The translations under genes and the position numbers were made by a program. Below are positions 1-64,000 of a stretch of DNA of 64,000 bases, one piece after another. The notes beneath the pieces were generated by a model that was not told the DNA's origin, ran no database searches, and worked only from the letters and a program-made list of their open reading frames with translations. The DNA is from an uncultured Clostridia bacterium (GTDB lineage: Bacteria > Bacillota > Clostridia > Christensenellales > Borkfalkiaceae): the NCBI GenBank assembly GCA_947629485.1, contig CANRDX010000001.1:132663-196662 (forward strand), written 5' to 3'. Each line of letters starts with the position of its first letter. Position 1 is the stretch's first letter.

Positions 1-1
1 G

Positions 2-367
2 AAACTCTTTCGCCGTCTCGTCATTTTGGCGCTTTCGGTGGGGCTGTGTTGGCTTGCCGCCGTCGTTTGTTTCGTACTCGGCGGCATTATCTCGCCCGCG
101 ACGGGCGGAATGTGGCTCGCGTTCGTCTATGCAGTGCCCGCCTCCGCGGTCGTCGTGGTCGTTTTCAGCTGCGTATGGTCGTGGAAATGGGTGCGCTTTG
201 TCTCCGTCTCCCTTCTCGTTTGGTCTACGCTCGCCTGCGCCTATCTCACCGTGTGGTGGGTCGTGCCCCATCCCACGCTGTGGCTCATATTTCTCATCGG
301 CGTTCCCCTGCAATTCCTCGCGGTGTTCGGGCTGCTCGGCTGGAAACGCCTGAGATTCTTCAAATAA
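2..367 (+). CDS. small membrane protein, 5' truncated by window start
   Basis: Open frame 2 runs from the window edge (KLFRRLVILALSVGLCWLAAVV...) with several hydrophobic segments; stop at 365-367. Confidence 0.55.
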   Translation, partial: KLFRRLVILALSVGLCWLAAVVCFVLGGIISPATGGMWLAFVYAVPASAVVVVVFSCVWSWKWVRFVSVSLLVWSTLACAYLTVWWVVPHPTLWLIFLIGVPLQFLAVFGLLGWKRLRFFK

Positions 368-388
368 TTCGGAGCAGTGCAAGATACC

Positions 389-1432
389 ATGAAGGAAATC
401 CCTCTCCCGCGGGCGGAAAAGCTCGCCCGCATGCGCGTGCGCGTCAAGCGCAACTGCACCGCGCTCAATCTACTCGCCATCGCCGTTTCCGTGCTTGCGG
501 CGCTCTCTATGCTCGGCGTGCTCGTCGCCGTGATCGTTGCGGAGTTCAACCGCGGGAGCAGCCGCCTTCTGTACATTCTCGCGGGGTCTCTCGCGGGCGG
601 CGCGGGCGTTTTTGCGCTGTGCGCAGTCCTTTTCAGCAAACTCTCCGCCCGTGCCGATGAGCGCGCGCTCGATTTCTTTGAACGGTGCGACGGCGAAAAC
701 AGCTTCTTCGTGGGCGAAGGCACGCTTGCGACCTTCGGCGAAGCGCTTCTTCTGCATGCGGAAAACGGGGGCAGACGGGTGAGCGTTCCCTACGGCGAGA
801 TCCGCGCCTTCTCCGTGTGTACGAGGCGGCGCCCCCGCGAGCGCGGGGAGTGGTCCGTCGTGTTGGAGATCCCCGCACGCTATCTCATGAAGGACGGGAA
901 GGGCGACCCCATTCTCATCCAGACGAACGCAAAGGAGCGCCTCTGCCGCGCGCTCGAAGCGCACAATATCCCCCTTCTCGGGGAAGAGCGGAAGGAGCGC
1001 GAAAACGTAAAATTCTCCTGTTTGAAGAAATTTTACCTGCCCGACCGCAAAAAGCGGAAGCGTTCCCTCGCCGTGATGATCGTCGGGATCGCGGCGGCCG
1101 CCGCGTCCGTTCCGCTCGCCGTCTTTCTCGACGCCGCGATCGGCGCCGTGCTCGCCGTGTTCGGCATTTTCGTGGGAGGGAGAGCGGCAGACGTCTTTGT
1201 CCGTTCGCGCGCGCTGTTTGCGATCTACCGCGAGGGCGTCTATTGGCGTGAGAGCGGGCGGGGCGAGAGTTTCTTCCTCAAATGGGAGGAGATCGAAAAG
1301 ATCTCGGCGAAAGAGCGCGAGGGCTACCCCGTTCTCGCCTTTCGGTGCGCCTACGGCGAATACCATGTCCCGCGCGCGGCGGGAGCGTTTGAATCCCTGC
1401 TTGAAATGCAGCGCGAGAAATGCGAAGCGTAG
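389..1432 (+). CDS. uncharacterised membrane protein with two hydrophobic hairpins
   Basis: ORF with ATG 389; hydrophobic stretches LLAIAVSVLAALSMLGVLVAVIV and SLAVMIVGIAAAAASVPLAVFL. Confidence 0.6.
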   Translation: MKEIPLPRAEKLARMRVRVKRNCTALNLLAIAVSVLAALSMLGVLVAVIVAEFNRGSSRLLYILAGSLAGGAGVFALCAVLFSKLSARADERALDFFERCDGENSFFVGEGTLATFGEALLLHAENGGRRVSVPYGEIRAFSVCTRRRPRERGEWSVVLEIPARYLMKDGKGDPILIQTNAKERLCRALEAHNIPLLGEERKERENVKFSCLKKFYLPDRKKRKRSLAVMIVGIAAAAASVPLAVFLDAAIGAVLAVFGIFVGGRAADVFVRSRALFAIYREGVYWRESGRGESFFLKWEEIEKISAKEREGYPVLAFRCAYGEYHVPRAAGAFESLLEMQREKCEA

Positions 1433-1499
1433 AAAAAAGAGCCGGGAGCGGAGGAAACCGCTCGGAGCTTGCAGAATAATTCGAGGTGCTTGAACAGAT

Positions 1500-1997
1500 A
1501 TGCTCTGCACAAGCTGCGGGAAATATCCCGCAAAAACGTATACGAGAGAGGTGGGCGGAAAGAAGCTCGTCTTAGAGCTGTGCCCCGCCTGCTTTGAAAA
1601 GCTGTACCCCGAGCGGGAGGAGGACAGCGACTTTTTCGCGACCTTCGTGCGGGCGGATTCCGCATGGGACAGGGCATGCCCCGCCTGCGGGACGACGCTC
1701 GACGACTTCCGCCACACAGGGCTGTTGGGCTGTGCGTTCTGCTATACCGCGTTCCGCAAAGAACTTCTCCCTTCCGTGCAATATGCGCAGGGAAAGGTGC
1801 GGCACGAGGGGGGATCTCCCAGCGGAGGGGCGGACGACGCGCGCTACGATCTCATCCGCGCCCTTGTCCACGAGCAGGAGCAGCTCAAAGCGCGTATCCG
1901 CGCGGCGGAGGAGGAGGGCGAAAGAGACGTCGTGCGGCAGCTCAAAGCGCAGCTCTCCGCGATCAATAAGCGGCTGTACGGCGGGGAGGGCGTGTGA
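1500..1997 (+). CDS. mcsA: McsA-like zinc-finger activator of protein arginine kinase
   Basis: CxxC pairs (MLCTSCGKYPAKTY, CPACF, CPACGTTLDDFRHTGLLGCAFCY) and a UvrB/C-like C-terminal segment; stop overlaps the mcsB start. Confidence 0.9.
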   Translation: MLCTSCGKYPAKTYTREVGGKKLVLELCPACFEKLYPEREEDSDFFATFVRADSAWDRACPACGTTLDDFRHTGLLGCAFCYTAFRKELLPSVQYAQGKVRHEGGSPSGGADDARYDLIRALVHEQEQLKARIRAAEEEGERDVVRQLKAQLSAINKRLYGGEGV

Positions 1998-3040
1998 TGG
2001 AACCGAGGATAGATTTCGAGAGCGTCGCCGTCTCGTCCCGTATCCGCCTTGCGCGCAATTTCAAGGACTATCCCTTCCCCGCGCGGCTGATGAGGGATCC
2101 TCACGCCGAGGAACAGGCGAGCGAGATGATCCGCATTCTTGCGGCGGAGCTTACGAGCCTCGAAGAATTCCGCCTCTATGAAATGAGCGGCATCTCCGAC
2201 GAAGACGCGGAACTTTTGAAGGAACGGCACCTCATTTCCCGCGATCTCATCGGGCACCGCGGGATCTCCGCCGCGCTCGTCTCGGAGGACGAAAGTATCT
2301 CGGTCATGATCAACGAGGAGGACCATGTCCGCGAGCAGTACTTCATCAAGGGCTTCGATCTCAACCGCGCCTACGAGCGCATTTCGGGGATCGACGAGAT
2401 CATCTCCGATTCCATTCCCTTCGCCTACGACGAAGAACTCGGCTATCTCACGGCGTGCCCGACCAATCTCGGGACGGGGCTTCGCGCCTCCGTCATGCTG
2501 TTTCTGCCCGCGCTTTCGCGGCGCGGAAGGATCGGGAGCGTCGTTAGGATCCTCATGCGGCTCGGCCTCACCGTGCGCGGCGCGTTCGGCGAAGGCAGCG
2601 GCGCGGAGGGGGACCTCTTCCAGATCAGCAACGAGATCACGCTGGGAAGTTCGGAGACGGAGATCCTGGACGTCGTGGGGCAGGCGGTCGAAAAGCTCGT
2701 CGATATGGAGCTTGCCGAGCGGCTCCGCATGAAGGTGGAAGAGGGGCGCGCCCTCGAAGATAAGATCATGCGCGCATACGGCGTCCTCACGCACTGCCGT
2801 CTGCTCGAAGAGCGGGAGTTTTACAGCAGGATCGCCGATCTCAAATTGGGCGTGGCGCTCGGCATGTTCAAGCCGTGCGGCCCGCGGGACGACAGAATGG
2901 AAAAGCTCGACGCGCTCGCGCTCGCCATGCGCCCGGGCGGGATCAATTTCAAAAGCGGCGCCGCCCTTTCGCACGAAGAGCAGAGCGCCTACCGCGCGGA
3001 ATACGTTGCGAAAGAGATCGCAGAATTGGGGCTTCTCTGA
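1997..3040 (+). CDS. mcsB: protein-arginine kinase McsB
   Basis: ATP:guanido phosphotransferase motifs SSRIRLARNFKDYPFP and CPTNLGTGLRASVMLFLPAL; directly between mcsA and clpC. Confidence 0.93.
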   Translation: MEPRIDFESVAVSSRIRLARNFKDYPFPARLMRDPHAEEQASEMIRILAAELTSLEEFRLYEMSGISDEDAELLKERHLISRDLIGHRGISAALVSEDESISVMINEEDHVREQYFIKGFDLNRAYERISGIDEIISDSIPFAYDEELGYLTACPTNLGTGLRASVMLFLPALSRRGRIGSVVRILMRLGLTVRGAFGEGSGAEGDLFQISNEITLGSSETEILDVVGQAVEKLVDMELAERLRMKVEEGRALEDKIMRAYGVLTHCRLLEEREFYSRIADLKLGVALGMFKPCGPRDDRMEKLDALALAMRPGGINFKSGAALSHEEQSAYRAEYVAKEIAELGLL

Positions 3041-3059
3041 CCCAAAGGGGGTAATCGGT

Positions 3060-5552
3060 TTGGATCCATCTCGTTACACGGAACACATGCAGCAGGTCTT
3101 TCTCGTCGCCAACGAAGCGGCGAAGCGATTCGGCACGACATATATCGGCAGCGAACATATCCTGTTCGGAATGCTGTGCGTGAGCGACAGTACGGCGGGG
3201 AAGCTCCTCGTCGAATGCGGGGTTTCGCTCGAAAGCTACACCGAGCCTTTCCGCCGCACCGTGCAGCATAACGTCGCCATCTACGGCTATACGGCGCGCA
3301 CGAAGAAGGTGATGGAGCGCGCGCTCGAATTCTCTCTGGCGGGCGGGACGCTCAATCCCCTCGTCGGGACGGAGCACATGCTCCTCTCCATTTTGGGGGA
3401 GGCGGATTGCCTCGCCGTGCGCCTTCTCCAACGGATCGGCGCCGACCTCAAGCGTCTCGAAGAACGCCTCGATACCTTTATCGGAACAGACGACGACGCG
3501 CCGGAGGCGCGCCCCGCGGCGGAGCGCATCCGCAAAAAGCCAGAGGAGATCTTTCCCCTCGAAAGCGGCAAAAGCAGCCCCTTTACCCCATACGCGGAGG
3601 AAGAGGAGTCGCCCGATTATCTCAAATACGGCGTCGATCTCACGCGGCGGGCGCGGGAAGGCAAGCTCGATCCCGTGATCGGGCGGCACAAGGAGATCGA
3701 GAAGGTCATTCAGATCTTATCGCGCAGAACGAAGAACAACCCCGTTTTGGTGGGGGAGCCGGGCGTGGGCAAGAGCGCCGTGATCGAGGGGCTTGCACAG
3801 GCGATCGTGAGCGGCGAAGTGCCCGAACTTCTTCGGGGGAAGAAGGTCTTTTCACTCAATCTCACGGGGCTTCTGGCGGGGGCGCGCTACCGCGGCGACT
3901 TCGAGGAACGGTTGAAATCGGTCACGGACGCCATCGTTCGCGATAAGAACGTGATCCTCTTCATCGACGAGATCCACATGATCGTCGGCGCGGGAAGCTC
4001 TTCCGAGAACAATATGGACGCTTCCAATATCCTCAAACCCATGCTCGCCCGCGGCGAATTACAGACGGTCGGGGCGACGACCAACGAGGAATATCGCAAA
4101 TATATCGAAAAGGACGCCGCCCTCGAACGGCGTTTCACGCCCGTCCCCGTTGAACAGCCCAACGTGGAAGACGCGATCGTCATTCTGCAAGGGCTGAAAG
4201 ATAAGTACGAGGCGCACCACAACGTTGCCATTACCGACGCCGCGATCGAGGCGGCGGTGAAACTCTCCGACCGCTACGTTACGGACCGCTTTCTGCCCGA
4301 CAAGGCGATCGACCTCATCGACGAGGCGGCTTCCCGCGCGCGGCTCAATTCGTATAACGGCCCCGCGGAACTGCGCGAGCTTGAAGATCAGATCGCGCGG
4401 TTGACGGCGGAGCGGGAGAAGGCGGTCAAGTGGCAGGACTACACGCGCGCAGCCAAACTCACCGAGCAGATCGGGGAGCGCACCGCAAGGCACGACGCGC
4501 TTCGGAGCGAGTGGGACAGCAAGCGTTCCGAAACGTACCTCTCCATCGGCGCCGAGGAGATCGCCGAGATCGTGAGCGATTGGACGGGCGTTCCCGTCGC
4601 CAAACTCACCGAGGAGGAGAGCGCGCGGCTCATGCACCTCGAAGCAGATCTCCATAAGCGCATCGTGGGGCAGGACGAGGCGGTCGCCGCCGTGTCGCGG
4701 GCGATCCGCAGGGCGCGCGCGGGGCTGAAAGATCCCAACCGCCCCATCGGTTCCTTTATCTTCGTCGGTCCCACGGGCGTGGGAAAGACGGATCTGTGCA
4801 AGGCGCTCGCTGAGAACATGTTCGGCGACGAGCGGACGATGATCCGCCTCGATATGTCGGAATTCATGGAGAAAGGTTCCGTCACCAAGCTCATCGGCGC
4901 GCCCCCCGGTTACGTCGGCTTCGACGACGCGCAGGGCACGCTCACCGAGCGCGTGAGAAGGCGCCCCTATTCCGTCGTTTTGTTCGACGAGATCGAAAAG
5001 GCGCACCCCGACGTCTTTAATCTGCTCTTGCAGATCCTCGACGACGGCAGGCTCTCGGACAGCCGCGGCAGGGTCGTCTCCTTCAAGAACACCATCGTGA
5101 TTCTCACCTCCAACGTGGGCGCGCATGAAGTGAAGGAGATCTCCGCGCTCGGCTTCGGCAGCGGAGAGGGGGACGGATACGATGAGATGAAGGAGCACAT
5201 CGAGGACGCGCTGAAAAAACAGTTCAAGCCCGAATTTTTGAACAGGATCGACGAGATCGTGATTTTCAGAAAACTTTCGAGGGAGGACGCGGCGAAGATC
5301 TGCGACAAGATGCTCTCCGCCCTTCAATCGCGGCTTTCGGAAAAGCAGATCTCCATTCTCGTGAGCGCGCGCGCCAAAGCCAAGCTCGTGGAAGAGGGAT
5401 ACAGCGAGGAATTCGGCGCGAGACCCTTAAAGCGCGTCATTCAGCGCCGCGTGGAGGATAAGCTCTCGGAGGAACTGCTCAAAGGCAGGATCGCCGCAAA
5501 GAGCACCGTGACGCTCGACGAAGCGGACGGAGAATTCTTCTTCCGCGTGTAA
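3060..5552 (+). CDS. clpC: ATP-dependent Clp protease ATP-binding subunit ClpC
   Basis: Two AAA+ modules ([32 protein letters not shown]), Clp N-domain, UVR-like linker; likely TTG start at 3060 after an aaaggggg RBS. Confidence 0.93.
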
Positions 5553-5590
5553 AAAAACCGCCGCCCCGACGATTCGTCGGGGCGGATTTT
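5551..5590. terminator. bidirectional intrinsic terminator between clpC and ung
   Basis: aaaaaaaccgCCGCCCCGACgattcGTCGGGGCGGatttt hairpin between convergent genes. Confidence 0.85.
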
Positions 5591-5611
5591 ACAGATTGCA
5601 AAGGGGGCATG

Positions 5612-6280
5612 TCAGCGGTTCAGATCCCAATCGATGGGCGCAATGCCGTGCGCGGCGAGATACTCGTTGGTCTTTGAGTAATGGCGGCAGCCGAAAAAGC
5701 CGGAAAACGCCGAGAGGGGCGAGGGGTGCGCGCATTCCAAAACGAGATGTTTGTTTCTGTCGATGAGCGGCTTCTTTCTCCGCGCGTTGCCGCCCCATAA
5801 AATGAATACAAGATTGGTCTTTTGCTCGCTCAAAATGGAGATGACGCTGTCTGTGAACCAGCTCCACCCGCAGTTTGCGTGCGAATTTGCCTGATGTTCG
5901 CGCACGGTGAGCGCGGTATTGAGAAGGAGCACCCCCTCCTTCGCCCACTTGGTGAGATCGCCCGACTTCGGGGGCGCAAAGCCGAGGTCGTCTTTTAGCT
6001 CTTTGAGCATATTTTCGAGGGACGGGGGCTTTTTTACGCCCTCTTTCACCGAAAAGCACAGCCCGTGCGCCTGCCCTTCTTCGTGGTAGGGATCCTGCCC
6101 GAGAAGCACGGCCTTCACGTTCGCAAAGGGCGTAAAGCGGAAGCAGTTGAAGATATCGTACATATCGGGATAGACGATATAGTGCGAATATTCGTACTTC
6201 AAAAACTCCCTGATCTTTCGGTAGCGTTCATCCGAAAAGAGGGGGGATAGAGGCTCTTTCCAATCGCCGAGGTCGATCAT
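5612..6280 (-). CDS. ung: uracil-DNA glycosylase
   Basis: GQDPYHEEGQAHGLCFSV, LLLNTALTVREHQANSH, HPSPLSA motifs; RBS aaaggag before ATG. Confidence 0.95.
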   Translation of the reverse strand: MIDLGDWKEPLSPLFSDERYRKIREFLKYEYSHYIVYPDMYDIFNCFRFTPFANVKAVLLGQDPYHEEGQAHGLCFSVKEGVKKPPSLENMLKELKDDLGFAPPKSGDLTKWAKEGVLLLNTALTVREHQANSHANCGWSWFTDSVISILSEQKTNLVFILWGGNARRKKPLIDRNKHLVLECAHPSPLSAFSGFFGCRHYSKTNEYLAAHGIAPIDWDLNR

Positions 6281-6302
6281 GGTATGCTCCTTTTTTGTTT
6301 GA

Positions 6303-6535
6303 TTGCGTCATCCTGAGCCGAATTGTATTACGCAGTTCGCGCGAGCTTATCCTCGAAGGATCCCCCAAATAGAAAACACGGACTTCGTAGTTCGGGATTC
6401 TTCGCTTCGCTACTTCGCGCCGTTGGCGCTCGTGTCGTACTTAGTCTACAAATAGAAGCCTCGCACGGGGCAGAATGACGCGGTGGCGGCTCAGCATGAC
6501 GTGATTAGATGCTTTAATAGCATTCAGTATGACGA
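6303..6535. repeat. dispersed intergenic repeat, copy 1
   Basis: gcgtcatcctgagccgaatt...cctcgaaggatcc...acttcgtagttcgggattcttcg...cagaatgacgcg, shared with 20231-20544 and 21545-21899. Confidence 0.75.
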
Positions 6536-6536
6536 T

Positions 6537-7190
6537 TTATAGGACTCCGAAAATTTCGGGAAGTCGCGATTTGAGTTCGAGCAGGGCAAGTTTGCAGTTC
6601 TTGCGGAATTGCTCCGTCGTCGAACCCGAGCCGTACACGTCGGAGATCGCCTTCACGCTCACAAAGGGCACGCCCGCATACCGGCACACTTGGGCGATCG
6701 CGCCCGCTTCCATCTCGCGGATATCGCACCCGAGGCGGAGGAGAAGGTCGTGGTCTGCGGGGGAATCGTCGAACCTGTCCCCTGTGCCCAAAGCGCGGCG
6801 GGGATAGGGGAGGGGCGGGCAGAAGAGGGGCAGAAAGTTTTCTTCCTCCCCGGGGAGCGTGCCCACTTCCCTGCCCGAAAGCTGTTTGAGATCGAAATCG
6901 TACTGCACCGCCCGTTCGATGAGATACACTTCGCCGACCTCTGTCCTTTCGGGCGTTAAGCCCCCCGCGACGCCGAAGTTCAGCACGACGTCCGCACCCA
7001 CGGCAATCGCGGCGCACGCGCCCGCGGCAGCGTTGACCTTGCCCTCTATCGAAAGGACGAGGGCGACGTCTTTTTTGAACGCCTTGCCGAGATACACCGC
7101 CTTTCCGAACAGCGTTTTGGTGTTTTGTACTTCCATTTGGTCGAGGAGGAGGTCTGCCTCCCTGTCCATAGCGATGACGCAACCGATCAT
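6537..7190 (-). CDS. mtnN: 5'-methylthioadenosine/S-adenosylhomocysteine nucleosidase-like
   Basis: MIGCVIAMDREADLLL, NFGVAGGL, EMEAGAIAQVC, SVKAISD motifs; starts 4 nt after the NUDIX stop. Confidence 0.82.
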   Translation of the reverse strand: MIGCVIAMDREADLLLDQMEVQNTKTLFGKAVYLGKAFKKDVALVLSIEGKVNAAAGACAAIAVGADVVLNFGVAGGLTPERTEVGEVYLIERAVQYDFDLKQLSGREVGTLPGEEENFLPLFCPPLPYPRRALGTGDRFDDSPADHDLLLRLGCDIREMEAGAIAQVCRYAGVPFVSVKAISDVYGSGSTTEQFRKNCKLALLELKSRLPEIFGVL

Positions 7191-7194
7191 AGTT

Positions 7195-7704
7195 TTACCT
7201 CAAAATTCCGAGATTTCCGTTCATGCCGAAGATCATTTCCAAAAAGCATTTGCGGAAGGGCACAAAGGTCCCGTCCGCAAGCATTTGGAAGACTTCTTCC
7301 CGCGTCGCCCACTTTGCATCCGACACTTCCTCCTTCTGAAAGACGAGGGAGGAGAGCGGGATATCCGCTTGGGTGAGGAACACGTCGTTGAAGCCCCGCC
7401 CGAAGTTTGCGGTGAAGGAGGGGCGGGGGAGGCGAAGAGAAATCCCCATTTCCTCCGTAAGTTCCCGTTCCGCCGCCTGCTTGCTCGTCTCGCCCGCGAG
7501 CGCGCTGCCGCCCGCCGTCAAGTCCCAAAGTCCGCCGTAGTTCTTCTCTTGCGCCCGCCGCGAGATGAGCATTTTTCCGTCCGACGAAAAGACGCAGACA
7601 TGCACAACGAGATGATATTCGCCCTCTGCGAGCGGCGTGACGTCCCGAATCGCCGTTCTGCCCGTCTTGCGCCGCTCCTCGTCATAGATATCCCAAACTT
7701 CCAT
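7195..7704 (-). CDS. NUDIX hydrolase
   Basis: NUDIX box GGSALAGETSKQAAERELTEEMGI; start MEVWDIYDEERRKTG. Confidence 0.88.
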   Translation of the reverse strand: MEVWDIYDEERRKTGRTAIRDVTPLAEGEYHLVVHVCVFSSDGKMLISRRAQEKNYGGLWDLTAGGSALAGETSKQAAERELTEEMGISLRLPRPSFTANFGRGFNDVFLTQADIPLSSLVFQKEEVSDAKWATREEVFQMLADGTFVPFRKCFLEMIFGMNGNLGILR

Positions 7705-7797
7705 ATCGTGTCTATTATAACAACTTTTCCGCGATTTGGCAATCCCTCGCATACTTTTTTGACGAAAGGAAAAACTTTCCTCGAAAGGAGGGATCAA

Positions 7798-9045
7798 ATG
7801 AATCCGTTTGATTTGAAGCCGCAGAAAGCGGACAAAGTTTTTACTTCATGGAATAAAGTGCTCGTAAAGCCCTACGACAAGAACGAAGTAGACCCCTACA
7901 CCCGCACCCGCGTCATCTTGATGTCCGGCACCGAGTTCGAGAGCGTGCGCCTTTCCAACTCGTTCACCCGCATGTGCCCCAACAACGACGTCAGGCGCCG
8001 TCTCGCCCGCATGCGCCGCGGCGAACAGATCCAGCAAAAGCGCGTCGCAAGCCTCAAACCCGCGAACGAGAGCATTTTGGAGCACACGATCGGTTACGAA
8101 CAGCTCGCCGTCGATCTCACCGCCAATCTTGCGATCTCGGAAAAGAACAGCTATGTGAAAAAGCAGCTTGACTTCGCCCTTTTGGAGGACTTCGACCACC
8201 TCTATCGCTACTCCGACCTCATGGAACTTGAAAAGGGGGGAGATCCCAAGCTCCTCGTTGGGAGCTACACGGAGATCATGCCCGGCCGCCCCACCGTCGC
8301 CGAATACCGCCACCCGAGCGACGACGTAAACTTCTATATCAACGGCTATCTCAGCGACCTGAAAACCAAGCTCAATATCAACATCATCACGGGGGCGGAA
8401 CAGCAGACGATGAACTTCTATATGAACGTCGCCAATCTCTACGCTTCCCCCCTCGGCAGAAAGCTGTACAACGAGATCGCCATGATCGAGGAACAGCATG
8501 TCACGGGCTACGGGAGCTTAAAGGACCCTACCATGTCGTGGTGGGAGTGCCTTCTCATGAACGAATACGCCGAGTGCTACCTCTACTATTCCTGCTACAA
8601 AGACGAGAAGGACGAGCGCATCAAAAAGATCTGGGAGATGCACTTCGAGGAAGAGGTCGCACACCTGCACGAGGCGGCGGAACTTCTCAAAACGTACGAG
8701 GGGAAGGTCTGGCAGCAGGTGCTTCCCGAAGGCGGGGAGTTCCCCGAACTCTTAAAACTGCGCCCGCAGAAGGAGTATATCCGCGAGATCTTGAAGAGCG
8801 TGCGTCTCACGGGCGTCGAAGAGGGGTGGGAAGAGCTTGACAAGGTGCCCGATTCCTTCCGCTATTTCAACTACAATTCCAAGATCAACGGCGAGCCGCG
8901 CAAGGTGGGCACGCACACCGTCATCGAGAAGGCGATCGTGAGCCTCGGGCAGGACTATCGCGTGCAGAACGCCGAACACCCCGTCAAAGCGCTCTCCGAC
9001 CGCAGGAAGGACAACATCGACGTCGCCCGCGTGAAGGGAAAGTGA
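7798..9045 (+). CDS. ferritin-like di-iron-fold protein, function unknown
   Basis: Helical protein with carboxylate/His motifs EHTIGYEQ, EEQH, ExxxH (HFEEEVAHLHEA); strong RBS aaaggaggg; the longer ORF start at 6859 is spurious. Confidence 0.65.
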   Translation: MNPFDLKPQKADKVFTSWNKVLVKPYDKNEVDPYTRTRVILMSGTEFESVRLSNSFTRMCPNNDVRRRLARMRRGEQIQQKRVASLKPANESILEHTIGYEQLAVDLTANLAISEKNSYVKKQLDFALLEDFDHLYRYSDLMELEKGGDPKLLVGSYTEIMPGRPTVAEYRHPSDDVNFYINGYLSDLKTKLNINIITGAEQQTMNFYMNVANLYASPLGRKLYNEIAMIEEQHVTGYGSLKDPTMSWWECLLMNEYAECYLYYSCYKDEKDERIKKIWEMHFEEEVAHLHEAAELLKTYEGKVWQQVLPEGGEFPELLKLRPQKEYIREILKSVRLTGVEEGWEELDKVPDSFRYFNYNSKINGEPRKVGTHTVIEKAIVSLGQDYRVQNAEHPVKALSDRRKDNIDVARVKGK

Positions 9046-9046
9046 G

Positions 9047-9075
9047 AAATAAGGCCGCTTACCGCGGTCTTATTT
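9047..9075. terminator. hairpin terminator after the ferritin-like gene
   Basis: aaataaggccgc...gcggtcttattt inverted repeat followed by ctt. Confidence 0.65.
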
Positions 9076-9130
9076 CTTGCAAAGTTTTCGCCCCCGTGCT
9101 ATAATCGAGAAAAAACGGAGGCGAAGCGGC

Positions 9131-9571
9131 ATGAGAGGAGAGATCGCGGAACGGTATTTCAAGGAGGGGCACAACTGCGCGGAGTCCGTCGCGCTGGCTT
9201 TTTCCGATCTCACGCCCCTTCCGGGCGAGACGTTGCGGCAAGCCGTGCTTCCGCTCGGGGCGGGCGTGGGGAGGCTCCGCGGGATCTGCGGCGCGGTGAG
9301 CGGCGTCGCCGTGTGCGTCGGGCTTATCTTTCCAGAAAAGTCCAAGAGCGAGCTATACGCGCTCGTGCAGGAGGTCGCCCGCGGCGTCGAGGCGGAATTC
9401 GGCTCCGTCGTGTGCCGCGAACTGTTGGAGGGCGCGGGCGTGAAGGCGAGCGCTTCCCCGCAGGCGGAAGAGCGGACGCACGCCTTCTATGCGGGCCGCC
9501 CCTGCGCGGCGATCGTGCGGCGGGCGGCGGAGCTGTTCGAGGCGGTTCTCATACGGCACGGCAAAGCGTGA
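9131..9571 (+). CDS. C_GCAxxG_C_C family (putative redox) protein
   Basis: FKEGHNCAESV...LGAGVGRLRGICGAVSG...C pattern; promoter TTGCAA-17-TATAAT at 9077-9105 and RBS acggagg. Confidence 0.82.
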   Translation: MRGEIAERYFKEGHNCAESVALAFSDLTPLPGETLRQAVLPLGAGVGRLRGICGAVSGVAVCVGLIFPEKSKSELYALVQEVARGVEAEFGSVVCRELLEGAGVKASASPQAEERTHAFYAGRPCAAIVRRAAELFEAVLIRHGKA

Positions 9572-9612
9572 TTTAAGGTATATTTTTCCGAAGGAAAGCA
9601 AATACTTTCCGC

Positions 9613-10032
9613 ATGAGGAAATTCTTTCTTGCGGTGTGTACTTTGGTCGCTCTTCTCGCTGTCGCGCTCTCTTTTTCCGCCTGCGACGCGGAGGAGCTTG
9701 GTTCCCTCGAAGACCTTTCAAAGCCCTATGCGGGCTTTTATGAGTGCGAAAAACTCACGCTCGCGGGCGAGGATAAGTCGGCGGCGTTCGATTTCGTCCG
9801 CCTCGAACTCGGCTACGGCGGGGAATTTAACATCTCCTATCGGACGAAAAAGGGGAACGCGGGGACGCTCGGCGGCGAGTACGACGCCGATCCCGAAAAG
9901 GAGGAGATCACCTTCCGCGTCAAGCAGGGGCTGAGGTCGGTCTCCCGCACCTTCCCCTTTGAAAACGGGGTGATCCGCGTGGAGGAGAGCGTCTTGGGCA
10001 AGCTCCTCTATGCGGAATTCAAAATGGAATGA
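9613..10032 (+). CDS. small putative lipoprotein
   Basis: Signal peptide MRKFFLAVCTLVALLAVALSFSAC with lipobox-like SFSAC. Confidence 0.6.
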   Translation: MRKFFLAVCTLVALLAVALSFSACDAEELGSLEDLSKPYAGFYECEKLTLAGEDKSAAFDFVRLELGYGGEFNISYRTKKGNAGTLGGEYDADPEKEEITFRVKQGLRSVSRTFPFENGVIRVEESVLGKLLYAEFKME

Positions 10033-10049
10033 AGCCGCGCCCGTGCGCG

Positions 10050-10080
10050 GAAAGCCCCTTCGGGGGCTTATTTAATTTTT
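10050..10080 (+). terminator. intrinsic terminator
   Basis: AAGCCCCttcGGGGGCTT followed by a T-rich run. Confidence 0.75.
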
Positions 10081-10138
10081 TTTGCGCGGTTTGAAACAAA
10101 CGTTTGCCTTTTTTCGTACAGTATGATATAATTGCGGT

Positions 10139-11407
10139 ATGAAACAGGAAGCTCTCTCCCGAAGCGTGACGCTCACCTCCGACCAAGCGGAGGCGGCGGC
10201 GCTCATCGAAGAGTGGTTTTTGCATTTGAATACGCAGATCTTTGTGCTCTGCGGCTATGCGGGAACGGGCAAGACCTTTCTCGTGGACTACGTCGTGCGC
10301 CGTCTCGGTCTCGTTCCGGGTGAGAGCGCGGCGTTCGTTGCGCCCACAGGGAAGGCGGCGTCCGTGCTCATCCGCAACGGAAGCCCCGCGACGACCGTGC
10401 ATAGTCTGATCTACACGCGGGAAGAGGATATCGAAGTCAACGAGGACGGCGAGGTGATCTCCGAGCGGTTTCTGCGTTTCGTGCGCAAGGAGAGATTGCC
10501 GAAAGATCTCCGTCTCATCGTCGTAGACGAGACGAGCATGGTCTCCGACGACACGCTGCGCGATTTGCTTTCCTTCGGAATAAAATGCCTGTTCTGCGGC
10601 GATCCCGCACAGTTGCCGCCCGTCGGCGGGAGCAATTCTCTCCTTACCATGCCCGTGATCACCCTCAAAGAGATCGTTCGGCAGGAATACGAGAACCCCA
10701 TTATCCGCATGGCGGAGGCCGTGCGCACGGGGAAGCCGCTCTCCTTCGGCTCGTATGGGGAAAACGCTACCGTTCTCTCCGCGAGGAGCCTTACGCAGGC
10801 GGCGCGAAGGGAACTCTTTATCGGCGCCGATCAGATCATCGTGGGCACGAACAGAACGCGCATGCGCGTCAACCGCGAGGTGCGCGCCTACCGCGGTATC
10901 CCGCCCGCGTGCGCCCTTCCTCTCGACGGCGAAAAGCTGGTCTGCACGCTGAACGATTGGAGCAAACCGCTCGACGAGCGGGGAGATTTCCACCTCGTCA
11001 ACGGGATCATCGGGGAGTGCCGCAACGTCCGCGAGCAGGAGGACGGCTTGGGGCTTCTCGATTTCCGCGCCGATTTTCTGCCCGATACCGTCTACGACCT
11101 TCCCTTCGACGCGGGCGTCTTTACCGAAGGGAAATATTTTCATTCGTACGGCGAAAAAGCGTATCTTCTCGCGAACGGCAGGCTGGTGCACGAGGACAAC
11201 GCGGAGGCGCTCCGAAAGAACCGCGTGCGGAGAGAGGATACGATCTGCCGCTTTGAATTTGCCTATGCCGTGACCTGCCATAAGGCGCAGGGTTCGGAAT
11301 ACGACTATGTCGTCGTATTGGACGAAAGCCGCCTCTTCGAGAACGGCAACGCGTGGCTCTATACGGCGGTCACGCGGGCGAAGAAAAAACTCGTCGTCAT
11401 CCGTTGA
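10139..11407 (+). CDS. RecD/Dda-like SF1 helicase
   Basis: Walker A CGYAGTGKTFL, Walker B IVVDETSMVSD, GDPAQLPPVGG, and C-terminal FAYAVTCHKAQGSEYDYVVV...LYTAVTRAKKKLVVI. Confidence 0.87.
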   Translation: MKQEALSRSVTLTSDQAEAAALIEEWFLHLNTQIFVLCGYAGTGKTFLVDYVVRRLGLVPGESAAFVAPTGKAASVLIRNGSPATTVHSLIYTREEDIEVNEDGEVISERFLRFVRKERLPKDLRLIVVDETSMVSDDTLRDLLSFGIKCLFCGDPAQLPPVGGSNSLLTMPVITLKEIVRQEYENPIIRMAEAVRTGKPLSFGSYGENATVLSARSLTQAARRELFIGADQIIVGTNRTRMRVNREVRAYRGIPPACALPLDGEKLVCTLNDWSKPLDERGDFHLVNGIIGECRNVREQEDGLGLLDFRADFLPDTVYDLPFDAGVFTEGKYFHSYGEKAYLLANGRLVHEDNAEALRKNRVRREDTICRFEFAYAVTCHKAQGSEYDYVVVLDESRLFENGNAWLYTAVTRAKKKLVVIR

Positions 11408-11520
11408 GATATACCCATGTCCGAATGCCAAGCCCCGCACAGCTCTTGTTCGGAGCCGCCGTTAGGGGAGGGAATATGGGGCAGGAAGGCTTTGGGGCGC
11501 ATTTTTTCCATGAAAATTCG

Positions 11521-11549
11521 TTGACTTTTTCGCAAAAAAACCGTATAAT
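11521..11549 (+). promoter_or_regulatory. promoter for MATE leader
   Basis: TTGACT-17 bp-TATAAT. Confidence 0.8.
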
Positions 11550-11555
11550 AAAACT

Positions 11556-11691
11556 ATAATTTCATCGAACGAAACGACACATGTGGCGCACGTTTGGGCG
11601 CGTAAATCTGATCACGGTACGCGGCGGCATGTGTCTTTTTTTATGGAAGAGCACATGCGGCGGCATGTGTTTTTTTGTTTACGGAGGCCTT
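11556..11691 (+). promoter_or_regulatory. candidate riboswitch or attenuator leader upstream of the MATE transporter
   Basis: ACACATG(577-583)/CATGTGT(628-634); GCATGTG(627-633)/CACATGC(652-658); CACATGC(652-658)/GCATGTG(663-669)+U7: mutually exclusive stems (positions relative to 11000). Confidence 0.7.
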
Positions 11692-13101
11692 ATGGAAGAG
11701 ACAAAAAACAGCTTTCTCGGGGAGGGGAAACTCGGCAAACTCATGCTGAAATTCTCCATTCCCTGTATTTTATCCCTGCTCGTCAGCGCGCTCTACAACA
11801 TTGTAGACCAGATCTTCGTCGGCAACAGCGAACTCTCCACCCTCGGCAATGCGGCGACGGGGGTCGTTTTCCCCATTTTTATCATCGCGCAGGCGTTCGC
11901 ATGGTGCTTCGGCGACGGGTGCGCCGCCCACCTCAACATCTGTCAGGGGAAGAAGGATACGGCAAGTTCGCCGAAGTGCATCGGCACGGGGATCTCCGTC
12001 ACGCTCTTTACGAGCCTTGCCCTCCTCGCCCTCTTCTACCCCTTGAAGACGCCCGTTCTCACCCTCTTCGGCGCGTCCGAGAACAGCATCGGATACGCGA
12101 CGGAGTACTTCAATATCGTCCTTGCCTTCTTCCCCGTATTCATGCTCATGAATATGATGAACGCCGTCATCCGCGCGGACGGCAGTCCCGCATGGTCGAT
12201 GGCGTCCATGCTCGCGGGCGCGCTCGCAAATATCGCCCTCGACCCCGCCTTCATCTACGGGCTGAAATGGGGCATGGCGGGGGCTGCATGGGCGACGGCG
12301 ATCGGGCAGTGTCTCTCCTTCCTCATCTCGCTCTTCTACTTTCTGCGCCGCACGAAGACCTTCAAATTGAAGTGGAAGAACCTTGTTCCCGACTTCAAAG
12401 TGTTTGCAAGCGCCTTAAAGCTCGGGGCTTCCTCCTTCATCACGCAGATGAGCATCGTGCTCATCTCGCTTGTGTGCAACATCATGCTCGCGAAATACGG
12501 CGCACAGTCGCACTACGGCGCGGATATTCCCATTGCCGTCATCGGCATCGAGAGCAAAGTCTTTACCGTCGTCATCAACATCGTCGTCGGCATCGTCCTC
12601 GGGTGCCAGCCCATTCTCGGGTATAACCTCGGAGCGGGCAACCATGCCCGCGTGAAGAAGCTCTACCGCAATATTCTTCTGAGCACGATCGGCGTGGGGC
12701 TTTTCTTCACCGTCTTGTTTGAAGCCGCCCCGCGCGCCGTCGTTTCCGTCTTCGGCTCGCCCCAAAATATCCCCAATCCTGACGACTATTGGCTGTTTGC
12801 CGAGAAGACCTTCCGCATCTTTTTATCCCTCGTGACGTTTACCTGCCTCATCAAGATGTCGTCTATCTTCTTCCAATCGGTGGGAAGGCCCGTCCGCGCC
12901 GTTATTTCCTCACTCGTGCGCGATATCGTGCTCTTCATTCCGCTCGTCTGTATCTTCCCCGTTTTTTGGGGCGTGGAGGGCATTCTCTACGCCGCGCCCG
13001 TCGCCGACGCCGTCGCTTTCCTTCTGACCCTTGTTCTCACGATCACCTATTTCAAAGGGAAAAAAGCTACTCCTGCGCCTCTTCCCGTCGGGGGAGAATA
13101 A
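11692..13101 (+). CDS. MATE family efflux transporter
   Basis: 12-TM MATE-like protein (LMLKFSIPCILSLLVSALYNIVDQIFVG...); RBS acggagg. Confidence 0.92.
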   Translation: MEETKNSFLGEGKLGKLMLKFSIPCILSLLVSALYNIVDQIFVGNSELSTLGNAATGVVFPIFIIAQAFAWCFGDGCAAHLNICQGKKDTASSPKCIGTGISVTLFTSLALLALFYPLKTPVLTLFGASENSIGYATEYFNIVLAFFPVFMLMNMMNAVIRADGSPAWSMASMLAGALANIALDPAFIYGLKWGMAGAAWATAIGQCLSFLISLFYFLRRTKTFKLKWKNLVPDFKVFASALKLGASSFITQMSIVLISLVCNIMLAKYGAQSHYGADIPIAVIGIESKVFTVVINIVVGIVLGCQPILGYNLGAGNHARVKKLYRNILLSTIGVGLFFTVLFEAAPRAVVSVFGSPQNIPNPDDYWLFAEKTFRIFLSLVTFTCLIKMSSIFFQSVGRPVRAVISSLVRDIVLFIPLVCIFPVFWGVEGILYAAPVADAVAFLLTLVLTITYFKGKKATPAPLPVGGE

Positions 13102-13286
13102 AAGAGGGCGCCCCGTCGTTTCTGAAAGTGAAGGTTTTTGCGAAGCGGGAAAAAGACGGCCTCCCCCGAAAACGGGGGGAGGCTGTCGCGCCTGCGCCGT
13201 GGCATTCGGGCGGTAGGACGGTTGCGGAGAACTGTCAAATGCTCTGCAAGGCTTGTAACAGAACGAAATCTGGGAAGTAGAGATCT

Positions 13287-13312
13287 CGCCGCGGATATGC
13301 GGCGATTTTTCT
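13287..13312 (+). terminator. intrinsic terminator upstream of the aspS promoter
   Basis: CGCCGCggatatGCGGCGattttt. Confidence 0.7.
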
Positions 13313-13398
13313 TTCCTCGGAAGGAAAGGCGGTCGATATACTTGACATTTATTTTCAATGGGACTAAAATGGAGAAAAAAACAAACGAAGGTACGACG

Positions 13399-15153
13399 AT
13401 GTTTTATAGGACGCACACATGCGGCGAACTCCGCAAAGAGGACGTCGGCAAAAAGGTGAAGATCGCCGGCTGGCTCGACAGCAAGCGCGACAAAGGCGGG
13501 CTGCTCTTTGCAGTCCTTCGCGATTTCTACGGGGTGACGCAGGTCGTCTGCTCCGAGGAGCCGATGCTCTCCGCATTCCGCGAGATCCCCACGGAATCTA
13601 CCGTGCAAGTGGAAGGCACGGTCGCGCTCCGCTCCGCTCCCAACGAAAAACTTCCCACGGGGCTTATCGAGATCGTGCCCGAGAGGGTGGAAGTGCTCGG
13701 GAAGCGCATGACGAACGCGCTCCCGTTTGAGATCTCGCACTCCACCGACGCGGGCGAGGACGCGCGCCTCAAATATCGCTTTCTCGATCTGCGCAATCCT
13801 GCGGTCAAGGAAAAGATCATACTCCGCTCCAAGATCGTCGCCGATCTTCGCCGTCTCATGACGGACGAGGGTTTTTACGAGATCTCCACGCCCATACTCA
13901 CAAGCTCTTCTCCCGAGGGCGCGCGGGATTATATCGTGCCCAGCCGCATCTATCCGGGCGAATTTTATGCGTTGCCGCAGGCGCCCCAGCAGTATAAGCA
14001 GCTCTTGATGTGCTCGGGCTTCGATAAATATTTCCAGATCGCGCCCTGTTTCCGCGATGAGGACGCGCGCGCAGACCGCTCGCCCGGCGAATTTTATCAG
14101 CTCGATATCGAGATGGCGTTCGCGACGCAGGAAGACGTGTTCGCCGTGCTCGAAAGGGTGCTCCCGCCCGTGTTCGCAAAATATTCGGGCTGGGAGGCGG
14201 ATAAGCCCCCGTTCAGGCGCATTCCCTACCTCACCGCGCTCGAAGATTACGGCACGGATAAGCCCGATCTTCGCAACCCACTCGTCATAAAAGACGTGTC
14301 AGATCTCGGACATGGGTGCGGCTTTGAAGCTCTCGCGGGCAAATATGTCAAGGCGATCGCCGTCTGCGGCGTCAACGCGGCGAGAAAATGGATCGACAAG
14401 ACGGCGGAGGAGTTCAAGGTCAAGACGGAGGGCGGTACCATGTATTGGTTCAAGCTCGACGAAAACGGCGCGCCCGCGGGCGGCATCGCAAAGTTCGTCG
14501 TCGAGAACGCCGCCGCGTGGAAGGAAAGGCTCGGCGCCAAAGAAAACGCCCTTATCGCCCTCGTCGCCGAGGACAAATTGCAGGCCGCGCAAAAGCGCGC
14601 GGGCATTTTGAGGACGATGCTCGGCACGGGATTTGACCTTCTCGAAAAGAACGTGTACCGCTTCTGCTGGATCGTGGATTTCCCGATGTACGAGATCGGC
14701 GAAGAGAGCGGAGAGCTGGAATTCTGCCACAATCCCTTCTCCATGCCGCAGGGCGGGCTGAAAGCCCTCGAAGAGAAGGATCCCCTCGAAATCCTCGCCT
14801 ACCAATACGACATCGTGTGCAACGGCGTGGAACTTTCCTCGGGCGCGGTGCGCAATCACGACCCCGAGATCATGCTCAAAGCCTTCTCCCTCGTGGGGTT
14901 GGGCAGAGAGGATGTCGTGAAGAAATTCCCCGCGCTCTACCATGCGTTTGAATACGGCGCGCCGCCGCACGCGGGCGTCGCCCCCGGGGTGGACCGCATG
15001 GTGATGCTCATCTGCGATACGCAGAATATCCGCGAAGTCATTCCCTTCCCGATGAATGCCAAAGCGCGCGACCTCATGATGAACGCGCCCTCGCCCGTCG
15101 AGAAGAAACAGCTCGACGAAGTGCATATTCAAATCAAAGAGGAAAAGAAGTGA
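13399..15153 (+). CDS. aspS: aspartyl-tRNA synthetase
   Basis: MFYRTHTCGELRKEDVGKKVKIAGWL, FLDLRNP, QAPQQYKQLLMCSGFDKYFQIAPCFRDEDARADR, GAPPHAGVAPGVDRMVML; promoter TTGACA-17-TAAAAT at 13342-13370. Confidence 0.95.
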   Translation: MFYRTHTCGELRKEDVGKKVKIAGWLDSKRDKGGLLFAVLRDFYGVTQVVCSEEPMLSAFREIPTESTVQVEGTVALRSAPNEKLPTGLIEIVPERVEVLGKRMTNALPFEISHSTDAGEDARLKYRFLDLRNPAVKEKIILRSKIVADLRRLMTDEGFYEISTPILTSSSPEGARDYIVPSRIYPGEFYALPQAPQQYKQLLMCSGFDKYFQIAPCFRDEDARADRSPGEFYQLDIEMAFATQEDVFAVLERVLPPVFAKYSGWEADKPPFRRIPYLTALEDYGTDKPDLRNPLVIKDVSDLGHGCGFEALAGKYVKAIAVCGVNAARKWIDKTAEEFKVKTEGGTMYWFKLDENGAPAGGIAKFVVENAAAWKERLGAKENALIALVAEDKLQAAQKRAGILRTMLGTGFDLLEKNVYRFCWIVDFPMYEIGEESGELEFCHNPFSMPQGGLKALEEKDPLEILAYQYDIVCNGVELSSGAVRNHDPEIMLKAFSLVGLGREDVVKKFPALYHAFEYGAPPHAGVAPGVDRMVMLICDTQNIREVIPFPMNAKARDLMMNAPSPVEKKQLDEVHIQIKEEKK

Positions 15154-15170
15154 CGGAATTGTCAATCGTC

Positions 15171-15208
15171 AGCCGCCCGCCGTGCACAAAGCACGGCGGG
15201 CGGCTTTT
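15171..15208 (+). terminator. intrinsic terminator, identical to the copy at 17198
   Basis: AGCCGCCCGCCGTGCacaaaGCACGGCGGGCGGCTtttg. Confidence 0.9.
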
Positions 15209-15283
15209 GTCTGAAAGAAAACCGCGCGATCGTCGCGCGGTTCAAGAGAGGGACTATTTCAGACATGGTATGTCTGTTTTTCT

Positions 15284-16753
15284 TCAAAGAGATGAACTTG
15301 CAACTTTCTTTCCTTCCTCGTAGCATGCGCGGCGGTAGCGCGCTTCGCGATACTTCGCGAGGGCTTGCCGATATTGCGAATATTCTTCGTTATATACCTT
15401 CATCTCCGCCTCATAGGGCGCCATAATCTCGGGCGACTTCCACGGGTTTTTCACGCCAAAGAGCCTAACGGTCAGCTTTTTCCCGTGTTTGAGGCTGACG
15501 ATCGCGGGGATATTGAAAATGAAGCAAATGATTGTAGTGCAGGCGGGTAGAAAGAAATCTCCCCGCAAGCCAGATCGGACGATACAGACAATCGTAAAAA
15601 TAAGGGCAAGGATCGCGGCGCCCATCCCGATGACCGCCAGAGCCAACAGATCGTTTCGCACGCTTACCCGTTCAGGATGCCAGCCTTCCGGTTTTTTCCT
15701 TGCGGACAATACGATCGAAACCACGATCGCGTATATGATCGCCAACGAGGGTAAGCCGATAACAGTTATGATGGGAAAGGCAACACCCAGTGTTTCGGCG
15801 CGGTTGGGGCGAAAAGAGGCAATGAGAGCGATTGCGAGACAGAAGAAGGGGAGCGTGGATACCGTAAAACAGTAGCTCGCCCGCTTTCTTCTCAAATGTT
15901 TATTGACCTGTCCACGCAGTTCGTCCGTCTCCTCCACGACGGCTTGTAATTCGGGCTTTTTTGGCTCTTGCGGCTTATCGAAAGGAGCAGGTTTCCCCAT
16001 TTCCGCGCGCGCAGCTTCTTTTCTTTTTTCGAGCGCATCTGCGGTGCGGGGGAAGAATGTCTTTCGGCATGCCCATCCGATATGCGCGGCGGCAGAGAGA
16101 AGGAAGAAGAAGAGGGTGAATACGAGTGTGCAGACGGCGCCCGCCCCGATCGCGAAACCCGTTTCGGCGCAGAGGATACAGCTCAAAATCAAGAGTATAA
16201 GATACAGCACATAAGCGGCGCGTTCCAACACGTCGGAGATACGCATGCGGCCCGCGCCTTTCCTCGTCCTCATCACGCGGAGAGGAATGGAGAAGCGGAA
16301 AATAAGCAGTACGACCGCATAGACAAGGGCGATCGCCGTAAACAGCACGAGGCAGAGGCAGACGTTTGCGGCCGTCCCTCCCATCGCCGTCCCCGCAGAA
16401 CCTGCCGTATCATACACGTTCCCCATGAAGGCGAGCAGCCCGCCCATCACAGGCCCGATGTACGAGAGAAAGAGCACGGCGCAGCATACGGCAAAGAGCA
16501 CGGAAAAGGCAAAGGGGAGAAGCCCCAACGCCTTTATGGAGGCAGGGGAAGCCCCCTGTGCCGTGTAGTTCGGCTTGGGTTGGGGCACGGAAGAGATTCC
16601 CGCCCTCAAAGTGCACCCGCATTGGGGGCAGAATTTATCCGTAGGCGAGAGCTTTGCTCCGCAGCTCGGGCACGCTTCCATCGGGGCGGGCGTACCGCAG
16701 TTGGGGCAGAACTTGCTTTCAAATTCCGTCCCGCACGTTTCGCATTTGTACAT
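15284..16753 (-). CDS. zinc-ribbon multi-TM membrane protein
   Basis: MYKCETCGTEFESKFCPNCGTPAPMEACPSCGAKLSPTDKFCPQCGC followed by multiple TM segments. Confidence 0.75.
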   Translation of the reverse strand: MYKCETCGTEFESKFCPNCGTPAPMEACPSCGAKLSPTDKFCPQCGCTLRAGISSVPQPKPNYTAQGASPASIKALGLLPFAFSVLFAVCCAVLFLSYIGPVMGGLLAFMGNVYDTAGSAGTAMGGTAANVCLCLVLFTAIALVYAVVLLIFRFSIPLRVMRTRKGAGRMRISDVLERAAYVLYLILLILSCILCAETGFAIGAGAVCTLVFTLFFFLLSAAAHIGWACRKTFFPRTADALEKRKEAARAEMGKPAPFDKPQEPKKPELQAVVEETDELRGQVNKHLRRKRASYCFTVSTLPFFCLAIALIASFRPNRAETLGVAFPIITVIGLPSLAIIYAIVVSIVLSARKKPEGWHPERVSVRNDLLALAVIGMGAAILALIFTIVCIVRSGLRGDFFLPACTTIICFIFNIPAIVSLKHGKKLTVRLFGVKNPWKSPEIMAPYEAEMKVYNEEYSQYRQALAKYREARYRRACYEEGKKVASSSL

Positions 16754-16872
16754 AAATAAACCTCCGATCAAAAATGTTATACATATTATATTACAAATGT
16801 AATGTATTTGTCAACAAGTTTGTTGAATAATTATCTTACTTTTATATAGTATGCTTTTGTAGAGGGAATCAA

Positions 16873-17193
16873 ATGGAAGCGTATGAGATCATAGAAAAGA
16901 TCGAAAAACTGCGCCTTGATCGGGGTTGGACGTATTATCGGCTTGCGGAGGAGGCGTGCCTGTCGCAGACGACGCTTTTCAACATGCGCGCCCGAAAAAC
17001 TTTGCCGTCGATCACGACGCTTGCGGGGATCTGCGATGCCTTCGGCGTCACGCTCGCGGAGTTTTTCTCGGATGAAACAGCGACATCCGTCACGGCAGAT
17101 GAGCAAGCGCTCCTCTGCGCTTACAGAAAACTTTCCTACGCGAACAAGAAAGCGGTCCGAACCCTCCTCGAAAATTTGGAACGAAAACCGTGA
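16873..17193 (+). CDS. XRE-family HTH transcriptional regulator
   Basis: RLAEEACLSQTTLFNMRARKTLPSITTLAGICDAFGVTLAEFF HTH. Confidence 0.87.
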   Translation: MEAYEIIEKIEKLRLDRGWTYYRLAEEACLSQTTLFNMRARKTLPSITTLAGICDAFGVTLAEFFSDETATSVTADEQALLCAYRKLSYANKKAVRTLLENLERKP

Positions 17194-17197
17194 CAGC

Positions 17198-17236
17198 AGC
17201 CGCCCGCCGTGCACAAAGCACGGCGGGCGGCTTTTT
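17198..17236 (+). terminator. intrinsic terminator, identical to the copy at 15171
   Basis: AGCCGCCCGCCGTGCacaaaGCACGGCGGGCGGCTtttt. Confidence 0.9.
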
Positions 17237-17287
17237 CGTTCATAGGACAAATCCCCTTTTTCATACGATAGAGAAGAGGTAAATCGT

Positions 17288-17989
17288 ATGATGGAGCTGA
17301 TTTATGCCGTTCTCGCACGGCTGTTCTTTTTTACGGGGCTGTTTTCCGACGGAAGTTCGTATCCCAAACCCCTCTCCAAAGAGGACGAGGAGAAGTATAT
17401 CAAGTTGGCGCGGATGGGGGATGAGCACGCGAAGGATAAGCTCATCCGCCACAACATGCGACTCGTCGCGCACATTGTGAAAAAGTACACGGGCGCCGCC
17501 GAAACGGACGATATGATCTCGGTCGGCGCGATCGGGCTGATCAAGGCGATCAACACCTATGAACCCGGACATGGTACCCGTCTCGCAACTTACACGGCGC
17601 GATGTATCGAGAACGAGATTCTCATGCTGATCCGCGCGGGGAAGAAGCACAAGAGCACCGTGTCCCTCTCCGATCCCGTCGGGACGGATAAGGACGGCAA
17701 CGAGCTTACCCTCATGGATCTTCTGTTCGAGAAGGAGGAGAAAGTCTTTGCGGGCGTGGAGCAGAGCCTCATGCAGGAAAAATTTCTCGCCGCGGTGGAG
17801 GCGTCTCTCACACAGCGCGAAACGGAGATCATCTGCATGCGCTATGCGCTGAAAGGGGGCGTGCCGCTCGCACAGCGTGAGGTCGCCCAAAAACTGAAAA
17901 TATCCCGTTCCTATGTGAGCAGGATCGAAAAAAAGGCGCTCGAAAAGCTCCGTCAAAATCTTCGCCGCGAGGATTTCTTTGAAGAATAA
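17288..17989 (+). CDS. sigK: RNA polymerase sporulation sigma factor SigK-like
   Basis: RLVAHIVKKYTGAAETDDMISVGAIGLIKAINTYEPGHGTRLATYTARCIENEILM and C-terminal region 4 KISRSYVSRIEKKALEKL; N-terminal hydrophobic pro-like segment. Confidence 0.87.
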   Translation: MMELIYAVLARLFFFTGLFSDGSSYPKPLSKEDEEKYIKLARMGDEHAKDKLIRHNMRLVAHIVKKYTGAAETDDMISVGAIGLIKAINTYEPGHGTRLATYTARCIENEILMLIRAGKKHKSTVSLSDPVGTDKDGNELTLMDLLFEKEEKVFAGVEQSLMQEKFLAAVEASLTQRETEIICMRYALKGGVPLAQREVAQKLKISRSYVSRIEKKALEKLRQNLRREDFFEE

Positions 17990-18087
17990 TGATGCCGCCA
18001 TAGGGCTTCCCGCTTTCCATGCCGCCCGACGCGCTTTCGGTGAAAGCGCGTCGGGCGATCTATTTTGGGATAGCGATCGGCAAACAT

Positions 18088-18116
18088 TTGACTTCGTTTT
18101 CCGAAAAACATATAAT
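18088..18116 (+). promoter_or_regulatory. glnN promoter
   Basis: TTGACT-17 bp-TATAAT. Confidence 0.75.
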
Positions 18117-18145
18117 AAGGTGTGAACCGAGGAAAGGAGAGGAAT

Positions 18146-20224
18146 ATGGACGTAACGGCACTGTTCGGCTGCAATGTGTTTAACGACGAGGTGATGAAAA
18201 ATTCCCTGCCCGCAGAGATCTATCGCTCCTTGAAGCGCACGGTAGACGAGGGCGCCCCGCTCGACAGTTCGATCGCAAGCGCTGTCGCCAACGCCATGAA
18301 GGATTGGGCGGTGAAGAAGGGCGCCACGCACTATACCCATTGGTTCCAGCCTCTCACCAATCTCACCGCCGAAAAGCACGATAGTTTCATCGAGCCTTCG
18401 GGCGACAAGGTGATCATGCAGCTCACGGGGAAAAATCTCATCGTGGGCGAACCTGACGCGTCGTCCTTCCCCTCGGGCGGAACGCGCGCGACTTCCGCCG
18501 CCCGCGGCTACACGGCTTGGGATCCGACTTCCCCCGCCTTTGTCAAGGAGGGGACGCTCTACATTCCCACGATCTTTGTCTCCCACACGGGGGAGACGTT
18601 GGATAAAAAAGCCCCCCTTCTTAAATCCATGACCGCGCTCGATACGCAGGCGAAACGGCTGTTGCGGCTCTTCGGGATCGAGTGCAGAAAGGTCGCGACG
18701 ACGGTCGGCACGGAACAGGAATACTTTCTCATCGACGAAAAGGTCTACGAGCGAAGGAAGGATCTCGTCCTCACGGGAAGAACGCTGTTCGGCGCGCCGC
18801 CTACGCGCGGACAGGAGCTGGAAGATCACTACTTCGGCGCGCTCAAAACGCGCGTCTCCGACTTCATGCGCGATCTCGACGAAACGCTTTGGAGCTACGG
18901 GATCTTCGCAAAGAGCAAGCACAACGAGGTGGCGCCCGCCCAACACGAGCTTGCGCCCGTATTCACAACGACCAACGTCGCCGTGGACGCCAACCAACTC
19001 ACGATGGAACTCATGAAGAAGGTGGCGAAAAAGCACGGGCTTGTCTGTCTTTTGCACGAGAAGCCCTTTGAAGGCGTCAACGGCTCGGGCAAGCACAATA
19101 ATTGGTCTATTTCCACGGACGCGGGGCTTAATCTGCTCGATCCCGGGGAGAATCCCGAGAGCAATCCTCGCTTCATGCTCATTCTTGCATGCGTCATCGC
19201 GGCGGTGGATACCTATCAGGGGATCCTGCGCGCAAGCGTCGCTTCGGCGGCGAACGATCACCGCCTCGGCGCGGACGAAGCCCCGCCCGCGATCATCTCC
19301 GTCTATCTCGGCGACCAGCTCGGCGCCATTGTAGACGCGATCGCCTGCGGAAGGGCATATATCCCCCATAAGGCAGTCCCCGGCTCCATCGGCGTTCCCT
19401 CCTCGCCCATTTTCCCCATCGACACAACGGACCGCAACCGCACCTCGCCCTTCGCCTTTACGGGCAATAAGTTTGAATTCCGCATGCTCGGCTCGCAGGC
19501 CTCCGTCGCCGATCCCAACATCGTGCTCAACACGATCGTCGCGCAGGCGTTCTCGGAGGCGGTGGAAGCGCTGTCGGGCGCGGAAAATTTCGGGCTTGCT
19601 TGCAGGGAGTACACGGAAAAACTCTTAAAAGAACACTATCGTATCATTTTCAATTACAACGGCTACGGCCCCGATTGGGAGCCTGAGGCGGAGCGCAGGG
19701 GGCTTTTGAACCTCAAAAATACGGCGGACGCGGTGCCGCAGTTCCTCAAACGGGAGAACATCGAAGTATTCGTCAAACAGGGGGTATATACCGAAAAAGA
19801 GGTCGTCGCCCGCGCGAACATTTCGATGGAGACGTATGTCAAGACCATCAACATCGAGGGGCTGACCGCGGCGGAAATGGCGCGGCAGGATATCTACCCC
19901 GCAGTCAACGGCTATATCCATTCGCTTTGCTCCGTCATTGCATCGAAGCGTGCGGTGAGCGAAAAATTGGCTTGCAATGCGGACATGGTACTCGCGGAGA
20001 AGCTCTCCGCCATGAACGAGAAGATGATGGGGGCGGTGGAGAAGCTGGAAGAAGATCTCGCGCATGCTCCTATGGAGGCGCTTGTCGCCGCGCAGCATAT
20101 GGCGCATACCGTCGTCCCGGATATGAATGCCGTGCGCGCGCTTGCAGACGGCATGGAGAAGCTCACCGCCTCCTCCTATTGGCCCTATCCGACGTACACC
20201 GATCTTTTATACAGCGTGAAGTGA
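18146..20224 (+). CDS. glnN: glutamine synthetase type III
   Basis: Long GSIII-type protein: HWFQPLTNLTAEKHDSFIEP, GTEQEYFLID, NEVAPAQHELAPVF. Confidence 0.93.
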   Translation: MDVTALFGCNVFNDEVMKNSLPAEIYRSLKRTVDEGAPLDSSIASAVANAMKDWAVKKGATHYTHWFQPLTNLTAEKHDSFIEPSGDKVIMQLTGKNLIVGEPDASSFPSGGTRATSAARGYTAWDPTSPAFVKEGTLYIPTIFVSHTGETLDKKAPLLKSMTALDTQAKRLLRLFGIECRKVATTVGTEQEYFLIDEKVYERRKDLVLTGRTLFGAPPTRGQELEDHYFGALKTRVSDFMRDLDETLWSYGIFAKSKHNEVAPAQHELAPVFTTTNVAVDANQLTMELMKKVAKKHGLVCLLHEKPFEGVNGSGKHNNWSISTDAGLNLLDPGENPESNPRFMLILACVIAAVDTYQGILRASVASAANDHRLGADEAPPAIISVYLGDQLGAIVDAIACGRAYIPHKAVPGSIGVPSSPIFPIDTTDRNRTSPFAFTGNKFEFRMLGSQASVADPNIVLNTIVAQAFSEAVEALSGAENFGLACREYTEKLLKEHYRIIFNYNGYGPDWEPEAERRGLLNLKNTADAVPQFLKRENIEVFVKQGVYTEKEVVARANISMETYVKTINIEGLTAAEMARQDIYPAVNGYIHSLCSVIASKRAVSEKLACNADMVLAEKLSAMNEKMMGAVEKLEEDLAHAPMEALVAAQHMAHTVVPDMNAVRALADGMEKLTASSYWPYPTYTDLLYSVK

Positions 20225-20230
20225 TTTCCG

Positions 20231-20544
20231 CGTCATCCTGAGCCGAGACAGCATTACGTAGTCCGCGAGAGCCTATCCTCGAAGGATCCTGAAGTACGAA
20301 GCCCGTGCTCTTGCCGCCCCTTATAGGGGAGATGTCGAAGTGTAGCCGAGACAGAGGGGTTATAACCCCTTCCCCCGCTTCGCGGGTACTTTCCCTTTCA
20401 AGGACAACAAGCGGACTTCGTAAACGGGGATTCTTCGGGGAGTTGCTTGTATGTTTTCATTTTTATTTTTCGGCTCAGAATGACGCGCTTCACCTCTTTA
20501 ACTTTCGCTTGCAAAATATGAGACGGTGTGATAGGATAGGGGAG
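20231..20544. repeat. dispersed intergenic repeat, copy 2
   Basis: Starts cgtcatcctgagccgag; ends cggctcagaatgacgcgcttcacctctttaactttcgcttgcaaaa, near-identical to the 3' part of copy 3. Confidence 0.82.
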
Positions 20545-21330
20545 ATGAAAAATCTTTATCTTCCCCCGAAAATCGCGGCTGAGGTGGGGGAGAGGACATT
20601 TTACCCGGACAAGATCGGGCAGTCCTCATCCGCCGTCCTTCTATCCGACGATTTTGTGCTCAAAATTTCCCCAAAGAGTGAGGAAAGTATGAACGAGGTC
20701 GCCGTTCTTCGTTTTCTGCACGGAAAACTTCCCGTTCCGGAGGTTATCGGATGCGAATGCGAGGGCGAGAAGATCTACCTCTTGACCACGCGCGTCAAGG
20801 GCGAAATGGCGTGTGCCCCGCGGTACCGGACGCATCCCGAAGAGCTCATCTTCGCCCTTGCAGGCATTCTCAAACGCATGTGGACGGTGGATGTAACGGG
20901 GCTTTCCGTATGCACTTTGGAAGGCCGGCTTTCTTTGGCAGAACAGCGCGTCCGGAGCGGACAGGTGGACATCGGAAACTCCGAACCGCAGACATGGCAG
21001 GAATTTTCCACGCCCGCCCGCCTTCTCGATTGGCTGCAAAAATGTAGACCCAAAGAGGAGGAACCTGTCTTCTCGCACGGCGATTTTTGTCTGCCGAATA
21101 TTTTGCTCAACGGCTACACACTTGCGGGACTCGTCGATCTCGGATTTGGCGGCGCAGCGGAGAAGTGGTGGGATATCGCCCTTCTTTGGCGAAGCCTTCG
21201 CGACAATTTGGGCGGAAAATTCGGCGGAGAATGGGCGCCCATTCATCCCGATAGGCTGTTTGACGCACTCGGCTTTGCGCCCGATCGGGAAAAGATCCGA
21301 TATTATCTTTTGCTTGACGAATTATTTTGA
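20545..21330 (+). CDS. APH(3')-type aminoglycoside O-phosphotransferase homologue
   Basis: GKLPVPEVIGCE, VFSHGDFCLPNILLNGYTLAGLVDLGFGGAAEKWWDIALLWRSLRDN and C-terminus REKIRYYLLLDELF, matching the recalled APH(3')-III C-terminus (KIKYYILLDELF). Confidence 0.85.
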   Translation: MKNLYLPPKIAAEVGERTFYPDKIGQSSSAVLLSDDFVLKISPKSEESMNEVAVLRFLHGKLPVPEVIGCECEGEKIYLLTTRVKGEMACAPRYRTHPEELIFALAGILKRMWTVDVTGLSVCTLEGRLSLAEQRVRSGQVDIGNSEPQTWQEFSTPARLLDWLQKCRPKEEEPVFSHGDFCLPNILLNGYTLAGLVDLGFGGAAEKWWDIALLWRSLRDNLGGKFGGEWAPIHPDRLFDALGFAPDREKIRYYLLLDELF

Positions 21331-21384
21331 ATGGCCCATATGACCGCCGAGGTGGGTACCATGTCCGTGGGTAAGCGTATCATT

Positions 21385-21510
21385 GGGCGAAACGCGTATA
21401 AGCTACGCTAATCTTCGTCGTGCTACGTTTTTCTTGGTCGTGTACGCAAAAGTACACTCCCTGCGAAAAGCCTCGCACTCCTTGCCTTGCTTGCTTCTCC
21501 GCGTTTTAAC
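21385..21510. repeat. second dispersed repeat type (partial), related to 31085-31150
   Basis: cttcgtcgtgctacgtttttcttg shared, in reverse orientation, with caagaaaaacgcagcacgacgaag near 31114. Confidence 0.5.
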
Positions 21511-21544
21511 GGTAACCGCGTCGGGGTAATGAACCGCGCTGGGT

Positions 21545-21899
21545 AACCGCGTCATCCTGAGCCGAATTATAAAATGAAAACGGTGAGCCCATTCTCGAAG
21601 GATCCCGAAGTACGAAGTCCGACTGTTCTGCTTGCGTCATGCTGAGCTTTGTCGAAGCATGACCGTATATTTAGACTTCGTATAAGGGGATTCTTCGGAT
21701 AGTTGCTTTTACGTTTTCATTTTTTATTTATCGGCTACTTTGTCGCTACGCTCCTCGTGCCGCGCTTAGTAGACAATAGTGCGCGCGGGGCAGAAAGACG
21801 CCTACCACAATCTTCCGCTCAGAATGACGCGCTTCACCTCTTCAACTTTCGCTTGCAAAAAAATAGGCAATATGATATGATAGGGGGGATACAAGCGAT
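21545..21899. repeat. dispersed intergenic repeat, copy 3
   Basis: Same module order as 20231-20544: cgtcatcctgagccg...tcgaaggatcc...gaagtacgaagtccg...ggggattcttcgg.tagttgctt...gttttcatttttta...cggct...cagaatgacgcgcttcacctctt.aactttcgcttgcaaaa. Confidence 0.82.
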
Positions 21900-21911
21900 G
21901 GAGAGATTTCC

Positions 21912-22343
21912 ATGAAAGTCAACGTGAAAAAATTGAACGAGAACGCAAAGCTGCCCGTCTACGGGTCTTCGAGTGCGGCGGGGGCGGACCTCTACGCATG
22001 CAGCGATCACGAGGTGCAAGCGGGGGAGACGGTGTTCGTGCACACGGGCATTGCGATCGAGCTTCCTTTGGGCACGGTGGGGCTTATCTATGCAAGGAGC
22101 GGGCTTGCCTGCAAGCAGGGTCTTGCCCCCGCCAATAAAGTGGGGGTCATCGACTGCGATTACCGCGGGGAGATCATCGTCGCCCTTCACAACCACGGGA
22201 AAGAGATGCGCCGCGTCGCTTTGGGCGACCGCATCGCCCAGCTCGTGATCGCGCCCTATTATACCGCCCGATTCGAGGAGGCGGAAACGCTCTCCGAGAC
22301 GGTGCGCGGCGAAGGCGGCTTCGGCTCGACGGGGAGAAAATAA
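21912..22343 (+). CDS. dut: dUTP diphosphatase
   Basis: LPVYGSSSAAGADLYA, GLIYARSGLACKQGL, NKVGVIDCDYRGEI, GDRIAQLVI, GEGGFGSTGRK motifs. Confidence 0.95.
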   Translation: MKVNVKKLNENAKLPVYGSSSAAGADLYACSDHEVQAGETVFVHTGIAIELPLGTVGLIYARSGLACKQGLAPANKVGVIDCDYRGEIIVALHNHGKEMRRVALGDRIAQLVIAPYYTARFEEAETLSETVRGEGGFGSTGRK

Positions 22344-22375
22344 CCGCCGCGTCCTTCTTACGGGGGGGGCTTCTT

Positions 22376-22475
22376 CATGTCATTTCGAGGGCGTAGCCCG
22401 AGAGGATCCCCTACATGAAAAAGCGGACTTCGTATCAGGGGATACACTCACCCGCTTTGCGGGTTCGGTATGACG
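22376..22475. repeat. short dispersed intergenic repeat
   Basis: catgtcatttcgagggcgtagcccgagaggatcccctacatg...gcggacttcgtatcaggggata, same theme as other copies. Confidence 0.6.
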
Positions 22476-22517
22476 GCGGCCCTCATGGAAGAGCCGAGAT
22501 CAACTTGGAGTATTCAT

Positions 22518-23195
22518 ATGCGAATGAGAAAAAAGCGCAATTTGGAGCCGCGGATGGAGCGGTGCGCGCCCGTCCTCGCGGCGCGGGGAAGGCCCTGCCT
22601 CAACTTGAAGGAGGCGGCGGAGAATTTTCGCGCCGTTTTAGACTATCGAACGCTCTTCGGAAATGGGAATCCCGTCGAACTCGAAGTGGGCTGCGGCAAC
22701 GGGTTCTTCATCGCCGAGCTTGCAAAACGCGAACCCGAGACCAACTTTCTTGCCGTCGAGCTGTGCTCCAACGTCATTCTCACGGCGATGGAGCGCGTTC
22801 TGCGCGAAAATATCCCCAACGTGCGCTTTCTCAACATTCCCGCCGAAATCTTGGCATGCTACATTCCCGAAAAGAGCGTCCGCAAGATCTATCTCAATTT
22901 TTCCACGCCGCTCCCCGGGAGCACGCACGAACGCCAACGCCTGACGTCGCCCCGTTTCCTTTCCATTTATAAAGATCTCTTGGAGGAGGGGGGCGTGATC
23001 GAGCAAAAGACGGATAGCGGGTTTTTCTTCGACTATTCCCTCGAAAGCTACCGCGAAAACGGCTTTGCGGTGACCGACGTCACGCGCGATCTTCATAAGA
23101 GCGAATGGGCAAAGGGGAACATCGTCACCGAGTACGAGCGGAATTTTTCCTCGAAGGGCATGCCCATCTATTTCGCCCGCGCCGTGCTTTTGTGA
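22518..23195 (+). CDS. trmB: tRNA (guanine-N7-)-methyltransferase TrmB-like
   Basis: VELEVGCGNGFFIAELAKREPETNFLAVEL, IYLNFSTPLPGSTHERQRLTSPRFL, TDSGFFFDYSLE. Confidence 0.87.
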   Translation: MRMRKKRNLEPRMERCAPVLAARGRPCLNLKEAAENFRAVLDYRTLFGNGNPVELEVGCGNGFFIAELAKREPETNFLAVELCSNVILTAMERVLRENIPNVRFLNIPAEILACYIPEKSVRKIYLNFSTPLPGSTHERQRLTSPRFLSIYKDLLEEGGVIEQKTDSGFFFDYSLESYRENGFAVTDVTRDLHKSEWAKGNIVTEYERNFSSKGMPIYFARAVLL

Positions 23196-23245
23196 GCAAT
23201 TTTTCCGCAGTGCGTGATAAGATAAGAAGTTTACGGTAGCGGAAA

Positions 23246-23278
23246 GAAAAATCGGCTGCGAGGTGTGGCCGATTTTTC
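23246..23278. terminator. hairpin terminator
   Basis: aaaaatcggctgcgaggtgtggccgattttt. Confidence 0.65.
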
Positions 23279-23328
23279 GATATTATCGATATAAGAACCC
23301 CCTCCGAACATGAACGGAGGGGGAAGTT

Positions 23329-23610
23329 TTACATTCTGTTCAAAGCTCTTTGGATCTGCGTGAGGCTTTCCTTGATCCCGTCGATCTCGGCAATGATTTC
23401 CTTCGGCGAGTTGAGGTCGGTGTCCGTTACTCCCAAGAGATAATCGCAGGAAACATTGAAGAATTTGGCAAGTTTGATGATCGCGCCTGCGTCCGGGAGC
23501 GTCTTCCCCGTCTCGTAGTTGGAGAGGGAACGCTGGTCGATGCCCACCGCCACGGCAACGTCGATCTGCCTCAAATCCTTGTCCTCGCGTAAGCTTCTGA
23601 GCCTGTTCAT
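23329..23610 (-). CDS. XRE-family HTH regulator
   Basis: MNRLRSLREDKDLRQIDVAVAVGIDQRSLSNYETGKTLPDAGAIIKLAKFFNVSCDYLLG. Confidence 0.92.
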   Translation of the reverse strand: MNRLRSLREDKDLRQIDVAVAVGIDQRSLSNYETGKTLPDAGAIIKLAKFFNVSCDYLLGVTDTDLNSPKEIIAEIDGIKESLTQIQRALNRM

Positions 23611-23724
23611 AGAAATCTTTTTCTCCTTATAGAAAATATACCATAATTTTTCTAAATATTCTTGACATACCAATTATTTACATTTATAATGGTTTTACAC
23701 TAAAAAAATGGTAGGAGGAAAACT

Positions 23725-26046
23725 ATGAACAAAAAAAATTGGCTCATTGCGGGGCTTTCTCTCGTGATGGCGGCGAGTCTTGGCGTCGGAATTTCGGCGT
23801 GCGGCGATGAAAAGAACCCCGCCCCCCCGCCCCATACCCACGCGTACACCGAGTGGCAACACACCGAGACGGAACACTGGAAGATCTGTCCCGACGACGG
23901 GGCGGTAGACCCTGCGGGGAAGAGCGCCCATAACTTCGTCGACGGCAACTGCGAGTGCGGCGTGCAGGAAGAGGAAGAGCACACCCATGCTTTCACCGAG
24001 TGGAGACATGACGAAACCGAGCATTGGATGGTCTGTCCCGACGACGGGGAGATCTGGGCGCAGGGGAAGGCCGCGCACGACTTCACAAACGGCGACTGCG
24101 TCTGCGGTGCGAAGAAACCCGCCGAAACACACACTTGCACATACGACGCATGGGATTGGGACGATACACAGCACTGGAAGTATTGCGACGAGCACGGCAC
24201 GGATAAGTCTCATATCGACGAAAGCACGCGCGCGGATCATCATTTCGTCGAGGGGGTTTGCGAATGCGGCGCCACAGAGCCGACTCCTCCCGCCGTACAG
24301 CTGGATAACCGCGAGTTCTGGGTGACAGGCTCGGGAGCGGGCGATCTTAAAAACTGCAGTTGGGAAGAACTCAAAGACACCTTCAAACTTACCAAAGAAC
24401 CCCAAGCGGATGCGGAGGGCTTCACCCTCTACACCATTCAGTTCAAGATCTATGCCGGCGGCGATAACTTCAAGATCCGGCAGGACGAGCGGAACGATAT
24501 GGGCGGTCTCGTCTGGACGGACGGCACCTATTTCGGCCTCAGCGAAATAAGGGGCAACGATGGCACCTTTGTCGACGCAGGGAACTTCAACATCGGCGTT
24601 GCGAAAGGCAAGGACGGGATCTATAAATTCACCGTACATACCAAACCCGCGCCCGCGGATTGGGCGGATAACTATGTGAGCTTCGAGCTTGTGCAGGCGG
24701 TGGAACCGCTTGCCCAGACCGAAGATATCTATATTGTCGGCCCGCTCAAACAGTACCCCACCAACGCTTGGCCGTCGGCTGCCAAGAACGGCGTCGAAAA
24801 AGACTGTGTGCATCTCGAATTTGACGGCGAAAAGACTTGGAGCGCCACGGTAAGACTGCAAACGGTCGATGCGTGGAAACTCTACAATGCGGTCAACGGC
24901 AAATACATTCCAGACCCAGGCGAAAACGTCAAAGTCACGAAGAACGGCGATTGGAAAATCTCCTGGGTAGTCGGCACGAACACCGTCAAGATGGAAGCCG
25001 TCGCGCATACGCATTACTATAATGTAGACGGACACGACACCGAGCAGCATTACAAGCAGTGCTGGTTGGATAGCGAAATCGACGCTTCGTCCCGCGAGGA
25101 TCATGTCTACGATAACGATCAGGACGCGACCTGCAATACCTGCGGCTTCGAGCGTCATGTCCACAAGTACACCGAGTGGGGCAAGAATGAGACGCAACAT
25201 TGGATGCAATGCCCGGACGACGGTACGATCGACGACAGCACGAAAGCAGACCATGTCTACGACCAAGAGGGCAACAAGTGCATATGCGGGCAAGAACAGG
25301 GTGAAACTTGCAAGCACGACGGCAGGATCAACTTCAAATACACGGCGAGCGATGCTCCCGCGATCCAAGCGGATGGCGGCACCCTGCACGGCACATGCGG
25401 CATCTGCGGCGAAGAAGTGGACGTCGCCTACGACGTCGGCGTAGAAAAATTCTCCAAGTTCTCCGTTTCGTCGCAAGTTGTTCCCACCGTCCTCGAAGTC
25501 GGCAAGAAGTACTACGGTGAGACCGCAACAAACAGGAGCGGATTCATCGGCGTGAGCTTCGGTTTGAAGGTACCCGAAGGCGCCGGCTCCCTCGTCATCA
25601 AGTTCTACACCATCGTGGAAGGCTCGACCGACGTGAAGGTTCCCGCAAACCTCGGCGGTATTGCGATCAGCGATCAAAACTATCTCGAAAGCGGCTTGAA
25701 AGTGCAGACCACAAATCCCGAGGGCGATGTGAATGCTCCCTACTTCTTCATCTATCAGAACAAGTATATGACCGAAGAAGCGCAGACGAAGTGGCAGGAC
25801 CGTATCACCTCCGACTGCATCAATCCTGCGGGTACCGATACCGGCACGAAGGCAAGCGGAAGACTTGCGATGACGAGCGTGAGCGTCAGCTACACGGCAG
25901 AGGATACCGATCGCTATTTCTATTGCGAACTCGAAACGAGGACGGGCACGAGAGTCCTCATCGACGTTGACTTTGTCCCCGCTGCCGCGGCCGCCGTGGT
26001 CGCCCCGCAGGAAGTTGCGATGTTGCCGGACGGGAAGAATAACTAA
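23725..26046 (+). CDS. large lipoprotein with tandem His/Trp/Cys-rich repeats
   Basis: Lipobox GISAC; repeated HTHAYTEWxHxETEHWxxCPDDG...HxFxxGxCxCG modules. Confidence 0.82.
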   Translation: MNKKNWLIAGLSLVMAASLGVGISACGDEKNPAPPPHTHAYTEWQHTETEHWKICPDDGAVDPAGKSAHNFVDGNCECGVQEEEEHTHAFTEWRHDETEHWMVCPDDGEIWAQGKAAHDFTNGDCVCGAKKPAETHTCTYDAWDWDDTQHWKYCDEHGTDKSHIDESTRADHHFVEGVCECGATEPTPPAVQLDNREFWVTGSGAGDLKNCSWEELKDTFKLTKEPQADAEGFTLYTIQFKIYAGGDNFKIRQDERNDMGGLVWTDGTYFGLSEIRGNDGTFVDAGNFNIGVAKGKDGIYKFTVHTKPAPADWADNYVSFELVQAVEPLAQTEDIYIVGPLKQYPTNAWPSAAKNGVEKDCVHLEFDGEKTWSATVRLQTVDAWKLYNAVNGKYIPDPGENVKVTKNGDWKISWVVGTNTVKMEAVAHTHYYNVDGHDTEQHYKQCWLDSEIDASSREDHVYDNDQDATCNTCGFERHVHKYTEWGKNETQHWMQCPDDGTIDDSTKADHVYDQEGNKCICGQEQGETCKHDGRINFKYTASDAPAIQADGGTLHGTCGICGEEVDVAYDVGVEKFSKFSVSSQVVPTVLEVGKKYYGETATNRSGFIGVSFGLKVPEGAGSLVIKFYTIVEGSTDVKVPANLGGIAISDQNYLESGLKVQTTNPEGDVNAPYFFIYQNKYMTEEAQTKWQDRITSDCINPAGTDTGTKASGRLAMTSVSVSYTAEDTDRYFYCELETRTGTRVLIDVDFVPAAAAAVVAPQEVAMLPDGKNN

Positions 26047-26245
26047 GTTCATTCGACCTTCTATAATTCTCGGAAGGGCGGGCGCATTTGCGCCCGCTCT
26101 TTCTCGCTGTATAGAAGTAATTTCCCCATACCATGTCCGAGAGAAAGCAATAAAAAGGCTTCCCCCTCGAAAGGGGGAGCTGTCGAGGCAATACGCCGTG
26201 CCACCCGCCCCTTCAAAGGCGGGTCCCACAGCCGATTTTTTCATT

Positions 26246-27814
26246 CTAATCGATAACGGAGGGGGAAGGATCGCCCTGATCGGGGGAGCCGTTGGTATGA
26301 ACGGTAACATATTCTTCCGCTTCGACGCATGCTTTCAACCGCTCGATATCGCTTATTGAGGCGTGTCCGCTCGTGTGCAGTGTGTGCTCTTCAAGCCCCA
26401 TAGCGCGCACTTCTTCCAAAAAATTCTTCACGTCGTCATGTTCCCGATAGCCGCTCCACATGGAATAGATGAGAAGCGCGCCCGCAAGGTCGGTTTTTTC
26501 GGCAAGTTTTTTGAGATAGCCGAGCATGGACGGGCGGACGAGCATGACGAAGGGTTTTCCCTTCGCGATCTGCGAAGCGCCGCGTTTTTGCGCAAATTCA
26601 AAGAACATGTCCTTTCTTTTTCCGCGCACGGGGCGGGGCGTAAAGGCAAAGACGTCGCCGAACACGTCGGGGCGCGGGATCTTGCCGCCCGCGGCGGAGG
26701 CGAGCAGCGCGGTATAGAGGTCTTCGTAAAAGATGCGCCCGCACCGTTTGGCGGCACGGTAAAAACTCACGATCCGATCGAGATTGGAAGCCGATTGCAA
26801 CACGAAAACGGGCTTTTCTGTGAATTTGAAGAGTTCGACTGCGCGGTTTTCGAGGTCGCGTTCGGAAAAGCAGGGCTTCCCGCTGCCGAGATTGGTGCCC
26901 TCCGAGATGAGCGTATCGACCTTTTTCGGAAGCCGCGAAAGAAGTTCTTCGCCGCTCTTTCTGCCGTGGAAGCGAAAATCGCCCGTGTAGAGAATGCTCC
27001 TTCCGCCCGCCTCAAATAGAAGCATATAACTATCGAATGCGGAGTGGTCGCACAGATAGGGTATGAACCATATTTTCCCGACATGGTATGCCCGTCCGCT
27101 GCGGTAAGCGCGGATATTTTTCGGAAGAGACCTTCCGCGGTATTCGTCCATCGCCTCGATCATGCGGCGTGCGCCCGCCCCGATATAGATGGGGCAGTCC
27201 TGCTTTTCTTCGATAAGTCCCGCATGGTCGGCATGATAGTGGGAGACGACGACGGCGTCGTATTTTTCATGCAGCACCGCCTTTTCAAGCTCGCTCAATT
27301 CCTCGCCGCCGTCGAGCGCCTTGCCCAGCTCGACCAAAATTCTTGTTTCGCCGTAGGAGATCTCGATGAGATTTTCCCCGATCTTATCCTTCCCGCGCAG
27401 GATTTGATAGCGAAGGACGGGGCGGGGCGTAGGACGGGGGCTGTGCGTGTAAACGCTCACATAATGCTCGTCGCGGCACAGTTCGACGTCCCAAATGTCA
27501 TAAAAGTCGATGAGTTCGTCGAGATCGGATAGGTTAAGACATTCGTCCGCAAAGATACGGTGCCTTTTGTGCTTCACGTCATAGAGAATTCTGCCGCGCG
27601 GATAGAAGTAGCAATCCTCTGTTTCGGTGTTGTGACGCGCCTCGTCCCACTCCTCGTAATGCGAATAGGGGTAGTCGATGAAGCCTGCCGCATTTGCGAG
27701 CTGTTCGGCGGCGGAAGCGGGGTAGGACTTTTGGCGAACGCGGAAGTCCCAACCGCCTTTTTCCCTGTTCGGGATCGCCCAAAAGATACCGACGCGAATG
27801 AAGTCTCCTTGCAT
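26246..27814 (-). CDS. MBL-fold (RNase J/exonuclease-like) hydrolase with N-terminal extension
   Basis: VVVSHYHADHAGLI, YTGDFRFHG, SEGTNLG, TSGHAS motifs downstream of ~150 aa without such motifs. Confidence 0.8.
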   Translation of the reverse strand: MQGDFIRVGIFWAIPNREKGGWDFRVRQKSYPASAAEQLANAAGFIDYPYSHYEEWDEARHNTETEDCYFYPRGRILYDVKHKRHRIFADECLNLSDLDELIDFYDIWDVELCRDEHYVSVYTHSPRPTPRPVLRYQILRGKDKIGENLIEISYGETRILVELGKALDGGEELSELEKAVLHEKYDAVVVSHYHADHAGLIEEKQDCPIYIGAGARRMIEAMDEYRGRSLPKNIRAYRSGRAYHVGKIWFIPYLCDHSAFDSYMLLFEAGGRSILYTGDFRFHGRKSGEELLSRLPKKVDTLISEGTNLGSGKPCFSERDLENRAVELFKFTEKPVFVLQSASNLDRIVSFYRAAKRCGRIFYEDLYTALLASAAGGKIPRPDVFGDVFAFTPRPVRGKRKDMFFEFAQKRGASQIAKGKPFVMLVRPSMLGYLKKLAEKTDLAGALLIYSMWSGYREHDDVKNFLEEVRAMGLEEHTLHTSGHASISDIERLKACVEAEEYVTVHTNGSPDQGDPSPSVID

Positions 27815-27925
27815 AGTTTGCTCCTTTTCGGATAGAGTCGCGGCTCGCGCCGCGCAGTATATACAAACAACACATTTTTGTCAATTTGTCAAGGGGTTTT
27901 CGGAAAATTTTTTTCAAGAAAAGAA

Positions 27926-27950
27926 AAAGGCGGGGAATCCGCCTTTTGGG
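27926..27950. terminator. hairpin terminator between minus-strand genes
   Basis: AAAAGGCGGggaatCCGCCTTTT. Confidence 0.75.
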
Positions 27951-27952
27951 AT

Positions 27953-28642
27953 TTAATAATACACGACGGAGATCTTGAACTCGTCGAGCAATTTTTTGAC
28001 GTATCCCTCGCCGCCCGCTTTGATCTCCCGCAATTTTTTCATGATCTTCACTGACTGCTCGTCGACAAGGATATATTTATTGATTTTGGAGATATGAAGG
28101 CTTCCGATCAATCCTCTGCGCCGGAAGGCCTGTGCGACGGCATACCAATTTACGCGTTGATAATAGGTCTGTACTTCGAGAGCCGCACGCAAAAGTCCCT
28201 CTTTTTTATTGGCGTATTTTAACTCGAAGAGATTGATTTCCTCCGTCTGCTCGTTGTAATAAACGAGGTCGACGCCCTTGCCTTGTCCTTCCCTGTTGGT
28301 CTGTAACTCAAACCAAACGGGTTTGCCGAATTTGTCATCGAGCTTTCTGCGGCCGAAATAAAAGTCGCGTTGGACGCCCTCCTCATTGTCGCGAATGGCG
28401 TCCTGCCTGTCAACGGTGCAATACTCCTTTACGTTACAAACGTTGATCATGGGAAGTCTGCCGTCCACCAGCCGCTCCCAAATGAATTGCGCAAAGAGTT
28501 CCTGATATTCGCGCCCCGTGTCGGAAGTCTTTCCGCTCCAACATTTGATGAAACGTTGGTCGTACAACTTGGATAGATCCCTTTTCTCGTATAGCGCGGA
28601 GATTGCCGCGATGCAAGCCTCTTCTGTGTATTTGAATGACAT
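27953..28642 (-). CDS. putative PD-(D/E)XK nuclease-fold protein
   Basis: GVDLVYYNEQTEEINLFELKYANKKEGLLRAALEVQTY (D...ExK with downstream Q); RBS aggagg at proper spacing to ATG 28642. Confidence 0.6.
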   Translation of the reverse strand: MSFKYTEEACIAAISALYEKRDLSKLYDQRFIKCWSGKTSDTGREYQELFAQFIWERLVDGRLPMINVCNVKEYCTVDRQDAIRDNEEGVQRDFYFGRRKLDDKFGKPVWFELQTNREGQGKGVDLVYYNEQTEEINLFELKYANKKEGLLRAALEVQTYYQRVNWYAVAQAFRRRGLIGSLHISKINKYILVDEQSVKIMKKLREIKAGGEGYVKKLLDEFKISVVYY

Positions 28643-28658
28643 TTTTTCCTCCTGTTTC

Positions 28659-29612
28659 TTAAAATATTTTTCCGTTTTCGAGATATGCTTTTTCAATGCG
28701 GGGGTCGGAGGGGCGATAGGCTCTCCCGACGTCTATCACTGTATCGGAAAAGACGAACTGTATTTTTGCTTCCGTAATGGTTTCGGGCGCGAGATCCTTC
28801 GGATACGGCCGCTGAAAGATCTCGCAGAGCAATTTGATCGCTTCGCACGCCTCGTTTTTGCGGGCGGCGAGGAAGGGGCTGTCCAAGTATTTGAGGTAAT
28901 CTCTTTCGTGGCTTGCGATCCCCGATCTTCCGCCGACTGCCTGCGGCGAGGATTTCAATTCCGTAAGAAGCAGTGTGTAGCCGTTGGGCGCCGCGCGCAG
29001 TCCCAAGAGATCGAATCTGCCGTGCAGACCGTTTTTTTCGGCGAAACGCTCCGAATATTCCAAGTCGTAATAGGTCAAAGCGTCGTTTAAGAAGTATCCC
29101 GCCCAAAGTTGTTGTTGGCGGTCTTTTTCCAAATATACTTGTTTTTTATGCGAGACGGCGGGCGCGTCGAACGCGTATTCCGTTTTTTCGGGGTCGAAAA
29201 AGTCGTCGATCAGTCCCCGATAGGTTTCGAGAATTTCCGTCAGTTCGTCCTCGCCGCATGTTTCCAATGAAAAAGAAAGATACTTCCTCGCGTTCAAAAA
29301 GGGGGCGGGATCGACGTGCAGCTTATCGAGCCGCCCGAGCGTTTGCAGATAATTTTCCGTAAAACGGGCGTGACGGAAATCAAACTCGCCGATCGTGCCG
29401 CCGCGCGAGCGCCGTATGCGCAAGAGTTGGTGGCAACGGTAATACAGCGTGGCGGCGTTTCCGCGAAAACACAGCGCGACGCTCCGCGTTCCATTGCGGA
29501 GATTGTCGCGCACAAAGTTTACGATGCGGTCTCTGATCGGAGAGCGCGTTGTCAGAAAATCGTGGACGTGCCCGCCGAGGACGCGGCCTTCTCTCATTTG
29601 CTGCTTTGCCAT
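28659..29612 (-). CDS. putative PD-(D/E)XK nuclease-fold protein, abuts radA
   Basis: GRFDLLGLRAAPNGYTLLLTELKSSPQAVGG (D...ExK); ATG 2 nt after the radA stop. Confidence 0.55.
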   Translation of the reverse strand: MAKQQMREGRVLGGHVHDFLTTRSPIRDRIVNFVRDNLRNGTRSVALCFRGNAATLYYRCHQLLRIRRSRGGTIGEFDFRHARFTENYLQTLGRLDKLHVDPAPFLNARKYLSFSLETCGEDELTEILETYRGLIDDFFDPEKTEYAFDAPAVSHKKQVYLEKDRQQQLWAGYFLNDALTYYDLEYSERFAEKNGLHGRFDLLGLRAAPNGYTLLLTELKSSPQAVGGRSGIASHERDYLKYLDSPFLAARKNEACEAIKLLCEIFQRPYPKDLAPETITEAKIQFVFSDTVIDVGRAYRPSDPRIEKAYLENGKIF

Positions 29613-29614
29613 AT

Positions 29615-30970
29615 TCAGAACAACGCCTTGATCATTTGGGAGACGTAGGTGACGGGGACGAGTTCTATTTTACCCTTGAATTTCTCGCACGCCTTCATGT
29701 TCTTGGCGGGCAGAATGACGCGTTTGAAGCCCATTTTCAGGCACTCGTTCACGCGTTTTTCGGCGCAGTTCACCCCGCGCACTTCGCCCGTCAAGCCCAC
29801 TTCGCCGAAGACTGCCGTGTATTTTTCGATGGCGATCATCTTCTCGGCGGAGGCGAGGGCGGCGCACACGGCAAGATCGGCGCTCGGCTCTCCCAAACGG
29901 ATCCCGCCCATTGCGTTGAGATAGACGTCCTGCGTGCCGAGAGGGATGCCGCACCGCTTTTCGAGGACGGCGATGAGCACGATGAGGCGGTTGGGATCCA
30001 CCCCGAGAGACATTCTGCGCGGAAGCCCGTAAGCCGTCTTTGCCATGAGCGTTTGGATCTCCACCATCATACAGCGGTTGCCCGTTTCACTCGGGGTGAC
30101 GACGGCTCCCGCCGCAATGCCTCGGCTATCCGAGAGGAAGAGAGAGGAATAATCGGGAACGCCGAAGATGCCTTCTCCCGTCATCTCAAAGACGCCCACC
30201 TCCTGCACCGAGCCGAAGCGGTTCTTGACGGCGCGCAGGATCTTGAAGTTTTCAGACCGTTCGCCCTCGAAATAGAGGACGGTATCCATGATATGTTCGA
30301 GGACCTTCGGCCCCGCGAGGGTGCCTTCCTTCGTCACATGCCCGACGAGGAAGAAGGTGATGCCCTTTGATTTGGCGATGCGCATGATTTTGGCGGCGCA
30401 CTCCCGCACCTGCCCGACGCTGCCCGCCGCAGAGGAAAGCGCCTCGGTGTAGACCGCCTGAATACTATCTACGATGACGTATTCCGCCGAATAGAAGCTC
30501 TCTTCCGCCGCCTCGATGTTGGTCTCGTTGAGAAGAAGCAGGTTGTCGGAATCCAGCCCCAACCGCTCACAGCGGAGTTTGACCTGCGAACAGCTCTCTT
30601 CGGCGGAGAGATATAAAACCTTATGCTCTTTTGCAAGGTGCGCCGCGACCTCGGTGAGAAGGGTGGATTTGCCCACGCCGGGGTCGCCCCCGACGAGAAT
30701 GAGGGAGCCTCTCACGATGCCGCCCCCGAGCACGACGTCTAACTCCTTGATGCCCGAAGAGACGCGCTCGAACTTCTCGAACGTGACCTTCGAGAGAGGA
30801 ATTGCGCGCGATGGGGTTGCGGACATGGGGGGCTTATTTTTTGTCGGAAGGGGAGAAATCGCCTCCTCGACGAGAGTGTTGAACTTCCCGCAGTCGGGGC
30901 AGCGCCCCAGCCACTTTGGGGAAGTATATCCGCATTCATTGCAGACAAATTGCGTCAAATTTTTCGGCAT
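29615..30970 (-). CDS. radA: DNA repair protein RadA
   Basis: Zinc finger FVCNECGYTSPKWLGRCPDCGKFNTL, Walker A GGDPGVGKSTLL, KNRFGS motif, Lon-like C-terminus. Confidence 0.95.
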   Translation of the reverse strand: MPKNLTQFVCNECGYTSPKWLGRCPDCGKFNTLVEEAISPLPTKNKPPMSATPSRAIPLSKVTFEKFERVSSGIKELDVVLGGGIVRGSLILVGGDPGVGKSTLLTEVAAHLAKEHKVLYLSAEESCSQVKLRCERLGLDSDNLLLLNETNIEAAEESFYSAEYVIVDSIQAVYTEALSSAAGSVGQVRECAAKIMRIAKSKGITFFLVGHVTKEGTLAGPKVLEHIMDTVLYFEGERSENFKILRAVKNRFGSVQEVGVFEMTGEGIFGVPDYSSLFLSDSRGIAAGAVVTPSETGNRCMMVEIQTLMAKTAYGLPRRMSLGVDPNRLIVLIAVLEKRCGIPLGTQDVYLNAMGGIRLGEPSADLAVCAALASAEKMIAIEKYTAVFGEVGLTGEVRGVNCAEKRVNECLKMGFKRVILPAKNMKACEKFKGKIELVPVTYVSQMIKALF

Positions 30971-31009
30971 AGCGGTTCCTTTATTTGAAAAATGTGGTGA
31001 TGGTATTCT

Positions 31010-31150
31010 TGCCCACCCCTTTGAGGGGTGGGTGGCACGGCAGTTCTTGCCGTGACGGAAGGGGTGTACGCGACCCGTTTTAATAGCACCATAGCGTAGC
31101 ATTTATCCGTACGTGGGCAAGAAAAACGCAGCACGACGAAGTATTTCGAC
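31010..31150. repeat. intergenic hairpin/repeat region between ispDF and radA
   Basis: CCCACCCCTttgAGGGGTGGGtggcacggcagttcttgccgtgacgg, similar to 58106-58140; contains caagaaaaacgcagcacgacgaag. Confidence 0.6.
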
Positions 31151-31152
31151 GC

Positions 31153-32301
31153 CTATCCGCGATCCGTCTTTAATAACACCATAGCATAGCAGGTGATTCC
31201 TCGCCCTTCGCCGACGTAGCCGAGCTTCTCGTTCGTGCCCGCGGCGACGGCGACGTTTTCGCAGCAGAGGGCGGCGCGCAGATTGTTCCGCATGCCCTCG
31301 ATATAGGGCGAAAGGCGGGGGAGTTCGCACAGGACGGAGACGCTCGCGTTTTTCACGGAAAAATTCCTCATACGCACCATCTCCATGACGACGGAGAGAA
31401 GTTCCATGCTGTTCGCGCCCTTATACTTGGGGTCGGAATCGGGGAAATGATAGCCGATGTCGCGCTCGCCGATGGCGGAGAGCAGGGCGTCCATGAGGGC
31501 GTGGACGACGACGTCGCCGTCGCTGTGCGCCTTCAACGCGCGGTTGGAGGGAATGACGACGCCGCCGAGGGTGATGTAATTCAAATTCAGCCGCGCGATC
31601 CCGCGGTCGATCTCCTCTTGGTGGTCGAAGGCATGCGTGTCCACGCCGAACCCGACCCTTTCTGCGGGCATGAAATCGCTCGAATAGGTGAGTTTTTTGT
31701 TGCAGACGTCGCCCGCGACGATGTGAGGGCTACCGAGATAGGCGGCGTAGACGCCGCTGTCGTCGGTGAACATCTTGCCACGCCCTTCTTCAAAGGCTTT
31801 TTCGTAGGCGGCACGGATATCTTTGGTGAAGAATCCCTGCGGCGTTTGCAAGCCATAGAGCGCATTGCGGGGAGGCATGTCCGCGATACAGCCCTTCAAA
31901 ACGTGCGCGACAGTATCCGAAACGGGCACCGCGGCGACGGCGGAGCCGTATTTTTGCACGCTTTCGATGCAATCCTTGATGATCTTCTGCGTGACGAAGG
32001 GGCGCGCGGCGTCGTGAATGAGTACCATGTCGCCCTTCGTCTCTCTCAAAGCGCGCAGAACGCTCTCCCCGCGGGTCGCTCCGCCGCGCACGGGGCGCGC
32101 GCAGGGAAAGGGGGAGAGAATGGCGCGGACGCGCGCCTCGTCTGTTTTTCTGCACGCGACGAGGATCTCGTCCGCAAACGGCATGAATGCGGAGAGAGAA
32201 TGGCACAAAACGGGCATGCCGTTCAGCTCATGCAGGATTTTATTTTCGGGGAGGTTGGTTCTTGTGCCTCTGCCCGCAGCACAGATTATAACTGTTATCA
32301 T
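31153..32301 (-). CDS. ispDF: bifunctional IspD/IspF (MEP cytidylyltransferase / MECDP synthase)
   Basis: IspD: IICAAGRGTRTNLPENKILHELNG...HDAARPFVT; IspF: GFGVDTHAF...HSDGDVVVHALMDALLSAIGERDIGYHFPD. Confidence 0.93.
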   Translation of the reverse strand: MITVIICAAGRGTRTNLPENKILHELNGMPVLCHSLSAFMPFADEILVACRKTDEARVRAILSPFPCARPVRGGATRGESVLRALRETKGDMVLIHDAARPFVTQKIIKDCIESVQKYGSAVAAVPVSDTVAHVLKGCIADMPPRNALYGLQTPQGFFTKDIRAAYEKAFEEGRGKMFTDDSGVYAAYLGSPHIVAGDVCNKKLTYSSDFMPAERVGFGVDTHAFDHQEEIDRGIARLNLNYITLGGVVIPSNRALKAHSDGDVVVHALMDALLSAIGERDIGYHFPDSDPKYKGANSMELLSVVMEMVRMRNFSVKNASVSVLCELPRLSPYIEGMRNNLRAALCCENVAVAAGTNEKLGYVGEGRGITCYAMVLLKTDRG

Positions 32302-32327
32302 TTTTAATTTTACGAATCGCGTATAGG

Positions 32328-32760
32328 TTCACAAATTTTGTTTTGCGAGCGGGTTCCCGTGTCATTCCGAAACCCCGTAGGGGTTGAGAGAATCCCCTTA
32401 TACGAAGTCCATTTTTCGCAAAACAAAATTTCGTGAGGGGTTAAATATCATCATCACTAAGCCGTATCGCCCGCTGGACTATGTTGTCCTCAAAGTCATT
32501 AAGGCAACAGGGCTTGCCAAATTGGGGCGTGCAGCGCAGGGAGACCCTGCTCGCACCGTTATTAGAGAAAGGGGTTCACAAATTTTGTTTTGCTTTGGGG
32601 GATACCGCGTCATTCCGAGGCACGGAGTGCCGAGAGAATCCCCTGATACGAAGTCCGAACTTCGCGGTAGCGCAGGGAGACCCTGCTCGCACAAGGAATA
32701 AAAAGTCCCTCACCACCGCCTGCGGCGGAGCCTCCCCCTATGGGGGGAAGCCATACTACA
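32328..32760. repeat. composite dispersed repeat with internal duplications
   Basis: ttcacaaattttgttttgc at 32328 and 32575; agcgcagggagaccctgctcgcac at 32533 and 32669; gagagaatcccct.atacgaagtcc twice. Confidence 0.82.
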
Positions 32761-32774
32761 TGACGAGGGAAAAC

Positions 32775-33020
32775 TTATTCCGCGATCACCTCGTAGAGGC
32801 TCGTCGCTTCGTCCTTTTTCACCGTCTCTTTGAGGTCGAGCACGCGGAATTTCAGCACGCCCGAGAGGAAGGATACCTCGACGATATCGCCGACTTTCAG
32901 GCGGTAGGAGGGCTTCACCTCTCTTCCGTTCACGGCGATCTTGCCCGCGGAAGCCGCCTCCTGCGCCACGGTGCGGCGCTTTAAGATCCTCGAAACCTTC
33001 AAAAACTTGTCAATTCGCAT
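32775..33020 (-). CDS. rqcP: S4-domain RNA-binding protein RqcP-like
   Basis: MRIDKFLKVSRILKRRTVAQEAASAGKIAVNGREVKPSYRLKVGDIVEV. Confidence 0.87.
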   Translation of the reverse strand: MRIDKFLKVSRILKRRTVAQEAASAGKIAVNGREVKPSYRLKVGDIVEVSFLSGVLKFRVLDLKETVKKDEATSLYEVIAE

Positions 33021-33110
33021 GAGATCCCCCGCTGTATGTTCCCGCCGTGCGATAATTTCGCACTTTTTTTGTCGATTTTGTAAAAATTATTATTTCGCGC
33101 GCAAAACGAG

Positions 33111-33139
33111 TTGACATCGCCTGCATAAAAAGGTATAAT
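33111..33139 (+). promoter_or_regulatory. rpoBC promoter
   Basis: TTGACA-17 bp-TATAAT, followed by a ~210 nt leader. Confidence 0.85.
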
Positions 33140-33355
33140 TCCATACTGTATCATTATGTTTAGAATGCGGTTTTGCGCCGTTTTGTCGGATTATGCTTGC
33201 ATTTCCGACGGACGATTTCCCCTATTATACCGTGTTTTTCGGCGTTTGTAAAGGGGCGGAACGCAATTTTCATTCGGACATTTCGGTTTTTATCGATGAA
33301 AAGATATACTCGGTAGACCGTCAAGTGATAACAACAAAAAGGAGTTATTTGACGG

Positions 33356-36300
33356 ATGAACTTACCAATCCAAAAGTACGGCAAGATCGAGCGAAGAAAG
33401 TTCGGATCGATCAACGAAGTCATCGACATCCCCAATCTCGTCGAGATCCAGCGGGAGAGCTATGATTCGTTTATCGGCGAGGGGATCTCCGAGATCTTCG
33501 AGGACTATTCGCCCATTACCGACTTTTCCGACCACTTCGAGCTGTATTTTCTCGATCACGAATTCGGGAAAAGCTCCAAGTACGACGAAAAGGAATGCCG
33601 CAACCGCGACGCGACGTACGCTCTCCCGCTTCGGGTGAAGGTGCGCCTTGTCAACAAGGTGAAGGACGAGATCCTCGAACAGGACGTGTTCATGGGGGAT
33701 TTCCCTCTCATGACGGAGAACGGCTCCTTCATCATCAACGGCGCGGAGCGCGTCATCGTCTCCCAGCTCGTCCGCTCGCCCGGCGTGAACAACGTCTCCG
33801 AGACGGACAAGACGGGCAAGCAGATGTACGAGACCACGGTCATTCCGGGCCGCGGCGCATGGCTGGAATTCAAACAGGACGCGCAGGGCGTTCTCTGGGT
33901 GAATGTAGACCGCCGCAGAAAGCTCACCGCAACGGTGCTGCTGCGCGCGCTCGGTTACGGTTCCAACCGCGCGCTCGAAGAGCTGTTCGGCGGGGATAAG
34001 ATGATCGCCGCGACCATCGCCCGCGACGAGAAGGACAACCCGCCCATTCTCTCGGAGTCCGACGGCCTTGTCGCGCTTTACAGAAGGCTGCGCCCCGGCG
34101 AAGTTCCCACCGAAGAATCGGTGCGCCAGCACCTCAACAATTTGTTCTTCGATCCCCGCCGCTACGACGTGGTGAAGGTGGGAAGATACAAGTTCAACAA
34201 GAAGCTCAACCTTGCATATCGTCTCCCCGGCTGCCGCATTGCGGACGACATCGTTCATCCCGAAACGGGCGAGATCCTCGCCGTCAAGGGGGAAGTCATC
34301 TCCGAAGAGCAGGCGCGCGCCATTCAGAATGCGGGCATCGGCTCCGTGTTCGTTCTCATTCAGGATCCCGAACAGGGGGAGATCCGCCACAAGATCATCT
34401 CCAACAACACGGTGGATTTCTCCGCGCTCTCGGAAAAAAATCCGAAGGCGTTCGGGCTTCTCAAAACGATCTATTACCCCAACTTCGTATTTTCCAAAGA
34501 GATCGCCGCCGCCTGCGCGGAAAAATCGGTGGAGGAGGTCGCAGAGCAGTACCTCGATGCGATCAACGCCATCTACTACACGCACGAGACGGCGCCCGAA
34601 GCGGATGAAAAGCAGGAGGAGAAGAAGAACCGCGAGAAGAGGCGGGAGAACCGCATCAAGTTCGTCGCGGCGTGCAAGCTCTTCCACGAACTTCTCAGCC
34701 GTTCCGACGAGACCGACCCCAACGCCCCCGTCGATTTGGAGGCGGAAAAGCGCGTTTTGGGCGTCACGCCCGCCGAAAAGAAGGCGATCAAGCCCCTCGT
34801 CGAAAAACTCAACCATAAGTGCATCACGGTAGACGATATCGTCGCCGCCGTTTCCACCAACCTCGATCTGCGCTACGGGATCGGCACGATCGACGAGATC
34901 GACCATCTCGGCAACCGCCGCGTCCGTTCGGTGGGCGAGCTGCTCCAAAACCAGCTCCGCATCGGCATGTCCCGCCTCGAACGGCTCATCAAAGAGCGCA
35001 TGGCGACGGCAGACCCCATGCAGGTCACGCCGTCCTCTCTGATCAACGTCCGTCCCATCTCGGCGGTGATCCGCGAGTTCTTCGGAAGTTCCCAGCTTTC
35101 GCAGTTCATGGATCAGACCAATCCCATCGCCGAACTCACGCACAAGCGCAAGCTCTCGGCGCTCGGCCCCGGGGGACTCAACCGCGACCGCGCGACGTTT
35201 GAAGTGCGCGACGTTCACCACTCCCACTATGGGCGCATGTGCCCCATTGAAACGCCCGAAGGTCAGAACATCGGTCTTATCTCCTCGCTCGCGACCTTCT
35301 CGAAAGTCAACGAATTCGGCTTCATCATGTCCCCCTACCGCAAGGTGGACAAGGAGACGGGCGTCGTCACGGCGCATGTGGACTATCTCACGGCGGACGA
35401 AGAGGACCGCTACGTCGTCGCGCAGGCGAACGAACCCCTCGACGCAGAGGGCAGATTCGTCAATGCGCGCGTCGGCTGCCGCTACCGCGAACTCATCACC
35501 GAGTTTCCGCGCGAGCGCGTGGATTATATGGATGTCAGCCCCAAGCAGCTCGTCTCCGTTGCGACCGCGCTCATTCCCTTCCTCGAAAACGACGATACCA
35601 ACCGCGCCCTCATGGGCTCGAACATGCAGCGGCAGGCGGTGCCCCTTCTCACGACGGAGCCTTCCATTGTCGCGACGGGCATCGAGGCGGCGATCGCGCG
35701 CGATTCCGGCGTCATCGTCCGCGCGAAGGAAGCGGGCACGGCGACAGCCGTCGCTTCGGACAGGATCGTGATCCGCGAGGACAGCGGTTTTGAACGCGAA
35801 TATACCCTGAAAAAGTTTGAACGTTCCAACCAGGGGACGTGCCTCAATCAGCGCCCCATCATCTCCACGGGAGACAGGGTGGAGAAGGACGAAGTCATTG
35901 CCGACGGTCCTTCCACCTACGGCGGCGAACTTGCCCTCGGCAAGAACATTCTCGTCGGCTTCATGGAATGGGAAGGCTATAACTATGAGGACGCCATCCT
36001 CATCTCCGAAAAGCTCGTGCAGGACGACGTCTTCACCTCCATTCACATCGAGGAATACGAGACGGAAGCGCGCGACACCAAGCTCGGCGAGGAGGAGATC
36101 ACGCGCGATATCCCCAACGTGGGCGACGACGCGCTCAAAGACCTCGACGAAGAAGGGATCGTCCGTATCGGCGCAGAGGTCGGCAGCGGCGATATCCTCG
36201 TCGGCAAGGTCACCCCGAAGGGGGAGACCGAACTCACCCCCGAAGAGCGGCTTCTTCGCGCGATCTTCGGAGAGAAGTCGAGAGAGGTGCGCGATACGTC

Positions 36301-37420
36301 GCTCCGCGTTCCCCACGGAGAGGGCGGTATCGTCGTCGACGTGAAGATCTTCACCCGTGAGAACAAGGACGAACTTTCGCCCGGCGTCAACAAACTCGTG
36401 CGCGTCTACATCGCGCAGAAACGCAAGATACAGGTCGGCGATAAGATGGCGGGCCGCCACGGGAACAAGGGCGTCATCTCCCGCGTGCTGCCGCAGAGCG
36501 ACATGCCCTTCCTTCCCGACGGAACGCCCATCCAGATCCTTCTCAACCCCCTCGGCGTTCCTTCGCGTATGAATATCGGTCAGGTGCTCGAAGTGCACCT
36601 CGGCTATGTCTGCCGCCAGCTCGGTTGGAAGATCGCGACGCCCGTCTTCGACGGCGCGACGGAGCAGGATATCGAAAAGCTCTTCGAGGAGAACAATCTG
36701 CTCGGTCCCGAGGGCAAGGTAGACGGAAAATTCCAGGTGTTCGACGGCAGAACGGGTGAACCGTTTGAAAACAGGGTCACGATCGGTATCATGTACATGA
36801 TCAAGCTCATCCACCTTGTAGACGACAAGATCCATGCCCGTTCCATCGGCCCTTACAGTATGGTCACGCAGCAGCCGCTCGGCGGCAAGGCGCAATTCGG
36901 CGGACAGCGTTTCGGCGAAATGGAAGTCTGGGCGCTCGAAGCCTACGGCGCCGCGCACATCTTGCAGGAGATCCTTACCGTAAAGTCCGACGATATCGTC
37001 GGCAGGGTCAAGACGTACGAGAGCATCGTCAAAGGCAACAATATCTCCGAACCGGGGATCCCCGAGGCGTTCAAAGTGCTCCTCAAAGAACTTCAATCGC
37101 TCGCGCTCGACGTCAAAGTACTCACCGAGAACAACGAAGAGCTCATCATCCGCGAGTTCGAGGACGACGACAGGGACGAACCCCGCCGTGCGGAGCCTCA
37201 ACAGCCCGCGGAGCAGGATTTCGACCTCGGTCTCGAAGACGAAGGCGAGGAGATCGAGGGCATCGGCTCCATCTTCGACGAAGCGGGCGAGGACGAGGAT
37301 TTCGTCTCGGACGACCTGTTCGGCGGCGAGAGCGAGGAGGACGACCTCTCCGACGTGGAGGAGGACTTCTCCTTCGGCGATCTGTTCTCGGACGACGATG
37401 AAGAGGACGACAAGGAATAA
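33356..37420 (+). CDS. rpoB: DNA-directed RNA polymerase subunit beta, acidic C-terminal tail
   Basis: Canonical beta motifs ([47 protein letters not shown]). Confidence 0.97.
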
Positions 37421-37434
37421 GGGAGGAAGATGAT

Positions 37435-40400
37435 ATGTACGAATTAAACGATTTCAATTCTATTCAAATCAGTATCGCGTCCCCCGAGAAGATCAGGGAA
37501 TGGTCGTACGGCGAAGTCACGAAGCCCGAGACCATCAACTACCGCACCCAAAAACCCGAACGCGACGGACTCTTCTGCGAAAAGATCTTCGGCCCGACGA
37601 AGGATTGGGAGTGCCATTGCGGAAAATACAAGCGTATTCGCTATAAAGGGATCATCTGCGAGAAGTGCGGCGTGGAAGTCACCCGCGCCAAAGTGAGAAG
37701 AGAGCGCATGGGGCACATCGAATTGGCGGCGCCCGTGTCGCACATCTGGTACTTCCGCGGCGTTCCCTCCAAGATCGGTCTTCTCCTCGACATGGGCCCC
37801 AAGCCGCTCGAACAGGTCATCTATTTCGCGGCGTACGTCGTTCTCGATCCGGGCACGACGGGGCTGGAATACAAGCAGGTCATCAACGATAAGCAACTCC
37901 GCGAGATCGAAGAGACGATGGGCACCAAGACGGGGCTGAAAGTGGGCATGGGCGCGGAGGCGATCCGCGAACTGCTCATGGCGGTCGATCTCGACAAAGA
38001 GAGCGAGGAGTGCAAGCGCATCATCGAGAACAACCCGACGGGCGCGAAGCGCGTGAAGGCGATCAAGCGCATCGAGATCATCGAGGCGTTCAGAAAGAGC
38101 GGCAACCGCCCCGAGTGGATGGTGCTCACCGTTCTTCCCGTGATCCCGCCCGATTTAAGACCTATGGTTCAGCTCGACGGCGGCAGATTCGCGACGAGCG
38201 ACCTCAACGATCTCTATCGCCGCGTCATCAACAGAAACAACCGCTTGAAGCGCATGATCGAGCTTGGCGCGCCCGAGATGATCGTGAAGAACGAAAAGCG
38301 CATGTTGCAGGAGGCGGTGGACGCCCTCATCGACAACGGCAGAAGGGGCAAGCCCCTCATCGGTCCCTCCAACCGCGAGCTGAAATCGCTCTCCGGGCTG
38401 CTCAGGGGCAAGCAGGGCAGATTCAGACAGAACCTTCTCGGCAAGCGCGTCGACTATTCGGGCCGTTCGGTCATCGTCGTCGGCCCCGAACTGAAAATCT
38501 ATCAGTGCGGCCTTCCCAAAGAAATGGCGATCGAGCTGTTCAAGCCCTTCGTGATGAAGCGCCTCGTCGAGACGGGGAAGAGCCACAACATCAAGAGCGC
38601 GAAGCGCACCGTGGAAAAGGGGAAGGACTTCGTTTGGGACGTCCTCGAAGAGGTCATCAAAGAGCACCCCGTGCTCCTGAACCGTGCGCCCACCCTGCAC
38701 CGTCTCTCCATTCAGGCGTTTGAGCCGATCCTCATCGAGGGAAGAGCCATCAAGATCTCCCCGCTCGTCTGCGGTCCCTTCAATGCGGACTTCGACGGCG
38801 ACCAGATGGCCGTTCACCTTCCGCTCTCCATCGAAGCGCAGGCGGAAGCGAGATTTTTGATGCTCTCCGCGAACAATATCTTAAAGCTCGCCGACGGAAA
38901 GTCCGTCATGTCCCCGACGCAGGATATGATCATCGGCGCCTACTACCTCACCATTCTCAGAAGAGAAGAGGGCAAGAAGTACGACGCGCTCTGCCGCCCC
39001 TCGGAGGACGGCGAGGTCTATGTCCCGCCCGTATATTGCTCGTTCGACGAGGCGCTCATGAGCTATCAGCTCAAAAACGTGCACTGTCAGGACGAGATCT
39101 ATGTCCGCCGCACCGTGGAGCTTCCCGCGGGCAAGTTCGACGATCTCGAACTTCCCTATGAGAAATTCTTCGGCGGCGAAGTCGCCAACAACGGCATCCG
39201 CGGCAGAGTGATCGCGTTCAGGAACGAATCGACGGGTACCGTGTCCGTGACGGGCACGATCAAAACGACGGTCGGCAGGATCATCTACAACGACGGGATG
39301 CCGCAGGATCTCGACTTCGTGAAGCGCAATGCCCCCGAGGACTACCTCAAATTGGAGCTTTCCACCGAATTTATCGGCAACGCCCGCGCGATCGGCAAGA
39401 AACATCTCTCCCGCATCGTCGAGGCATGCTTCAAGACGGGCTATGCGCCCAAAGCGTCCGCCGTGCTCGACGCGATCAAGGAACGCGGCTATAAGTATTC
39501 CACGATCGCGGCGCTCACGACTTCCGTCTTCGATATGAAGATCCCCGAAGAGAAGGACGAGATCGTCCGCGAGGCGGAGGAACAGGTCGCCAAGATCTCC
39601 AAGAAGTTCGCGCGCGGTCTATTAAAAGAAGAGGAACGCTACCACGCCGTGATCGGCGTATGGGACGACGCGACCGACCAAGTTGCGGGGCTGCTCAAAG
39701 AGCAGGGCGCGAACGACAAGTTCAACCCCATTTGGATGATGGCGGATTCGGGCGCCCGCGGCTCCATCGACCAGATCAAGCAGCTCTCGGGCATGCGCGG
39801 CCTCATGGTCAACCCGCAGGGAAAGAAGATCGAAGTTCCCGTCAAGAGCTGTTTCAGAAACGGACTCTCCGTTCTCGAATACTTCATCTCCTCGCACGGC
39901 GGCAGAAAGGGTCTTGCCGATACCGCCTTGAAGACGGCGGACTCGGGCTATCTCACCCGCCGTTTGGTCGACGTCTCGCAAGACGTCATCGTGCGCGAAG
40001 AGGATTGCTCGGCGGGCAGACGTCCCCGCGGCACCAAGCTCCGCGCTATCTACGGGCAGAACGGCGAGCTGATCGAGAGCCTCGAAGACAGATTGATCGG
40101 CAGATTTGCGGCGGAGGATCTCACGGATAACGACGGCAATGTGATCGTTCCCTGCAACGAGATGATCACCGAGGCAAACGCCAAGAAGCTCGCGTCCATC
40201 GAGAAGTACGTAAGCGGCGGCGTCAACATCCGCTCCATCTTCAACTGCAACACCCGCTTCGGCGTCTGCGCGAAGTGCTACGGCAAGAACATGGCGACGA
40301 CCCTTCCCATCAAAGTGGGCGAAGCGGTGGGCGTCATCGCGGCGCAGTCCATCGGCGAACCCGGTACCCAGCTCACCATGCGTACCTTCCACACGGGCGG

Positions 40401-41190
40401 CATTGCGGCGACGGGCGACATCACGCAGGGTCTTCCCCGCGTCGAGGAACTCTTCGAAGCGCGCCGTCCGAAGGGCGTTGCGACGATCTGCGAATTCGCG
40501 GGCGTCGTCACGGTGGACGATACCGACAATTTGAAGCATGTGATCGTCTCCGACCGCGACACGGGCGAACGGCTCAAAGATTACGAGCTTCCCTTCAACG
40601 CCGAGCTGAAAGTCAAGACGGGCGACGTCGTCGAACCCGGCGTACAGCTCAATACGGGTTCCGTCAACCCGCAGGATATCATCCGCGTCAAGGGCGTCAA
40701 GGGCGTGCAGGACTACATTCTCGAACAGGTGCAGTCCGTCTACCGCTCGCAGGGCGTCGATATCAACGACAAGCACGTCGAGATCATCGTCCGCCAGATG
40801 CTTCGCAAAGTGCGCATCGAGAACGCGGGGACGACGGATATGCTCCCCGGCCAGCTCGTGGATATGTTCACCTTTGAGGAACAGAACGAGAAGACGATCC
40901 TCTCGGGCGGGGTTCCCGCAACGGCGAAGCGCGTGCTGCTCGGGATCACGAAGGCGGCGCTCGCGACCGATTCCTTCCTCTCCGCCGCTTCCTTCCAGGA
41001 GACCTCCCGCGTGCTCACGGAGGCTGCGATCTGCACCAAGCGCGATCCCCTCATCGGGCTGAAAGAGAACGTCATCATCGGCAAACTCATTCCCGCGGGA
41101 ACGGGCATGAAGGAATACAAGAACGTTTCCGTGCTCCCCGTCTCGGGCTATCGCGAGGCGGCGCAGGAGACGGCGGTCACCGAAGATTGA
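37435..41190 (+). CDS. rpoC: DNA-directed RNA polymerase subunit beta'
   Basis: [16 protein letters not shown] catalytic motif, [24 protein letters not shown] zinc-binding site, [16 protein letters not shown]. Confidence 0.97.
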
Positions 41191-41204
41191 TGGCTGTAAA
41201 AAGA

Positions 41205-41235
41205 ACCGAAGGGCGGCAGAAATGCCGCCCTTTTC
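41205..41235 (+). terminator. rpoBC terminator
   Basis: AAGGGCGGCagaaatGCCGCCCTTtt. Confidence 0.82.
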
Positions 41236-41347
41236 CGTAGAATGGGCTTGCTCCCAAAAAAATTTCCGAAAATTTTTTATTTTTTCCAACAAAATTGCGG
41301 ATACCGTTGTTATATAAGTGTAAGGACAAAATCAGGAGGACACATTC

Positions 41348-42649
41348 ATGAAAAAAAGATATCGTTTTTTGGCAGTACTCGCACTCGCAGGCCTCGTTTC
41401 CGTTCCGCTCGCCGCATGCGACTTCGGCGGCAACGGCGGCAACAAAGGGGACGGCAGCGATCATAAGACGGAAGCCACCGAGATCGGCACGTACACGGGT
41501 ATCGCGAGCACCGAATCCATCTACGGCGTCGGCGCAGTGACGACGACAGAGCTTCTCGCAGAGACGGTCACGCCCACCGCTCCCGAGTCCGGTCCCATCA
41601 CTTCCACTCCAGGTGAGAGCAACCCCGATGCAGGCAACCCCGGCGAAAGCAACCCTGGTGAAAGCAACCCTGGTGAAACGACCCCTGTGGATCCCGATCC
41701 TTCGCAAACTCCCGACTACGGCCTTCCCGATGTCGGCGACAACCAGATCGGCGACGTGCAGGATGCGGCACAGGATTTCAACACCTACTTCAACATGCTG
41801 GATAGCTTCCTCGACAAGGCCGCGACCAAGACGGTCGTCGAGAAGAACGTCTCCGAGGACCCCATGCTCGCAGGCTACGAGCTGAAGCTCACCATCACCG
41901 GCAAGAATGCCGCGGGCGAAGATGATGTACACATCGTCTACTATACCGAGACGGCGGGCGAGACGCAGAGCTATTCCACAGGAGACAAAGTACACCACAA
42001 CGCCCGTGAACGTGACGACGATGACGATCGTTGGGATTATGACGACGATGACGACGAAGTGACGACGGTCACCGAGACGACCTACACCCTTGATGGAGCC
42101 GTCTATATGGGTAAAGACGAGGCTGGCAGTGATGTCTACTACTTCATGACGGGCACCCGCACCGAACGCTCAGTCACCAAAGTAGAGGGAAGAGAAGAGG
42201 AGACGAAAGAGGAGAGTATCCTCAGGATGACGGCATTCGCCGACGAGCTTGACATGGCAAACCGCGTGGAGCTGAACAACGTTCAAACGACGGAATCGGA
42301 GACAGAACACAATTTCACCGAGACGGAGACCGAGAGCCTCTACACCTACTCCGTCTACAAGGACGGCAAGCTCCTCGAATCCACGCAGGTGAAATTTGAG
42401 ACGGAGGAAGAACACGGCAAAGTGGAAGCCGAGTACACCGTTCGCTTCCTCAGCGGTGCCTCCCGCGGCACCTATGAGATTGAGCGCGAGACGAAGGGAA
42501 CTTCCACCTGGATCTCCGTAAAATACAGCATCGACGGAAAGTCCGGCAAGTTCGTGATCGTCGAAAACGCCGACGGCACCTACACCTACAAGTTCTCCAA
42601 GAACAGCACGCAGGATAAGAACTTCTCCAACTTCCGCTTCGACGACTGA
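41348..42649 (+). CDS. putative lipoprotein with NPGES and Asp-rich low-complexity segments
   Basis: Lipobox LAAC; GESNPDAGNPGESNPGESNPGET; HHNARERDDDDDRWDYDDDDDE. Confidence 0.72.
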   Translation: MKKRYRFLAVLALAGLVSVPLAACDFGGNGGNKGDGSDHKTEATEIGTYTGIASTESIYGVGAVTTTELLAETVTPTAPESGPITSTPGESNPDAGNPGESNPGESNPGETTPVDPDPSQTPDYGLPDVGDNQIGDVQDAAQDFNTYFNMLDSFLDKAATKTVVEKNVSEDPMLAGYELKLTITGKNAAGEDDVHIVYYTETAGETQSYSTGDKVHHNARERDDDDDRWDYDDDDDEVTTVTETTYTLDGAVYMGKDEAGSDVYYFMTGTRTERSVTKVEGREEETKEESILRMTAFADELDMANRVELNNVQTTESETEHNFTETETESLYTYSVYKDGKLLESTQVKFETEEEHGKVEAEYTVRFLSGASRGTYEIERETKGTSTWISVKYSIDGKSGKFVIVENADGTYTYKFSKNSTQDKNFSNFRFDD

Positions 42650-42681
42650 TCGCCGCGCATGAGAAACATCGAGACAGAAAC

Positions 42682-42710
42682 TTGACATCGGCCGCCCTCC
42701 GTGCTATCAT
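42682..42710 (+). promoter_or_regulatory. promoter of the ECF sigma gene
   Basis: TTGACA-17 bp-TATCAT. Confidence 0.7.
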
Positions 42711-42739
42711 AGTGTGCGAAACGTACGGAGGCGGTCACT

Positions 42740-43258
42740 ATGACGCTGGATGAACATCTGAAAGAATTTGCCGAGGGGAACGATTCGAATTTCGGATCGT
42801 TCTACCTCGCGACCAAAAAGGCTGTCTACCACATTGCGCTCGGCGTCTTGCGCGACCGCGCCCTCGCCGAGGACGTGATGCAAAACACCTACATGAAGGT
42901 GCTGGCGAACGCGTCGGGCTATCGCGCAGGGACGAACGCGGCGGCATGGATCGCCCGCATCGCCAAGAACGAGGCGCTCAACGTCAAAAAACGCCGCATG
43001 CGCGAAGCTCCCGTCGACGAGCGGGAACAGGAACATCTCTTCGGCACAGCACAGCCCGACGACTACGGGCTGATGACCGACGTTGCGCGGCGCGTTCTCT
43101 CCGAGGACGAGTTCACGGTGCTCATGCTGGCGGCGGCGGACGGCTACAAACGGCGGGAGATCGCGGCAATGCTCAAAATGCCCCTTCCCACCGTCACATG
43201 GAAATATCATCAGGCGCTCGCCAAAATGCGGCGCGCACTGGAAGGAGGGAAGGCATGA
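42740..43258 (+). CDS. ECF-type RNA polymerase sigma factor
   Basis: Region 2 RDRALAEDVMQNTYMKVL; region 4 DGYKRREIAAMLKMPLPTVTWKYHQALAKMRRAL; RBS acggagg. Confidence 0.88.
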   Translation: MTLDEHLKEFAEGNDSNFGSFYLATKKAVYHIALGVLRDRALAEDVMQNTYMKVLANASGYRAGTNAAAWIARIAKNEALNVKKRRMREAPVDEREQEHLFGTAQPDDYGLMTDVARRVLSEDEFTVLMLAAADGYKRREIAAMLKMPLPTVTWKYHQALAKMRRALEGGKA

Positions 43259-44268
43259 AGAAGCGCGACATCGTAACATCGCTCAAAAAAGAGGCCGATC
43301 TGTACACGCCCGACGTGTCCGTAAATACCGGCGCGGCCCTTTCCCCCTACGAAGCAAAGGGCGGCACGGTTGCCCTCGCGCGGGAGAGGCGCACAAAGGG
43401 GATCGTCCTCATCGTTGCGGCAGTGCTCGCACTTGTGCTCTTTCTCGCCGTCCTTCTCCCCGTCCTCTTTGCGGGCGGCGGAAACGGGCCTACGGGCGAA
43501 GGCGAGTTTGCGACGCTGATCATCAGTATCAATCCCTCGGCGGAGTTCACGATCGAGAACGACAAGGTGACAGGCGCGAAGGCGCTCAATCAGGACGCTG
43601 CCGTCATGCTCGTGAACGTGAACGAAAACCTCATAGGTATGTCTGCGGAGGAGGCCTGCGTAACGTTTGCAACGCTCGCCCAAAATAAAAATCTCATCAC
43701 CGAAAAGGGCATTCGCATCCGCGTCACAGGCAAGGACCATGCCCGCATCTCGGGCAGCGTGCAGACCGCGCTTCAAGGCTTTGCCGCGGTGAGCGATCTT
43801 CCCGACGAGGACTACACTTCCATCATGGGCGGCTACAACGAGCAGGATATGAGCGACTTCGAGGCTTACCTTTCGACCTCGTACGCTTCGAGCAAAGAGG
43901 CGTTCATGCAGGATGTGAGAACGCTCCTTGAAACCTACGACTACGAAGCCGACCTCAACGGCCTCGATCTTGCCGATCCCGCCGCAGTGACGCAGTTCAA
44001 CGAGAAATATAAGCTGCTCGGCGACGACTTCTGGCTGGAAGGAAAGACCGCAAACCAACTTGAAAAGAGCAAGCGGGAATGTCTCGATGAGTACCGCGAA
44101 CTGCAACGCGACCTCATAGAGGATCCCGACGAGGCGTTTGAGGACCTCTTCGAGGACTTTCTCGAAATCTTCAAGGAAGATTACAAGCACGGCGGAAGCG
44201 ATTGGCGTCATCATGACGACGATGACGACGATGATGACGACGACGATGACGATGATGACGACGATTGA
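43255..44268 (+). CDS. RsgI-like membrane anti-sigma factor with polyaspartate C-terminus
   Basis: ATGA overlap with sigma; single TM; IISINPSAEFTIENDKVTGAKALNQDA resembles RsgI periplasmic domain; ends in 17 consecutive Asp. Confidence 0.75.
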   Translation: MKKRDIVTSLKKEADLYTPDVSVNTGAALSPYEAKGGTVALARERRTKGIVLIVAAVLALVLFLAVLLPVLFAGGGNGPTGEGEFATLIISINPSAEFTIENDKVTGAKALNQDAAVMLVNVNENLIGMSAEEACVTFATLAQNKNLITEKGIRIRVTGKDHARISGSVQTALQGFAAVSDLPDEDYTSIMGGYNEQDMSDFEAYLSTSYASSKEAFMQDVRTLLETYDYEADLNGLDLADPAAVTQFNEKYKLLGDDFWLEGKTANQLEKSKRECLDEYRELQRDLIEDPDEAFEDLFEDFLEIFKEDYKHGGSDWRHHDDDDDDDDDDDDDDDDD

Positions 44269-44509
44269 GCCGATTTTCTTTCAAACGCTTAAAATAACGG
44301 CAAACGAATAAGATAGAATAACAACTGCGATAGAGCGGTTGTTATTTTTTTTGGGAGGCTCCCGCGCCGGGCGGCAGAGAGCGGGGGGGGCTTATTCCTA
44401 CAAAAACCCGCCGAAAACGCCTGAATGCGGGCGATTTCGCCATGATTCGCTTGCAATTTCAAAACATTATGTTATAATATGTGATAGAATAAAACGGAGG
44501 AGATCCGCC

Positions 44510-47500
44510 ATGAAGAAATCGACGGCGATGCTCGGATTTGTGCTCGCGGGAGCGATCGCGGCGGGCGGGGCGGGCGTCTTTGCGTATCCCGCCGAAGCCG
44601 CACAGCGGTATAATTACGACTATTCGCGCCCCAATTCGGCAGACCGCACCACGCTCGGCGCCGCAGAGCTGATCGAACGCTATCTCTCCGCGCCACTCGG
44701 CTCCGCCGAACGCGGATTTCTCCAATCACAAGCGTCCTTTTCGCTGACATATAGTGAATCTGTCGGGATCTCCTCTGTGGACGCCGTCCTTGAAAACGAT
44801 ATGTTGGAGATCGCGGCGCGCCCCGTCTCCTATCTCGCCGCCAACAACCGCACCGTCACATGGACGCCCCGCTCCGCAGACGGCGCCCCCCTTCTCGACG
44901 GCGGAAACGAGTGGACGCTGCAAAAAGAGATCCCTTCGGACGCCGACTTCGTCACCGTGGAGTACGAGGCGAAGCTCTTTATCGGCAAAGAGGACTTGAA
45001 CGGGCTTCTAAACGCCGCCTATCTTGCGGGCATGGGTGCCTCGGAAAAGCTCCGCGCGGAGGAAGAGCGGTATCGCGGCGAGCTTGCCGCATGGGAGGAG
45101 GCGAGCGCGGCGTACGAAACGTATCTTTCCGATATGCAGCGCTACGAAGAGGAGTGCGCGGCGTATGAGAGCGAACTTGCCGCGCACAAGATCTGGCAGG
45201 CGGAAGACGGCGAATACAGGCAATATCTTGCCGAACGGGAACGCTATCTCGCCCAGCAGGAGGAATATAACGCCTATCTTGCCGCGCTCTCCGCGCACAA
45301 TGCGCAGGTGAAAGCCTATCAGGACTATCTCTTTGCGCAGACGATCTATGAGCGCGAGCTTGCCGCCTACGAGCAAAGCACCGCCTCCGCCGACGCACAG
45401 ACGGCGCTTCGTCAGATCTCCTATCTCGATTTCGTGTTTGAAGAGGCGTACACGCCGAAGGGACGCCCCCGCACCCTGTATAACGCGATCATGGGGGATT
45501 CTGTGACGCAGGTCCTCAAAGAGAAGAAACTGCTCACGGAACAGAGCGTCTCTCTCGCCGCCATCGAACTTGCCGAGGACGCCACCTATAAATTGCGCGA
45601 AGATATTCTTCCCCGCCTTGCCGCCTGCAAGACCGACGCTTCCAAATACGCCTTCTACATCGCCTATTACGAAAAGATCCGCGATTCCTTCACCGCCCTC
45701 TTCCGCGCACTCGACTTTCTCTATCAATACGATATCGTCTATAAGGCGATCCGCCAGAAGGACCGCCTCGAAGAATACAAAGTTTTGCTCGCGCAGCTCT
45801 TTACGATCTGCAACCTGCTTTCCGAGGACGAGATCCCCAATTTCAGCACCCTATACCCCAAAGAGGGAGGCAAGAAATACAATTTCGACGACAGCTACCG
45901 CATCGGCGGTGAACGGCCCGCCGCGCTCCTCTTGCAGGCGGAGATCCCCGCAGAAGGGGATCCGAAGCCGCTTGCGCAGGGCTATCCCTCCATTCCCGAG
46001 AAGCCCGTCCCGCCCGCGCCCGTCGCCTCGCCGAGCGCCGCGCCCGCCGAGGTGAAGGAACCCGTCGCGCCGGAACCCGTTTCGCCTCCGAGCACGGAGC
46101 CGACCGTCAGGACGGAGCCTGTGCTACCCATGCCCGTGGATCAGCCTTCCGAAAAACCTTCGGAATATGTTCCCGCGGAGGGGGAAGCCGCGCTTGCGGC
46201 GGCATACGACGGGGGAGAATTGCAGTATCGCGCGGAGGCGCAGACGGATTATTATCTTCCCGTCACCTCCGAGGTCGTGCGCTACTTCCGCAACGCGAAA
46301 GAGGTGATCGTCGAATTCTATCTCGAAGAGGGCGGCGCGCCCGCGTACACCGCCGAGGGCGTTGCGGGATCCCCGCTCGACGCCTCTCCCCCTCAGCCTC
46401 AAAAGAAGAAAACGGGATACACCTGCACGTTCGAGTGCTGGACGGATGAGCGCGGAGAACGCGTCGATCTGCGCCGTCTCCCTTCGCCCGAAGAGGGCGG
46501 CACGCTCCGTCTCTATCCCCGATTCACCGAAACGCCCAATTCGTACGAGGTGATCTGGCAGATCGGCGAGGAGCGGGAAAGCGCGCTCTGCCTCTATGGG
46601 GAGCGCCCCGTATACGACGGCACGCCGACGAAGGCGGCGAGCATGGGCAGGTCCTTCCGCTTTACGGGCTGGCAGGCCGCCGACGGATCGGTGTTCGACC
46701 CTCTTGCGCTGCCCGCCATGACGGAGCGGGGAGCCGTCTACACCGCGGTGTTCGAGAACAGCCTGATCATCACATGGCGCGTCAACGGGACGGAGACGCG
46801 CACCTCCGTTTGGCACGGAGAGACCCCCGTCTATCCTTCGCAAGCAGGGCTTCCTTCGCGCCCCGCAGACAGCCGCCGCTATATCTTCATCGGTTGGGAC
46901 AGAGAGCCTCTTCCCGCGACGGGAGACGCCGTATATACCGCCCTCTTTCGCGAAGAATATCTCATTCCTTCGGGGCAGAGCGGGGCAGAGATCAGATACG
47001 GGGAGACGCTCCTTGCCGATTGCAGCGGCGTAAACCCCGCTTCCATGCAGGTAGGCGCCTTTCTCTTGGTCGCCGCCGAGCAGGGGCTTGGGGCGCGTCT
47101 GGAGTTTTTGAATTGCACGCTCTCGATGAATGCGGGCGCCGTGCGCGCGCTTGCGGAGGCGGGCGTGTGCGAATTTATTCTTCAAACGGCGGCGCAGCGG
47201 GCTTACGCCTACACGTTCTCCCTCGGGCTGCGCGACGGGGAGGGGAACACCGTTCCGTCCGAAAGCCGCTATTCCTTCGTGTTCAAAGGGAAATTCGATG
47301 AGGTCAACTCCGCGCTGATCGCAACGGACGCGGGCGGCGAAACGTCGTCGGTGCGTTTCGAGATGAACGGGAACGAGCTTTCCTTCTCGCTGCGCCCCAA
47401 TACAATATATGAGATCTACCCCCGCTACAAGGTGAACGTGATCGGCGCGGAGAACGTCGGGCTTCAAACTTCCGCCGCCTTCGCGCGGGAGGGGGAGCGC

Positions 47501-48205
47501 GTCGAGATCGATACGGGCGAGTGCGAAGCGGGATATTATATCGAAGAGATCTATGTGTTGGATCCCGCAGGGAACGCTCTGCCCGTCGAGGACAACGCGT
47601 TTATCATGCCCGCATGCGCGGTGAGCGTGGGCGTTCGCGTGGCGCGGTGCACCTATACCGTGAAATGGGTCAGCGCAGGAAAAACGCTGTACACGCAGAC
47701 ATGTCACTACGGCGACGCGATCGTTGCGCCCGAGTTGGAAGTCGTTCGCGCGGACGACGACGAATACCGCTATACCTTCACCGAGTGGGAAGGGTATGAA
47801 GAGGGGCTTGTGTGCACGGAAGATATCGAGTTCCATGCGCAGTTCTCCCGCTCGCCCGTCCCGCCCCGCCCCGTCTACGGGCCGAGCAAGTACTACTATA
47901 TGCTGCTTGCGGCGAAGATCGGCTTCCCCATCCTGCTTGCGGCGATCGTCGCGCTCATCGTCTTTTTCGTGGTGCGCCATATTCGCAAAAAACGCAGGAG
48001 CGCCAAGCTGAACACATCCGAGGCACCCATGCCCGAAACAGAGGCTTCGCTCCCTCCTTCCGACGAGGCGGACATGCAAGAGGGGAGGGAAGTGACCTCG
48101 GACATGGGTACCCCGTCTTGCGCGCAGGAAGGGGAGGATGAGGGGCATTCTTCCCCCTCGCAGCCTTCCGAAGAGGGGCATGCGCGGGAAAAAGAGGACG
48201 AATAA
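44510..48205 (+). CDS. large surface protein: coiled-coil Ala/Tyr/Glu region, Pro-rich hinge, InlB B-repeat-like domains, C-terminal TM
   Basis: Signal peptide; YEEECAAYESELAAHKIW...; VIWQIGEERESALCLYGERPVYDGTPTKA..FTGW repeats; TM AKIGFPILLAAIVALIVFFVV then basic/acidic tail; promoter TTGCAA-16-TATAAT. Confidence 0.77.
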   Translation: MKKSTAMLGFVLAGAIAAGGAGVFAYPAEAAQRYNYDYSRPNSADRTTLGAAELIERYLSAPLGSAERGFLQSQASFSLTYSESVGISSVDAVLENDMLEIAARPVSYLAANNRTVTWTPRSADGAPLLDGGNEWTLQKEIPSDADFVTVEYEAKLFIGKEDLNGLLNAAYLAGMGASEKLRAEEERYRGELAAWEEASAAYETYLSDMQRYEEECAAYESELAAHKIWQAEDGEYRQYLAERERYLAQQEEYNAYLAALSAHNAQVKAYQDYLFAQTIYERELAAYEQSTASADAQTALRQISYLDFVFEEAYTPKGRPRTLYNAIMGDSVTQVLKEKKLLTEQSVSLAAIELAEDATYKLREDILPRLAACKTDASKYAFYIAYYEKIRDSFTALFRALDFLYQYDIVYKAIRQKDRLEEYKVLLAQLFTICNLLSEDEIPNFSTLYPKEGGKKYNFDDSYRIGGERPAALLLQAEIPAEGDPKPLAQGYPSIPEKPVPPAPVASPSAAPAEVKEPVAPEPVSPPSTEPTVRTEPVLPMPVDQPSEKPSEYVPAEGEAALAAAYDGGELQYRAEAQTDYYLPVTSEVVRYFRNAKEVIVEFYLEEGGAPAYTAEGVAGSPLDASPPQPQKKKTGYTCTFECWTDERGERVDLRRLPSPEEGGTLRLYPRFTETPNSYEVIWQIGEERESALCLYGERPVYDGTPTKAASMGRSFRFTGWQAADGSVFDPLALPAMTERGAVYTAVFENSLIITWRVNGTETRTSVWHGETPVYPSQAGLPSRPADSRRYIFIGWDREPLPATGDAVYTALFREEYLIPSGQSGAEIRYGETLLADCSGVNPASMQVGAFLLVAAEQGLGARLEFLNCTLSMNAGAVRALAEAGVCEFILQTAAQRAYAYTFSLGLRDGEGNTVPSESRYSFVFKGKFDEVNSALIATDAGGETSSVRFEMNGNELSFSLRPNTIYEIYPRYKVNVIGAENVGLQTSAAFAREGERVEIDTGECEAGYYIEEIYVLDPAGNALPVEDNAFIMPACAVSVGVRVARCTYTVKWVSAGKTLYTQTCHYGDAIVAPELEVVRADDDEYRYTFTEWEGYEEGLVCTEDIEFHAQFSRSPVPPRPVYGPSKYYYMLLAAKIGFPILLAAIVALIVFFVVRHIRKKRRSAKLNTSEAPMPETEASLPPSDEADMQEGREVTSDMGTPSCAQEGEDEGHSSPSQPSEEGHAREKEDE

Positions 48206-48250
48206 GCGTGAAATTTGTCGGAAAAGGTGCAAAATGTTATAAAATTTCCG

Positions 48251-48279
48251 TTGACAAGGGAAGAAAACTATGTTAATAT
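48251..48279 (+). promoter_or_regulatory. promoter of the giant surface protein gene
   Basis: TTGACA-17 bp-TAATAT. Confidence 0.7.
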
Positions 48280-48379
48280 TTTAACAAGGATCGCTTTATA
48301 ATAAGGTAACATGTGGCGCGCGACAATATTTTCATTCGCGTTTTCGCCGTGTTTATAATAATTTTTCGGGAGATTTCTC

Positions 48380-51300
48380 ATGAAAGGCTTTGAACGGTTT
48401 CGCAAAAAGTTGACGCTTATCGTCCTTCTTTGCATCGCCTTCGTTTTGACGCTCGGCGGCGCCTCCGCACTGCTCGTTTCCGTGCGCGCGGAAGAGCCTG
48501 CGCCCGAGACAACGACGGTGAAACAGGTCGACGGGGGTTGGTACACCCTCACCTACGACGAAACGGAAAGGCATCTTACCATCTCAGTGGATGGCAGCGT
48601 TTCCGATTTTATCAGCGTGCGTCCTTCCGACCTTCGTCAGCTCGTCTCGACGCTTCGCGACGCATTGCTCGATATCGTCATCGGCCAGATCTTCGATCTC
48701 GACGGCACAGCCGAAGACGGGCCGGCCGGCATCGCCCTCTATGCGCTTTCGCCGAACGATCTGCCCGATCTTCCCGACCTTCCAGACCTTCCCGGGTTCG
48801 GCGATTTCAGCAACCTCAACATGGACCAGATCAAGGACTACCTGAAAAAGCAGCTCCAAGATGAGGATACGATCGACGAATATCTCGGCGGCTCCTACGA
48901 CCTTCTCATCGAATTCGCCGTCAACGCCTATGTGGAGAGCAAGGGTGAGGACGCCTCTTACCAAGATGTGAAAGATCAGCTCAACGAGACGCTCAAAGAC
49001 GTCGTCACCGAGGTGTTTGAAGAGAAACTTCCTCCCGACGAACTTCAAGACCTTCTCGGTCAGGTACAGGATAAGACGGAGCAGATCGTCGATACCGTGG
49101 AGGAGACGGGCGGCGCGCCCGCGCTCACCGCAGGCAGACTTTTGGAGATCCTCAACTCCCTTACGATCGACGGGATCGAACTCTACGGCGACAACGGCGA
49201 GGGTCACAGCTTCTTTAAGAAGGAAGGGATCACGGCCATTCTTCGCGGCTTGCCCACCCCGAGCGCGATCGCCGCAATGAGCGACGCACAGCTTAAAACC
49301 CTTCTCGAGTATCAGAACATCGAGATCGGGACGACCTACGGCGACGTGAATTTTGCCCTCACCGTCGGGATCTCGGCGAATTTCGACGCCGTCCGCCGCG
49401 CCGCTTCCTTCGTCGCGGACCATGTGGAAGTGATCACGGACGGAGACCTTAAAATCGTCAACGTGCGTATGCCCGAGCTTGTCACGCGGCTCCTTCGCAA
49501 GTTCGCGAATTCGAGCAAGATCTCCGAATCCCGCAAGGGCGAGCTCTTCTCGCTCTTCGGGCAGACCGTCTCCGAGATCTTCGATACGAAGGTCACCGAG
49601 GAGAACGCGAACAGCTTGCTCGGGTTCCTCAAAACGGTGGACTTTGAGAAGTGGTTCCATAACTTCCTCGACGCCGAATTCTTGGCAGGGTATGCGCAGG
49701 AATTCTTCGACGGCGAGATCACGAACGAAAGGATCGACAATCTGTTGAACCGCGTCATCGAGGAGTTCAAGCCGAGTTTCGGCAGCTATGAGAAGAATTA
49801 CGATCGCGTAGAAAGTCTCCTCAAAAAACTCCCGTTCATTTCCGAAGCCAACCGCGCGAAGGCCGCAAAGAGGCTTGCGGACTATCTCGAAAAAATAGAT
49901 TGGCAGGCTCTCGACGCCGCCTATGTGCGCGATATCATCGATACAAAGGATATCAACGGCAAGATCTATGAAGAGATCACCCGTCTCAATAGTCACAAGG
50001 AATTCTTCGATAAACTGCTCGAATACGCCGAAAAAGCGTTCAACCATGTTCCCGAAAAGATCAAGGGGCTTACGCCGCTCGATCTCTATGTCGGCGGCGG
50101 CAGGCTCAGCTACACCGGAACGGTGGGGCTTGAAACGATCGTCGATTACGCCCAAAAGATCCTCTCCCGACTCGGGTTCGATCTTTCGGACTACCTCGAC
50201 GGGATCCTCATGAATCTCGACGATACGTCCGTCACGTTCCACGCGCAGCTCAACGTCGACTTTGCCGACGTCCATAAGCTCACCTATGTGGTGAACGGCG
50301 AGGCCGTCGCAAGCGGGCTTCTTCCCGCGGGGACGACGCTCGCGCCCTTCTCGCCCGTGAAGGATTGCGAGGGGCACAAGATCCTCTATTGGATCGACGC
50401 TTCGGGCGAAAAGGTCGAAACGATGCCCGCGGCAGAGACCGAAGTTTACGCCGTGCCCGAATTTACCGTAACGATCACGGAGAGCGGCGAAGAAACTGAA
50501 GGCATCAATGCGGTCTACGCGCCCGAGACCGAATACGTTCTCGTTCCCGCCGTGGACGGCGTGAGCGGCGCGTCGTACACCTACGCATGGTGCAAGGACG
50601 GCGAGCCTTATGCGGGCGACGTCGCGGACGACGGTTCCATCACCCTCAAATATGTCAAGGACAGCGGCGTCTACTCCCTTCTCGTCACCGACGCGTTCAG
50701 CGGCTACGAAGTGCTGGTCGACGATTTCACCGTGAACATCGCAAAACAGACGGTCGGCGTTACATTCTCGCACGATGAGGACGATTCCTTCGTCGTCAAC
50801 GGGCAGGAGATCGAATACGGCGGCGCGAAGATCGAGTCTGTCACGGTGGGCGGAACGCCCGTCGAAGAATACGATTCGATCGTATCCGTTGAAGAGACGG
50901 GAACGAAGGCAGAACGTCGCGTCGGCAGCTATACGCACGGCTATCAGATCGCGCTCGCAGACGAAGAGAACTATGTGTTCGCAGAGGGCGTCGAGGAAGA
51001 ATACAGCCACGAATGGACGATCGCGCAGTTGGTGATCGAAGCGGACGCCGAGCTTGTCTGGGACGGCGGCTATTCTGCGGCCGAACCCTACATCTATAAC
51101 GGGAACAAATATACGGTGTCCTTCGATATCACCTTCCGTTCCAACGGCGAGGGCGTCGATTACGACGAGGCCGTCGCCGTGACATATACCGACTGCAAGG
51201 GCACCAACGCGCAGAGCTACACGGCGGGAGCCGCCTTTGCGATCGGCGAACAGCTCGTTGCGCTCGGCTACACGGCGGACGACATCAAAGTCCCCGACGC

Positions 51301-54300
51301 CGTTTCCGAGAATTGGGAGATCAAGGCCGCAACGGTTACGATCGATAAGGCACAGCTCTCCATCGATTACGAAGAACCTTTCGTATTCGATAACGAAGAA
51401 CACACGGTGACGCTGCAAGGTCTCGCCGGGGCGGTCTCGCTCGACAACGGTCAGACGTATACCGACGTGGAAGATCTCATCGATATCGCGGAGACGGGAA
51501 CTGCCGCGACGCATGCGGGCGATTATTCCGCGGAGTTCACCTTCACCATCAAGGGGACGAACACAAACTACACGCTCGGCGGTGGAAAGGATGGCACGGT
51601 GACGGTGTCCTTCGCATGGGCGATCTCCAAGTTGGAGATCGGCGCAAGCGCTGCTCTTGCCGCGCAGACGGGATACACCTTAGACGACTACGTCTACTAC
51701 GATCATGATTGGTCCGTCACCCTCAACGTGACGCTCACCTCTCAAAATTCCGCGCTCACCTCCGAGGAGCTTGAAACTTACATAGAGTGGAGTACGGAAG
51801 GGCTTACCGCGAAGAATGCGGGCAATTACACTGCCACCGCGCCGTTTGCTTTGAAAGACGGCTTTGACGCGCAAGACTTCGATCTTTCGCTCACTGCGAT
51901 CGAAGAGAAGTGGACGATCGAGAAGCTTGAAATTACGGCAGACGCCTCGATCGCGGCGCACGACGACTTCGTCTACGACGGGACGGAGAAGACGGTCACC
52001 CTCAACGTGACGCTTTCCTCCAACTTGAATTCCGCGATCGAAGCAGATCTTTCCGCTTTCATTGAGATCGCAAAGCAGGGGCTTACGGCAACGAACGCGG
52101 GCGAACACACTGCCACCGCGACGTTCACGCTGAAAAACGGCTATACCGAAGACAACATCGATATTTCCAAGCTCACCGCGATCGAGAAGACGTGGAATAT
52201 CGCCAAGCAGCGCGTCAGCGCCGAGGGCGTGACCATCACGATGCCGGGCGCGCCCTTCGTCTACGATCCCGCAGTCGATCACTACGGCGAACATCAGATC
52301 ACCGGCGAGTTAGATGACCGCTTCACCGTGACCTATTGGCTGGAAGAGGACGGCAATCTGAAGGCGCGCGTCGTCACCGAGGCGAAGAACGCGGGCAGCT
52401 ACACCGTAGGGCTTACCTACACGCTGGATCCCGACAACTACGATGTCCGCGATCTCACAGAGGCGCACTTTGAGATCACGCCCCGCGAGATCGACGTCAA
52501 CGCGCTCGGTCTTGCGCTTGATGCGAATGAGTTCCCTTATACGGGCACGTCGCATACCGTACGGCTTACAGGGCTTCCTGCCTATCTTGAAATCGTGAGC
52601 AGCACGGGCACAGAGGAGACAGAGGAAGGCACACACACCGCCACGTTCGTCCTCGGCGTCGTCGATGCGGAAAAAGGCAACTACACGTTCAAGACGGAGG
52701 GCGGCGATCCCCACAATACCGTGACGTTCACGTGGACGATCGTCAGCCAGCCCGACGAGCCGAGCGACCTCGTCTACGAAGCCCCGGACGGCTCCGTCAA
52801 GATCACAGGCTCCTACGACGACGAACTTTACGATCCCTATGTCGGGAAACTGACCGAATCCGAACGCACCGCGCTCCAAGAGCGGCTCGACGAATTCATG
52901 CGCACCACCGAGGACGAGGAGCTTGCCGGCAAGAAGGCGACGCTCAGCGCCGCGGCCTATGAGATCCACTTCAACGGCGAGGGTACCAACGATAAGGCTG
53001 CCATCACGGGGTCCTTCCGCATCCGCCTGCGCGTACCCGACGAATTGAAAGATAAGACGATCGCCGTGATCCACTTCCCCGACGAGGGAACGCCTTCCAA
53101 CGTAACCCCCTTTACGGAGACGACGGTCGGCGGAGCGCGCTACGTTGAGTTCACCGCCTCCGAGTTCTCCGTCTACGCCATCGTCGAAGTCACCGAGGAT
53201 ACGGATACCGCAAACCTGTGGTGGCTGTGGACGCTGATCGCCATCATCATCGTGCTTCTCATCGTGACCGTTCTCCTGCTCGTGCTCCTTCTCCTCAAAA
53301 AGAATGCAGAGGCCGCGCCCGCAGAAGAGACCGCGGAGGAGCCTACCGAAGAGCCTACGGAAGAACCCGTTGAGGAACCTACCGAAGAGCCTGTCGAGGA
53401 ACCTATCGAAGAGCCTATCGAGGAACCCGTTGAGGAACCTACCGAAGAGCCTGTCGAGGAACCCGCAGAGGAACCCGTCGAAGAGCCTGCGGAAGAACCT
53501 ATCGAGGAACCTTCGCCCGTCGTAGAGACGGAAGAAGCGCCTTCCGAGTCTCGCCCCGCAGTCGTTCCCGTGATCTTGGGAGCAGGCGACAATATGCAGG
53601 CAATGCTCAACAAGAGCTTCACCGCGCGTATCGTGCAAGCGGACGACGCCGTGAAGGAGAAGTACACCGAACTCAAAAACGAGCTGCTCTCCTACAAGGG
53701 CGTGAAGTCCCGTATCAGCTGGGGCTACGATTCCTTCAACAAGGGAAGGAACAAGCTCGTGAAGATGCAGATCAAGGGCAAGTCGCTCATTCTCTACATC
53801 GCGCTCGATCCCAAGACGCTCGACGAGAAATATCATCACAAGGATGTTTCCGACGTCGGCAAGTACGAGGCAGTGCCCACCAAGCTCAAAATCAAGAGCA
53901 ACCGCTCCGTGAAGTATGCGAAGGAGCTCATCGCAATGCTCATGCAGCAGCTCGGCATCGTACGCGGCAAGGAATCCAACGAGACCTTCGACCTCGCCTA
54001 CAAGACCACCGAAGAGCTTATCGCGCTCGATCTGATCCGCGTGAAGAAGGCCGTTCTTCCCGAGTTCTGGGCAGCTTCGCCCGCGGGAGAAGAGGCCGCA
54101 CCCGCCGAGGATGACGAGGAACTTGTCGAGGACGACGAGGAACCCGCCGACGAGGAGCCTACGGAAGAATCCGTCGAGGAGCCTGTCGATGAACCCGTCG
54201 ATGAACCCGTCGATGAACCCGTCGAGGAGCCTACGGAGGAAACTACCGAGGAACCTGCGGAGGAAACTACCGAGGAACCTGCGGAAGAACCCGTCGAGGA

Positions 54301-54490
54301 GCCTACGGAGGAAACTACCGAGGAACCTGCGGAGGAAACTACCGAGGAACCTGCGGAAGAACCCGCCGAGGAACCTACCGAGGAACCCGCTGAGGAACCT
54401 GCGGAAGAGCCTGCCGAGGCAGAAGCGGATGACGACGAACTGTTAAAGGCTGCGGATGAAGTCTTTGAAGATCCCGACGACAACGCTTGA
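48380..54490 (+). CDS. giant MBG-like repeat surface protein with TM, E/P-rich repeats and cytoplasmic basic domain
   Basis: Signal peptide; repeated EWTIAQL/KLEI.ADAS...FVYDG..KTVTLNVTL..; TM LWWLWTLIAIIIVLLIVTVLLLVLLLL; EEPTEEPVEEP repeats. Confidence 0.82.
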   Translation: MKGFERFRKKLTLIVLLCIAFVLTLGGASALLVSVRAEEPAPETTTVKQVDGGWYTLTYDETERHLTISVDGSVSDFISVRPSDLRQLVSTLRDALLDIVIGQIFDLDGTAEDGPAGIALYALSPNDLPDLPDLPDLPGFGDFSNLNMDQIKDYLKKQLQDEDTIDEYLGGSYDLLIEFAVNAYVESKGEDASYQDVKDQLNETLKDVVTEVFEEKLPPDELQDLLGQVQDKTEQIVDTVEETGGAPALTAGRLLEILNSLTIDGIELYGDNGEGHSFFKKEGITAILRGLPTPSAIAAMSDAQLKTLLEYQNIEIGTTYGDVNFALTVGISANFDAVRRAASFVADHVEVITDGDLKIVNVRMPELVTRLLRKFANSSKISESRKGELFSLFGQTVSEIFDTKVTEENANSLLGFLKTVDFEKWFHNFLDAEFLAGYAQEFFDGEITNERIDNLLNRVIEEFKPSFGSYEKNYDRVESLLKKLPFISEANRAKAAKRLADYLEKIDWQALDAAYVRDIIDTKDINGKIYEEITRLNSHKEFFDKLLEYAEKAFNHVPEKIKGLTPLDLYVGGGRLSYTGTVGLETIVDYAQKILSRLGFDLSDYLDGILMNLDDTSVTFHAQLNVDFADVHKLTYVVNGEAVASGLLPAGTTLAPFSPVKDCEGHKILYWIDASGEKVETMPAAETEVYAVPEFTVTITESGEETEGINAVYAPETEYVLVPAVDGVSGASYTYAWCKDGEPYAGDVADDGSITLKYVKDSGVYSLLVTDAFSGYEVLVDDFTVNIAKQTVGVTFSHDEDDSFVVNGQEIEYGGAKIESVTVGGTPVEEYDSIVSVEETGTKAERRVGSYTHGYQIALADEENYVFAEGVEEEYSHEWTIAQLVIEADAELVWDGGYSAAEPYIYNGNKYTVSFDITFRSNGEGVDYDEAVAVTYTDCKGTNAQSYTAGAAFAIGEQLVALGYTADDIKVPDAVSENWEIKAATVTIDKAQLSIDYEEPFVFDNEEHTVTLQGLAGAVSLDNGQTYTDVEDLIDIAETGTAATHAGDYSAEFTFTIKGTNTNYTLGGGKDGTVTVSFAWAISKLEIGASAALAAQTGYTLDDYVYYDHDWSVTLNVTLTSQNSALTSEELETYIEWSTEGLTAKNAGNYTATAPFALKDGFDAQDFDLSLTAIEEKWTIEKLEITADASIAAHDDFVYDGTEKTVTLNVTLSSNLNSAIEADLSAFIEIAKQGLTATNAGEHTATATFTLKNGYTEDNIDISKLTAIEKTWNIAKQRVSAEGVTITMPGAPFVYDPAVDHYGEHQITGELDDRFTVTYWLEEDGNLKARVVTEAKNAGSYTVGLTYTLDPDNYDVRDLTEAHFEITPREIDVNALGLALDANEFPYTGTSHTVRLTGLPAYLEIVSSTGTEETEEGTHTATFVLGVVDAEKGNYTFKTEGGDPHNTVTFTWTIVSQPDEPSDLVYEAPDGSVKITGSYDDELYDPYVGKLTESERTALQERLDEFMRTTEDEELAGKKATLSAAAYEIHFNGEGTNDKAAITGSFRIRLRVPDELKDKTIAVIHFPDEGTPSNVTPFTETTVGGARYVEFTASEFSVYAIVEVTEDTDTANLWWLWTLIAIIIVLLIVTVLLLVLLLLKKNAEAAPAEETAEEPTEEPTEEPVEEPTEEPVEEPIEEPIEEPVEEPTEEPVEEPAEEPVEEPAEEPIEEPSPVVETEEAPSESRPAVVPVILGAGDNMQAMLNKSFTARIVQADDAVKEKYTELKNELLSYKGVKSRISWGYDSFNKGRNKLVKMQIKGKSLILYIALDPKTLDEKYHHKDVSDVGKYEAVPTKLKIKSNRSVKYAKELIAMLMQQLGIVRGKESNETFDLAYKTTEELIALDLIRVKKAVLPEFWAASPAGEEAAPAEDDEELVEDDEEPADEEPTEESVEEPVDEPVDEPVDEPVEEPTEETTEEPAEETTEEPAEEPVEEPTEETTEEPAEETTEEPAEEPAEEPTEEPAEEPAEEPAEAEADDDELLKAADEVFEDPDDNA
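53331..53516 (+). repeat. in-gene tandem repeat encoding EEP(T/V/I/A) units
   Basis: 12-nt periodic units gaagagcctacc / gaggaacccgtt. Confidence 0.87.
54179..54420 (+). repeat. in-gene tandem repeat with perfect 72-bp duplication (54221-54292 and 54293-54364)
   Basis: gtcgaggagcctacggaggaaactaccgaggaacctgcggaggaaactaccgaggaacctgcggaagaaccc present twice consecutively. Confidence 0.92.
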
Positions 54491-54500
54491 TCGAACAATG

Positions 54501-54530
54501 AAAAAGACCGCCTTCGGGCGGTCTTTTCTT
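54501..54530 (+). terminator. intrinsic terminator
   Basis: AAAAAGACCGCCttcGGGCGGTCTTTTctttt. Confidence 0.87.
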
Positions 54531-54651
54531 TTCCATTATTAAGAAATAAGAGGGGAGAAGTGCGATTTTTTTGTGAAATCGGGGCGAAGCTTCCGCGTCC
54601 GCCCCTCGATCTCTTGACAATTCGCCGCTCCTTCGGTATAATGAAAACAGG

Positions 54652-55464
54652 ATGAAGTACAGCGACGCGAGAAAACTTCATATCGGCTACGGGATCTTTC
54701 TCGGCGTGCTTACCGCGCTTGTGGGGCTGTTGACGCTCCTCGGCGTGACGGACTTGTACGCCTCGGGGGAGACCTTCACCGCGCAGGCGGTGGGGGAGCG
54801 CATGCGCGCCCTCATCGTTCCCGCGTGCGTATGGTTCGTCGCCGCTTTGGGCGGGGTGATCCTCGCCTCCTTCACGCAGGAAGAGAGGCCTCTGCGCACC
54901 CCTTCCGATGCGTACACCCTCGTCTCCCGCCTTCGCCGCCGCATTCCCGCGGGGGAGGGCGAAGAGTTCGAGAAGGAGCAGAGAAACCTGCGCAGAGCGG
55001 ACTTTGTCCGCCTCGCCGTTCGGTGTATTTGCGCGCTGTTCTGCGCGCTCGCCGCGGTCATGTGCGCGGTGTATCTCTTCGACGCCTCTCACTTCCCCGC
55101 CGAAGATCTCAACGCCGAAGTGATCGCCATGCTGCGGAACGTTTTCCCGTGGGTGGGAGCGGCGCTCGCCGTCTGCGTGGGCGCCTCGGTATTTGAATCG
55201 CTGTACGCGCGCCGCACGCTCGCGAGCGTCAAGCGTCTTATCGTGCTCGGGAGGGGGCATGCCCAAAAGGAGCCTTGCGCCTTCATGCGCAGAAAGGAGC
55301 GCGTCGAAGCATTTCTCGGCGCGAAGTGGACGGTCTTTACGATCCGTATCGCGCTCATCGCGCTGGGCGTTCTCTTCATCGGCCTCGGCGTTGCCAACGG
55401 GGGCGCCGCCGACGTCCTTCACAAAGCCGTGAACATCTGCCTCGAATGTATCGGGGTGGGTTGA
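54652..55464 (+). CDS. multi-TM protein ending in CD1871A-like CLECIG motif
   Basis: C-terminus ALGVLFIGLGVANGGAADVLHKAVNICLECIGVG; promoter TTGACA-17-TATAAT at 54614-54642. Confidence 0.67.
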   Translation: MKYSDARKLHIGYGIFLGVLTALVGLLTLLGVTDLYASGETFTAQAVGERMRALIVPACVWFVAALGGVILASFTQEERPLRTPSDAYTLVSRLRRRIPAGEGEEFEKEQRNLRRADFVRLAVRCICALFCALAAVMCAVYLFDASHFPAEDLNAEVIAMLRNVFPWVGAALAVCVGASVFESLYARRTLASVKRLIVLGRGHAQKEPCAFMRRKERVEAFLGAKWTVFTIRIALIALGVLFIGLGVANGGAADVLHKAVNICLECIGVG

Positions 55465-55486
55465 AAATAGTTTGGGAGATCATACG

Positions 55487-57625
55487 ATGCAAACGCGGGA
55501 TATCATTCTTCTATCCGTGCTTTCCGCAATCATCTGCGCATTGATCGTTGCATGCGCGGTGATTTTCGCGTGCGTCGTAAGATCTACGCCCCGCGAAGAG
55601 AGGAGGAGCCTGCGCGATTGGTGGAAGCGTCATAAGCCCACCAAACGCCGCCTCATTCAGGTCTATGCCGCCCTTCTTACGAATGCCAATCTCGCGGGAT
55701 TTGCGCGCGGCGACATCTATAAGGGCGGGACGAAATATCTGTGCACGCCCGGGCTGAACTGCTATGCCTGCCCCGGTGCGACGGGGGCATGTCCGCTGGG
55801 GGCGTTGCAGAACGCGCTCGCGCAGTCTGGCACGCGCGCGCCCTATTATGTATTCGGGATCCTCATCTTGTTCGGCGCGTTGCTCGCGCGCTCTATCTGC
55901 GGGTTCCTCTGCCCCGTCGGTCTCGGGCAGGAACTTTTATATAAGATCAAGACGCCCAAGCTCCAAAAGAGCAGGATTACGCGCGTTCTTTCCTATTTCA
56001 AATATGTTTTGCTCGCCGTATTCGTCGTGAGCATTCCCCTTCTCTTCTCCCTCGAAGGGACGGCGGTCCCCGGATTCTGCAAATATATCTGCCCCGCGGG
56101 AACGTTGGGCGGCGGGATCGGGCTTCTCTTCCATCCCAATCAGGCGGAGACGTTCGCCACGGTGGGCGGGCTCTTCACATGGAAGTTCGCCGTGCTCGTC
56201 GTCGTGGTGGTCGCAAGCGTGTTCATCTACCGCTTCTTCTGCCGTTTTCTGTGTCCGCTCGGCGCGCTGTACGGCTTCTTCAACCGCATTGCGCTCTTGG
56301 GCGTGAAGCTGGATAAGAACAAGTGCACAGACTGCGGGCTTTGCCTTTCCCACTGCAAAATGGATATCAAGCGCGTGGGCGACCACGAGTGCATCCAGTG
56401 CGGCGAGTGCATCTCGGTCTGCCCCGCAAAGGCGATCTCGTGGAAGGGGAGCAAGCTCTTTCTGCACGTCAATGCCGTATCGCCCCTGCCCGCTCCCTCC
56501 GAGGAGAAGCCGCTCTCCGCGCTACTTTCGCGCGCCGAATGCGCGGAAACACTGCCTGCGGAAGCCGCGCCAGAACCCATTCCGTGCGCGCCTGCGCCCG
56601 AGACGGCTTGCGCCGTACCTGAGACGGCTTGCCCCGCGCCCGAGGCCGCCGCGCCGAAGAAGAGGGGTGCGCTCGCATTCTTCAAGGGACGTAAACGGAC
56701 CTTCTGGCTGGAATTTACCGCATGGACGCTCGCGCTTCTGCTGCTCGTCGGCGCGCTCGTGTACTATAATGCGATCTACACCCCGCAGGCGGCAGAGACG
56801 CCCGCCCGCGTCTATACCCTCACGGTGGATCGGCAGGACGATTCGGTAGATACCCTCTCCTTCGTCATCGAAAAGCAGGGTGCGGAAGAGCCGACCGCGG
56901 CGGCGCCCGTCTCGGGCAGGGGCACCGTGGGTTCCCCCTACGTCCTCTCCCGCCTCGAAGGGGAATATACAGTAGATGTGTCGCAGGGCGCGGTCTTTTA
57001 CAGTTTTTCCCTCGAAGAGACGGCGGCATATACCGTGCGCTCCAACGACGAAGCGCTCTTTCTCGAACTCTTCTACGAGCGGCAGGAAGAGACGATCACC
57101 GCCGTTCAGCTCATAGGTTCGGGCAGCGAAGATTTTACGCTCGAACTCGTCGGCTCCGACGTCGGCGCGATCATGCCCGACTTTACGCTCCTGCTCTATT
57201 CAAATAAGGGCGACTTCACCCTCTCGGCATACCGCGGCAAGATCGTGCTCATCAATTTCTGGGGCACTTGGTGCGGCCCCTGCGTCATGGAGGTCCCCGA
57301 TTTCCAGCGCATCAAACAGAAATACGGCGACGCGGTGGAAGTGCTCGCCGTTCACAGCGCCTATCAGCCCGACGACGTGCAGGAATACATCGATACCAAG
57401 ACGGACAGATACGACGAAGGGGTGCTCTGGAAGGACTACGGGATCCTCTTCGCGCAGGATCGCGGGAGCGGATATCTCGGCGAGATCTATTCCATGTGCG
57501 GCTTCACGGGGGGATACCCCGGCACGTTGATCGTGGACGCCGACGGCGTCGTCGCCTACCGCCGCGCGAACTCCGTGACCTTCGAAATGCTCGACGAAGA
57601 AGTACGAAAACTTCTCGCCGAATGA
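55487..57625 (+). CDS. membrane 4Fe-4S protein (NapH/NosR-like) fused to TlpA/thioredoxin domain
   Basis: GFLCPVGLGQELLYKIK, FLCPLGALYGFFN, CTDCGLCLSHCKMDIK, CIQCGECISVCPAKAI, then NFWGTWCGPCVMEVPDFQRIKQKYG. Confidence 0.87.
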   Translation: MQTRDIILLSVLSAIICALIVACAVIFACVVRSTPREERRSLRDWWKRHKPTKRRLIQVYAALLTNANLAGFARGDIYKGGTKYLCTPGLNCYACPGATGACPLGALQNALAQSGTRAPYYVFGILILFGALLARSICGFLCPVGLGQELLYKIKTPKLQKSRITRVLSYFKYVLLAVFVVSIPLLFSLEGTAVPGFCKYICPAGTLGGGIGLLFHPNQAETFATVGGLFTWKFAVLVVVVVASVFIYRFFCRFLCPLGALYGFFNRIALLGVKLDKNKCTDCGLCLSHCKMDIKRVGDHECIQCGECISVCPAKAISWKGSKLFLHVNAVSPLPAPSEEKPLSALLSRAECAETLPAEAAPEPIPCAPAPETACAVPETACPAPEAAAPKKRGALAFFKGRKRTFWLEFTAWTLALLLLVGALVYYNAIYTPQAAETPARVYTLTVDRQDDSVDTLSFVIEKQGAEEPTAAAPVSGRGTVGSPYVLSRLEGEYTVDVSQGAVFYSFSLEETAAYTVRSNDEALFLELFYERQEETITAVQLIGSGSEDFTLELVGSDVGAIMPDFTLLLYSNKGDFTLSAYRGKIVLINFWGTWCGPCVMEVPDFQRIKQKYGDAVEVLAVHSAYQPDDVQEYIDTKTDRYDEGVLWKDYGILFAQDRGSGYLGEIYSMCGFTGGYPGTLIVDADGVVAYRRANSVTFEMLDEEVRKLLAE

Positions 57626-57636
57626 CCGATTTTGAG

Positions 57637-57660
57637 AGCGCCCCGCACGGGCGCTTTTTT
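57637..57660 (+). terminator. intrinsic terminator
   Basis: AGCGCCCcgcacGGGCGCTttttt. Confidence 0.8.
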
Positions 57661-57700
57661 CATATTCGACAAAACGTCCGTAAAATCGCCCGAGGGTACC

Positions 57701-57722
57701 CATATGTGCATGAATACATATG
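57701..57722. promoter_or_regulatory. candidate ArsR operator
   Basis: CATATGTgcatgaatACATATG 7-8-7 inverted repeat 24 bp before the ArsR start. Confidence 0.55.
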
Positions 57723-57746
57723 CTATGCTGTTGCGCGGAGGTCGAT

Positions 57747-58082
57747 ATGGATACATTGCTTTTGGATCGGCGCACGCAGGGGCTTATCGAGGGATACGTT
57801 CCCGAAGGGGAACTGCTCTTCTCGCTCGTGCGCTTTTTTTCCATTTTTGCGGACGGGACGCGCCTGAGGATCCTCTCCGCGCTCGCCATCTCCGAGATGT
57901 GCGTCACCGATATTTCGCGCGTGCTCGGGATCAATCAGACGACGGTCTCGCACCAGCTCCGATTCTTGAAGGACGCGGGCATGGTATGCACGGAGCGGCA
58001 CGGGAAGATCATTTTTTACTCGCTCTACAATGAGATCGTCAACGATATTCTCCTCAAAGGCGTGGAATTTTTAGGCTATTGA
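57747..58082 (+). CDS. ArsR-family winged-helix regulator
   Basis: LRILSALAISEMCVTDISRVLGINQTTVSHQLRFLKDAGMVCTERHGKIIFYSL; RBS ggagg. Confidence 0.9.
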   Translation: MDTLLLDRRTQGLIEGYVPEGELLFSLVRFFSIFADGTRLRILSALAISEMCVTDISRVLGINQTTVSHQLRFLKDAGMVCTERHGKIIFYSLYNEIVNDILLKGVEFLGY

Positions 58083-58500
58083 GGATTCTTGCCCCCGCCT
58101 TCCTTGCCACCCCTCCGAGGGGTGGGTGTCACCTTCGGCGACTGATGAGGGGAAGACCTGCCCCCGTTTACGGGGGCGGGTGTCGAACGAAGTGAGACAG
58201 GTGGGGGTTTCTAATTACGTCATACTGCCCCGCGCGCTCTAAATCGTCATACTGCCCCGCCTGCACGTTCCATTTTGTCGAAGGGCGGCACGAGCCGTAG
58301 CGCGAAGTAGCGCAGTCGAAGTAACACCTTATTCCTGCTGTCCCTGAAAGGGAAAGTACCCGCGAAGCGGGGGAAAGGGTTATAACCCCTCTGTCTCGGC
58401 TACGCCTCGACATCTCCCCTTGCAGGGGCGACAAGCGCTCGCCCCGCAGCTCCCCTACAAGGGGAGCCAAGAAGCGTTTATTTTCTTCATGCAAAAAGAG
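58083..58500. repeat. composite dispersed intergenic repeats
   Basis: CCACCCCTccgAGGGGTGGG, gcccccgtttacgggggc, two tacgtcatactgccccgc units, and an inverted copy of 20317-20400. Confidence 0.77.
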
Positions 58501-58533
58501 GCGTCCGCGCATGCGCGGACGCCCGATTTTTTC
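58501..58533. terminator. bidirectional terminator
   Basis: GCGTCCGCGCATGCGCGGACGC perfect palindrome flanked by A- and T-rich tracts. Confidence 0.82.
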
Positions 58534-58576
58534 TTACGGCAGCCATGAAGTCATAGAATTGCCGTCTGCATATCGC

Positions 58577-61291
58577 TTACGATACCGTGGGAACTTCCAC
58601 TTCCGTTGTCCCGAACGCCGAATAATGGAACACAAACGTAACGCCGTTCATCAACGTGGTGCATTGGAAGGAGACGATCTCGCCCTTGCTCCCGAAGACG
58701 ACTTCGATGTCGGTGAATTCGTAGTCTGTATCTGAAAGCGTTTTCGTGCTCGAAGCGCAGGTATATTTGCCGTCCTGATAGGTGAATTCGCTGAAATCCT
58801 CCGTGAACAGCGCGGGAAGCCCTTGATAGAATGCGACCATTCCGACGGTATCTTCGGCGGATTGTTTCATCCAACTGCCGCCCATTTTCATGTACATATA
58901 ATAATGACCGTTCTCTTTCGCGAAGATCATGTTCATGCCGTCTTGGGTATAGTCGATCGCGTCGCCGTCGAATTTCGCAAGAATGCTGTTGACCGGGGCT
59001 GAGTCGCCCGTCGCTTCCACCGATACGGTAAAGTTGTTCGACCCGAATCCGTTCGCCCACTGCTGTGCGTTCGTCTCGCCGTTGCCCGTGCCGCCTTGCG
59101 ATCCGCCTTCGCCGCCCGTGCCGCCGCCTTCGCCGCCTGTGCCGACGTCTGAGAAATCCGCAGGAAGCTCGAAGTCCGTCTTGCCGTAGTCGTAGCACTT
59201 GAAAGTGTAGTGGTCGGTATCCTCGTCGTCCACGATACGGTCGCAGGCGATATAGGCGAGCTTGCCGTCCGCGAACTTGATTTGGATATTGACGTAGGTC
59301 ATTGTCCAGTCGGGGTCCGGTTCCATCGGAGCGTTCGACTCGATGCCCGCGCCGTGGTATTCATACGCTCCCGTATCCTTGTTATAGGTAAATTGGGAAT
59401 AGCATTCGCGGAATTCGGGGCAGATCAGCGTGTAGGCGATATAGAGATCCCACCTTTCTTTTTCAAGTTCGGAGCGGGTATATTCACCGTCGCCGGATTG
59501 GGAATACATATACATGTTCCCGTCTTCATACGTGACATAGTTTGCGTATTCTCCTTCGACATAGCCGGAGACATACTTATTTCCGCCCTCCGTCTTGCAT
59601 TTTCTGTAAGCGGTGTGCGAATCTTGCACGTCGACAACGGAATACCATTCGATGGTCGAATTATCGAAGGAGCTGTCGGAAAGCGCCGCCCTCCATTGAT
59701 CCTCCGTCACCGTGTCGGAGACGAGTTCGTCGAAGTCCGTATCCTTCGCAAGCACGACGGAGCCTGTGCCGCCACCGCCGCCCTGCTGGGTGTCGTCTAC
59801 GATATTCTCCGTGGGGACTTCCACTTCCGTTTTGCCGAAGGCAGAGAACTCATAGGAGGCGGTGATGCCATTGTTGGTCATCATGAATTTGATCGAGACA
59901 GGCTCATCCTCCACAAAGACTACTTCAATTTCTCTGATTTCGGCGGGGGCATCCATATAGATGATTTTAAGTCCGTCGCAGGTATATTTCCCGTCTGCGA
60001 AGGTGAAGAAAGAGAACTGTTGCGCAAGCTGGGCAAGATAAGAGAGATTTGTCTCGTATGTAAATTGTGCGCCGCTCGTCTCTTTCACTTTATGCCAACT
60101 GTCGTCGTCGGCATGGTAATCGTACTCTACGAAGCCCTCTCCCTCTTTCACGCCGACGAACCTCGTGCCGTCCGACGTGATTTGTTCGCACTCGTTGCCG
60201 TCCATCTTATAGGTCATAGTCATGGTTCCAATGCCGGGGAGAGTTACGGTATTGATGAGCGTGAAGTTATCGGCAGAGGAAAGCCCCACTTCCCACATTT
60301 TTTCGTTCGTCTCGGTGCCCGTGGCGTCGTCGCCCGAATGGGTGTTGTCGGTGTACGTTGCGGGGAACGCGATCTCCGTAGAGCCGACATGGTCCACGGT
60401 AATGCGCTCGTCGCCCTCTTCGTCGTAGCCGCCGACGAGGGTGCAGATGACGCGGACGATCTTCCCGCCGCTCACCGTGATCTCCACGTCTCTCAGCGTG
60501 AACGGATAAGAGAAGTATTCGACTTCGATCTCGGCGGTCGTGTAGACGCCTGCGTTGAAGGCGAGGGCGGCAAAGTTGCTTTCGATCGCCGCCGCCGCGA
60601 CCGTCACCATCGTGCTCGGGTCGAAGATGGCGCTATCATACCTGTCCTCCGTCGTGTCGTCTTTTGTCCACTCCGAAGAGTCGGCATACTTGTTGTACAC
60701 GACGTATTTGGAATTTTCGATATCCCAGATGCGCTCTCTTCCTTCCCATGTCTCATAGTACGTCGTACCGTCGAGTTTCATTGCGGCAACATATTCGCCC
60801 GTCGCAACTCTCACGCGGCTGAGGGTGTAGTTGCTCGTCGTGGAAAACACGGCGGCTTGCTCCTTCCATTCGTCCTCGTCCATCGGCGCATTGTCCGAGG
60901 GCTTGGGAACATCCGTCTTGGTGATGCCGTTTTTGTCGATCGTGATGATACGGTCGGGCGTTTCCTTAGAGGGCGTGCGCAGCTCGTATTCCACCTTGAC
61001 GATCTTGTCGTTCTCGATGGTGATGACGATGTTCTTGCAGGTGAAGCCGCCCGTCGCGGCGATCTCGGGCGCGGTGAACTTTCCGTCCGCATAGGTGAAA
61101 TCCCTGTAATGCGCCGCGAAGATCTGCAATTCTGCGGTGACGCCGCTCTCGGAGATGAATTCCTCCACCGTCGCGCCCCATTCCGTCTCGCCGATGCCGC
61201 CCTTTCCGTCGTCGCTTCCGCAGGCGGCGATCCCGACAGAGAAGAGCATCGCGCAGGCGAGTGCAAGACCCAACAAAGCCTTCTTTCTCAT
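58577..61291 (-). CDS. large lipoprotein with ~4 tandem repeat domains
   Basis: Lipobox GIAAC; recurring ...FTYADGKFT / FTFADGKYTC / FTYQDGKYTC ... SAFGKTEVEVPT units; RBS aaggagg. Confidence 0.82.
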   Translation of the reverse strand: MRKKALLGLALACAMLFSVGIAACGSDDGKGGIGETEWGATVEEFISESGVTAELQIFAAHYRDFTYADGKFTAPEIAATGGFTCKNIVITIENDKIVKVEYELRTPSKETPDRIITIDKNGITKTDVPKPSDNAPMDEDEWKEQAAVFSTTSNYTLSRVRVATGEYVAAMKLDGTTYYETWEGRERIWDIENSKYVVYNKYADSSEWTKDDTTEDRYDSAIFDPSTMVTVAAAAIESNFAALAFNAGVYTTAEIEVEYFSYPFTLRDVEITVSGGKIVRVICTLVGGYDEEGDERITVDHVGSTEIAFPATYTDNTHSGDDATGTETNEKMWEVGLSSADNFTLINTVTLPGIGTMTMTYKMDGNECEQITSDGTRFVGVKEGEGFVEYDYHADDDSWHKVKETSGAQFTYETNLSYLAQLAQQFSFFTFADGKYTCDGLKIIYMDAPAEIREIEVVFVEDEPVSIKFMMTNNGITASYEFSAFGKTEVEVPTENIVDDTQQGGGGGTGSVVLAKDTDFDELVSDTVTEDQWRAALSDSSFDNSTIEWYSVVDVQDSHTAYRKCKTEGGNKYVSGYVEGEYANYVTYEDGNMYMYSQSGDGEYTRSELEKERWDLYIAYTLICPEFRECYSQFTYNKDTGAYEYHGAGIESNAPMEPDPDWTMTYVNIQIKFADGKLAYIACDRIVDDEDTDHYTFKCYDYGKTDFELPADFSDVGTGGEGGGTGGEGGSQGGTGNGETNAQQWANGFGSNNFTVSVEATGDSAPVNSILAKFDGDAIDYTQDGMNMIFAKENGHYYMYMKMGGSWMKQSAEDTVGMVAFYQGLPALFTEDFSEFTYQDGKYTCASSTKTLSDTDYEFTDIEVVFGSKGEIVSFQCTTLMNGVTFVFHYSAFGTTEVEVPTVS

Positions 61292-61513
61292 TCTTTTCCT
61301 CCTTTTTTCCGCGATCGCGGGGGAAAAGAGGCCCCACGATCCCATTTTCTTCTATCATAACAAACGAAGTGCTAAAAAAGTGCTAAAATACGGGGGGGGG
61401 TAGTTGATTTATTTTTTATTTTTTTGTGGCGCGCGCGTGCGAACCTTCTGCCGCCGCGAAGGGGGAAGGGGGGCGAAAATTTTGGGCGGCGGATAAATTT
61501 TCGGGCAAAATTC

Positions 61514-61542
61514 TTGAAAAAATCCCTGCGGTCGGATATAAT
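61514..61542 (+). promoter_or_regulatory. uvrC promoter (possible leaderless mRNA)
   Basis: TTGAAA-17 bp-TATAAT with ATG 6 nt after the -10. Confidence 0.7.
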
Positions 61543-61548
61543 GATGAT

Positions 61549-63360
61549 ATGAGCGAGAGCGCCATTCGCGAAAAATTGAAACTGCTGCCCGACTCCCCCG
61601 GCGTCTACATCATGTTGGATAAGGACGGGACGGTCATCTACGTCGGCAAAGCGCGCATTCTCAAAAATCGCGTGCGGCAGTATTTCCATTCCTCCGAGAA
61701 GCCCGAGAAGGTACAGGCGATGGTGGATTCCGTCGCCGATTTTTCCTACATCGTCACGCCCTCGGAGTTAGACGCGCTTGCCCTTGAAAACACGCTCATC
61801 AAAAAATATAAGCCCAAATACAACATTCTTCTCAAAGACGACAAGACGTACCCCTACATCAAAGTGCACACGGGGGAGGAATTCCCCCGCATCTCCGTGA
61901 CGCGCCGCGTGAAAAAGGACGGGAAGTATTTCGGCCCCTTCATGGGCGGCGTGAACTGCAAGGAGATCGTAGACGTCGTCGCCAAGATCTATCATCTCCG
62001 CACCTGTTCGGTCGCGATCGGCGAAAAGCCCAAGAAGCCCTGCCTCAACCATCATTTGGGGCGCTGTCTCGCACCTTGCGCGCATGAGATCGAAAAAGAG
62101 GCGTACGCGGCGAACGTGGAGCGCGCGCTCGCCTTTTTGGGCGGCGACTACGAGGAAGCGGAGGCGCTTCTCGCCGAGAAGATGGAGAAACTTGCGGAAA
62201 ACGAGCAGTTCGAGCTTGCGCTCGACTACCGCAACAAGATCCGCATGCTCAAAAAACTCGGGCAGAGGCGGATCACCGCCATGCCGCGCGACGTAGACGC
62301 GGACATCTGGGCATATGCTTCCAACGGGCTGTACGCCTGCATTTCCCTTCTCGTGACGCGCCGCGGCGTCATGCAGGGGAGCCTGAATTTCACCCTCGAC
62401 GAGAGCGCGGGCGAGCGGGGCGAGGCGCTCCTCAGCTTTCTTTCGCAGTACTATGCGAATAAGGAGATCCCGCACGAGATCGTGCTCGAAGAACCCTTCG
62501 ACGACAGCCTCTTCGTCGACTATACGCGATCGAAGATGGGGCGCGGCGTGACGATCACCCGCCCGAAATACGGAATTCGCAGGGAACTCTTGGACATGGC
62601 TATCAGAAACGCCGCCGAATACCTCGAAAAATCCGTCTCTGCCATCGCGCACAAGAACGACATGACAAAGAACGCCTGTGCGCGGCTCCGCTCTCTTTTG
62701 GGGCTGAGGCGGTACCCCAAGCGCATGGAATGTTACGATATCTCCAACATTTCTGGCGTGGACAAAGTGGGCAGTATGGTCGTGTTTACCGACGGCGAGG
62801 CGGATAAATACGAATATCGCCGTTTTCGCATCAAAACGGTGGAGGGCGCCGACGATTTCGCCTCCCTCAAAGAAGTCCTTCTCCGCCGTCTTTCCAAACT
62901 CGGAACGGACGACGAAGAACGTTTCCCCAAGCCCCAGCTCATCGTCATCGACGGCGGCAAGGGGCAGCTCTCGGCGGTGAAAGAGATCTTCGACCGCATG
63001 GGCGTGGAGGATATCGACCTCATCGCTCTCGCAAAGCGGGAGGAAGAAGTTTTTACGCTAACCGGCGAGGAGAGCGTCCGTATCGACAGGCGGGACTACG
63101 CGCTGAAAATGCTTCAACGTATCCGCGACGAGGCGCACCGCTTTGCAATTACATACTTCCGCAACCTGCACTCCAAGCGCAACCTCGCCTCCGCGCTCGA
63201 AGAGATCGAGGGCATCGGCAAGCAGAAACGCCTCTCGCTCATGGAGAAGTTCGGCACCATCGACAGGATCATGAACGCCGACGTGGAGGAACTTGCAAAG
63301 ACGGAGGGGATCGGCAGAGAGCTTGCCCTGCGTATCAGGAAGTATTTCGAGGAATTATGA
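61549..63360 (+). CDS. uvrC: excinuclease ABC subunit C
   Basis: KLLPDSPGVYIMLDKDGTVIYVGKARILKNRVRQYF; RPKYGIRRELLDMAIRNAAEYLE; C-terminal HhH. Confidence 0.95.
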   Translation: MSESAIREKLKLLPDSPGVYIMLDKDGTVIYVGKARILKNRVRQYFHSSEKPEKVQAMVDSVADFSYIVTPSELDALALENTLIKKYKPKYNILLKDDKTYPYIKVHTGEEFPRISVTRRVKKDGKYFGPFMGGVNCKEIVDVVAKIYHLRTCSVAIGEKPKKPCLNHHLGRCLAPCAHEIEKEAYAANVERALAFLGGDYEEAEALLAEKMEKLAENEQFELALDYRNKIRMLKKLGQRRITAMPRDVDADIWAYASNGLYACISLLVTRRGVMQGSLNFTLDESAGERGEALLSFLSQYYANKEIPHEIVLEEPFDDSLFVDYTRSKMGRGVTITRPKYGIRRELLDMAIRNAAEYLEKSVSAIAHKNDMTKNACARLRSLLGLRRYPKRMECYDISNISGVDKVGSMVVFTDGEADKYEYRRFRIKTVEGADDFASLKEVLLRRLSKLGTDDEERFPKPQLIVIDGGKGQLSAVKEIFDRMGVEDIDLIALAKREEEVFTLTGEESVRIDRRDYALKMLQRIRDEAHRFAITYFRNLHSKRNLASALEEIEGIGKQKRLSLMEKFGTIDRIMNADVEELAKTEGIGRELALRIRKYFEEL

Positions 63361-64000
63361 GATACAAACTGTTTGTTTCCGATTTCGACGGCACCCTCGT
63401 GCGCGCCGACGGCACAATTTCCAAACGCAATATCGAGGCGATCGCCGCCTACCGCAAGGCAGGGGGGATCTTCGCCGTCTGTACGGGGCGCATGCTCTCC
63501 TCCATTCGTCAAAGGCTTCGAGAGCTTGGGCTGTGCGAGGGGCTTGTCGTCGCCTTTCAGGGCGCGCAGATCGCCGATATCGCAACGGGAAAGCTCCTGA
63601 AAGACGAAGGGTTCTCCCGCGGCGAAGCGCTTGAAGTCGTGCGGTTTTTGGAAGAGAAGGATTATCATATCCACATCTATGCGGGCGAGGATCTCTTCGC
63701 CAACCGCCGCGACGGACTTCTCGAAGCATACGAGAAGATCTGCGGCGTGAAAGGGAGCGTCCCCGACATACCGCTTTCGGACATGGTAGCGGCAAAAGAC
63801 CTGCATGTCAACAAGGCGCTCGTGATGTGCCTCCCCGAGAGACAGGCGGAAGTGCGCGCCGCGATCGAGGAAAAATTCGGCGAAAAATACTTCGTCACGC
63901 TCTCTTCGGAGTGGCTCGTCGAGATTATGCCCAAAAACCAGACGAAGGCTGCCGCGATCGGCTTCCTCGCAAACTACTACCATATCCCCCGCGAGGACAT
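63357..64000 (+). CDS. Cof-type HAD hydrolase, 3' truncated by window end
   Basis: Open frame from ATG overlapping the uvrC stop: MRYKLFVSDFDGTLVRADGTISKRNIEAI...CTGRM...; no stop before window end, so absent from the ORF track. Confidence 0.87.
   Translation, partial: MRYKLFVSDFDGTLVRADGTISKRNIEAIAAYRKAGGIFAVCTGRMLSSIRQRLRELGLCEGLVVAFQGAQIADIATGKLLKDEGFSRGEALEVVRFLEEKDYHIHIYAGEDLFANRRDGLLEAYEKICGVKGSVPDIPLSDMVAAKDLHVNKALVMCLPERQAEVRAAIEEKFGEKYFVTLSSEWLVEIMPKNQTKAAAIGFLANYYHIPRED

Follow-up and report, generated by a model that had tools for sequence, protein, structure and literature searches.

A conserved leader RNA upstream of MATE, DUF2798-like and MFS membrane-protein genes: a candidate riboswitch class that shares strands with transcription terminators

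The window, the 64,000-nt stretch of uncultured Clostridia DNA analyzed here, encodes a 469-aa MATE family efflux transporter that exceeds the cut-offs of both PF01554 (93.5 bits) and TIGR00797 (160.5 bits). Upstream lies the promoter TTGACT-17-TATAAT, found where the initial annotation had placed it. It matches the consensus at 11 of 12 positions, and only 0.2 such sites are expected from shuffles; the genus relatives in our alignment also carry a comparable promoter upstream of the element described below. From the promoter position, the transcript is expected to start at about 11556, giving a 136-nt leader. All of our evidence is computational. The features, all on the plus strand, are as follows.

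11521–11526 (TTGACT) and 11544–11549 (TATAAT), plus strand: sigma-70-type promoter, from the sequence
11575–11620, plus strand: conserved core, a putative aptamer, CGACACATGT-G-P2-GTAAATCTGATCACGGTAC, from matches to covariance models R1 and R2 and 160 distinct loci
11575–11584, plus strand: strand a, lying within the conserved core and forming the 5′ side of predicted terminator T1, from folds and covariation
11586–11601, plus strand: P2 hairpin, arms GCGC (11586–11589) and GCGC (11598–11601) around a variable loop, from covariation
11602–11617, plus strand: GTAAATCTGATCACGG, the most conserved core element outside stems, from conservation
11627–11642, plus strand: strand b (11627–11634), then C and U7, the 3′ side of predicted terminator T1, from folds and covariation at position H
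11652–11676, plus strand: predicted terminator T2, with strand c (11652–11658), loop GGCG, strand d (11663–11669) and U7 (11670–11676), from folds; c alternatively pairs with b
11683–11687, plus strand: Shine-Dalgarno sequence GGAGG, from the sequence
11692–13101, plus strand: MATE family efflux transporter, the controlled gene, from PF01554 and TIGR00797

The initial annotation had described this leader as a three-way switch of mutually exclusive stems. The pairings are present, but the strands number four rather than three: a:b forms T1, c:d forms T2, b:c is the antiterminator, and a:d is possible too. Its specific readings held: ACACATG (11577–11583) is complementary to CATGTGT (11628–11634), and CACATGC (11652–11658) is followed by GCATGTG (11663–11669) and T7. 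The module that it saw as duplicated is indeed a direct repeat, GCGGCGGCATGTGT(C)TTTTT, with copies at 11621 and 11657 that are 95% identical. Folding of 11556–11691, a check that it had proposed, gave −50.4 kcal/mol versus −36.9 ± 3.3 kcal/mol for 200 dinucleotide shuffles (z −4.1), and no shuffle equaled the leader. A separate repeat, TTATGGAAGAG, which belongs to the start region of the MATE gene (11690–11700), recurs in the leader at 11641–11651, between the two terminators; it accompanies the terminator module, as if from local duplication.

T1 is formed by the strand GACACAHGU, at the 5′ end of the core, and a downstream strand that precedes a U-run. For window RNA ending at the T1 U-run, the best fold is a:b, with 9 bp and −25.7 kcal/mol. 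Position H is variable, and the base opposite changes in step with it (U-A, C-G, A-U): of 72 cases, 57 are Watson-Crick, whereas 25 would be expected (p = 1e-4 when only the 34 unique strand pairs are counted). The predicted pairing of a with b before the U's is established by this comparison, although some relatives have a T1 without a U-run (for example, G024 and G093). The leader also contains an in-frame ATG at 11581, from which an open frame runs into the MATE gene and ends at 13101. Attenuation by ribosome stalling on a leader peptide could therefore be imagined. However, the ATG is not kept: relatives have ATG, ACG, or AAG, which covary with the terminator strand, and no Shine-Dalgarno sequence lies ahead of it. 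We rejected this candidate on these two grounds and give it next to no chance.

Downstream, a local hairpin terminator of the T2 type is present in 39 of 57 MATE loci and 12 of 87 DUF2798-like loci. Strand b is complementary to strand c in 36 distinct loci, where the b:c duplex averages −9.6 kcal/mol versus −4.2 kcal/mol with shuffled c (p ≤ 0.05 in 26 of the 36). Comparison across loci demonstrates that MATE leaders carry a second predicted terminator, T2, whose strand c can pair with b. In folds of truncated window RNA, b:c becomes the best pairing once c has been made. For the full-length window leader, the computed minimum combines a:d with b:c, a readthrough-like structure that arises even without ligand. 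Thus, an OFF state would be kinetic, reached only during transcription. When a is held unpaired, b:c forms first, yet the computed minimum shifts to T2 on completion of its U-run, so rescue by b:c would depend on folding order too. A terminator scan of the window did not detect T2, perhaps because its stem extends into the U-run.

The core spans about 45 nt, with the consensus CGACACAHGU-N-(P2 hairpin)-GUAAAUCUGAUNACGG. Aligned leaders of the genus share CGACACAYGUKGCGC-loop-GCGCGUAAAUCUGAUUACGGUAC, and the window core matches model R2 with an E value of 3e-15. It had been suggested that the ∼44-nt loop between the T1 arms could be the aptamer. The interval, 11584–11627, is correct, but the conserved unit extends beyond that loop to take in strand a, and the loop alone is not the putative aptamer, which includes the invariant 5′ strand CGACACAHGU. 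Covariation proves the predicted P2 hairpin: 59 double-sided changes were counted versus 13.6 ± 6.6 in shuffles (0 of 500 reached this count), 96% of cells are paired, 4 of 4 pairs change on both sides, and the best pair is paired in 134 of 134 segments. Both P2 and T1 therefore pass the test of covariation in homologous leaders that the initial annotation had put forward. As the loop of P2 differs among loci in both length and sequence, we regard P2 as a scaffold. The 3′ element, GUAAAUCUGAUNACGG, hardly varies and no stem explains this, a pattern that matches the expectation for a binding site; there are no binding data. A GUA/UAC stem within the core, suggested by RNAalifold on the genus alignment, was rejected, because the final N-A-C is not constant in the broader set. 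The same conservation bears on whether these are merely terminators in tandem that act constitutively, or a leader that attenuates without any sensor. The stems are strong and have U-runs, as such an explanation would have it, but plain terminators would not keep ∼25 sequence-specific positions across phyla, and many of the conserved bases here lie outside stems. We find this explanation scarcely credible.

The core is widespread. When 101 genomes were searched by BLASTN with the leader, over 20 from the same genus as the window had the core 5′ of a MATE ortholog. Within the order, 38 of 396 genomes, from 12 genera, matched covariance model R1; model R2 matched 30 of 390 genomes of the class and 8 of 300 of the phylum, three of these last weakly. 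On a larger scale, public genome contigs were scanned with the pattern CGACACAHGTN{6,36}GTAAATCTGATNACGG, and the stretches of named genomes that fit it number at least 119, versus ∼0.04 expected by chance. Among the matches listed are some from Lachnospiraceae, Oscillospiraceae, Ruminococcus, Clostridium zeae, C. bovifaecis, and Pseudobutyrivibrio ruminis, as well as Eggerthellaceae (Adlercreutzia) and Treponema; the gut bacteria that carry the core represent at least three phyla. Viral contigs scanned with the core pattern gave no match. Since this strict pattern fixes part of the sequence and so overstates the apparent invariance, loci found without it were also examined; 41 of 51 fit the pattern exactly.

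The core lies upstream of, and in sense with, membrane-protein genes. Across 160 distinct loci, the downstream gene encodes a DUF2798-like protein in 87, a MATE transporter in 57, and an EmrB/LmrB-like MFS transporter in 4; 10 are other or truncated and 2 are contig ends. Within the order, some R1 matches already lie upstream of a DUF2798-like membrane-protein gene instead of MATE, and the loci found by R2 agree (22 of 30 DUF2798-like, 3 of 30 MATE, 2 of 30 MFS). A Pfam scan of 65 of the proteins gave DUF2798 in 27 (weak), MatE in 17, MFS_1 in 4, and Cytidylate_kin2 in 11, the last seen as a fusion partner of MATE or of the DUF2798-like protein. The predicted model of the DUF2798-like protein is good (pLDDT 89), but the protein has no PDB neighbor by sequence or by fold and therefore offers no ligand clue. 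At individual loci, we observed a C-terminal cytidylate-kinase-like domain on MATE or DUF2798-like proteins and CBS domains on an MFS pump (L167, L153, L209); these domains are a possible clue to a nucleotide-linked function. At one Treponema locus (L201), the core lies 5′ of a citramalate synthase gene and not of a transporter gene.

A protein, rather than a small molecule, could in principle hold the core and block T1, as RNA-binding antiterminators of the LicT/BglG type do at their RAT sites. RAT sites are built as a conserved element that overlaps the 5′ side of a terminator and competes for that strand. The core shares this overlap, and computation does not exclude a protein ligand. However, RAT sites have a protein as ligand and belong to sugar operons, the gene next to the core was not identified as a regulator at any of the classified loci (only adjacent genes were considered), and the core, found in three phyla, has targets from three unrelated families. 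We consider a RAT-like site unlikely.

No RNA family that we searched accounts for the element. At gathering thresholds, Rfam 15, including guanidine-I (RF00442), gave no family match, so the scan against guanidine classes that the initial annotation had suggested found none, although the presence of a guanidine-IV model in this release is unconfirmed; relaxed thresholds (E ≤ 10 or 5) gave only chance-level matches (microRNA, lncRNA, other) or none. As a control, the same database detected guanidine-I in SMR leaders. Our comparison with guanidine-IV (the mepA motif, or GGAM-1), which the initial annotation had offered as one of two possible identities, therefore rests on published features: target genes, essential nucleotides, and kissing hairpins. 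In guanidine-IV and its orphan variant Gd4v, guanidine or a relative would bind two kissing hairpins and prevent the terminator. The resemblance is real: MATE genes are among the targets, the sensor overlaps an intrinsic terminator that doubles as part of it, the logic is ON (inferred in our case), and the range across Firmicutes, Actinobacteria, and Spirochaetes overlaps; Gd4v, moreover, is like the present element an orphan and enriched in the gut (PMC7736828, PMC9788692). Against this, sugE/SMR is the commonest guanidine-IV target, but no SMR/SugE or PnuC gene was identified at any of the 160 loci (SMR in 0 of the 65 scanned proteins). The main Gd4v targets are the transaminase PRK07324 and GNAT (PMC9788692), and neither was seen as a main target in the 65 scanned proteins and 160 loci, where DUF2798-like, MATE, and MFS genes stand instead; there was no transaminase among the loci. 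The essential second-loop nucleotides of guanidine-IV, G62-N3-G66-U67-N4-G72 (PMC7736828), define a G-N3-GU-N4-G spacing that is absent from the core consensus, whose conserved nucleotides are different. The two-hairpin loop-loop pseudoknot would need a conserved partner, and no conserved kissing loop is possible because the P2 loop is variable. Finally, the terminator here encloses P2 and the core rather than following P2. Guanidine-IV or Gd4v is thus very unlikely, and the other identity raised at the outset, a new class, is favored. SMR leaders from the class and from four named genomes, sought as guanidine-IV examples, were mostly guanidine-I; one Adlercreutzia SMR leader (L254) has a branched terminator with GGGTAGGGTTCCG and may be guanidine-IV, which is unverified. 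The HMP-PP (thiS) riboswitch offers another parallel, a small aptamer built from terminator nucleotides (PMC8632094), but the core precedes different genes and has no Rfam match.

In at least three phyla, this RNA sits ahead of membrane-protein genes of three unrelated groups, and no RNA family that we searched matches it; it is thus probably a pump switch for a small molecule, although the ligand is unknown. We put the probability at roughly three in four that the leader belongs to an unlisted cis-regulatory RNA class, the likeliest identity being a riboswitch that activates efflux genes; this inference is drawn from sequence, without ligand, binding, or transcription data. The view that the leader is a candidate riboswitch with terminator/antiterminator logic thus gains backing from cross-phylum conservation, covariation, and gene association, with ligand binding untested. 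We prefer an ON switch for two reasons: the targets resemble export genes, and core and terminator have strand a in common. Without ligand, a would pair with b and T1 would stop transcription, with T2 as a back-up. With a small molecule bound, a, P2, and GUAAAUCUGAUNACGG would fold together and a would be kept from b; T1 would be blocked, the freed b would pair with c, T2 would be opened, and the pump would be made. The unidentified ligand is probably toxic, shared by gut anaerobes, and cleared by the MATE, DUF2798-like, and MFS proteins. The fuller proposal, of a new multi-phylum riboswitch class for an unrecognised toxic gut-anaerobe metabolite that controls MATE, DUF2798-like, and EmrB/LmrB-like MFS genes, some with a cytidylate-kinase-like fusion, and whose MATE leaders operate a pair of consecutive terminators that have a strand in common, we judge a little better than an even bet.

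Such a class would place under one signal a DUF2798-like membrane protein that is still uncharacterised, pumps of the MATE and MFS families, and a fusion domain resembling a kinase. Riboswitch ligands have repeatedly uncovered unknown physiology, with guanidine as the model case, and the ∼45-nt core RNA is an assay-ready handle for finding the signal. MATE leaders also present a natural design in which one strand serves both as the 3′ side of T1 and as the antiterminator of the next terminator. A literature search for the core sequence, or for DUF2798 or cytidylate kinase together with riboswitch, found no report; most subscription journals were outside its scope, and prior publication is not excluded.

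A second unlisted motif, GTGTRGC-P2 hairpin-GCGTAAATCCAG, occurs inside terminator hairpins, mostly 5′ of MATE genes, in sister families of the order. Like the main motif, it has a P2 followed by GUAAAUC, a terminator hairpin, and an association with MATE genes, but it lacks CGACACA and UGAUNACGG. It was found in 10 of 297 genomes versus 0 for a reversed-pattern control, and it is sometimes tandem; examples are L049/L301, L059/L294, L295, L297, L299, L300, and L302.
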